Source: Saprospiraceae bacterium (GTDB lineage: Bacteria > Bacteroidota > Bacteroidia > Chitinophagales > Saprospiraceae). From it: a stretch of DNA of 34,156 bases. This document shows, one piece after another, positions 1 to 34,156 of this stretch. The notes below the pieces were generated by a model. It was not told the DNA's origin. It made no database searches and was given only the letters and a program-made list of their open reading frames with translations. The position numbers were made by a program, and so were the translations under genes. The first letter of the stretch is position 1. Each line of letters opens with the position of its first letter. The DNA lies in the NCBI GenBank assembly GCA_029262995.1, contig JAJCYH010000031.1:1-34156 (forward strand), in the 5' to 3' direction.

Positions 1-223
1 TGAATACACAGTAATAGGATTTGAATTACCAGAAGCTGGTAATGCGACATTGACGCTATACGATGTAACTGGAAAAATTCTAACAGTAATAGAAGGCAAT
101 TATAATAAAGGACTAAATACAATTAAGATTACCAAAGAAGAAATTAACGTAAACGGCATGGTCTACTATCAATTAAACAGTGGAGAATTCAATGCAGTAA
201 AGCATATGGTAATTATTGAATAA
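1..223 (+). CDS. C-terminal end of a T9SS type A sorting-domain protein (5' truncated)
   Basis: The frame is open from base 2 to a TAA at 221-223, giving 73 residues; the rest of the gene lies left of the window. The pattern, with 'GFELPEAGNATLTLYDVTGK' followed by a G-N-Y-x-x-G turn and a final strand ending in VIIE, matches the beta-sandwich sorting domain that directs secreted proteins through the type IX system and is then cleaved or anchored at the cell surface. The cargo domain is not visible, so the function of the protein is unknown. An intrinsic terminator follows at 269-300. Confidence 0.85.
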   Translation, partial: EYTVIGFELPEAGNATLTLYDVTGKILTVIEGNYNKGLNTIKITKEEINVNGMVYYQLNSGEFNAVKHMVIIE

Positions 224-268
224 TAATAATAATAATTAAAAGATTCCAACAGATTTTATTTTAGGTTT

Positions 269-300
269 AAAGTCGCACCAAATGGTGCGACTTTATTTTT
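269..300 (+). terminator. Intrinsic terminator after the T9SS cargo gene
   Basis: A perfect 11-bp stem (269-279 with 284-294) closes a 4-base loop and runs into ATTTTT. It begins 45 bp after the stop codon at 223. Confidence 0.85.
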
Positions 301-520
301 CACTAGAAACTATATTAATACGTGTCTTATTAAATATTAATCATCAATTTAAATCTCATTGATTTGCTAAATATTAAACTACTTGAGATTAAAAAACCCA
401 AATGTGTACCTAAGTTTAACTAAAGCAACAATCCATTCTCTATCTGATTATAAAAAGAGAATTATAAAATAAAGTATCGTTATTTCAGCTTAATAGAGCT
501 GATTTTTATTCATTGTAATA

Positions 521-1064
521 CTATTCTCTAAACCTCATCAATTGATCACTTGAAAAATTCCATTCAGGTGTTTTAATAATTGAATCATTAAATTCATCCC
601 AAGGAGCTATTAATTCATCATTATTATTATTTAGAATTTGAAGGGTTCATACTTTTTATCCACTTGGATTTGTTATTTGCTATTTGCACACGCTACCCTT
701 CCTTCCATTTACTATAATCAATTCTATCGCCATTTGTTAAATTGAAATGAATTTTCTCAAATTCTGAATTGCTCCAATGATATTCTGCTTTAAGTTTAAT
801 AATAGCATCAGCACATTGGTGCAAATTTTTATTTCCAATTGGCATATCAACCACGCCTTCATAAACATCATAATTATACTTGACACTACCATCATAGAGA
901 ATTACATTTGAGCCATATGGTTTCAGTCTAAGACCTCTTAAATACGAGGCAAAAGATCTATTGCTTTGCTTGGTTCTTATATGATCTTGTGGAAGTAAAA
1001 ACCTTTCTTTTAGGCAACGATATAGCTGTGTAACCCAGTTATATATTATTTTGGGATAGTTCAT
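521..1064 (-). pseudogene. C-terminal part of a DUF4846 protein, decayed
   Basis: Reading leftwards from 1011 the frame gives RFLLPQDHIRTK, SYLRGLRLKPYGS, IGNKNLHQCADAI and FNLTNGDRIDYSKW, which are conserved blocks of the DUF4846 family of secreted or lipid-anchored Bacteroidota proteins. A TAG at 693-695 follows KWKEG, and family-like sequence (RVQIANNKSKWIKS) continues directly after it in the same frame. Near 645-655 the reading jumps frame to QILNN...APWDEF...KTPEWNF...RF, the family's C-terminus, ending at TAG 521-523. About 90 residues that usually lie between these blocks are missing. The 17 or so residues before the KERF block (1012-1064) do not resemble the family. The true N-terminus appears to be the piece at 4415-4630. 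Function of DUF4846 is unknown. Confidence 0.75.
939..1011. repeat. Left copy of a 73-bp direct repeat (partner 4415-4487)
   Basis: 72 of 73 bases match 4415-4487 in the same orientation; the one difference is base 950 (c) against 4426 (a). The repeat codes on the minus strand for the KERFLLPQDHIRTK-SYL part of the DUF4846 protein. To the left of this copy the DUF4846 reading continues; to the right the similarity stops abruptly at 1012. The two copies therefore mark the two borders of the DNA lying between them. Confidence 0.9.
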
Positions 1065-1243
1065 TTAACTTTGTAAACTGAAGAAAAAAGATATGAAAAA
1101 GCGGTTGATAGTTGAATTATAAATATACATTCTATTGCAAAATGAAGATATATTTGTGTTTTATATCTAATTTGTTGTGATATTTGATCTAATATTCTTA
1201 ATATTTAAAGTTATTCAAAATATATGCCTATACCTAGAATGTG

Positions 1244-1280
1244 ATGTCTATTGAAATTTGATTTCAATTGCAATAGACAT
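1244..1280. promoter_or_regulatory. Strong inverted repeat upstream of the small Cys-rich gene
   Basis: ATGTCTATTG at 1244-1253 is perfectly complementary to 1271-1280. A second nested pair (1251-1257 with 1261-1267, loop of three) gives an alternative longer hairpin of about 14 bp with a 6-base bulge. It ends 34 bp before the ATG at 1315. No clear run of T follows, so it could be an operator, a 5' UTR structure or a weak attenuator. Its role is inferred from position only. Confidence 0.5.
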
Positions 1281-1314
1281 TAGTTCATTTTTAAACCACC
1301 TAAAATACATTAAT

Positions 1315-1554
1315 ATGAAAAAAATAATATCAGTTTTCATCTTTACAATATTTTTTGTTCTAAATGTCAACGCTTATGATTGTGGCTGTCAAGTATATGG
1401 GGAAACCAACATGTATTACGATTGGTATGCAGAGACAGAAGCAGAATGTTGCGATCCCTGGACTGGAATGGGATGGTATGAAGAATACATAGGGGAATTT
1501 AATATTGGTTCAGGTTATGCTTCATCAGAAGACATAATGGCGGCATGTTGCTAA
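1315..1554 (+). CDS. Small secreted cysteine-rich protein
   Basis: I take the ATG at 1315 rather than 1258 because it opens directly on a classic signal peptide (MKKIISVFIFTIFFVLNVNA), giving 79 residues. The mature part of about 59 residues has six cysteines in three close pairs: CGC near its start, CC in the middle and CC at the very C-terminus. It is acidic and rich in Tyr and Trp. It lies inside the 3.4-kb interval that splits the DUF4846 gene and is followed 40 bp later by a lipoprotein gene. I do not recognise the family. The paired cysteines suggest disulfides or metal binding in the periplasm or outside the cell; this is inference. Confidence 0.65.
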   Translation: MKKIISVFIFTIFFVLNVNAYDCGCQVYGETNMYYDWYAETEAECCDPWTGMGWYEEYIGEFNIGSGYASSEDIMAACC

Positions 1555-1593
1555 ATTTTTCTCTATTAATTATTATCAACTAAATTTCAAATT

Positions 1594-2214
1594 ATGAAAT
1601 ACACAATGAATTTTTTAGTAATTATTTTTATTATACTCATACAGATGTCATGTAGTGACAATAAGACAATAACCCAAGAACTGTCCGATGATTTAGCTAT
1701 AAGGACTCAAATAGCAACACAAGGTAATCACTCAGATCGCAGTTTATTACGTAGCGATAGTTATACAAGTGGGATATTAGAGAACCATAATAACTATACC
1801 ATAGATGAGATCCATAACAATTATGTAACAGTAACTGAAAATAATCAAAATCACGTTGGGCTTGAAAATTATAAAAGGTTTTTTCTAAATAATTTAATGA
1901 GCCAATACAAATTAGAGCAATACGACAACGTTGATATGTTAGATTTCTTTTTAAACGAATATTACACGCTAGTCCATTTCAAAAATCCTGTAGGTGAATA
2001 CAAATTAATTAAGAGCCTGCAAGGAAAGATTAGTGAAGATACTTTTACTAAATATGTAATTAAAACTAGAACCCGTAGTGAAGAGGCTATTGCTACATTT
2101 CGTGAGTTATTTAAGGATGAGATAGTAGATTCAGAAGAAATGATAGGCAAATTAAATGCTTCAATTAAATTATATGAAGACCTATTAATCAAAATAGATA
2201 ATCTGAATTCTTAG
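1594..2214 (+). CDS. Lipoprotein of unknown function
   Basis: 206 residues. The N-terminus (MKYTMNFLVIIFIILIQMSC) is a lipoprotein signal with the lipobox ending at Cys20, followed by S-D-N, acidic and polar residues typical of surface-exposed Bacteroidota lipoproteins. The mature chain is polar with a predicted helical C-terminal half (SEEAIATFRELFKDE onward) and no recognisable enzyme motif. It starts 40 bp after the small Cys-rich gene in the same orientation, so the two may be co-transcribed. I do not recognise the family. Confidence 0.7.
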   Translation: MKYTMNFLVIIFIILIQMSCSDNKTITQELSDDLAIRTQIATQGNHSDRSLLRSDSYTSGILENHNNYTIDEIHNNYVTVTENNQNHVGLENYKRFFLNNLMSQYKLEQYDNVDMLDFFLNEYYTLVHFKNPVGEYKLIKSLQGKISEDTFTKYVIKTRTRSEEAIATFRELFKDEIVDSEEMIGKLNASIKLYEDLLIKIDNLNS

Positions 2215-2459
2215 ACTAAATTCTTTATTCTTGAAGTCTAGGATTTGAAGTACTGACTTACTATTTAGAGGTTTATTTCGGGGATACCAAAAAGAATCCA
2301 AGCTGCGAATTATTTTGGTGACTATATCTATGTAACCCCATCATTTGTCGTTTAATGTCAGTAATTGTCTAAGATATTGGAATTTTTCCTAGTTTTAAAA
2401 CGTAACATTCATAATTAAGCACGTTATTTCCAGCACTTTTCCCTTTACCTAATATAATA

Positions 2460-3041
2460 TTGTCTAGTATCTATCCGGATATAATGAACCAGTATTCAAT
2501 TTCTGAAACTGCACAAAGTTATATTAGTACCAGCTACCATGAATTGGGGCATGCCTCTCACTATACAAATGTTGGTGAAACCTATTGGATGGATTACAGA
2601 GATCATATTGTTTTCAATGGGGGATATGGCTCATTTGGTAATTTTAACTTTGGATCAAGTCCTGGCAAAGTAGCTTTAGGCCAAGCTGTTGGTAATTATA
2701 TTGGTTACAGATATGGATCTGCAATTTCTGGATCTCCTGGCGCGCCTTTATACGGAGGTGAAATTAATCATTTTAGACAAAACTTTATACCAGTTGGATT
2801 AATGTGGGATCTAGAAGACTCCCAACAAGATTATGTCCAAGACCCCAATAATTCCTTAATTTTTCTTACAAATGAAAATGTGTTTGGATTTACGTCTGAA
2901 CAATACTTTGATGCATTAAATGTAACTATTGTAGATATTGAGTTATTTGGTCAAAGATTAAAACAACTTCACTTAAATAATACTCCAAACAGCGGAAACG
3001 ATTATGATAATCTACTTGAAGTCTATGATGTGTTTAACTGA
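2460..3041 (+). CDS. HExxH zinc-metalloprotease-like protein, N-terminally truncated
   Basis: The frame carries HELGHASHY (HExxH at residues 27-31 of the reading from the TTG at 2460), followed by VGETYWMDYRDHI, a pattern I know from large secreted Bacteroidota proteins with a zinc-peptidase-like core. There is no signal peptide and no convincing start codon: the frame opens after a TAA at 2412-2414 with PNIILSSIYPD, and the first ATG is at 2484. Family members normally have a long N-terminal region before the HExxH. A short family-like string (RIQAANYFGDYIYVTP) is readable near 2285-2345 but ends in a stop. The gene is probably a broken remnant, though its 3' half is uninterrupted. It overlaps nothing; the next lipoprotein starts 7 bp after it. 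Confidence 0.55.
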   Translation: MSSIYPDIMNQYSISETAQSYISTSYHELGHASHYTNVGETYWMDYRDHIVFNGGYGSFGNFNFGSSPGKVALGQAVGNYIGYRYGSAISGSPGAPLYGGEINHFRQNFIPVGLMWDLEDSQQDYVQDPNNSLIFLTNENVFGFTSEQYFDALNVTIVDIELFGQRLKQLHLNNTPNSGNDYDNLLEVYDVFN

Positions 3042-3048
3042 GAATAAA

Positions 3049-3816
3049 ATGACATCCAAAATACTCTTGATATTTTATATTTTAGGACTGTCTCTGTATA
3101 GTTGTACTAACTCATTTGATGATTACTACAAATCCTGTCCTTATGAATTTAAATATGGTTTATCTCATTATCTTAAAGTTCCAATTAACGTTGTTCCTCA
3201 TAAACAGTTTTATAATGTTAGTGATACTTTAAGCATCGAAATGAATTTTTCAAATGACATTTATGATCTGACAAGAAGTGTATCCTTTTCGATTAATGGT
3301 TTTCCATTCAGACCGATAATCCAGGTTTACAGATTTACAGCCTCTGATCAGTGGGAGTCTGGAGTTACATTGAATAACTTAGTAATGGATTCAACATACA
3401 TAGAAGGATTCACTAGTTCAGCTACATCAGCAAACACAATATTTGGAAAAACTATATTTGAAGGAGACCGATACATGTTTAATGTTGATATAGAGTTAAA
3501 TAAAAAAGGGGTTTATGTTTTGGTTGTTTCTGATTATTACATGCAGAATTTAGGTTCTGGCAATTCAGATGCAAATTCTTATGCAAATGAAATTGAATTT
3601 GAAGGTAGATGTCCTGACACAGATTTCTTTATTTGTAATATTATTGAAAGTGGATCCCTACATATCAATGAATATCATGAAATATTGCAATATCTTGACA
3701 AGGAAGTTTATAGGGATCAATTAGCTCGGGTGGATGTTTTGGACACAGCTGGATACTTTGGAAGCGGAGGTATAGGAATTGATTGGACTGGTTTTTTAAC
3801 TGTTGAAGTTAACTAA
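3049..3816 (+). CDS. Lipoprotein, partner of the HExxH protein
   Basis: The ATG at 3049 is preferred over the upstream 3004 because it starts a lipoprotein signal (MTSKILLIFYILGLSLYSC, Cys19). The protein has 255 residues. The mature part is beta-rich with aromatic residues and an Ig-like feel (DTLSIEMNFSNDIYDL, YVLVVSDYYM) and has a few conserved-looking Cys in RCPDTDFFIC. I cannot assign a family. It lies 7 bp after the HExxH gene, so the two probably formed an operon and may act on the same substrate at the cell surface; that is inference from position. Confidence 0.65.
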   Translation: MTSKILLIFYILGLSLYSCTNSFDDYYKSCPYEFKYGLSHYLKVPINVVPHKQFYNVSDTLSIEMNFSNDIYDLTRSVSFSINGFPFRPIIQVYRFTASDQWESGVTLNNLVMDSTYIEGFTSSATSANTIFGKTIFEGDRYMFNVDIELNKKGVYVLVVSDYYMQNLGSGNSDANSYANEIEFEGRCPDTDFFICNIIESGSLHINEYHEILQYLDKEVYRDQLARVDVLDTAGYFGSGGIGIDWTGFLTVEVN

Positions 3817-3912
3817 GATGCCAATTTAATATGCACTTGAATGTTCTATTTCAATACTCTAAATTTCTTCTGCTAAATGCTTTATCAGCCAATTTAGACT
3901 GAACTCTCTGGC

Positions 3913-4010
3913 TTACTCTTCTTCTAAAGAAGCCAAGTACTTCTTAGTAGTTTTTGTTGATTCATGACCAAGTGCTTCGCTTTTAAAGTCTATTGGAGCA
4001 CCGTAGTTTC
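3913..4010 (-). pseudogene. Tyrosine recombinase (integrase) C-terminal remnant
   Basis: On the minus strand 4010 to 3913 reads NYGAPIDFKSEALGHESTKT then TKKYLASLEEE and a stop. This is the C-terminal signature of a phage-type tyrosine recombinase: the LGH box and the nucleophile Tyr in TTKKYL. One extra A at about 4010-4012 shifts the frame from the expected LKNYGAP, and the catalytic Arg boxes and the rest of the gene are gone. It is therefore dead. It lies 36 bp from a copy of the tRNA 3' flank (4046-4087), which fits a decayed integrated element. Confidence 0.75.
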
Positions 4011-4045
4011 TTTAGATTATTGAGTGTTATGGGCAGTTAGAAGAT

Positions 4046-4087
4046 AAAAACGACGACCAACAAAAAGATCCAACTGATAATCAATCA
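4046..4087 (-). repeat. Copy of the tRNA-Met 3' flank, possible old attachment site
   Basis: The complement of 4046-4087 matches 23262-23303 at 38 of 42 positions. Both contain TGATTGATTATCAGTT and TGGTCGTCGTTTTT. At 23262-23303 the sequence is part of the terminator and flank just downstream of the tRNA gene. Here it sits just upstream, on the same strand, of the recombinase remnant. An attachment-site origin is inferred. Confidence 0.55.
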
Positions 4088-4275
4088 GGAGTTTTCTACT
4101 ACTAGGTGTAGATATGAGGTATTAGAGTACAAATATTTAAATCTAACTATTTAGGGATATTCATAAGTAACATAAATCCTTGGTGGTCAGCACATTAATG
4201 CGTATCTTAAAGCATAAAAATACCCCGAATTCGGGCGATATTGCCAAAAAACGAGGTTTTCTTCTTTTACTAGCT

Positions 4276-4414
4276 ATGAAGATACGACGTATTTCCGATT
4301 TTCAAAGCCAAATCCGATTTCCAAATTTTGATTCTGATTACTCTACTTTGTTAGAATCATTTCATCAAACTCCTTTAGGTAAGATTAATCAAGCCATTCC
4401 CTGGAAGGAATTGG
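4276..4414 (+). pseudogene. Transposase N-terminal fragment
   Basis: From the ATG at 4276 the frame reads MKIRRISDFQSQIRFPNFDS, then LLESFHQTPLGKINQAIPWKELV. The FHQ-x-PLGK-x-x-x-AIPW-x-x-LV pattern resembles the N-terminus of IS4/IS5-type DDE transposases in Bacteroidota. The similarity ends at 4414, exactly where the 73-bp repeat begins, and the DDE catalytic part is absent. I saw no clear terminal inverted repeat, so the IS family is not certain. Confidence 0.55.
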
Positions 4415-4487
4415 TAAATACGAGGAAAAAGATCTATTGCTTTGCTTGGTTCTTATATGATCTTGTGGAAGTAAAAACCTTTCTTTT
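4415..4487. repeat. Right copy of the 73-bp direct repeat
   Basis: Partner of 939-1011 with one mismatch. On its left the match ends at the transposase fragment; on its right the DUF4846 N-terminus continues. Confidence 0.9.
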
Positions 4488-4630
4488 GTTGTGTTGCCCA
4501 CTTTATTTATTAGAGCATTTTCTGAATGGATAACTTTATTTTTAATAGAAATAATATCGTTTTCCTGACCACTACTATAACAGGACATGAAGATTACTAC
4601 AACAATATTTAGTAGGAAAAACTTTATCAT
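4415..4630 (-). pseudogene. N-terminal part of the split DUF4846 lipoprotein gene
   Basis: Starting at 4630 the minus strand codes a lipoprotein signal (MIKFFLLNIVVVIFMSC, Cys17), a linker, then KERFLLPQDHIRTK and SSYL, after which it runs into antisense transposase sequence at 4414 and stops at 4385. The KERFLLP...SYL block is the same 73 bp as at 939-1011. Joined through that block, this piece supplies the missing signal and N-terminus of the pseudogene at 521-1011. Confidence 0.75.
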
Positions 4631-4860
4631 TAATTTGTTTGTAATAAGTTTATTTCTTAATAAAACAGATTAATTCAAAGTTTAGTCTGATTCGTATGCG
4701 AAACATTAATTACTAAAATTGCTAAAAGGCTTGCCATCAATTCATCTTGTTTATGCAGCTTCTTAATCCGACATATAGATTAGCTATTGCAATTATAAAT
4801 AAAGATTAGGTTATGAGCCATGTTATAATATATAATCGTAGCTCTATTAAAAACATAAAA

Positions 4861-4893
4861 AAAGGGATGATGTTATAATAACATCATCCCTTT
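4861..4893 (-). terminator. Terminator of the S74/T9SS gene
   Basis: A perfect 15-bp stem (4861-4875 with 4879-4893) with a 3-base loop. On the minus strand it is followed by TTTTTATG. It lies 22 bp past the stop of the gene at 4915-6687. The interval 4631-4860 holds nothing I can recognise. Confidence 0.85.
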
Positions 4894-4914
4894 ATATTAT
4901 TAAAGTCTGTATTG

Positions 4915-6687
4915 TTATTGAACAGACATTTTTTTGCTTGAAACTTGCTTGCCATCAACTACCAGTGAATAGACATATGTCCCTGAGGGTAAATCAGCAA
5001 TTTTAAGATTTAACTTACCAGTTCCTTTGCTTGAAAGGTTATGCTTCTTCAACAATCTTCCTTGATTGTCATAAAAATACATTTGAGCTAATTCTGAATT
5101 TTCAGGAATAAAGTATTCAATGCTCGTATCTGTATTATATGGATTAGGTACATTTTGTTTTAAGAAAGGCAGTTGATCAATTGACAATACCAAATCTTCC
5201 TCATGATCTATTCCGTTTGAAATTGACGTTCCATCGATTTTTTCTATTAACAAAGTAATAGCCTCTTCTAGCTTAGAAACTTTTGATTCAAGATTTTCAA
5301 TCTTAGCTTCTTTAGCGTCTAGCTGAGCTTGTTGCTCTTTAACAGAATTGATCAACATATATGGGATTGCTGAAGGGTCAACTGCCAAATAATTTTGACT
5401 TGACTCAATGTCTTTGTCTCCGCTTTTTACAACTGTAGTTCTACCTATATCACTAACCATATAAGAAGCTACTTCTTGTGCTTCTTGAGCAATCAAACCA
5501 ATATGTACTGTTTCAGTATCCTTAATTCCTCCTTTACCATTGTACTGATAAGAAACAGGATTAAACTTGATTAAGGTTTCTAGACCCTCGCTATACTTCT
5601 TAATGTTCTTTTTAAGTCTTTTATCAGAAGGTGCTGTCCAAGAACCACCACCTGGTTTGGTTGCAACGCCTGTAATTTCGAGCTGTGTAGATGGATTAGT
5701 AATTCCAATGCCAACATTATTATTGGTTAATATTCTAATTGCTTCTACATCATTAGTTCTAAAAACTAGGGGATGATTAGTATTAGTTCCAACTAATCCA
5801 AAGGTATTTGTTCCAATTAAACTAATAATTGCACCACTAGCAGCATTTCTTGAAAAATAACCATCAAACATTTGACCACTTCCTTCAACATGAAATGTTC
5901 TAGTAGGATTATCTCTACCAATACCTACTCTACCATCATCTCTTACATAAAGTCCAATAGCACCGCTAGAATTCGCAACTTTTAAACCAGCAGAACTATC
6001 ATCGTTTCCACTACTTTTGATATCAACTTGGGCATTTGAGGTAGTTTGATTAATTGCAATATCACCATCTGTATCTATATATAAAGCGTTTGTTGTAGCT
6101 CCAGGTCTAATTTTAAAAGGAAGCTTAGATCCATTGGTCACATCTCTTACAAAGAAATTGGTTTCATTTCCTGCCACGTCCCAAGTCTGAGGCGTAAAAC
6201 CACTTGCTCCAGACTGCTCCAATCGCATTGTGGGTGTATCACCATCTGAAATGTGCAATTCCACAACGGGGGTAGATGTCCCAAGACCTACATTGCCTCC
6301 ACTACTAGAAACAAATAAAGCATGATTTCCAGCACCTGCCGTAATTCTAAATGGCGTAGTTCCTGCGGTTGCATCATCTATACTAAAGTGATTCGCTCCT
6401 CCATTTGAGGTATCGTTGATTGATATTCTCCAATCATTACTAGGGAATGAAGCTGAAGTACTCGTATCGTGAAAATGAATTCGTAAATTGTTTTCCTTTA
6501 GTCTATGGGTATCAAAGCCAAAACTCTCTGAGTTTACACAATCAAAGCCAACACATGTACTTCCTTGTACAACAAGATCCATATTAATTACTGTAGTCTT
6601 TTCCAAATTAGGAACATCTCTGTCCATTTGTCCAAATGCAAGAACTCCAGAAAACATTGAAATTCCTACAAATAATAATTTTCGCAT
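4915..6687 (-). CDS. Secreted S74-chaperone (tail-fibre-like) protein with T9SS type A sorting domain
   Basis: 590 residues. Signal peptide at 1-20 (MRKLLFVGISMFSGVLAFGQ). Residues about 80-345 are beta-repeat, tail-fibre-like sequence with recurring GNVGLG, GRVGIG, NNVGIG and 'ALYIDTDGDI' strands. Residues 354-450 form a Peptidase_S74 intramolecular chaperone domain starting at SDKRLKKNIKKY, with IGLIAQEAQEV. A coiled coil covers about 446-484. The T9SS type A sorting domain is at 510-590 (QNVPNPYN ... GTYVYSLVVDGK). In endosialidase-type fibres the S74 domain guides trimer folding and then cuts itself off at the Ser-Asp step (here Ser354-Asp355). Here the sorting domain is C-terminal to the cut site. 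The protein is presumably a trimeric surface or secreted fibre; its ligand is unknown. Confidence 0.9.
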   Translation of the reverse strand: MRKLLFVGISMFSGVLAFGQMDRDVPNLEKTTVINMDLVVQGSTCVGFDCVNSESFGFDTHRLKENNLRIHFHDTSTSASFPSNDWRISINDTSNGGANHFSIDDATAGTTPFRITAGAGNHALFVSSSGGNVGLGTSTPVVELHISDGDTPTMRLEQSGASGFTPQTWDVAGNETNFFVRDVTNGSKLPFKIRPGATTNALYIDTDGDIAINQTTSNAQVDIKSSGNDDSSAGLKVANSSGAIGLYVRDDGRVGIGRDNPTRTFHVEGSGQMFDGYFSRNAASGAIISLIGTNTFGLVGTNTNHPLVFRTNDVEAIRILTNNNVGIGITNPSTQLEITGVATKPGGGSWTAPSDKRLKKNIKKYSEGLETLIKFNPVSYQYNGKGGIKDTETVHIGLIAQEAQEVASYMVSDIGRTTVVKSGDKDIESSQNYLAVDPSAIPYMLINSVKEQQAQLDAKEAKIENLESKVSKLEEAITLLIEKIDGTSISNGIDHEEDLVLSIDQLPFLKQNVPNPYNTDTSIEYFIPENSELAQMYFYDNQGRLLKKHNLSSKGTGKLNLKIADLPSGTYVYSLVVDGKQVSSKKMSVQ

Positions 6688-6788
6688 TGTTTACTTTTTT
6701 AGAATGTTAAGGGTGAAAAGATACGCAGAATTGTAGCGTAATTAAAAAAAATCAATGGAAAATAACCGCATTCACAATTATTTTAACA

Positions 6789-7580
6789 TTAACTTAGAAG
6801 TGTAACATCATCACCAATAGAAATTGCGCCATTCGATGTTAATATTGCATTTGAACCAAAATAAATTTTATTGCCCTTTTTCCGATAATTATTCAAAGAA
6901 AGCAATGGTTCTTTAGACTTTATTCCCGTTCTTTGATCTATTGTTATAACAGTACATCTAGCACATGGCTTAATGTTTTTAAAACCTGCAGTTCCTATTT
7001 GAAATTCCTTCCAGGAATCCTCTTCATGAGCTTTACATCCAGAAACAATAATATTTGCCCTAAATCTATCTATACTTACTGGCTCATCAAGCTTTGAATT
7101 CAGTAGCTTCAAGCTTTCTTTACTTAAAATCAGATAAGGATATCCGTCTGCAAAACTAACTTTGGTTTTAAACGGTGGTTTCAAAAAGATTTTTTCTCTA
7201 GCAATACTATTGGGCATCTTTACCAAATAACATTTTGCGTTAAGCCTATTAGAAAACCATTCAGAAAAAGCTGTAGATATCATTTCTGCCTTGAGCTTTG
7301 ATGACCAGATGTTTACATCCATCTGACGCTCTGCAACAGTCTGTTTCGGTATCAATAACTCATCTGATTTATAGCTTACAACCAATTCATTATCAATGAT
7401 TTGACAAGAAAAAAGTGCAAGTTCTTTCTTTTCTCTTTGTGTCAAAAACTTACCATTTTCGTCAACCAACATGAATCTTCTGTCATCTTCAAATCCTTCC
7501 TCCAAAGCAGAAACATTGCTCAATGAAATACCACCAAGGCTCTTAATTGGATATATATTAATCGCTTCAACTATTGGCAT
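6789..7580 (-). CDS. MOSC domain protein with N-terminal beta-barrel domain (YcbX/mARC type)
   Basis: 263 residues, cytoplasmic. Residues 1-120 form the MOSC N-terminal domain (IYPIKSLGGISL, GFEDDRRFMLVD, FLTQRE). Residues 125-263 form the MOSC domain: DRFRANIIVSG at 171-181, KPCARCTVITID at 204-215, and GSNAIL near 242-247. In YcbX and mARC proteins a Cys in the P-C-x-R-C region binds the molybdenum cofactor; C206 or C209 is that ligand here. Family members reduce N-hydroxylated compounds. No ferredoxin domain is fused, unlike E. coli YcbX, so it needs a separate electron donor. It is transcribed alone, with a divergent large gene upstream. Confidence 0.9.
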   Translation of the reverse strand: MPIVEAINIYPIKSLGGISLSNVSALEEGFEDDRRFMLVDENGKFLTQREKKELALFSCQIIDNELVVSYKSDELLIPKQTVAERQMDVNIWSSKLKAEMISTAFSEWFSNRLNAKCYLVKMPNSIAREKIFLKPPFKTKVSFADGYPYLILSKESLKLLNSKLDEPVSIDRFRANIIVSGCKAHEEDSWKEFQIGTAGFKNIKPCARCTVITIDQRTGIKSKEPLLSLNNYRKKGNKIYFGSNAILTSNGAISIGDDVTLLS

Positions 7581-7787
7581 AGACTGTTTTTATTATTAAA
7601 AATAGGATTATGATTTCCTTGTAATAAGGATCAACCATCATAAATATCTAATAATCAGATAAATAAAACTTCTAATATGATTGTGAATTTTCATTTATCA
7701 TCAAAAAATATAGTGAAAATTTCATACTTTTAATAACAAACCTGAAACCTGGAACTTAACACACCCATTAATAATAACAGGTTGAAA

Positions 7788-10700
7788 ATGATAAAACCCA
7801 ATTTCCATTGTACAATATTCCATTGGTTTACTCTGGTTTTCATTGTCTGTGGCATATCTAATGCACAAGATTGTTTAGAATATCCCGATATCGGAGGTAT
7901 GGAGTGTGTAGCTTGTGTACCAACAGATTGGAGTATCGATGGATCAACATCTCCAGATATTGTTCCAGGAGATGGTACGTGGCCAGGAGGAGGGTGTACT
8001 TTAGAAAATCTTTCCGGGGAATCACCAGGCGGGGGAAACATGGTTATGTTCGTCAGCGCTGGTGCAACCTACCAAGAAGGAATGATAACAACCGTCTCAG
8101 GACTCGATACTGGGCAGGAGTATGGTTTTGGACTATATTGGGAAACAATAACTATTAATAATTGTGGCGTTTATACTGAAGGAGCTCTAAGCATTGAACT
8201 TGATGGTGAAATTTACGAGTATTCTGGTTCTGATGATTGGGAATTTATTGAACTTTGTTTTATCCCTTCATCCAGTAGTATAGACATAGTTCTATCTATT
8301 AGCACCTCAGGAAACACAGCAATTGTTGTTGATTCCCCAGGCTGTGACATGATAACCCCTTGTTGCCCATTAAGAGCTGAAATTGTAGAGGAATCACTTG
8401 AAGGATGCCCTGGAGATGATATTCTATTTGACGCAAACTATGATCAAGAAGAAGGAACTGTATTTATTGAATGGAGCTCTGATCCCTCAGGTGGTATAGA
8501 TTTTCTTAGTGCCACCGATATTATTAGCCCAACTTTCAATCTTAACCAAGTAGGAGATTTTGAAGGAGAAGAGTATATTTTCTATTTGCATATAGAGGAT
8601 GATAATTGTGAAAAGACACTCGAACTGGAACTAGAAATCTTCCCTTCCATAATTCCAGAATTTGAAATATATCTATGTGAAGTTTATGAAAATCCACCTT
8701 TACCCCTAGAGTCAGATGAAGGATATACTGGTATTTGGACGGGTAATTTTAATTTTGATGAACTTGGAGGAACCATCCAGGAATATACATTTACATTAGA
8801 CCCTGGACAAGACAATTGTATTGAAGAATGGGTTTATGAGATTCCTATTGATGAAGCCGTTGATTTAAGTTTTCTTATTGATCAAAGTTATTGTGTATTA
8901 GATGATGAACGCTACAGACTTCCAGATGAATCAATAGAAAATATTGAAGGAGAATGGAATGATACTAGAATAATTCCATCGGCACTAGGTGCAGGTGTTT
9001 TTATCTTCACATTCCAACCATATAACGATGAATTTTGTGCTTTCCCTTATGAGTTAGAAATCGAAGTTTTAGAGCCAGGAGAACTCGAGTTTAATCTAGC
9101 CCCTTCTTATTGTACTTCAAATGATGAGTTCTTTCTTCCAACAGAATCACTAGACGGAATTTATGGGGAATGGGAAGTGGAATCCATTGACTTATCAGCT
9201 CCAGGGAACTATACGTTTGAATTTACTCCTGAAGAGGTCATCGATTGTTATTTGCCTTACCAATACAATTTCACTATTGGAGAAAGCATTACTAACTCTT
9301 TTAGTATATCCGATAGCCTATGCAGGTCTGACAGTTCTATATCACTCACTTCTCTATCTAATGAAGGTTATTTAGGAATATGGACGCCGCAACAAATTAA
9401 CTTCGATACAATATCAGAGATTAATTTCTCAAGTACCTGGACACCAGTAGATCAATCCAATCAATGTCTTTCTGATACAACCATTATATTTACTTTACTC
9501 GACAATCAAATTCCTGTTTTCTCAATCGTCGATACTCTTTGCAAAGATGACTTAGATCTATCTTTACCTACCCTCAGTGAAAACAATATTTCTGGGTCTT
9601 GGGATATGTCTATCATTCAACCTAGCTTGCTTAACCCTGGCATTATCCATATTAACTTCTCTCCTTCAATCTCTGGCTGCATCTCCAATTATTCGGATTC
9701 AATTGTCATCATTGATAAAGAAATTCCTAGCTTTTCTTTTAATACTTTGCTTTGCGCAAATCAAGAGAATATCTTGCTGCCTTCCATTTCTGATAACAAT
9801 ATTCCAGGCTCTTGGTCAGTAAATCCTATTGTCCCTTCAGATATCCTAAACAGCCTTTCCGTCAGTTTTTATCCAGACCCTAACCTGATGTTATGTGCTG
9901 ACTCTATTACTGTTCAATTCAATATATCTAGTCTTATTCAGCCACAATTCATGCTGCCTGACCACTTCTGCTTTCTAGAGGATACTTTCCTTTTTCCTCA
10001 AGTCTCTGATAATGGAATTTCAGGACAATGGGACATCTCCTCTTTTGTTCCTGATGATAATATTAATGAACAATCATTCTTCAATCATTTTACACCAGAC
10101 AATACGGATTGCTATGGCTCCATGAATGTCAACATACCTGTTGTCAACTTCTCTGATATAAACATTCAACTCAACAACCCTACTACATGTTCTTCTTCTG
10201 ACGGTCAGCTTATTGTTGAGTCTAATAATAATGATTTAGAATACTCCTTGGATAACGGTATCAACTGGACATCAGATCCTAACTTTGATAATCTCAATTC
10301 TGGAGACTATCTTGTTCGTGTAAGGTCCAACATTTATAATTCTTGTGAAGAAACATTTTCCTTTGACCTCCTTAGTCCTTCTTCTCCCACTATCATCTCC
10401 GTACAACAATCCAATATTACCAATTGCACTTCTGATGACGGTATGGTAACCTGTCTTGCTTCAGGATCTGACCTAGAGTATTCAATCGATAATGGAATAA
10501 ATTGGCAAATAAACCCTGAGTTTCAAAACATCTCTTCAGGCTTATATCAAATTATTGTCAGATCAAATGGTGATATTCTCTGTGCTGATAGTTCCAATTT
10601 TGAAATTATTGATTTCCCAAATACCGTCATCGAAAGTTCTGAAATTCAAGCTATCTCCGATTGCAATCTTCAGGATGCCATAGTTAGCATTGAAGCTACC

Positions 10701-12341
10701 GGTCAAAATCTTGAATATTCAATCGATAATGGAACAAATTGGCAAGCGCAAAACCAATTCCTCAATCTTGATTCAGGATCTTTTACTGTTTTTGTCAGAT
10801 CAAGGGATGCCAATGATTGTATTGACTCCATTCGTCTTAATATTGATGATATTGATGCTCCGATTATTACAGATATTGTTGTAACTCCGATTTCAGATTG
10901 CAATGCCCAAGATGCTGCTGTTGAAATCTCCGTTGCTACTTCTGCTGATGTGCAATATTCGATTGACAATGGCAGCTCATGGCAATCTGATAATACGTTC
11001 AACAATCTTGGTGCAGGCTATTATTTTGCTTTGGTACGTTTAGTTGATGCTCCTTCATGTATCGATCAAAAAGATTTTGAAATTATAACAATTCAAGAAC
11101 CTCAGGTTTTAACTACCGAATTATACCAAGCTTCTGACTGTCTATCCGATGATGCATTTGTTTCAATTGAAACAAATCTTGTCACACCAGAATTCTCTAT
11201 CGATGGTGGTCTTTCCTGGCAACTTTCCAATAGCTTTCAGAATCTAACCCAAGGACAATATCAGATCTTAGCACGAGAAGTGGATATGATCAATTGTAAT
11301 GTATTTTATAACTTTGAAATAATTACTCCACCTTGTCCATGTCTTGAACTAGATGTTGATATAACTACTAAACCTGCTGACTGCCTTAATGCTTTTTCTG
11401 GTACTCTTCAAGTAAATAGCGTTTCTGGGCAATTTACTGAAGAAGCTTTTACCATTAACTGGAATAATGGCGATATTGGTAATGTTCTTTCAAATCTAGC
11501 TGAGGGGTGGTATGTTTATCAAATTGATTATGACAGAAATTGTTCTTTAATTGACTCCGCTTATGTAGAATCCATAGATCCTATATCTTTTGATCTTTTG
11601 GCATTTGACCAAGATTGCAAAGAATTGGGAAGTATTGTCGTAACCAACTTAACTGGAGGCGTAGGGCAGGTGCAATATTCCCTTGATAGTATTAATTTCC
11701 AGGACTCCAATGTTTTTGCTAACCTTTCTGCTGAAGAATATCAGGTGTTTGTTCAGGATCTATTTAATTGTGGAAATTCTGATAGTGTTGTTATCAATGA
11801 CCAAAGCAATCTGCAATTAACTCTTGACCCTATTGAACCAATTCTGCTTGGACAATCAACTCTTCTGAATCCATTGATCAATGAAAATACTATTGATAAT
11901 TTCGAATGGTCTCCACTGCAAGGCATACTGAACCCTGGGGATCTTATCGCTCAGGTTGCTCCAATTGAAACCACGGAATATACACTTACGATATATTTTG
12001 GTGATTGTATTGAAATACGATCTGTCACGGTTGAAGTCATTCAGCCCAAAGAACTATACATCCCAAATGTTTTCAATCCTAACGATGTTGGAAACAACTC
12101 CAAATTCTTTATTCAGTCTAATTTCGCAAATAAGACTGTCATTGACCTTTTGTCTATATACGACAGATGGGGAAATTTGGTTTTTACAAATCAAAATATT
12201 GAAATCAATAATCCAGATTCAGGATGGGATGGTTACATCAATGATAAAAAAGCTGAAATCGGTGTCTATATTTATGTTGTCAAATACTTCCAAAATGATA
12301 AGGAAAATATCAAACATGGCACAATCACGTTAGTTCGATGA
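7788..12341 (+). CDS. Large repeat-rich surface protein with T9SS type B (gliding-associated) sorting domain
   Basis: 1,517 residues from the ATG at 7788 (a TTG at 7782 would add two). The signal peptide ends about NAQ-D. An N-terminal domain (about 25-190) is followed by about seven repeats of about 70 residues built on C...LP..S..GI.G.W...P...F.F.P....C, then about five repeats of about 70 residues built on C...D..V...G..LEYSIDNG..WQ....F.NL..G.Y...VR....C, then SprB-like segments. The last 90 residues (PNVFNPNDVGNN, YDRWGNLVF, GWDGYINDK, GVYIYVVKY) are the gliding-motility-associated CHU_C/type B sorting domain. The size, repeats and sorting domain suggest an adhesin bound at the surface. 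The gene overlaps the convergent acetoacetyl-CoA synthetase gene by 12 bp. Confidence 0.9.
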   Translation: MIKPNFHCTIFHWFTLVFIVCGISNAQDCLEYPDIGGMECVACVPTDWSIDGSTSPDIVPGDGTWPGGGCTLENLSGESPGGGNMVMFVSAGATYQEGMITTVSGLDTGQEYGFGLYWETITINNCGVYTEGALSIELDGEIYEYSGSDDWEFIELCFIPSSSSIDIVLSISTSGNTAIVVDSPGCDMITPCCPLRAEIVEESLEGCPGDDILFDANYDQEEGTVFIEWSSDPSGGIDFLSATDIISPTFNLNQVGDFEGEEYIFYLHIEDDNCEKTLELELEIFPSIIPEFEIYLCEVYENPPLPLESDEGYTGIWTGNFNFDELGGTIQEYTFTLDPGQDNCIEEWVYEIPIDEAVDLSFLIDQSYCVLDDERYRLPDESIENIEGEWNDTRIIPSALGAGVFIFTFQPYNDEFCAFPYELEIEVLEPGELEFNLAPSYCTSNDEFFLPTESLDGIYGEWEVESIDLSAPGNYTFEFTPEEVIDCYLPYQYNFTIGESITNSFSISDSLCRSDSSISLTSLSNEGYLGIWTPQQINFDTISEINFSSTWTPVDQSNQCLSDTTIIFTLLDNQIPVFSIVDTLCKDDLDLSLPTLSENNISGSWDMSIIQPSLLNPGIIHINFSPSISGCISNYSDSIVIIDKEIPSFSFNTLLCANQENILLPSISDNNIPGSWSVNPIVPSDILNSLSVSFYPDPNLMLCADSITVQFNISSLIQPQFMLPDHFCFLEDTFLFPQVSDNGISGQWDISSFVPDDNINEQSFFNHFTPDNTDCYGSMNVNIPVVNFSDINIQLNNPTTCSSSDGQLIVESNNNDLEYSLDNGINWTSDPNFDNLNSGDYLVRVRSNIYNSCEETFSFDLLSPSSPTIISVQQSNITNCTSDDGMVTCLASGSDLEYSIDNGINWQINPEFQNISSGLYQIIVRSNGDILCADSSNFEIIDFPNTVIESSEIQAISDCNLQDAIVSIEATGQNLEYSIDNGTNWQAQNQFLNLDSGSFTVFVRSRDANDCIDSIRLNIDDIDAPIITDIVVTPISDCNAQDAAVEISVATSADVQYSIDNGSSWQSDNTFNNLGAGYYFALVRLVDAPSCIDQKDFEIITIQEPQVLTTELYQASDCLSDDAFVSIETNLVTPEFSIDGGLSWQLSNSFQNLTQGQYQILAREVDMINCNVFYNFEIITPPCPCLELDVDITTKPADCLNAFSGTLQVNSVSGQFTEEAFTINWNNGDIGNVLSNLAEGWYVYQIDYDRNCSLIDSAYVESIDPISFDLLAFDQDCKELGSIVVTNLTGGVGQVQYSLDSINFQDSNVFANLSAEEYQVFVQDLFNCGNSDSVVINDQSNLQLTLDPIEPILLGQSTLLNPLINENTIDNFEWSPLQGILNPGDLIAQVAPIETTEYTLTIYFGDCIEIRSVTVEVIQPKELYIPNVFNPNDVGNNSKFFIQSNFANKTVIDLLSIYDRWGNLVFTNQNIEINNPDSGWDGYINDKKAEIGVYIYVVKYFQNDKENIKHGTITLVR

Positions 12342-14303
12342 TGAATCAATTTTCTCTTTTAATTTAATAAAATCCTCTATTGATTCTGGATTTCTTACTG
12401 CGTCTTTATTCAATATTTTGTTTACATCCATACCCATAAACAATTTTTTCAAAGGAACCTCCATCTTTTTACCACTAAGGGTATAGGGGATATCTTTAAC
12501 TAAATATATAGCATCAGGAACATGACGCGGAGAACATTGTCTCTTTAACTCGTTCTTAATCATTGTTTTGAAATCATTATCAAACAACATTCCCTTTTCC
12601 AATACTAAAAATAATGGCATTACATCTTCACCATCTGGAGCCTCAATATTCAAAACTACTGCATCAATAATACCTGATATTCCATTCAAAACGGAATATA
12701 TTTCTGCTGTTCCAATCCTTATTCCTTTTCTATTTAGCGTAGCGTCGGATCTACCTTGAATAATTAGTGAGCCATCATCAAAGAGTTTGATCCAGTCACC
12801 ATGGCACCACTTGCCCTCAAATTTCTCAAAGTAACTTGATTTGTATCTCTTATTTTCGGTATCATTCCAAAAGTAGACAGGCATTGAAGGCATCGGTTTT
12901 TCAATTACCATTTCTCCCAAACTATTATAAAGCTTTTCTCCTTGATCATCATAGGCATACATGGCACATCCCAATGCCCTTGATTGGATCCTTCCCTTTT
13001 CAACATGTAAAAGTGGATTACCTCCAACAAAAGCAGTACATACATCTGTACCTCCACTCATTGAGCATAACCAGACATTCGATGATATATTCTTATAAAT
13101 CCAATCAAAAACTTCAGGAGGTAAGGGTGCTCCTGTAGACCCTATTGACCTCAGTGAATTTAAGACATACTTTTTAGATATAGGCAAATCTCTTTTCATA
13201 CATTCCGTTAAATAAGGAGCACTTGTTCCGAAATGATGGATCGGCAATTCATCTGCAAGTTGCCACAATAATTCAAGTGATGGTTTAGATGGACTTCCAT
13301 CAAATAATACAGGTGTTGCTCCAGCAAGTAATGATGCCTGCAAAAAATTCCACATCATCCAACCTGTAGTAGTAAACCAGAAAAAGTTCTCTCCTTCCTT
13401 AACATCATTGTGGAAGGTCATATATTTTAAATGCTCCAAAAGTACACCCCCTTGAGAATGTGTTATTGCTTTTGGTTTACCTGTTGTCCCTGAGGAATAC
13501 AAAATCCAAATTGGAAAATTAAATTCAACTCTGGTAAATTGTAATAATTCCTCTGAATAAAAATTGTCAACAATATCGTCCCAGTAAGTTGCTTTCGAAA
13601 CGATTGCAGAGTTTTCCAAGTAATTGACACATACAACATCCTCTATACTTGGCAGTTGTCCTACTATTTCTTGTATTTCATCTATTCTTTTATATCTCTT
13701 GTTGTTATAAGTATAGCCGTTTGCTACAAAAAGAATTCTTGGCTCGATTTGCTCTAATCGTTCAACTACTGTTGTTGTGCCAAAATCAGGTGAGCAGCAA
13801 GACCATATAGCCCCTAAACTGTTTACAGCCAAAAAAGATATAATAGCTTCTGGTATATTAGGAAGATAAGCGGCCACTCGGTCACCCTTTTTTATTCCTT
13901 TTGAGACTAAATAACTTTGAATAGCTTTTACTTTATGCTCGAGTTCGTCCCATGATACTTTTTTGCATTGTGTTTCATTTATAAATACTAAAGCATCTCT
14001 ATTATCATTACGCATCCTGAATATATGCTCTGCATAGTTTAATTTAGCTCCCGCAAACCATTTTACTTGAGGCATTCTATCGCTTGAACAAACCTTGGAA
14101 TAATTACCTTCATGTGTAACATCAAAATACTCCCATATGCTCAACCAGAATTGTTCCGTATTGTCCACCGACCACTGCCATAGACTTTGGTAATCAGAAA
14201 AAGTCAGGTTATATTTAGACTGCAGCCAATCCATATATTTATTCATATTGGATGCTGATTTAAAGGACTGGGATGGTGTCCAGAGAATATTTCTTTTCTT
14301 CAT
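12330..14303 (-). CDS. aacS: Acetoacetyl-CoA synthetase (acetoacetate-CoA ligase)
   Basis: 657 residues, the normal family length. It activates acetoacetate to acetoacetyl-CoA with ATP in the cytoplasm, for ketone-body, leucine or PHB-type metabolism. Visible motifs: the ACAS N-terminal region with WFAGAKLNYAEH (82-93), the AMP-binding P-loop YSSGTTGKPK at 269-278, the acetoacetate-type block WTTTG-like FTTTGWMMWN, FGTSAPYLTECMK, and the C-terminal acyl-adenylate Lys region TLSGKKMEVPLKK at about 608-620. The WQWSVDNTEQFW opening and long N-terminus separate it from acetyl-CoA synthetase. No ketone-body partner genes are next to it. The 229-bp gap to the antiporter gene (14304-14532) holds no other gene I can see. 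Confidence 0.93.
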   Translation of the reverse strand: MKKRNILWTPSQSFKSASNMNKYMDWLQSKYNLTFSDYQSLWQWSVDNTEQFWLSIWEYFDVTHEGNYSKVCSSDRMPQVKWFAGAKLNYAEHIFRMRNDNRDALVFINETQCKKVSWDELEHKVKAIQSYLVSKGIKKGDRVAAYLPNIPEAIISFLAVNSLGAIWSCCSPDFGTTTVVERLEQIEPRILFVANGYTYNNKRYKRIDEIQEIVGQLPSIEDVVCVNYLENSAIVSKATYWDDIVDNFYSEELLQFTRVEFNFPIWILYSSGTTGKPKAITHSQGGVLLEHLKYMTFHNDVKEGENFFWFTTTGWMMWNFLQASLLAGATPVLFDGSPSKPSLELLWQLADELPIHHFGTSAPYLTECMKRDLPISKKYVLNSLRSIGSTGAPLPPEVFDWIYKNISSNVWLCSMSGGTDVCTAFVGGNPLLHVEKGRIQSRALGCAMYAYDDQGEKLYNSLGEMVIEKPMPSMPVYFWNDTENKRYKSSYFEKFEGKWCHGDWIKLFDDGSLIIQGRSDATLNRKGIRIGTAEIYSVLNGISGIIDAVVLNIEAPDGEDVMPLFLVLEKGMLFDNDFKTMIKNELKRQCSPRHVPDAIYLVKDIPYTLSGKKMEVPLKKLFMGMDVNKILNKDAVRNPESIEDFIKLKEKIDSSSN

Positions 14304-14532
14304 GTAAACAAACTATTTACTTATTATTTCCTTGTATATCTTAAGAATAGACAATTTAGTGAGTTCCTTTTATTTTTGCGCAGAATTAATTCAATTTTGA
14401 ATTTTTAACACTTACCAATTGATTATTGAATAATGCTTCTTATTGATTAATCAAATTTTCATACCTTAATGAATGCCTTATCTAATGACTATGAGTCTCA
14501 GGGTATTGGCTATAGATTAAGCTCCTAAAGTT

Positions 14533-15771
14533 ATGTTTGAAATATTCATCTTTTTAATTACGCTTGCAGCCATTTTGATTATAATCAATAGAAAATGGTT
14601 CAAGTTACCTGATACCATAGGTGTAATGATTCTTGCTATGATGCTTTCTACCATATCATGGGTTATTTCAAGAACGCATTCAGAACTTTTTCAGCTGTTT
14701 TGCACAAAAATTTCAAATATTGACTTTAAGGCATTTGTCTTTGACTTCTTATTAGGGGTATTGCTGTTTGCAGGTTCAATTCACGTAGATACAAAAGCAA
14801 TATTAAAAAATAAAACTACAATATTTCAATTTGCCACAATTGGTGTCCTTCTGTCTAGTATTATCATTGGATTTCTTGTGTATTATATTTCTTCTTGGTT
14901 TGGATTATCCATCAGTCTACCTTATGCTCTTGTTTTTGGGGCATTAATATCACCTACTGATCCAGTAGCTGTATTGGCCTTGCTTAATAAAGCAGGCATA
15001 AGAAAAGAGCTCGAAATAAAAATTATTGGTGAGTCTCTTTTTAATGATGGCATAGGAATTATTCTTTTCTTAGCCATTCTGCCCTTTACAAAAATGGGCG
15101 TAAGTGAAATAAATTTTCATGTACTAAGCATTGAATTACTTAAAGAAATTTTTGGTGGAATCATACTAGGATTTCTAATTGCAGCGCTTTCCATTAAGGT
15201 GTTCCGAACAATAAAAAAAGAAGGGATATTAATGACACATATTAGTTTAGCTATTACTCTAGCTGGATATTCCATAGCAATGAGAATAGGATTTTCTGGA
15301 GCTATAACAATGGTTGTTTCAGGATTAATTCTAGGCCATTATCTTCATAGTCAAACCAATTCTTCAGAAAACCCAAAACAGATCTCAATTTTCTGGAAAA
15401 CTCTGGATGAAATATTAAACTCTGTACTATTTGTCTTGCTAGGCATTGAAGTCATTTCAGTACAATTTAACATTAATGTTTTGTTATTATCACTTATAGT
15501 AATACCGTTAATAATCCTTTCAAGGTTTATTTCGCTATCACTAGGTAATCTATTTAGTCCAACAGATATAAAGTCCAATAGATTAGATTTGGCCCTTCTA
15601 AGTTGGGCAGGATTAAGAGGAGCCATTTCTTTAGGTCTTGTATTCACACTACCAGATAGTGAAACAAGGGACTTATTGTTAATGTTGACATATATTATCG
15701 TCACGTTCTCAATAATAGTCCAAGGATTAAGCTTAGGAAAAGTTTATAAATATTTAAATTCGATAAATTAA
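14533..15771 (+). CDS. Na+/H+ antiporter, CPA1 (NhaP-like) family
   Basis: 412 residues, 11-13 hydrophobic segments. The ion-binding motifs of CPA1 exchangers are present: SPTDPVAVLALL at 140-151 and GESLFNDG at 166-173 with the Asn171-Asp172 pair, plus SWAGLRGAISLGL near 355. It swaps cytoplasmic Na+ (or K+) for protons. There is no cytoplasmic C-terminal regulatory domain. The next gene starts 7 bp after the stop, so it is very likely the first gene of an operon with the Rieske proteins, and may balance charge or pH for them; that link is inference. Confidence 0.92.
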   Translation: MFEIFIFLITLAAILIIINRKWFKLPDTIGVMILAMMLSTISWVISRTHSELFQLFCTKISNIDFKAFVFDFLLGVLLFAGSIHVDTKAILKNKTTIFQFATIGVLLSSIIIGFLVYYISSWFGLSISLPYALVFGALISPTDPVAVLALLNKAGIRKELEIKIIGESLFNDGIGIILFLAILPFTKMGVSEINFHVLSIELLKEIFGGIILGFLIAALSIKVFRTIKKEGILMTHISLAITLAGYSIAMRIGFSGAITMVVSGLILGHYLHSQTNSSENPKQISIFWKTLDEILNSVLFVLLGIEVISVQFNINVLLLSLIVIPLIILSRFISLSLGNLFSPTDIKSNRLDLALLSWAGLRGAISLGLVFTLPDSETRDLLLMLTYIIVTFSIIVQGLSLGKVYKYLNSIN

Positions 15772-15778
15772 TAAAAGA

Positions 15779-17392
15779 ATGAATAAAATATCTATTGCAA
15801 AATTTAACGAAATAGAAGAGAAAAAGCCTATAGCAGCTTTTGTAAATGGACTTGATTTAGTGCTGATTAAATATGGTAAAAAAGTATCTGTCCTTTATGG
15901 TAGATGTCTTCACAGGGGAGCTCTTATGGCAGATGGATTTATTGAAGGTGACAATATCATTTGTGGGTTGCACGGATGGGATTATAGATTCGATACTGGA
16001 GTAAGTGAGTATAATAATGAAGAGGTCCTGTATAAGTTTAAGTGCATTGTAGAAGACAATGAAGTTTTTGTAGATGAAAATGAAATAAATGATTATTTAA
16101 CACAGTATCCACAACCCTTTAATACGGATAAGTATCTTGGAAAATATGCAGATACACATCCAGAAAGCACTGAACCATATACTTCTTACATCAAAGATCT
16201 AGCACAAAATGGCCTAAAAAATCATGGACATCATGGTCCGTCAGCATCTATGGGTGTAGACAGAAATACTCTTCCCAAATGGGAGGATATACAGTTTCTT
16301 CCTGCCCAATTAGCCAATAGACCTCTTTTGGATGAAGAAAAAGTTGATACTAAGGTGATCATAGGTAAAGCCGCTAAAAAACCTTTGGTACTTGATATGC
16401 CAATTTTTGTTTCTGACATGAGTTTTGGTGCTTTGTCAAGAGAAGCGAAAATCGCTCTGTCCATGGGGGCAGAGTTAGCAGGAACAGGTATTTGTAGTGG
16501 CGAAGGAGGAATGCTTCCACAAGAACAAGAAAATAATTCAAAATATTTCTATGAATTAGCTTCTGCCAGATTTGGCTTTGAACTGGATAAAATTAAAAAA
16601 GTTCAGGCCTTTCATTTCAAGGGAGGACAAGGTGCTAAAGCAGGAACAGGTGGCCATTTGCCAGGAAATAAAGTTACTCCAGAAATTGCCAAAGTAAGAG
16701 GTTTAGAAGCTGGGCAAACAGCAATATCTCCAGCTACTTTTCCAAACTTAAAAACCAAATCAGATTTTGTTGAACTAATAAACAATGTACGTGAAATATC
16801 AGGAGGTATACCTGTCGGATTTAAATTGGCAGCAAGCCATATTGAAAAAGATATAGAATTTGCACTTGACTTAGGGGTTGACTATATAATCATAGATGGT
16901 AGAGGTGGGGGAACAGGATCCGCACCTACTGTCCTTAGGAATAACATTAATGTTCCAACAATTCCAGCCTTAGCACGGGCTAGAAAATTCTTGGATCAAC
17001 GTGAAGAAAACAATGTATCTCTCATTATAACCGGAGGATTAAGAATAGCAGACGATTTTGCTAAAGCACTGATGCTCGGAGCAGATGCAATTGCAGTCTC
17101 CAATGCAGCCCTTCAAGCTATTGGGTGTCTTGGAATGAGAGCATGTGCCTCAAATAATTGTCCAGTTGGAATTGCAACTCAAAAAGATCATCTTAGAAAA
17201 AGATTAATTATCGAATCGTCAGCTCAACAGCTATATAACTTTTTCAATGCCTCCAATGATTTGATTAAGGTAATTGCCAGAGCTTGTGGACATAACCATA
17301 TTGAAAAATTTAATCACAATGACTTAAGTACATTTAGTTGGGAAATGCATAAATTAAGTGGTATCCCTTTTGCAGGCATGCATAACAGATAA
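15779..17392 (+). CDS. Rieske [2Fe-2S] - glutamate-synthase-like FMN protein
   Basis: 537 residues in two parts. Residues 1-100 form a Rieske domain with ligands C43, H45 (CLH) and C62, H65 (CGLH), spacing CxH-x16-CxxH. Residues about 140-537 match the FMN-binding domain of glutamate synthase large subunits: SDMSFGALSREAKIAL, CSGEGGMLP, KGGQGAKAGTGGHLPG, IIDGRGGGTGSAP, and CLGMRACASNNCPVG with C450, C456 and C461 as the likely [3Fe-4S] ligands. There is no glutaminase domain and no GltD partner nearby, so it is not an ordinary glutamate synthase. Electrons probably enter through the Rieske cluster and reach FMN. The substrate is unknown. No membrane segment is seen, so it should be cytoplasmic. 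Confidence 0.9.
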   Translation: MNKISIAKFNEIEEKKPIAAFVNGLDLVLIKYGKKVSVLYGRCLHRGALMADGFIEGDNIICGLHGWDYRFDTGVSEYNNEEVLYKFKCIVEDNEVFVDENEINDYLTQYPQPFNTDKYLGKYADTHPESTEPYTSYIKDLAQNGLKNHGHHGPSASMGVDRNTLPKWEDIQFLPAQLANRPLLDEEKVDTKVIIGKAAKKPLVLDMPIFVSDMSFGALSREAKIALSMGAELAGTGICSGEGGMLPQEQENNSKYFYELASARFGFELDKIKKVQAFHFKGGQGAKAGTGGHLPGNKVTPEIAKVRGLEAGQTAISPATFPNLKTKSDFVELINNVREISGGIPVGFKLAASHIEKDIEFALDLGVDYIIIDGRGGGTGSAPTVLRNNINVPTIPALARARKFLDQREENNVSLIITGGLRIADDFAKALMLGADAIAVSNAALQAIGCLGMRACASNNCPVGIATQKDHLRKRLIIESSAQQLYNFFNASNDLIKVIARACGHNHIEKFNHNDLSTFSWEMHKLSGIPFAGMHNR

Positions 17393-17394
17393 AT

Positions 17395-17604
17395 ATGGAA
17401 AAAATGGTTGAGTTGATTATCCTTGTTTTTAGCTTTTACTTTATAATGGGCTTCTTTTTTTCACTGATTTTTCTTTGGAAAGGTCTTACAAAAATTGACC
17501 CTTCCACAAGTAATACTTCAATTGTCTTTAAGATCTTTATCCTCCCTGGATTATTGGTATTCTGGCCTATTTTATTCAAACGATGGTTAAAATCAAAACA
17601 ATGA
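17395..17604 (+). CDS. Small two-helix membrane protein
   Basis: 69 residues with two hydrophobic helices (about 5-28 and 43-60) and a basic C-terminus (KRWLKSKQ), so the C-terminus is probably cytoplasmic. It starts 2 bp after the Rieske-GltS stop, and its last bases overlap the ATG of a 30-residue reading frame at 17601 as ATGA. I do not recognise the family. The position argues for a small subunit of the membrane complex made by this operon. Confidence 0.75.
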   Translation: MEKMVELIILVFSFYFIMGFFFSLIFLWKGLTKIDPSTSNTSIVFKIFILPGLLVFWPILFKRWLKSKQ

Positions 17605-17693
17605 ATATCTTACTAAGAAAATATCATCTTAAAATATGGTTATTATTGGTAATCCTTTTTTTAATAATAATATCAATGTTCTTATGGGGATAA
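17601..17693 (+). CDS. 30-residue single-helix membrane micropeptide
   Basis: The ATG at 17601 overlaps the stop of the previous gene (ATGA), and its TAA at 17691-17693 overlaps the start of the next gene at 17684 by 10 bp. The product is Met-Asn-Ile-Leu-Leu-Arg-Lys-Tyr-His, then one transmembrane helix (about residues 13-29) ending in Trp-Gly. The basic N-terminus predicts N-in. The double overlap is the pattern of translationally coupled genes and also covers what would otherwise be an unexplained 80-bp gap in a tightly packed operon. Tiny subunits of this kind (compare CydX of cytochrome bd) stabilise redox complexes; the comparison is by size and topology only. Confidence 0.6.
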   Translation: MNILLRKYHLKIWLLLVILFLIIISMFLWG

Positions 17694-18733
17694 ACTACAA
17701 TGCTGTTCAATGGAATAAGAATAAAAAAACATACGATATAATTCTATGGGTTTTTATCCTTTTTATAATGGCTTTTATGATGAGCTTGCAAGTGATCTTC
17801 CATCCAACTATCACTCTTGAGACCAGCATAATCAGAACTACTGCAATAACAGCATTTTTACTTTTACACATTATCTTAATGATTGGACCATTATGCAGAC
17901 TCGACCAAAGGTTTCTTCCTTTGTTATACAATAGAAGGCACCTAGGTGTAAGTATGTTTTTCCTAGCATTAATACATGGTCTTTTTTGTATAATACAATT
18001 TCACAGTCTTGGTGATGTCTCTCCTTTGGTTAGTTTGTTTACCTCCAATGGAGATTATGACAGTTTTAGCGATTTCCCTTTTCAAGTTTTAGGGTTTCTT
18101 GCCTTAATTATCTTATTTATAATGGCAGCTACCAGTCATGATTTTTGGCTAAAAAACCTTGGACCACACATGTGGAAGTTCTTGCATATGATGGTATATT
18201 TTGCCTATATTCTGATCATAGTTCATATCCTAACCGGAGCACTACAATATGAATCAAATAGTATTTATGTATTGCTAATTGCAGTAGGATTTGTAAGCAT
18301 CTCTTCGCTTCATCTATATGCAGGGATTAAAGCAAATAAAACTGACTTGACGATTGTTAATAGTCATAACAAATCATTGCATTTTGTATGTACGGTAGAA
18401 GAAATCCAAGATGATTGCGCAAAAACATTTAGTTACAATAATGAAGACATTGCAATATTTAAGTACAACGATCAACTATCTGCCGTTTCAAATATTTGCA
18501 AACATCAAATGGGTCCATTAGGGGAAGGTAAAATAATTGATGGCTGCATAACCTGTCCGTGGCATGGCTATCAATATCTTCCAGAGAATGGACAATCTCC
18601 TCCTCCATTTAATGAAAAAATAAAGACTTATCAATTAATGCTCATAGAAAATCAGATTTGGGTAGATGTCATTCCAAGACCTGAAGGCACCACTATCACT
18701 CCTGTAAAAATACTTCAAGATGGATCGAGATAA
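17684..18733 (+). CDS. Ferric-reductase-like membrane protein with C-terminal Rieske domain
   Basis: 349 residues from the ATG at 17684, chosen over 17636 because it overlaps the micropeptide stop and gives a clean N-terminus (MGINYNAVQWNKNKK). Six hydrophobic segments lie between about 18 and 212, with histidines suited to heme binding: H62, H98 (LIHG), H168 and H181, as in ferric-reductase-like/MsrQ transmembrane domains. Residues 230-335 form a Rieske domain with C272, H274 (CKH) and C291, H294 (CPWH), the same CxH-x16-CxxH spacing as the upstream fusion. The protein probably moves electrons between the membrane quinone or heme and a soluble partner, with the Rieske-GltS protein the obvious candidate. 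Its stop overlaps the next gene by 14 bp. Confidence 0.88.
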   Translation: MGINYNAVQWNKNKKTYDIILWVFILFIMAFMMSLQVIFHPTITLETSIIRTTAITAFLLLHIILMIGPLCRLDQRFLPLLYNRRHLGVSMFFLALIHGLFCIIQFHSLGDVSPLVSLFTSNGDYDSFSDFPFQVLGFLALIILFIMAATSHDFWLKNLGPHMWKFLHMMVYFAYILIIVHILTGALQYESNSIYVLLIAVGFVSISSLHLYAGIKANKTDLTIVNSHNKSLHFVCTVEEIQDDCAKTFSYNNEDIAIFKYNDQLSAVSNICKHQMGPLGEGKIIDGCITCPWHGYQYLPENGQSPPPFNEKIKTYQLMLIENQIWVDVIPRPEGTTITPVKILQDGSR

Positions 18734-19493
18734 GGAATTTTACATAGGCTGGCGTGATAAAACACCATCGTCAAGTCGTAATCTTATAAAAATGTTTATT
18801 CTTGCAATTTTCACAATAGGAATAATTTCTTCAGTTCTTATTGTATATTTTCAGAAGCCATTTAACCAACACCAATTCACTTTTGGTAACTTGGCTGAAG
18901 TCGAAGGTATTCTACATAAATTTCCCAAACCAATTTTAGAAATTAACTCTGGAGACGCAAATATTGAAAGCAAGTATGTACTTCTTGTTGGCTATGGCAA
19001 ATTTGGCACAGATGGTATTATTGCAGAGATGGAAAAAGAAAATGGTGATTTAGCAGGAAAGAGAATTAAATTAATCGGCAGTCCAATTAAAGGTGATGGG
19101 AAAAGTCTATTAGAATTGAGTAAAAAGAAAGAAAGTCTACTTCAGGTTTATGATGATACAACGCTTTCACCTAATAGTCCTAGTCCAAAAATTAATGTTA
19201 CCCTATCTGGTGAAATTATTGATCCTAAATGTTATTTCGGTGTAATGAAACCTGGAGAAGGAAAAATTCATAAATCCTGTGCTATTAGGTGTATCTCAGG
19301 AGGAATACCTGCTGTATTTAAATCAGCTGATTCTATGGGCTTTAAATATTCAATAATTCTAGGTGAAAATGGAGAAGGAATCAATGAAAAGCTTCTTGAC
19401 TATGTAGCTGAGAAAGTTACAATTTCAGGATTTGCATACACAGCTAACGGATGGGATGTAATACAAATTGATCCTAAGCAGCTTGATCAATAA
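18720..19493 (+). CDS. Membrane-anchored protein with conserved C/H motif, last gene of the Rieske operon
   Basis: 257 residues. One N-terminal transmembrane helix (about 22-44), then a soluble domain of about 210 residues, probably periplasmic. A beta-rich first half (YVLLVGYGKFG ... RIKLIGSPI) is followed by GEIIDPKCYFGVMKPGEGK and IHKSCAIRCISGGIPAVF. C171, H184, C187 and C191 look like a metal- or cluster-binding set. I have an impression of this motif beside Rieske/ferric-reductase genes in other bacteria but cannot name a family. Start at 18720 overlaps the previous gene by 14 bp; the 3' end overlaps the convergent sigma-factor gene by 20 bp. Confidence 0.78.
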   Translation: MDRDKEFYIGWRDKTPSSSRNLIKMFILAIFTIGIISSVLIVYFQKPFNQHQFTFGNLAEVEGILHKFPKPILEINSGDANIESKYVLLVGYGKFGTDGIIAEMEKENGDLAGKRIKLIGSPIKGDGKSLLELSKKKESLLQVYDDTTLSPNSPSPKINVTLSGEIIDPKCYFGVMKPGEGKIHKSCAIRCISGGIPAVFKSADSMGFKYSIILGENGEGINEKLLDYVAEKVTISGFAYTANGWDVIQIDPKQLDQ

Positions 19494-19977
19494 TTTTTTT
19501 TGCTAAGTTTCTTGCAGTAAAGATTCTGCTTTTTACAGTACCAACAGGGACACCTTGAATTTCCGATATCTCATTATAAGAATATCCTATGAAATATAGT
19601 CTAAATGCCTCTCGGTATTTCTTCTTAATTTTTTTAAATACTTTATTGAAGTCCTTTCTCTTTAATTGAGAAATAGCTTTATTCTTTACAGATGTCCCTT
19701 TCAAAAGTGCATTCTGGTTCGGTGAAATATTACTTAATATTTCCTTTCTCCTTTTCCTTTTGTGATATGCTGTAATAAAGGTACTGTAGATGATACGCTG
19801 AAACCAAGGAAGAAATTTATCTTTAGATTTCAACGAATTAATGTTTTCAATTGCCTTGATGGATGAGTCCTGCAGCAAATCTTTTGCGTCGCTTTTAGAC
19901 TGTGTTAAGTTTTGTGCAAAGAATAATAAATTTCTATAATTTTTTTTATAATGATTATCAAACGATTTGTTATTCAT
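19474..19977 (-). CDS. ECF-type RNA polymerase sigma factor
   Basis: 167 residues. Region 2 covers about 8-85 (AQNLTQSKSDAKDLLQDSSI, FLPWFQRIIYSTFITAYHKRKRR) and region 4 about 113-163 (YREAFRLYFIGYSYNEISEI, QGVPVGTVKSRIFTARNLAKK), the helix-turn-helix that reads the -35 element. No anti-sigma gene is adjacent: the gene downstream is convergent and the one upstream is a channel 62 bp away. It lies in the same direction as mscS, dps and the Usp gene and may control them or be controlled with them; this is inference. Confidence 0.9.
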   Translation of the reverse strand: MNNKSFDNHYKKNYRNLLFFAQNLTQSKSDAKDLLQDSSIKAIENINSLKSKDKFLPWFQRIIYSTFITAYHKRKRRKEILSNISPNQNALLKGTSVKNKAISQLKRKDFNKVFKKIKKKYREAFRLYFIGYSYNEISEIQGVPVGTVKSRIFTARNLAKKIIDQAA

Positions 19978-20039
19978 ATATTTTAATAGTAGTTTACTTT
20001 CAATAACTAAACGATTTTAATACTGTTTTGTTCAACTCA

Positions 20040-20900
20040 TTACGTAATTTTACTATCCATTTTGATTGAACGTATTGGGTAAGGTATGTCTATGTGGTTT
20101 ATATCAAAATCAGATTTAATCAATTCAATAGCTTTACTCTTAGCTTCCATTATTGATAAGGATGTTATAGCTTTCACCCAAAATCGTAATAAAAAATTAA
20201 TTGAACTGTCTCCAAATGACGTATAGTAAAATTCAATTTCATTATCTTCTGAGACTGGGAAATTTCGTTGAATTGCACTAATCGCTATGTTTTTAACTTC
20301 CTCAAGATCTGAGTCATAAGAAACACCACAAGTAACAGATGTTCTTACCTGTTGTGTTAAGCCATAGTTTTTGAATGGATTTTCAGTGATAATTTTGTTC
20401 GGTATAATAACAATATTATTATCTGGTTCCCTTAATTTGATATATCGTAATGTTATTTGATCAACGGTTCCAGAATAGTTGTCCGTCTCTATAAAATCAC
20501 CAACAGACATCACATCTTTAAATGCCAAAAATATTCCTGCAAAAGTATTTGATAATGTTCCCTGCAAAGCAAGACCGATCGCCAATCCGGCAACACCTGC
20601 ACCAGCTAATATTGAGGTTAGAGCTTTGTCAAGATTAAGAATGCCTAAGGCCAAAAACAAACCCAATGCAATAACAAAGATTGAAATGAAGGTACTAAGA
20701 AGATTTCGAACTGAAGGAGAATCAATTCTATAGTTCAATAATCTACTGATATACCTTGAACTAATTCGAGAAAGTATCACCGTAATTAAAATAACAAATA
20801 ATGCCAAAATCATATTTGGCATCATTGAAGTCAAAGTTTCAACCCAGCTGTTTAACTTTTCCAACATTAGACTCCAAGCTTCATTCATTTCATTCTGCAT
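20040..20900 (-). CDS. mscS: Small-conductance mechanosensitive channel, MscS family
   Basis: 286 residues, the length of E. coli MscS. Three transmembrane helices (about 28-48, 66-88, 94-127) are followed by the beta and alpha-beta cytoplasmic cage. The pore helix has the Gly/Ala pattern GAGVAGLAIGLALQGTLSNTFAG at 100-122 and is followed by FKDVMSVGDFIE. It opens on osmotic downshock to release solutes. Its start codon sits in ACAAAAAACATATATG, a 16-base leader identical to that of the dps gene 0.6 kb away. A terminator (20951-20977) separates it from dps. Confidence 0.93.
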   Translation of the reverse strand: MQNEMNEAWSLMLEKLNSWVETLTSMMPNMILALFVILITVILSRISSRYISRLLNYRIDSPSVRNLLSTFISIFVIALGLFLALGILNLDKALTSILAGAGVAGLAIGLALQGTLSNTFAGIFLAFKDVMSVGDFIETDNYSGTVDQITLRYIKLREPDNNIVIIPNKIITENPFKNYGLTQQVRTSVTCGVSYDSDLEEVKNIAISAIQRNFPVSEDNEIEFYYTSFGDSSINFLLRFWVKAITSLSIMEAKSKAIELIKSDFDINHIDIPYPIRSIKMDSKIT

Positions 20901-20950
20901 ATATGTTTTTTGTCTTTAGATTTATAATAGATTATGATCAATAAAATAAA

Positions 20951-20977
20951 AATGGTGTAGCTGCTAGCTACACCATT
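20951..20977 (-). terminator. Terminator after dps
   Basis: A perfect 12-bp stem (20951-20962 with 20966-20977) with a 3-base loop; on the minus strand it runs into TTTTATTTTAT. It lies 26 bp past the dps stop. Confidence 0.85.
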
Positions 20978-21002
20978 CGTTAATGTTTAAATATTGGCAA
21001 AT

Positions 21003-21491
21003 TTATACAAGAACTGGTTCCTGTTTTTTACTCAACCAAGCATCTAACATCCAGCTTGCTTTTTCTATTTTAGAAATATAAGAACCTATTAAGTCAATGG
21101 TCCCTTCATCTCCAGCTTCATTAGCTGCCATGATAACGTTTCTCATAAGCGCAATAAGAATCTTGTGGTTTTTGAGTATGTTGAATACCATCTCCTTATC
21201 ACTCAGAATATCTTCTGTCTCATCAATATTTGAAAACTTTAAGTACTCCGACATTTTACCTAGTGGCTTTTGCCTTAAGGTTAGTATTCTTTCTGCTAAC
21301 TCATCAATTTTAATTTTTGCATCATTATATAGTGTTTCAAACCTTTCATGCAAATCAAAGAAATTGTCGCCTTGTATATGCCAGTGAAAACTTCTCAAAT
21401 TCTGATAATATACATTATAGCTTGCTAACAAAAGGTTAAGCTGCTCACTAACATTTAATAATTCTTCTCTCTTTAATCCTAAATAATTCAT
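21003..21491 (-). CDS. dps: Dps ferritin-like DNA-protection protein
   Basis: 162 residues, typical length. It forms a 12-subunit shell that oxidises Fe(II) with hydrogen peroxide and stores iron, protecting DNA. The intersubunit ferroxidase ligands are all there with the standard spacing: H36 (SFHWHI), H48 (LHERFETLY), D63 and E67 (DELAERIL). The C-terminus is short with no Lys-rich tail. It starts 15 bp after the Usp-like gene, so the two are co-transcribed, and ends at the terminator 20951-20977. Leader ACAAAAAACATATATG is shared with mscS. Confidence 0.95.
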   Translation of the reverse strand: MNYLGLKREELLNVSEQLNLLLASYNVYYQNLRSFHWHIQGDNFFDLHERFETLYNDAKIKIDELAERILTLRQKPLGKMSEYLKFSNIDETEDILSDKEMVFNILKNHKILIALMRNVIMAANEAGDEGTIDLIGSYISKIEKASWMLDAWLSKKQEPVLV

Positions 21492-21506
21492 ATATGTTTT
21501 TTGTGG

Positions 21507-22331
21507 TTAAACAATAATTGTTGGCAAACTTGACCTTAACAGTAATCTATTTGCATTTTCGGTATACAAACGCTCCAAAAATGATTTGCCATAGTTCATA
21601 AACGTAATCCAATCACTATCATATTTTTTAACTAGTCCCTTTATGATAGCTTCTTCAAATTGTCCTTTTCCCAGGATGACAATAGCTGTGTCAAATGTCT
21701 TTAGTGTGACAAGTTCGTTTTGGATAATCTTTAATACCTCCTTATCCATTTTATCTTCTACAACTATCCTAACATTTAGTTTACAATGATTTGCGATTTG
21801 CTTAAGGTCATCAAATTTTTCTTGATCATACTCATCTATAAAGAGTAGCATGTTTTCTGCTTTTTCATATTTATAATTCTTAGGTATGTACAAACATGGT
21901 AAATCCGTTGACTTAGACACTGATGTTTCATCTGTGCCAAAAAGAACATTATACCATGATTCATTGCTAATGTTTTGCATTGTACACATTAAGTAATTGT
22001 CTCGATCCGATAGTATATTTATTTTAGAAGGCAAGTCCCCCTTTCCTAATATGTAATTGATTTTTCTGTGCTCCAACATTAAAGGCTTAATAAGCTTTAT
22101 CAACTCCTCTTCAGTTTGCATAAGAGATTCATTCTCTTCAATTATTTGCGGATATGACAAACCAGTACCTGCAATAGATGCTGGAATAATTGACTTATCC
22201 ATTTTGAAATTATAAATAAAATCTAGGTACAAATTTTTATCACGTGCCAAATGTAAATTATAGTTACAATAGTTCTCAACTTGTATATTTTGAGTATTAA
22301 TGTCTTTTAATATTGAAAGTATTTTTTTCAT
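21507..22331 (-). CDS. Universal-stress-protein-like protein, tandem and diverged
   Basis: 274 residues. Length and pattern fit two Usp-like alpha/beta halves: the first about 1-150 (STDLPCLYIPKNYKY at its end) and the second from about 152 (AENMLLFIDEYDQEKFDDLK ... SLPTIIV). The usual Usp ATP-binding G-x2-G-x9-G-S/T signature is not seen in either half, so nucleotide binding is doubtful. It is the first gene of the usp-dps unit and is divergent from the DUF2383-like gene. Assignment rests on fold-level resemblance and context. Confidence 0.65.
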   Translation of the reverse strand: MKKILSILKDINTQNIQVENYCNYNLHLARDKNLYLDFIYNFKMDKSIIPASIAGTGLSYPQIIEENESLMQTEEELIKLIKPLMLEHRKINYILGKGDLPSKINILSDRDNYLMCTMQNISNESWYNVLFGTDETSVSKSTDLPCLYIPKNYKYEKAENMLLFIDEYDQEKFDDLKQIANHCKLNVRIVVEDKMDKEVLKIIQNELVTLKTFDTAIVILGKGQFEEAIIKGLVKKYDSDWITFMNYGKSFLERLYTENANRLLLRSSLPTIIV

Positions 22332-22367
22332 GTGATTTATTAGTAAGACATTATGAACTTTAAATAA

Positions 22368-22397
22368 GTTCGATTGAAAAAATAAAATTTATCGAAC
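22368..22397. promoter_or_regulatory. Inverted repeat in the divergent usp/DUF2383 promoter region
   Basis: GTTCGAT at 22368-22374 and ATCGAAC at 22391-22397, a perfect 7-bp dyad with a 16-base spacer, placed between two divergent stress genes (starts at 22331 and 22449). It could be an operator acting on both. No regulator is identified. Confidence 0.4.
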
Positions 22398-22448
22398 AAT
22401 GATTGTTTTCATCTAGTCTTAAGGGTGAATCAAAAAAATTAAATACAA

Positions 22449-22907
22449 ATGGAAAAGAAGATGAAAGAAGCGTTGAAAGATTTAATTGTAAGACTTGAAG
22501 ATGCCCATAAGGGTTATATAGAAGTTAAAAATGCTATATCCAATACAGTACTTAGAGATTGGATGGAAAAATATGCTATTGAAAGAAAGAAATTTCAATC
22601 TGAACTTGAAGAAAGTTTGCATAAACTAGGTGGAGATGCGGAAATTAAAACAAGTTTCTTAGGTGAACTACATAGAATGTTTATCGCCTTTAAGCTTAAT
22701 AATATAAATAATGACTACGATTCTGTTTTCAAGGAAATAGAACGAGGTTCGAATGTATTGATTAACGACTACGAGAAAGTGATCAATGAAATTCAGTATC
22801 CCTTGTACATTGAAACTAAATTAAAAAGTCAATTAAGTTTAATTAAAGATGAAATCAACAGTTTGAAAAAACTCAAGAGTGAAATATTATCAGAAATGGT
22901 ATCCTAG
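22449..22907 (+). CDS. DUF2383/PA2169-type four-helix-bundle protein
   Basis: 152 residues, all helical. The pattern fits the PA2169 family of four-helix, ferritin-like proteins: an opening LKDLIVRLEDAHKGYIEVKN, then RDWMEKYAIERKKFQSELEE, LGG, and FKEIERGSNVLINDYEKVI. Family members often occur beside Dps and stress genes in Bacteroidota, as here. The biochemical role is unknown; ferritin-like metal ligands are not obvious. It is divergent from the usp-dps unit and ends at a strong terminator. Confidence 0.8.
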   Translation: MEKKMKEALKDLIVRLEDAHKGYIEVKNAISNTVLRDWMEKYAIERKKFQSELEESLHKLGGDAEIKTSFLGELHRMFIAFKLNNINNDYDSVFKEIERGSNVLINDYEKVINEIQYPLYIETKLKSQLSLIKDEINSLKKLKSEILSEMVS

Positions 22908-22932
22908 TAATGTCTTGTTGGATTTAATAAGC

Positions 22933-22966
22933 AAAACAGCCTCAGTTGGGGCTGTTTTTTTTTTAT
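22933..22966 (+). terminator. Terminator of the DUF2383-like gene
   Basis: AAAACAGCC (22933-22941) pairs with GGCTGTTTT (22950-22958) and is followed by a run of T to 22964. It begins 26 bp after the stop. Confidence 0.9.
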
Positions 22967-22988
22967 CTATTTACAAAACCCAATAATA

Positions 22989-23019
22989 TTGCCACAAAAG
23001 AATTAATCATTTATATTTG
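22989..23019 (+). promoter_or_regulatory. Bacteroidota-type promoter before the tRNA leader
   Basis: TTG at 22989-22991 and TATATTTG at 23012-23019 (consensus TAnnTTTG) with a 20-base spacer. Transcription would start about 23025-23030, just before the first 69-bp unit, so both tandem units and the tRNA would be on one precursor. Confidence 0.6.
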
Positions 23020-23031
23020 CAATCCAATTTT

Positions 23032-23169
23032 ATGGCGTGGTAGCTTCTCGCAAATTGATTAATGATCAAATGCTGGACAAGCAGCTTCGCTACACTTTTT
23101 ATGGCGTGGTAGCTTCCCGCATATTGATTAATGATCAAATGCTGGACAAGCAGCTTCGCTACACTTTTT
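23032..23169 (+). repeat. Two tandem 69-bp units that begin like the downstream tRNA
   Basis: Units at 23032-23100 and 23101-23169 differ at only two positions. Both begin ATGGCGTGGTAGCT, exactly as the sequence at 23170 that opens the tRNA gene, so the tRNA start lies in register as a third unit. After those 14 bases the units diverge from the tRNA and end with GCTTCGCTACAC, resembling its 3' acceptor strand. Each unit can pair GTG(G)TAGC with GCTACAC. They look like truncated tRNA copies in the leader. Confidence 0.85.
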
Positions 23170-23171
23170 AT

Positions 23172-23245
23172 GGCGTGGTAGCTCAGCTGGTTAGAGCGCG
23201 TGATTCATAATCCCGAGGTCGGCGGTTCAAGCCCGCCTCACGCTA
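23172..23245 (+). tRNA. tRNA with CAU anticodon (elongator Met, or Ile2)
   Basis: 74 bases with all four arms: acceptor GGCGTGG/TCACGCT (G-U at both ends of the stem), D arm GCTC...GAGC, anticodon loop TTCATAA, and T arm GGCGG-TTCAAGC-CCGCC. The anticodon stem has one T-C mismatch. The discriminator is A and CCA is not encoded. The CAU anticodon with A37-A38 and no initiator features points to elongator Met; a lysidine-modified Ile2 cannot be excluded by eye. It is followed by its own terminator. Confidence 0.92.
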
Positions 23246-23250
23246 CTTTT

Positions 23251-23289
23251 AAAGATCTAATTGATTGATTATCAGTTAGGTCTTTTTTG
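23251..23289 (+). terminator. Terminator of the tRNA transcript
   Basis: AAAGATCTAA (23251-23260) pairs with TTAGGTCTTT (23276-23285) with one G-U pair, followed by TTT. It starts 5 bp after the tRNA. Confidence 0.75.
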
Positions 23290-23303
23290 TGGTCGTCGTT
23301 TTT
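23262..23303 (+). repeat. tRNA 3' flank, copy also at 4046-4087 (minus)
   Basis: 38 of 42 bases match the complement of 4046-4087. It covers the terminator loop and the TGGTCGTCGTTTTT that follows. Confidence 0.55.
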
Positions 23304-23324
23304 CAAAATCAAAGGGCATTATTT

Positions 23325-23510
23325 TCAATCGTTTTGCTCTACTTCCATTTTTAAAAAGGCACTTTCAAATTCATCATTCTTAATTATGAATTGAATAGAT
23401 TCTTCGATTGTATCTGGATATAGAGCTCTAACTATAATTACCTCTGTTGACCAGAAGTATTTTCTAAAATCTGATTCACCTGGGTGCACTTGGGGTAATG
23501 GTTTTATAAC
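23325..23510 (-). pseudogene. C-terminal remnant of an unknown protein
   Basis: The minus strand has 61 sense codons between an in-frame TAG at 23511-23513 and the TGA at 23325-23327, without a usable start: VIKPLPQVHPGESDFRKYF, then WSTEVIIVRALYPDTIEESI and so on to VEQND. Its composition is clearly protein-like, so I read it as the tail of a lost gene. I do not recognise the family. It begins 21 bp beyond the tRNA flank repeat. Confidence 0.4.
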
Positions 23511-23672
23511 CTATCTGAAAATCAGGGCTTCACATATAAAAGAGAATGTTACCATTTGTCAATAATTAATGTGACATAGACTTAGCGCAGTCATAAGAAA
23601 TAAGTGCAATTCTATCTAGTGCCACCTACTTGACCTTATTGACTCGAAACCAATAAGATTAAAAAAATATGA

Positions 23673-23938
23673 ACTATTGAAAACTTTTACATTCCATATA
23701 GAACTGAGCATGAGTCAATGGCATTTGAGTATTTGAACGAAGCGGCTTTATCTCTTTGGAACTTAAATGGTCAACAATTAACACCAGATCATTATATGGC
23801 TTATGTTTATGAACCATTAAGCGCTTATTGATTTTTGTTGATCCTATTTAGGTTGAAAATTGGAAAACACTTAAGAAAGAGTTAAACGGAATTTCTCCTT
23901 TTAGTACCAATCATAATACTTTTTCATGTACAGAATAA
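23673..23938 (+). pseudogene. Frameshifted remnant upstream of a lipoprotein gene
   Basis: From 23673 the frame reads TIENFYIPYRTEHESMAFEY, LNEAALSLWNLNGQQLTPDH, YMAYVYEPLSAY to a TGA at 23829. A second frame from 23852 reads VENWKTLKKELNGISPFST, NHNTFSCTE to a TAA at 23936-23938, which overlaps the start of the lipoprotein gene at 23926. The two parts look like the end of one gene broken by a frameshift, once coupled to the lipoprotein gene. Family not recognised. Confidence 0.45.
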
Positions 23939-24465
23939 CAATTGCGGTATTTGTTCTCTTAATTTACTTATTTGCTTTAAGTTGCATCAGTTCGAAGTCT
24001 AACTCATCGGAAATTGAAGAAATTTACTTATCTGTAACAGATTCACTATTGAGCAAATACGATAGAATAATAATTAACGGCTATAGTAATACTAGTAAAG
24101 CATATTGTTCTACATTATTTGAAGTGAATAAATTTATTCAGTTGAAAGTTCCAGAGACATTTGATAATAATAACATTAGTATTGAAGAACGACTACCAAG
24201 TAAAGTCATTGAGAAATTAAGTTCCAGTTTTGGAAATGTTGTTGAGGTAAATATTAAAAATGTATCAGATATCAGCTATTTCAGGAAGTTAAAAGATTCC
24301 TTAAACATTGAGGGCACTTTTATTTATTACAAGCCAGTTTTTTTATCTAAAAGTGAGTGTTTTGTTGCTATTGGAGATTACCCTTCAATACATATCGAAG
24401 CAAAGGTTAAAAAGATAAATGGCAAATGGCATTCTGAAATTCTGTCAAACTCAGCTATCCAGTAA
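23926..24465 (+). CDS. Lipoprotein of unknown function
   Basis: 179 residues. Lipoprotein signal MYRITIAVFVLLIYLFALSC with Cys20, then a Ser/Asn-rich linker and a mixed alpha/beta domain (YDRIIINGYS ... FGNVVEVNIKNVSDISYF ... VKKINGKWHSEIL). The KVKKINGKW ending resembles small periplasmic domains but no family can be named. Its start overlaps the end of a decayed frame (23852-23938), which suggests it was the second gene of an operon whose first gene is now broken. Confidence 0.65.
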   Translation: MYRITIAVFVLLIYLFALSCISSKSNSSEIEEIYLSVTDSLLSKYDRIIINGYSNTSKAYCSTLFEVNKFIQLKVPETFDNNNISIEERLPSKVIEKLSSSFGNVVEVNIKNVSDISYFRKLKDSLNIEGTFIYYKPVFLSKSECFVAIGDYPSIHIEAKVKKINGKWHSEILSNSAIQ

Positions 24466-24756
24466 CAATAAAAATTCAATTTAATTTTGCAGGCAACATT
24501 GATAATATTAATACAAGTTAATTCAAAGAATTTGGATTCTATTAAATCTTCTCACTTTTTCAAATACTAAAATCAACCAAGTCTCTTTGCAGATAGACTC
24601 TTTTGATTTAAACTCAGATAAATTTTTCAAACTAAACTCTTAAACCTCTCAACAGAGTATTTATCAATTAATAAAATGACTTCTATCTCATACCATCTAA
24701 ATGTTTTTTGATTTGAGTAAATATCTAGATTAATAATAACAGTTCTTGTCCAACAT

Positions 24757-25031
24757 TTATTTAAATCTATATTTAGATATTTCTTCTTCCTTAATCAGTA
24801 AGCTTTTGTTACTTTTTAAATCTGATAACCTTGATTCTAACTCATGTAACTTATCTTTTGGCAATGCTAATCAGTGTATGTTGATTCAAAATTTACTTGG
24901 ATATAGTCCAGTATTTGTGATACCATATGATTTTCCTCGCTAGTTTCAGTATCTACAATACAACAATAAGACTCATAAGGAATAGATTTAAAATCATACT
25001 TCTGATAAAAAATGTACACTAGGGGAAAAAA
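24757..25031 (-). pseudogene. Degraded helical-protein remnant
   Basis: The minus strand has an open stretch (VYIFYQKYDFKSIPYESYC, then TETSEENHMVSQILDYIQV) to a TAG at 24868-24870. A second frame takes over at the same point (ALPKDKLHELESRLSDLKS ... EEEISKYRFK) to a TAA at 24757-24759. The codon pattern and coiled-coil-like tail suggest one frameshifted gene. No family recognised. The interval 24466-24756 holds nothing I can support. Confidence 0.3.
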
Positions 25032-25322
25032 TTATTTTGCAACATACAGTAGAATCTCCAAACATTGATTCCCCTGTTTTCCTCACTTTCCAAATACCAA
25101 TAAATAAGGCAGTGAATTTCGGTTATTTATCACTTGATTTTTTATGATTTGGGTGTCCCGTTGTAAATGTGTTATGTTTTTACGCAGGAAACCTAATAAG
25201 AACTGGCTCAGTAAGTATTTAAGTTTTTGAAAAACATGGACGACTAAATAAAGTGGCAAAGACTGCTGGGTGTTCATCTGACAAATTTGAACTTGATAAA
25301 TTATGGCTAGAAGAGATATATA

Positions 25323-25475
25323 GCTAACCGTCTTGGTCAAATTTCTTTACCCTTATATGAAGAAGAATCTTATCAATGGTTCGCCTAAGTATTATCTAGC
25401 ATTCAAAAGATTGAATTGATCGGTCCTCATTTAATTTTAGGTAAGCTGTATAATCAAATCTTAGCTTCTTTTTAA
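25323..25475 (+). pseudogene. Degraded fragment, possibly transposase N-terminal region
   Basis: One frame reads ANRLGQISLPLYEEESYQWF then a TAA at 25386-25388, and continues LSSIQKIELIGPHLILGKLY, NQILASF to a stop at 25473-25475. 'LIGPHLILGKLYNQI' weakly resembles the region before the DDE domain in IS1634-type transposases, but this is a guess. Short protein-like stretches also occur at 25228-25325 and 25496-25565; they could be parts of the same dead element. The rest of 25032-25928 holds nothing clear. Confidence 0.25.
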
Positions 25476-25928
25476 TTTCTGTATCTATTTAAGAGTTCTC
25501 GCAAAATCTTGAGGAGTCAATTAGAAAAATAGAAGGAATTATTAGCTTTAGGGGTAAACCTTTATAAAAGCATATCGCTGTAAAAAGCTAGCAATAGTAA
25601 TTTATATAGCAGTTATAAAAATCTATTTGCGTTATAGTTTTCGAATTAAACCAATTGAAGATAAAATTTTGGTGAGATCAGTACATTTGAATTGTATACG
25701 ATTGATAATACAAATCTGTTATTATATAATGTACGATTGGCAATGCAATAAAATATTACTTTTTGCACCCTCCACAAGATATAGAGTAATTCTCTATATG
25801 CATATGACAAATATCATAATGGTTATTGATCATAGTCAGCCTAAAAAAGGGTTTCCAACACTAAATTGTGCTTGAAAAAAGATGCGACATAAGGTCGATC
25901 AAAATTTTTAAGCATAAAAAACTGTACA

Positions 25929-26618
25929 ATGAAAAAACAGAATTTAATCTTTAACCTTGTAGTCCTTGTAGTAGGATTTTTCATAATAGCTGAGATCGCA
26001 TCATGTACTCATGATGATGAAATATTTGACCCAATAGAGGATTCTACATTTGAATACGGTGGTGATATAATCAAAGTATCAGATGGATACAATTTTGATA
26101 AAACCCACTCCTCTGTTCGTTGGGAATCAGCTTATCTCGCTAATTCAGCACTTTTAACAGGTCGCTTCAACAATTTTGAAGGAACTGTAGATTTTATCCA
26201 AAATGACCCAGAAAATATCAGTTTTTCAGGTAAGGTTTTACTTAGTACAGTAAATACTGGAGAACCGGGTAGAGACCAAGGTTGTCTCGTAGGAACCTTT
26301 GGTATAGTTGAAGGAGATATTACCTCTGATGAAGCCACTTTAGTTAGCAAAAGCGTTGCATTTGATAATAATGGTGGATATAACGTCAAAGCAGATCTTA
26401 CTTTTCATGGCGTTACTTCAGAAGTAGATTTTAAACTTAATTATTCAGGCATAACTTTTTTTGATGAAGGGTCTGGAGTATTTGGAGCACCATTGAACCT
26501 TGTAGGATTTACAGGAGAATTTCAAATGAACGCCAAAAGCATTTTCGGTATAGAGTCTTCAAACATTGCTGATCTGGTTACAGTCAAGATTAACATGCAG
26601 TTCAAACAACCCATTTAA
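25929..26618 (+). CDS. YceI-family lipoprotein
   Basis: 229 residues. Lipoprotein signal with Cys26 (IASC), then a YceI lipocalin-like barrel from about 48: YNFDKTHSSVRWESAYL, LLTGRFNNFEGTVDF, VKADLTFHGVTSEVDFKL, and a last strand VKINMQFKQPI. YceI proteins bind polyisoprenoids or similar long-chain lipids in the periplasm. As the first gene of an operon with a ferredoxin, an NrfD-type quinone protein and cytochromes, it may carry a quinone or another isoprenoid; that role is inferred. The gap to the next gene is 51 bp. Confidence 0.88.
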   Translation: MKKQNLIFNLVVLVVGFFIIAEIASCTHDDEIFDPIEDSTFEYGGDIIKVSDGYNFDKTHSSVRWESAYLANSALLTGRFNNFEGTVDFIQNDPENISFSGKVLLSTVNTGEPGRDQGCLVGTFGIVEGDITSDEATLVSKSVAFDNNGGYNVKADLTFHGVTSEVDFKLNYSGITFFDEGSGVFGAPLNLVGFTGEFQMNAKSIFGIESSNIADLVTVKINMQFKQPI

Positions 26619-26669
26619 TCAACCCTGCTGACTTAGAACTATTCACTATTTCACAATAAAAATTGAATT

Positions 26670-27062
26670 ATGAAAACTGAAAATATATTGTCAGTGCTGC
26701 TCTTAATAGTGTTCGTTTGTTTCTTTAGTGCGTGCTATTATGATGACCCTCCTGAAGTGGCACCAATTGATATTGAAGATGTATCTTTTTCAACGCATAT
26801 TCTGCCCACTTTTGAAAGCAGTTGCAGTACATCCAATTGTCATGATGGGACCAAGGAACCTAACCTGACCAGTGATCAAGCTTACTCTGAATTATTAGCT
26901 GGAGGGTATATTAATACAACTATACCTGAAGCCAGTATACTATACAAATCTGTTGATTTTCAGTCTGGGACTGAAGCAATGCCTCCAGGTGGTCCGAAGT
27001 TACCTAATACTGACATTGAAGTGATTCGCTTGTGGATTATTAAGGGTGCACCTAACAATTAA
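26670..27062 (+). CDS. Cytochrome c-like lipoprotein with CX4CH motif
   Basis: 130 residues. Lipobox FSAC at Cys22. The mature part reads FSTHILPTFESSC-STSN-CHDG: Cys52 and Cys57 with His58, a CX4CH arrangement instead of CX2CH, and a possible axial Met in EAMPPGG (Met104). This pattern is common in Planctomycete/Bacteroidota-type cytochrome lipoproteins ending in a short helix like DIEVIRLWIIKGAPNN. It should sit in the periplasm, tethered to a membrane. Whether heme attaches to a CX4CH site here is not shown by sequence alone. Confidence 0.8.
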   Translation: MKTENILSVLLLIVFVCFFSACYYDDPPEVAPIDIEDVSFSTHILPTFESSCSTSNCHDGTKEPNLTSDQAYSELLAGGYINTTIPEASILYKSVDFQSGTEAMPPGGPKLPNTDIEVIRLWIIKGAPNN

Positions 27063-27105
27063 GATTTTAGTCTTATGTATAATTAACAAACAAAAAAAGA
27101 GCATT

Positions 27106-28023
27106 ATGAATCTATATAAATTAAATAGTAGTTCTCGAATATTCTCTAACTTGCTTATAGCAATTACATTGGTACTGTTAGTCTTTTTATCCATTCCGCA
27201 GATAATATATGCCCAAGATGATTCGATTGACGAACTTGAAAAAGCAGTAGACAAACCCGTTAGATCGGTTTTTGAATCTGCTCTCTTAATAGACAACCAG
27301 ACAGTTGTTGTTCCTTCAAAAGGGACTTTTGAATTTGACATCCAGCATCGCTTTGGTACGCTTGATAAAGGGTACGAGGATTTGTTTGGCTTATATGCTA
27401 ACTCCAATATCCGATTAGGATTCGGATATGCTCCAATTGAAAATTTATTCCTTGGAGTAGGATTAACCAAATTCAAAAACCTAGTAGACTTGAATGTTAA
27501 ATATTCTTTACTCAAACAAACCCGAAGTGGTGCCATACCAGTATTTATCACCTATTATGGTGTCATGGCTTTTGACACAAGAAAAGAAGACAAAAGGGAA
27601 GAAGTCTTCCATTCTTCTGATAGAATATCATATTTCAATCAGGTATTAATCGGCAGAAAATTTAACAATTGGTTGTCTGTACAGGTTGCCCCAAGTGTTT
27701 CCCATTATAATATTGTAGAGAAAACCAGGAATCACGATCATATCGCAGTCGCTGTAGGTGCACAACTTAAATTAACCGATACTATGAGCTTTCTATTAAA
27801 TATTGATCAACCCATAACTAAGCACGAAGCCAACAATCCGAATCCAAATGTCAGTTTTGGTATTCAGATGGCAACAAGCTCTCACGCATTCCAGATTTTC
27901 TTGGGTAATTCGAATATGATTATTCCACAAGAAACAAATTTCAATAATAACAGAAACTACTCTGATAACTTTGGAGAAAACTTTTTAATAGGGTTCAATA
28001 TTACCCGCCTCTGGGCATTATAG
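27106..28023 (+). CDS. DUF5777-family beta-barrel protein
   Basis: 305 residues from the ATG at 27106 (the frame extends to 27046, but that start would overlap the previous gene and lacks a signal). The signal peptide runs to about YAQDD. The rest is alternating beta strands with family-like blocks: FESALLIDNQTVVVPSKGTF, EFDIQHRFGT, GLYANSNIRLGFGYAP, and a barrel-like end (NFLIGFNITRLWAL). DUF5777 proteins look like outer-membrane barrels and often occur with YceI and cytochrome genes, as here. The function is unknown. Confidence 0.82.
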   Translation: MNLYKLNSSSRIFSNLLIAITLVLLVFLSIPQIIYAQDDSIDELEKAVDKPVRSVFESALLIDNQTVVVPSKGTFEFDIQHRFGTLDKGYEDLFGLYANSNIRLGFGYAPIENLFLGVGLTKFKNLVDLNVKYSLLKQTRSGAIPVFITYYGVMAFDTRKEDKREEVFHSSDRISYFNQVLIGRKFNNWLSVQVAPSVSHYNIVEKTRNHDHIAVAVGAQLKLTDTMSFLLNIDQPITKHEANNPNPNVSFGIQMATSSHAFQIFLGNSNMIIPQETNFNNNRNYSDNFGENFLIGFNITRLWAL

Positions 28024-28057
28024 TTGACGCCTTGAGATTATTACTAAATTGATATTT

Positions 28058-28315
28058 ATGAAAAACCAAAAGTTTAAAAGAAGAGGTATCCTAGGAAAAC
28101 TCTTACTGTTTGGCTCAGCATTCGCAATAGGCCTTAAGACCAATTCTGTTTTAAAAGCAAATGAAGTTGAAACCATTAGGCTCATTGGCAAAGACGGTAA
28201 GGTTCATGAAGTGGAAAGAAAGAATTTAAATAAAATGTGTTCAGGAAAAGTTTCAAATAAAAGGCTTCTTTCCTGGCTAAACAAAAAGGACTCAAAAGAT
28301 GGACAAATCAGATAA
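28058..28315 (+). CDS. Small exported protein related to the N-terminus of the next ferredoxin
   Basis: 85 residues from the ATG at 28058. KFKRRGILGKLLLFGSAFAIG is a Tat-like or hydrophobic export signal. It is followed by ETIRLIGKDGKVHEVERKNL, which aligns with KTVQLLSQDGELVEVDEAFL (residues 42-61) of the ferredoxin encoded next. There are no iron-sulfur cysteines, only a single MCSG. It overlaps the ferredoxin gene by 17 bp. It looks like a free copy of the ferredoxin's N-terminal module. Function unknown. Confidence 0.7.
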   Translation: MKNQKFKRRGILGKLLLFGSAFAIGLKTNSVLKANEVETIRLIGKDGKVHEVERKNLNKMCSGKVSNKRLLSWLNKKDSKDGQIR

Positions 28316-29225
28316 TAACAGACGGAGTTTCATAAAAAAAGCCGGTCTTGCAGGTTTACTAACGGGATCTACATGGGTTGCATCTGATGCTTTTCAGTCC
28401 AATCAAATAGAGAAAAGCGGAAAAACAGTTCAGCTCCTTTCTCAGGATGGGGAATTGGTTGAAGTTGATGAAGCATTCCTTAAACCCATTCCAGACATCC
28501 ATATTTCACCAGAAGAAGCAAGAGAAGGCATTGAAGGACGAAAATTTGTCATGGTCATAGACTTGGCACAATGCAAAAACTTGCGTAAATGCCATGATGC
28601 CTGTGAGAAAATGCACTACTTGTCTCCTGAAAAAGAGTGGTTGAAGGTCTTGAAAATGCAGGACAATGAATTGGCAGAACCCTATTGGCAGCCTACGATG
28701 TGTTTTCATTGTGACCAACCCCCATGCGTGAAAGTCTGTCCTGTCGATGCGACCTTTAAACGATCGGATGGGATTGTATTGATAGATAATGAGCGTTGTA
28801 TCGGCTGCCGGTTTTGTATGGTGGCCTGCCCCTATTCTGCAAGAACCTTTGACTGGAGCGAGCCACAGATACCACTTGAAATCGCAGAGATGCCGTATTC
28901 TCCTGAGACGAGTTGTCCACCTAAAAAAGGTACGGTGTCCAAATGTGATTTTTGTCCTGACAAAACCCGAAAAGGCGAATTGCCTCCATGTGTGACAGCC
29001 TGCCCTAATGGTGTCTTTTACTTTGGTGATGAAAATGAGGATGCTGTATCAAACGGATCTGTTACGGTCAAGCTTAGTACATTGCTTGCAGATCGTGCTG
29101 GATATAGGTACATGGAGGATTTAGGCACTAAGCCAAGAGTATATTATCTGCCTCCTGTGAATAGAGCATTCCCGTTTGAAGATGATGAATATACTAGAAC
29201 TCAAAATGAAGGTCATGATCACTAA
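28299..29225 (+). CDS. Tat-exported 4Fe-4S ferredoxin-type electron-transfer subunit (DmsB/PsrB/HybA-like)
   Basis: 308 residues. The twin-arginine signal NRRSFIKKAGLAG at 7-19 sends it folded to the periplasm. Four cysteine groups follow: C92/C98/C102, C135/C138/C143/C147 (CFHCDQPPCVKVC), C167/C170/C173/C177 (CIGCRFCMVAC) and C216/C219/C231/C235 (CDFCPDK...CVTAC), so up to four [4Fe-4S] clusters. The first group is CKNLRKCHDAC rather than CxxCxxC. In DMSO and polysulfide reductase-type complexes this subunit links a molybdopterin subunit to an NrfD membrane subunit. No such catalytic subunit is encoded here. The gene overlaps the NrfD gene by 11 bp. Confidence 0.92.
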   Translation: MDKSDNNRRSFIKKAGLAGLLTGSTWVASDAFQSNQIEKSGKTVQLLSQDGELVEVDEAFLKPIPDIHISPEEAREGIEGRKFVMVIDLAQCKNLRKCHDACEKMHYLSPEKEWLKVLKMQDNELAEPYWQPTMCFHCDQPPCVKVCPVDATFKRSDGIVLIDNERCIGCRFCMVACPYSARTFDWSEPQIPLEIAEMPYSPETSCPPKKGTVSKCDFCPDKTRKGELPPCVTACPNGVFYFGDENEDAVSNGSVTVKLSTLLADRAGYRYMEDLGTKPRVYYLPPVNRAFPFEDDEYTRTQNEGHDH

Positions 29226-30543
29226 TGAGCACATACCTCAAAACGTGAATACTATTATAAATGATCTCGAACCAAGAGCCTTTGGACGTATTGGAAAGCT
29301 ATGGGTAGCAGTGCTTGTCGGGTTTTCCTTGATTGGTCTGTTTTTTTATATACAGCAAGTCAGGCAAGGACTTGGAATCACAGCAATGAGGGATTACAGC
29401 ACATGGGGAATTTATGTGTCCAATTTTGTATTTTTTGTAGCAATCAGTCTGGTAGGTTCACTGATCAGTGCCATATTAAAATTATCAAAAGCAAAGTGGG
29501 CCGATCCCCTTACAAGGATTGCAGAAATGATTGCTGTAGCAGCCATCATATTTGCGGCTATAGTCATTATTATTGACATGGGCCGCCCCGATAGGTTTTA
29601 TAATGTCATCATTCACGCTAGGATCCAATCACCTATAACCTGGGATGTTATTGTTATTACGACATATCTTTTTATCAGCTTACTTCTATTGTATCTGCCT
29701 TTGATCCCCGATCTGGCCATTCTTAGAAAAAGACCAGAACGTTTATCAAAATGGCAAAACAATTTGTATGGATGGCTGAGCATGAATTGGAAGGATCTTC
29801 CCGTACAAAAAAACATTTTGAATAAGTCCATTTCGATTCTTGCCGTAATTATTATTCCTGTAGCCTTTGGTATCCACACTGTCACTTCTTGGTTGTTTGC
29901 CACTACTTTCCGCCCCGGCTGGGACAGCACCAATTTCGGACCTTATTTTGTTTCAGGTGCATTTATGGTTGGTGCAGCCACAGTCATCGCCGCTATGTAT
30001 GTTTTTAGAAAAGCATATAAATTGGAGAATTATATTCATCTCAAGCATTTTGATTACATGGGCAGGCTTCTTGTCTTGTTATCACTGATATATCTATATT
30101 TTAATATCAATGAATACTTTATTCCTGCGTATAAAATGAAAACCAGCGAGGTCGAGCATTTGAAGGAATTGTTCATTGGGCGACATGCACAGCTATTTTG
30201 GGCAGTGCAGATTTTGGGTATGATTGTACCAATTGTAGTCTTAATTTTCAAACGAGGAAGACGCCCTCTGCCCCTATTGGTTATTTCCATTATGGTTATT
30301 GTAGGAGCATGGTTTAAGCGCTTCCTGATTGTGGTTCCCAGTCTTGCGCATCCCTTAATTCCTACCAATCGTGTAGACCCAACTTGGTTGAACTATTTTC
30401 CAACTATACCTGAATGGTTTATTACTATCGGAACTTTGTGTGGTGCCCTGTTGATTATAACAATGCTTGTCAGAGTGTTTCCAATAATTCCAATCAGTGA
30501 AACGATTGAAGAAATGAATGCGCGTCAAAACAAAAAACTGTAG
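29215..30543 (+). CDS. nrfD: NrfD/PsrC-type integral membrane quinone oxidoreductase subunit
   Basis: 442 residues from the ATG at 29215, preferred over 29176 because it gives the usual short overlap with the ferredoxin gene. About ten membrane helices. Family features include YSTWGIYVSNFVFFVAIS near the start, DMGRPDRFYNVIIHARIQSP ITWD at about 130-150, and HTVTSWLFATTFRPGWDS around 220. NrfD-type subunits exchange electrons between membrane quinone and an attached ferredoxin subunit on the periplasmic face. Long helices and the PGW(D/H)S loop resemble the ActC/PsrC branch. Confidence 0.93.
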   Translation: MITNEHIPQNVNTIINDLEPRAFGRIGKLWVAVLVGFSLIGLFFYIQQVRQGLGITAMRDYSTWGIYVSNFVFFVAISLVGSLISAILKLSKAKWADPLTRIAEMIAVAAIIFAAIVIIIDMGRPDRFYNVIIHARIQSPITWDVIVITTYLFISLLLLYLPLIPDLAILRKRPERLSKWQNNLYGWLSMNWKDLPVQKNILNKSISILAVIIIPVAFGIHTVTSWLFATTFRPGWDSTNFGPYFVSGAFMVGAATVIAAMYVFRKAYKLENYIHLKHFDYMGRLLVLLSLIYLYFNINEYFIPAYKMKTSEVEHLKELFIGRHAQLFWAVQILGMIVPIVVLIFKRGRRPLPLLVISIMVIVGAWFKRFLIVVPSLAHPLIPTNRVDPTWLNYFPTIPEWFITIGTLCGALLIITMLVRVFPIIPISETIEEMNARQNKKL

Positions 30544-30545
30544 GT

Positions 30546-31436
30546 ATGAAGAAAATAATATACAGTTTGGTCTTGATTTTATCAATATCACTATGTTCTG
30601 AGGGTATTCTTATTGGGCAGGATGATACAACTGTTAATGAACCCGTCAAAATAAGACTCTCGCTGTTATACCAGAATATAAACAATACAGGACCTCGATT
30701 ACTTGCTACAGTTAAAACAAAGGTAGACAGATCATATATTACCCTTGAGGATGTAAATGTTAAATTCTATTTTGGTGATTCTGATGAGAGTTTATATCTG
30801 GGCTCTTTAAAAACGAATGACTCTGGAGAGGCATTGTTTTTGGTTCCTGAAACACTGAGAAAAATTATTGATACGACAGCCGTATATCTTTATACTGCTG
30901 CCGTTCAAAATGAGCCTGGAATAAAGGATAAAGAAACAGATGTAGAAATTATAAAGTCAAAAGTGGATCTGAGCTTTTATGAAGAGGATTCTATCAAAAA
31001 AGTTAGGTACCAGTTTTGGACTGCGGATTCATTAGGCAATATGATTCCTGTGGAAGACCTGAATCCTATATTTTATATAGAACGTCTTTTTGGTTTGTTA
31101 GCTGTTTCTGGTGAGTTTGCAACAACGGATGAAGAGGGAGTTTGTGAAATTGTATTTCCTGATAACTTGCTAGGTGATTCAAATGGCAAGCTAAAAGTCC
31201 TTGTGAAGATAGATGATCATGATGATTATGGTACAATCATAGCAAAAGCGCAAATTGACTGGGGTATACCACTGGTGCAGAGCGATCAAAGTCTTGAGCG
31301 TGAGCTGTGGTCTTCAGGGGCCAACGCACCAATTTATCTTGTATTTATTGTTAATGCACTTTTGGGTGGAATTGTCTTTACACTAATTTATATTATCTTT
31401 AACTTATATCGTATATATACATTAAGTCATGAATAA
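30546..31436 (+). CDS. Periplasmic protein with C-terminal membrane anchor
   Basis: 296 residues. Signal peptide to about IGQDD, a beta-rich periplasmic region (two Ig-like parts: 30-145 with VKTKVDRSYITLEDVNVKFY, and 146-240), then one transmembrane helix at about 262-287 and a short cytoplasmic tail. No cysteine-rich or heme motif. It starts 2 bp after the NrfD stop and is followed 15 bp later by a cytochrome c gene, so it is likely a structural or docking subunit of the complex. I do not recognise the family. Confidence 0.75.
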   Translation: MKKIIYSLVLILSISLCSEGILIGQDDTTVNEPVKIRLSLLYQNINNTGPRLLATVKTKVDRSYITLEDVNVKFYFGDSDESLYLGSLKTNDSGEALFLVPETLRKIIDTTAVYLYTAAVQNEPGIKDKETDVEIIKSKVDLSFYEEDSIKKVRYQFWTADSLGNMIPVEDLNPIFYIERLFGLLAVSGEFATTDEEGVCEIVFPDNLLGDSNGKLKVLVKIDDHDDYGTIIAKAQIDWGIPLVQSDQSLERELWSSGANAPIYLVFIVNALLGGIVFTLIYIIFNLYRIYTLSHE

Positions 31437-31451
31437 AATAGAAAACAGATT

Positions 31452-31856
31452 ATGAAAAATTCATTCGGTTTTAGTTTATTGTTTCTTCTTGGGGCGTGCC
31501 TTTTGCTTGCCTTTTCTGTCCTAGATCAGGAGCCATGGGTCGTTCCAGAGAAGTATCAAAACCTAGACAACCCCATTACAGCTGATGATGAATCAATGGA
31601 TATTGGAAAGTCACTTTATAACAAACATTGTAAGTCATGTCATGGCAAGGAAGGTCTTGGAGATGGATCTAAAGCAGAGCAATTGGATACGCCGTCTGGT
31701 GATTTTACAGATGATTATTTTACACTGCAAACAGATGGCAGTATCTATTATAAGACTGTTAAAGGCCGTGATGATATGCCAAGTTTTGAAAAGAAAATAC
31801 CGGACTCTGAAGACATCTGGCATGTCGTTAACTATATCCGTTCTCTAGCCGAATAA
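31452..31856 (+). CDS. Monoheme cytochrome c
   Basis: 134 residues. N-terminal signal or anchor helix (about 4-24), then one heme site CKSCH (C60, C63, H64) with axial Met109 in GRDDMPSFEKKI and the C-terminal helix VVNYIRSLAE: a class I cytochrome c domain. The signal has no typical cleavage site, so it may stay anchored in the inner membrane. As last gene of the operon it is the probable periplasmic electron carrier for the ferredoxin/NrfD unit. No terminator is visible just after the stop. Confidence 0.92.
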   Translation: MKNSFGFSLLFLLGACLLLAFSVLDQEPWVVPEKYQNLDNPITADDESMDIGKSLYNKHCKSCHGKEGLGDGSKAEQLDTPSGDFTDDYFTLQTDGSIYYKTVKGRDDMPSFEKKIPDSEDIWHVVNYIRSLAE

Positions 31857-31958
31857 TAATACAAATACTAAACTTAGAGTTTATCAGACATTCGACCTCC
31901 GGGGGAAACAGCATATTTGATTTATCCTTATTGTGGAAGTATTGTTTTTCATTAATTT

Positions 31959-32084
31959 CTACTCTTGTCCAAAAGGAGAAGTTTTGGGAATAATATCTGG
32001 AGCAAGCCCCCCTCCTTGGCCACCAAAGCTTTGTCTAAATTCAAATACATTAGCCAATGCCTTATCCGACGCCAAAGGCTTTAG
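31959..32084 (-). pseudogene. C-terminal remnant of an unknown protein
   Basis: Minus-strand frame without start: LKPLASDKALANVFEFRQSF, then GGQGGGLAPDIIPKTSPFGQE and TAG at 31959-31961. The glycine run and codon use look protein-like. It is cut off on its N-terminal side by a TGA at 32085-32087. Family not recognised. The stretch 31857-31958 shows nothing. Confidence 0.35.
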
Positions 32085-32116
32085 TCAACGGGGTTAGCGT
32101 CGGTGACACGCTACTT

Positions 32117-32146
32117 AAAGCTCCTAAAATATTAGGAGCTTTTTTA
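32117..32146 (+). terminator. Intrinsic terminator without an adjacent gene
   Basis: An 11-bp perfect stem (32117-32127 with 32132-32142) with a 4-base loop and TTTTTT. It follows CACGCTACTTAAAG, which resembles the 3' end and flank of the tRNA at 23172-23245. No intact gene ends here, so it may be the relic of a transcription unit, or the distant end of the cytochrome operon. Confidence 0.65.
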
Positions 32147-32307
32147 TTGGAGCTATTCTCCTGTAATCTATTAATTAAGATAAATGATTCATTTAGTGTT
32201 TATTCCTGCGAATCTGACCCCCTTATTAATAATTAAGGTTAGATTGATACGAAGTGGATAATGATCATGCTTAATCTTGAGAATAAATCAAGACATGGCA
32301 TATTAGA

Positions 32308-32402
32308 CCATATATTTTAAATCTGCAGAAGAAGGACTCGAGACCATCTACAAAAAAGACGATGAAGGAAACTTGGTTGAGGTTGGGCATTTGAAAAAGT
32401 GA
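32308..32402 (+). pseudogene. C-terminal remnant of an unknown protein
   Basis: The plus strand reads TIYFKSAEEGLETIYKKDDE then GNLVEVGHLKK and a TGA at 32400-32402, opening only after a TAG at 32305. It has the look of a charged C-terminus of a lost gene. No start codon. The stretch 32147-32307 shows nothing clear. Confidence 0.3.
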
Positions 32403-32411
32403 GAACTGTAA

Positions 32412-33137
32412 TTATTTAATAATAGGTTTCATTAAACCAAGATCATAAGAAACACCAAATGTGCGAATAAAACCAGATCCTTTATTTACAACGTATGCAG
32501 TTGGTTGAGGAATGTCATTGTAAGTATAGTTAACAAACATTTCCTGAAATACTCTATGTCCAAAGCTCCATCTATAGTCTACTATAAAATTAAGTCCCCC
32601 AATTATATTAAAGCTAAATCCAATACCTAATGTTGGTAGGATTTGTTGACCACTAAATGCTTGTACTTCTGCGAATCCCATATAAAGACCTCTTGTACCT
32701 GATCCATCGAAAATGTTAGTCATTATTAGTCCCTCAGGTTGTTGTGGTAAATTTTTTTCTAAAGACATTTCAATTGAAGGTAAGAATGTAATCCTTCCTT
32801 TATTAATGTTTAATTTATATTGAAACATAAGGCCATATCTCTTTAGTAGTACTCTTGAAGATCCACGACCAAATCCTCCCACTTCGCCCGTTGAACCTAT
32901 ATGATTCCATCCAGAAAATCTGCTATAACTTACTCCAATTTGTAATTTTTTTGTTGCTGGAATAGTCAAATTAAAACCCTTAATTGGCTTAGGGTTTCTC
33001 AGAGTTTTAGGATTAATCATAGCAACAATTACTTCATCACTATGCGTAATTTTACCAACTGACAATGAAAGCGATTGTCCATAAATGCAAATTGAAATCA
33101 AACTGAAAACAAGTGTCAAAAATGTTTTGTAAATCAT
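32412..33137 (-). CDS. Exported outer-membrane-type beta-barrel protein
   Basis: 241 residues. Signal peptide MIYKTFLTLVFSLISICIYG followed by QSLSLSVG. The rest alternates aromatic and polar residues in barrel-like strands (KLQIGVSYSRFSGWN, YGLMFQYKLNINKG, LPTLGIGFSFNIIGGLNFIV, FIRTFGVSYDLGLM), consistent with a small outer-membrane porin-like protein. I cannot name a family. It ends 10 bp after a plus-strand remnant and may be in one unit with the two minus-strand genes upstream (33187, 33607). Confidence 0.7.
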   Translation of the reverse strand: MIYKTFLTLVFSLISICIYGQSLSLSVGKITHSDEVIVAMINPKTLRNPKPIKGFNLTIPATKKLQIGVSYSRFSGWNHIGSTGEVGGFGRGSSRVLLKRYGLMFQYKLNINKGRITFLPSIEMSLEKNLPQQPEGLIMTNIFDGSGTRGLYMGFAEVQAFSGQQILPTLGIGFSFNIIGGLNFIVDYRWSFGHRVFQEMFVNYTYNDIPQPTAYVVNKGSGFIRTFGVSYDLGLMKPIIK

Positions 33138-33186
33138 GTGACAGATTAAAATGAGGAGTAAAAAATACTCCTCATTGCCTATAAAT

Positions 33187-33528
33187 TTAATCTAAAAATA
33201 ACTTTCCTGTAGGTCCTAGATAGCATAATTCTTGACCTCCACTAGTTATACTATGTTGGCTATAAAGTTGTAATGAATAAACCCTTGCACCATTATGATT
33301 TTGATGTGCTTGAATATCAGAATCACCAGAAGTGTCATGACGACTTAAGTTAATGGTATAAATTTCACAATCTTCGTCTTTATCAAAATACTTACCTATG
33401 CATGATACTCTTGCTGCTTCAGGGTCAGTTCTCGATAAATTCCCATTAGAAAACCTTCTGAATGTTCTGGTTCTAGCTCCAACTTCATTAGGAGTTGGAT
33501 CCCAGATTACTGGAGAGTCCACCCCCAC
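33187..33528 (-). CDS. Unrecognised protein, start uncertain
   Basis: 113 residues from the GTG at 33528; another GTG is two codons upstream at 33534. The frame stays open back to a TAA at 33607-33609, and those 26 extra codons encode a hydrophobic helix (LLVKWYYVLGSPLVSIVISL) that looks like a signal or anchor but has no ATG, GTG or TTG before it. So either the start is a rare codon, or the gene was once fused to the one upstream, or it is broken. The body is hydrophilic (RTFRRFSNGNLSRTDPEAAR, INLSRHDTSGDSDIQAHQNH) with no known motif. Confidence 0.5.
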   Translation of the reverse strand: MGVDSPVIWDPTPNEVGARTRTFRRFSNGNLSRTDPEAARVSCIGKYFDKDEDCEIYTINLSRHDTSGDSDIQAHQNHNGARVYSLQLYSQHSITSGGQELCYLGPTGKLFLD

Positions 33529-33606
33529 ATAAAGAGATAGACTAATGACAATAGAAACAAGAGGAGATCCTAAAACGTAATACCACTTTACCAGAAGGTA
33601 TCTAAG

Positions 33607-34047
33607 TTACTTTTGGTTGTGATTATGGTTTTTACTGTAGACACAAAAAGTAGTAATATCATGAATGTTATCCAATTCAATTTGATGAGAAATGTTGTCA
33701 TATATTTGGTATTTTGATAATAGTTCTTCCCACTTACCCGTGGTGCTGTTTATATGCCGGTGGGAATTATTTAGTAACAGATTATTAATTCTGATCTTAT
33801 CAGTTTTGTTTTTGTTCGAACGGATATCATTATTTCCTAAGTTGTTAAATAGTGAATCTAGTTCACTTATAAAACCTTGCAAAGTAAAAGTTAAGTTGAT
33901 GGTGTCCTCATTAAACAGAAGCAATAAAGAATCAGAATCTGTAGAAATATAAGTTCCGTTGCTACGGAAGGTATCTTGATATTCCTTAGAATATAATAAT
34001 CTAGTAGTAGTGTTTAACAATAGTTCGGTAAAAAAAGGAGATAACAT
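33607..34047 (-). CDS. Unrecognised hydrophilic protein
   Basis: 146 residues from the ATG at 34047; a TTG at 34125 would add 26 residues but would start inside the folded element at 34061-34135. There is a short hydrophobic start (MLSPFFTELLL), then a polar chain rich in Asn, Ser and Leu, ending in SKNHNHNQK. No family recognised. Its TAA at 33607-33609 is in frame with the hydrophobic extension of the next gene. Confidence 0.5.
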   Translation of the reverse strand: MLSPFFTELLLNTTTRLLYSKEYQDTFRSNGTYISTDSDSLLLLFNEDTINLTFTLQGFISELDSLFNNLGNNDIRSNKNKTDKIRINNLLLNNSHRHINSTTGKWEELLSKYQIYDNISHQIELDNIHDITTFCVYSKNHNHNQK

Positions 34048-34060
34048 ATTATAAAAAAAA

Positions 34061-34152
34061 TAAATGCGTAAGTTGGGATTTAAATCCAACCTGTAATCAC
34101 TAAGGTTCAGAAAATGATTACACAAGACGCATTTACTCTAGGCAAAAGCCTA
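34061..34152. other. Nested inverted repeats at the window edge
   Basis: TAAATGCGT (34061-34069) pairs with 34127-34135. Inside it GTTGG (34072-34076) pairs with 34086-34090 and GTAATC (34093-34098) with 34116-34121. This gives a three-way junction. On the minus strand the outer stem runs into ATTTTTTTTAT, followed by the ATG at 34047. A separate hairpin TAGGC-AAAA-GCCTA lies at 34139-34152. It could be a leader structure, an attenuator or a mobile-element end. Confidence 0.45.
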
Positions 34153-34156
34153 ATTA

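Follow-up and report, generated by a model that had tools for sequence, protein, structure and literature searches.

The eight genes described here form a single operon in the genome of a Saprospiraceae bacterium. We estimate at roughly one half the probability that their products make up a pared-down quinol:cytochrome c oxidoreductase that serves the cell envelope in particular and feeds an outer-membrane electron-transfer assembly. The observations behind this reading are the gene content and its conservation, the quinone-site residues, loci free of molybdenum (Mo) subunits, a separate clade of the outer-membrane barrel and the exchange of its partner proteins. From these we infer a single path through the proteins and its direction. 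Menaquinol would be oxidized by an NrfD-type protein on the periplasmic side of the inner membrane, and the electrons would pass through a Tat-exported ferredoxin to a single-haem cytochrome c, with an anchored periplasmic protein as the presumed scaffold and a small Tat-like protein as a possible accessory. The cytochrome would deliver them to a CX4CH lipoprotein and an outer-membrane DUF5777 barrel. From there an interchangeable partner, YceI in the window and, in some relatives, an EB_dh haem lipoprotein or a hexahaem cytochrome, may carry them to a final acceptor at the outer membrane or outside it.

The operon and its inner-membrane genes

The operon occupies positions 25929–31856 of the window, the whole 34,156-nucleotide stretch analysed, which is the entire contig C31 of the host genome; its end lies well inside the contig. 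The genes are tightly packed on one strand (Table 1), with intergenic spacings of 51, 46, 34, -17, -11, 2 and 15 bases. The first-pass annotation had described an eight-gene set without a molybdopterin subunit or multihaem cytochrome; open reading frames and Pfam searches confirm that the operon contains neither. Its placing of YceI, the CX4CH cytochrome lipoprotein and DUF5777 in one operon likewise agrees with their positions and spacing.

Table 1. Genes of the operon, with the evidence for each assignment
Feature	Position	Strand	Evidence
YceI-family lipocalin, predicted lipoprotein	25929..26618	+	Pfam YceI 69.8 bits; lipobox and acidic run from sequence
CYTL, small c-type cytochrome lipoprotein, CX4CH haem motif	26670..27062	+	Invariant residues; Pfam below cut-off
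DUF5777 outer-membrane beta-barrel, module-specific clade	27109..28023	+	Pfam 254.6 bits; model; Foldseek; tree
Small Tat-like protein, stand-alone relative of ferredoxin N-terminal region	28058..28315	+	Locus cluster; alignment
Tat-exported ferredoxin, four cluster sites, 15 cysteines	28299..29225	+	Pfam Fer4_11 75.1 bits; NCBIfam DsrO; Cys counts
NrfD-type integral membrane quinone-binding subunit, ActC-like	29215..30543	+	Pfam NrfD 123.1 bits; solved relatives; residues
Anchored periplasmic protein; its signal is followed by two beta-sandwich stretches and a membrane helix at the C-terminus	30546..31436	+	Structure model
Single-haem cytochrome c (CXXCH), ActE-like	31452..31856	+	Pfam Cytochrome_CBB3 45.5 bits; host ActE alignment

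The ferredoxin comprises 308 residues and contains no PF00384 domain according to Pfam. It had been described as a Tat-exported four-cluster protein; four cluster sites are indeed present, but only 15 of the 16 cysteines usual at such sites are seen in the alignment. Leu95 occupies the second position of motif I, where a Cys is usual, and one of the four clusters is therefore probably [3Fe-4S] or otherwise ligated. The small Tat-like protein belongs to a cluster found at 19 loci, the window counted, and aligns with the N-terminus of the ferredoxin; this kinship and the absent cysteine had both been overlooked.

The best solved-structure relatives of the NrfD protein are the ActC subunits of alternative complex III (ACIII; 176 bits). 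The protonatable position of TMH2 (His139 of ActC) is Asp, as in HybB, DsrP and QrcD; the equivalents of ActC Ser164 and Asp169 are retained and that of Asp253 is not, which counts against the reading proposed above. The protein appears to be ActC-like, with most quinone-site residues present, and the pairing of an exported FeS subunit with such an NrfD, as judged from sequence, is that of an NrfD-family quinol dehydrogenase module. NrfD proteins of the window type form a single clade (26 rows, support 100/99). The anchored protein is modelled with a mean pLDDT of 91.6 and a helix at residues 263–295. It has no Pfam family, gives only domain-level Ig-like matches in structure comparison and yields three weak matches in a PDB profile search (best E 0.054).

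Three products of the operon have counterparts in ACIII and were aligned with those of the host: the NrfD is ActC-like (30% identity, 433 residues), the ferredoxin shares the four-cluster domain (27%, 273 residues) and the single-haem cytochrome encoded by the last gene resembles ActE (34%, 96 residues; E 1.4e-14 in a three-sequence comparison). Unlike ACIII, the operon lacks the pentahaem ActA, the Mo-like domain fused to the ferredoxin in ActB, and ActD, and has one NrfD rather than ActC and ActF. The idea that the ferredoxin arose from an ActB that shed its Mo-like part was considered and set aside, because the missing cluster cysteine lies in motif I of the window ferredoxin and in motif III of ActB. 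The absence of a molybdopterin catalytic subunit also separates the operon from the Mo-containing CISM reductases (Psr, Dms, Ttr, Arr). Ferredoxin and NrfD are joined to cytochromes and not to a Mo enzyme in the HmcBC-type complexes of sulfate reducers, and the same arrangement is listed for their NhcABCD, QrcABCD and DsrMKJOP complexes in Table 1 of PMC8076601. The highest NCBIfam scores are to DsrO (182.8 bits for the ferredoxin; cut-off 200) and DsrP (137.4 bits; cut-off 350), with 116.3 bits to QrcC (cut-off 400), and the Asp-18-Ser spacing of the window NrfD is that of DsrP, QrcD and NhcC. The operon nevertheless differs from DsrMKJOP in these sub-threshold scores and in lacking DsrM, DsrK and DsrJ; whereas DsrJ, QrcA and NhcA are multihaem proteins, its own cytochromes carry single haems.

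Conservation and the outer-membrane genes

The gene set is a genuine but sporadic module. In 47 close loci the ferredoxin is 51–75% identical to that of the window and most keep the same companions in similar order, so the operon is more than a chance arrangement. NrfD accompanies it in 45 of these loci, the anchored protein in 44, the cytochrome c in 41 and DUF5777 in 33. No plasmid origin was found, with zero matches at E 1e-40 or better.

In the YceI protein, THDDE directly follows the lipobox Cys. The CX4CH lipoprotein scores 17.8 in Pfam against a family cut-off of 27; its lipid Cys22, Cys52, Cys57 and His58 are invariant in 33 aligned rows. The DUF5777 model has 12 strands (mean pLDDT 88.5) and Foldseek matches to FapF, NanC and COG4313 channels; a PDB profile search with DUF5777 returned zero matches. 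DUF5777 is present in 132 of 149 genomes of the order (counts ignore kinship), and together with cytochrome lipoproteins and YceI it is near-universal there, mostly without NrfD (20 regions viewed); its own function is therefore independent of the module, which weighs against the proposed path. In a quick tree, 45 of 46 module-near copies fall into a single clade that is separate from the 20 copies taken from module-free loci. Two or more copies occur in 16/16 module genomes and in 28/133 genomes without the module, in counts that ignore kinship.

The lipoprotein gene directly precedes the barrel gene in 43 of 49 DUF5777 copies. The slot ahead of it is taken by YceI in 17/49 and by EB_dh in 17/49, and hexahaem cytochromes accompany 4/49, so that YceI, a haem-binding EB_dh lipoprotein and a collagen-stalk hexahaem cytochrome act as interchangeable partners. 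One locus (L110) carries in one run a hexahaem cytochrome, EB_dh, the lipoprotein, the barrel and two sets of inner-membrane genes. EB_dh is found in 11/16 module genomes against 2/133 others (kinship ignored), and the host genome has none. The hint of an outer-membrane link in the first-pass annotation is strengthened by this partner exchange and by the module-specific barrel clade, both read from sequences; two loci, L042 and L043, whose 9-kb flanks are complete, hold the inner-membrane genes without DUF5777 and count against it.

These two loci favour a different, unlikely reading, a quinol:cytochrome c oxidoreductase that backs up ACIII in supplying periplasmic acceptors (cbb3 oxidase, N2O reductase and cytochrome c peroxidase). 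On this view the outer-membrane genes would be co-regulated neighbours without a redox link. The host owns two COX1 proteins and one NosZ, and dihaem cytochrome genes lie near some loci (L091 and L097; by eye). NosZ above the cut-off is commoner in module genomes (11/16 versus 48/133, p 0.015, kinship ignored), but five module genomes lack it, and the separate clade of module-near DUF5777 and the partner exchange point instead to the outer membrane.

In the most specific form of an outer-membrane role, which we hold to be unlikely as a whole, the operon would encode a Mo-free surface wire, running from an ActC-type dehydrogenase through a single-haem cytochrome and the CX4CH lipoprotein–DUF5777 pair to a quinone in surface YceI, exchangeable with the haem b-type EB_dh or the collagen-stalked hexahaem cytochrome. 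Such a wire would be of a Bacteroidota type, respiratory and without a multihaem conduit, its porin–cytochrome being a two-gene, single-haem one. Acidic residues after the lipid Cys, a test for surface export, occur in 12/16 YceI proteins against 4/35 other lipobox ORFs (p 1.4e-5), with a crude lipobox pattern that also flagged 19 ferredoxins. A second form of the motif is not enriched (9/16 YceI versus 11/35, p 0.13), and the motif is scarce in the CX4CH lipoprotein (8/32), EB_dh (1/11) and the hexahaem protein (0/5). Against the outer-membrane step of the main reading, too, we know of no electron path across an outer membrane that consists of one haem and a 12-stranded barrel, and it is in the window that the surface step has least support, because the host lacks EB_dh and the operon a multihaem partner. 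An outer-membrane barrel with a haem protein recalls MtrCAB, PioAB and Cyc2, the last also with one haem. The pair differs from Cyc2, as presented in PMC8406198, in its two separate genes, CX4CH rather than CXXCH and 12 modelled strands rather than 16. It differs from MtrCAB-type systems in having 12 modelled strands rather than 26 and no decahaem cytochrome, hexahaem partners occurring in some relatives only.

The YceI gene also suggests an envelope antioxidant, in which NrfD and the cytochromes would re-reduce a YceI-carried quinone that quenches lipid peroxyl radicals at the outer membrane, standing in for LcoA, the cytochrome b561 of the Burkholderia BcnA/LcoA system. According to PMC9113575, YceI proteins bind ubiquinone-8, and BcnA together with LcoA guards against lipid peroxidation. 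That system, too, has a YceI lipocalin linked to a membrane redox protein; YceI adjoins the lipoprotein–barrel pair in the 17 copies noted above. Here, however, NrfD and ferredoxin take the place of cytochrome b561, which Pfam does not find in the operon, quinone binding by the window YceI is putative, and YceI is replaceable, by EB_dh equally often and by the hexahaem cytochrome in four copies. We regard this reading as quite improbable.

Molybdenum proteins, direction of flow and significance

FeS–NrfD pairs usually serve a catalytic subunit in Table 1 of PMC8076601, and the first-pass annotation had offered as one alternative that an enzyme with its genes elsewhere uses the operon as its electron-transfer arm. 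A Mo subunit in a homologous operon was what it named as refuting its reading; the single such case, which also speaks for an electron arm, is a distant cousin from Neomarinimicrobiota (L052), where a Tat-Mo subunit adjoins a ferredoxin and NrfD 36% and 40% identical to those of the window, and no such subunit lies beside the 51–75% identical ferredoxins. A scan of 59 loci for Mo-family proteins outside the ferredoxins matched only one locus's own ACIII (L035). The search for an orphan subunit gave two PF00384 proteins in the host. One is the ActB of the host's ACIII; the other is encoded on contig C4 in an unrelated neighbourhood, between beta-lactamase-fold and alanine-dehydrogenase-like genes (named by eye). 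An electron arm is thus very unlikely. The other alternative offered, that of a new type of quinol:cytochrome c reductase, has better support from the ActC-like NrfD, the dedicated cytochrome c and the Mo-free loci.

The suggested search for bc1 or alternative complex III found ACIII in the host and no bc1-type cytochrome b (PF00033). The second strong NrfD match in the genome is the host's own ActC, and ActC occurs in each of the 16 genomes of the order in which the module was found; the module is therefore an addition to ACIII. As the reduction of menaquinone by ordinary c-type cytochromes is uphill, it is highly unlikely that electrons run the other way, from an extracellular donor through the barrel and cytochromes to quinone, as in iron oxidizers. 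Precedents for that direction are Cyc2, a single-haem outer-membrane cytochrome–porin that works inward according to PMC8406198, and Qrc and Nhc, which run towards quinone in Table 1 of PMC8076601.

In the open-access literature searched, judged by titles and the beginnings of abstracts, neither DUF5777 nor the gene set is described; the name DUF5777 occurs in no paper there, and DUF5777, NrfD and YceI are not mentioned together in pairs. Nor was an envelope wiring from the quinone pool through small cytochromes to a barrel and its partners found described in that literature. If the envelope-dedicated oxidoreductase is real, the known NrfD complexes would be joined by a small quinol dehydrogenase that is free of Mo and works with single-haem cytochromes, and the DUF5777–cytochrome–YceI set, near-universal in the order but unstudied, could be tested for a role as a redox assembly of the outer membrane.

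Gene content of the module

The NrfD module of the 3.77 Mb host genome (97.7% complete; the window is its full contig C31) is real, conserved and free of a molybdopterin subunit. Its eight genes, which the first-pass annotation had located and named correctly, are separated by gaps of 51, 46, 34, -17, -11, 2 and 15 bases. The ferredoxin is 51-75% identical in 47 of 54 loci, and the gene set is conserved among these close loci, with NrfD in 45, the anchored protein in 44, cytochrome c in 41, DUF5777 in 33, the CX4CH lipoprotein in 31, YceI in 18 and the small Tat-like protein in 17. NrfD occurs without DUF5777 in 12 loci, only two of which (L042 and L043) have 9 kb on both sides. L039 differs in gene order, its anchored-protein gene standing between those for ferredoxin and NrfD. 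The module is also carried by L046, a contig labelled Myxococcales; it stems from the sample series that also yielded L023, a Balneolaceae locus, and mis-binning is possible.

Coordinates of the module and of other regions of interest
Feature	Location	Strand
YceI, CX4CH lipoprotein, DUF5777, small Tat-like protein, ferredoxin, NrfD, anchored protein, cytochrome c (operon, in this order)	window 25929-31856	+
Glutamate-synthase-domain protein with N-terminal Rieske domain, then ferric-reductase-like membrane protein with C-terminal Rieske domain	window 15779-18733	
Second DUF5777 of the host (contig C29), beside a lipoprotein and a 348-residue protein that contain two CX4CH and two CXXCH motifs, respectively	L087:6819-9497	
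Lone ferredoxin relative (54-56%), no NrfD; adjoins multicopper-oxidase-like genes (named by eye)	L040:9001-9930	
Lone ferredoxin relative (54-56%), no NrfD	L041:8995-9939	
Large MMPL/RND-exporter-like protein (by eye) between barrel and inner-membrane genes	L088:8220-10469	
Large MMPL/RND-exporter-like protein (by eye) between barrel and inner-membrane genes	L093:6261-8546	

The genome search proposed earlier for a molybdopterin subunit, bc1 and alternative complex III (ACIII) gave two PF00384 proteins, namely ActB of ACIII on contig C18 and a 780-residue protein with unrelated neighbours on contig C4; PF03916 likewise matches two, the module NrfD and the ACIII subunit ActC, and PF00033 has no match in the host genome. 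Searches with three Mo-type proteins covered 59 loci (the 47 close loci, 11 further loci and the window; L090 repeats L029), with flanks no longer than about 9 kb and numerous short contigs. Apart from ferredoxin reading frames, they matched only the ActB end of L035, where an ACIII operon ends directly before a hexahaem-lipoprotein-barrel-ferredoxin-NrfD run. Homologues beside a molybdopterin subunit, named beforehand as the contrary case, were met among the collected loci only in the distant L052 (Neomarinimicrobiota), the closest Mo-bearing relative, in which a Tat-Mo protein (PF00384, 112.9 bits) adjoins a ferredoxin and an NrfD 36% and 40% identical to those of the window, amid multihaem genes and an EB_dh protein. 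The ferredoxin-NrfD pair is therefore related to Mo-type systems, and the module itself is Mo-free.

NrfD and the ferredoxin

The closest solved structures to the window NrfD are those of ActC (8k9e_C, 176 bits; 6lod_C, 175 bits), ActF scoring lower, and the protein shares 30% identity with the ActC of the host across 433 residues. In a tree of 50 rows (about 12 near-duplicates, two L035 pieces and copies from the 11 further loci omitted), the window type forms a single clade of 26 rows (100/99) that joins the Hydrotalea type (98/99) and, more weakly, a second type (87/69; L015, L019, L020, L034, L035 and L045), and the ActC rows, L035's own included, form a separate branch (100/100). The quinone-site residues named by Calisto and Pereira (PMC8076601) were placed on the window NrfD by spacing, via 8k9e_C and the host's ActC. 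According to that paper, the TMH2 residue is His139 in ActC and Asp in HybB, DsrP and QrcD. The window NrfD has Asp at this position and retains the equivalents of Ser164 and Asp169, but not of Asp253; its Asp-to-Ser spacing of 18 equals that in DsrP, QrcD, TtrC and NhcC by the residue numbers of the same paper. This Asp is retained throughout the window-type alignment, with the single exception of L027_883 (Ala); in the second type the TMH2 position at which a quinone-protonating residue would be expected is Cys in six of seven rows and Glu in one.

Fifteen motif cysteines are conserved in the ferredoxin. The second position of motif I is non-Cys in 48 of 57 aligned rows and Cys in six (L032 second copy, L035 first copy, L042, L044, L048 and L052), the remaining three being DsrO-like and unaligned there. 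In the host's ActB, by contrast, the missing cysteine is in motif III. Both proteins probably carry one [3Fe-4S] site each, and because different cysteines are missing these would be separate losses.

Outer-membrane partners

In the CX4CH lipoprotein the lipid Cys, Cys52, Cys57 and His58 are invariant (33/33 rows), with CX4CH spacing in 30 rows and CX2, CX5 or CX6 in three; the lipoproteins of three later loci (L110-L112) have CXXCH instead. The DUF5777 model is a 12-stranded barrel (mean pLDDT 88.5), closest to the FapF, NanC and COG4313 channels (E ~1e-5, TM-score at most 0.50 on the query). The model of the anchored protein (mean pLDDT 91.6) shows two stretches of beta-sandwich and, at the C-terminus, a membrane helix; Foldseek relates it solely at domain level to Ig-like proteins (TM-score <0.3).

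Among 49 DUF5777 copies of module loci (L090 dropped; copies masked by opposite-strand reading frames, such as L019's, uncounted), the lipoprotein lies directly before the barrel in 43. The preceding partner is YceI in 17 and EB_dh in 17, a hexahaem cytochrome accompanies four, and 11 have none of the three. Against PF09459 the EB_dh proteins reach 61-98 bits. Three hexahaem proteins were scanned; two of them fit the MtrC/MtrF domain model (one above cut-off) and contain a collagen-like stretch.

The ferredoxin is present in 16 of 149 genomes of the host's order and in 7 of 296 surveyed genomes of the phylum, ActC in 147/149 (all 16 module genomes included) and DUF5777 in 132/149. With related genomes treated as independent throughout, EB_dh is associated with the module (13/149 genomes, 11 of them module genomes; Fisher p 2e-11), as are at least two DUF5777 copies, counted by hand (16/16 versus 28/133 others; p 3e-10), and NosZ above cut-off (11/16 versus 48/133; p 0.015). 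In 10 of the 11 module genomes having EB_dh, it lies on the contig of the ferredoxin, no more than about 10 kb away. In a rapidly built tree of 66 DUF5777 proteins, one side (SH-aLRT 100) contains 45 of the 46 copies near the module, and the other comprises 20 module-free copies together with that of L094. In the 20 module-free regions (L065-L084) DUF5777 is usually accompanied by cytochrome lipoproteins, YceI and a tRNA_anti-like OB-fold lipoprotein. Since DUF5777 is near-universal in the order and has such partners there, the module seems to have been attached to an older outer-membrane set.

Proposed electron path

The chief ground for regarding the outer-membrane part as probably redox-active is that YceI, EB_dh and hexahaem cytochromes interchange at one place. 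YceI proteins elsewhere bind ubiquinone-8 and act with cytochrome b561 against lipid peroxidation, as described in PMC9113575, so the module might instead serve as an envelope antioxidant; we consider this improbable. In the window YceI the lipid Cys is directly followed by THDDE, which resembles the acidic export signal described for Bacteroidetes surface lipoproteins in PMC5080379 and is a weak hint at surface export, tests being mixed.

We infer, with a probability of about 0.5, a small quinol:cytochrome c oxidoreductase that passes electrons to an outer-membrane assembly. The four inner-membrane genes would encode the oxidoreductase, and its cytochrome would deliver electrons to the lipoprotein and barrel and thence to the exchangeable partner, in the window YceI. 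Such an enzyme would add to ACIII rather than substitute for it.
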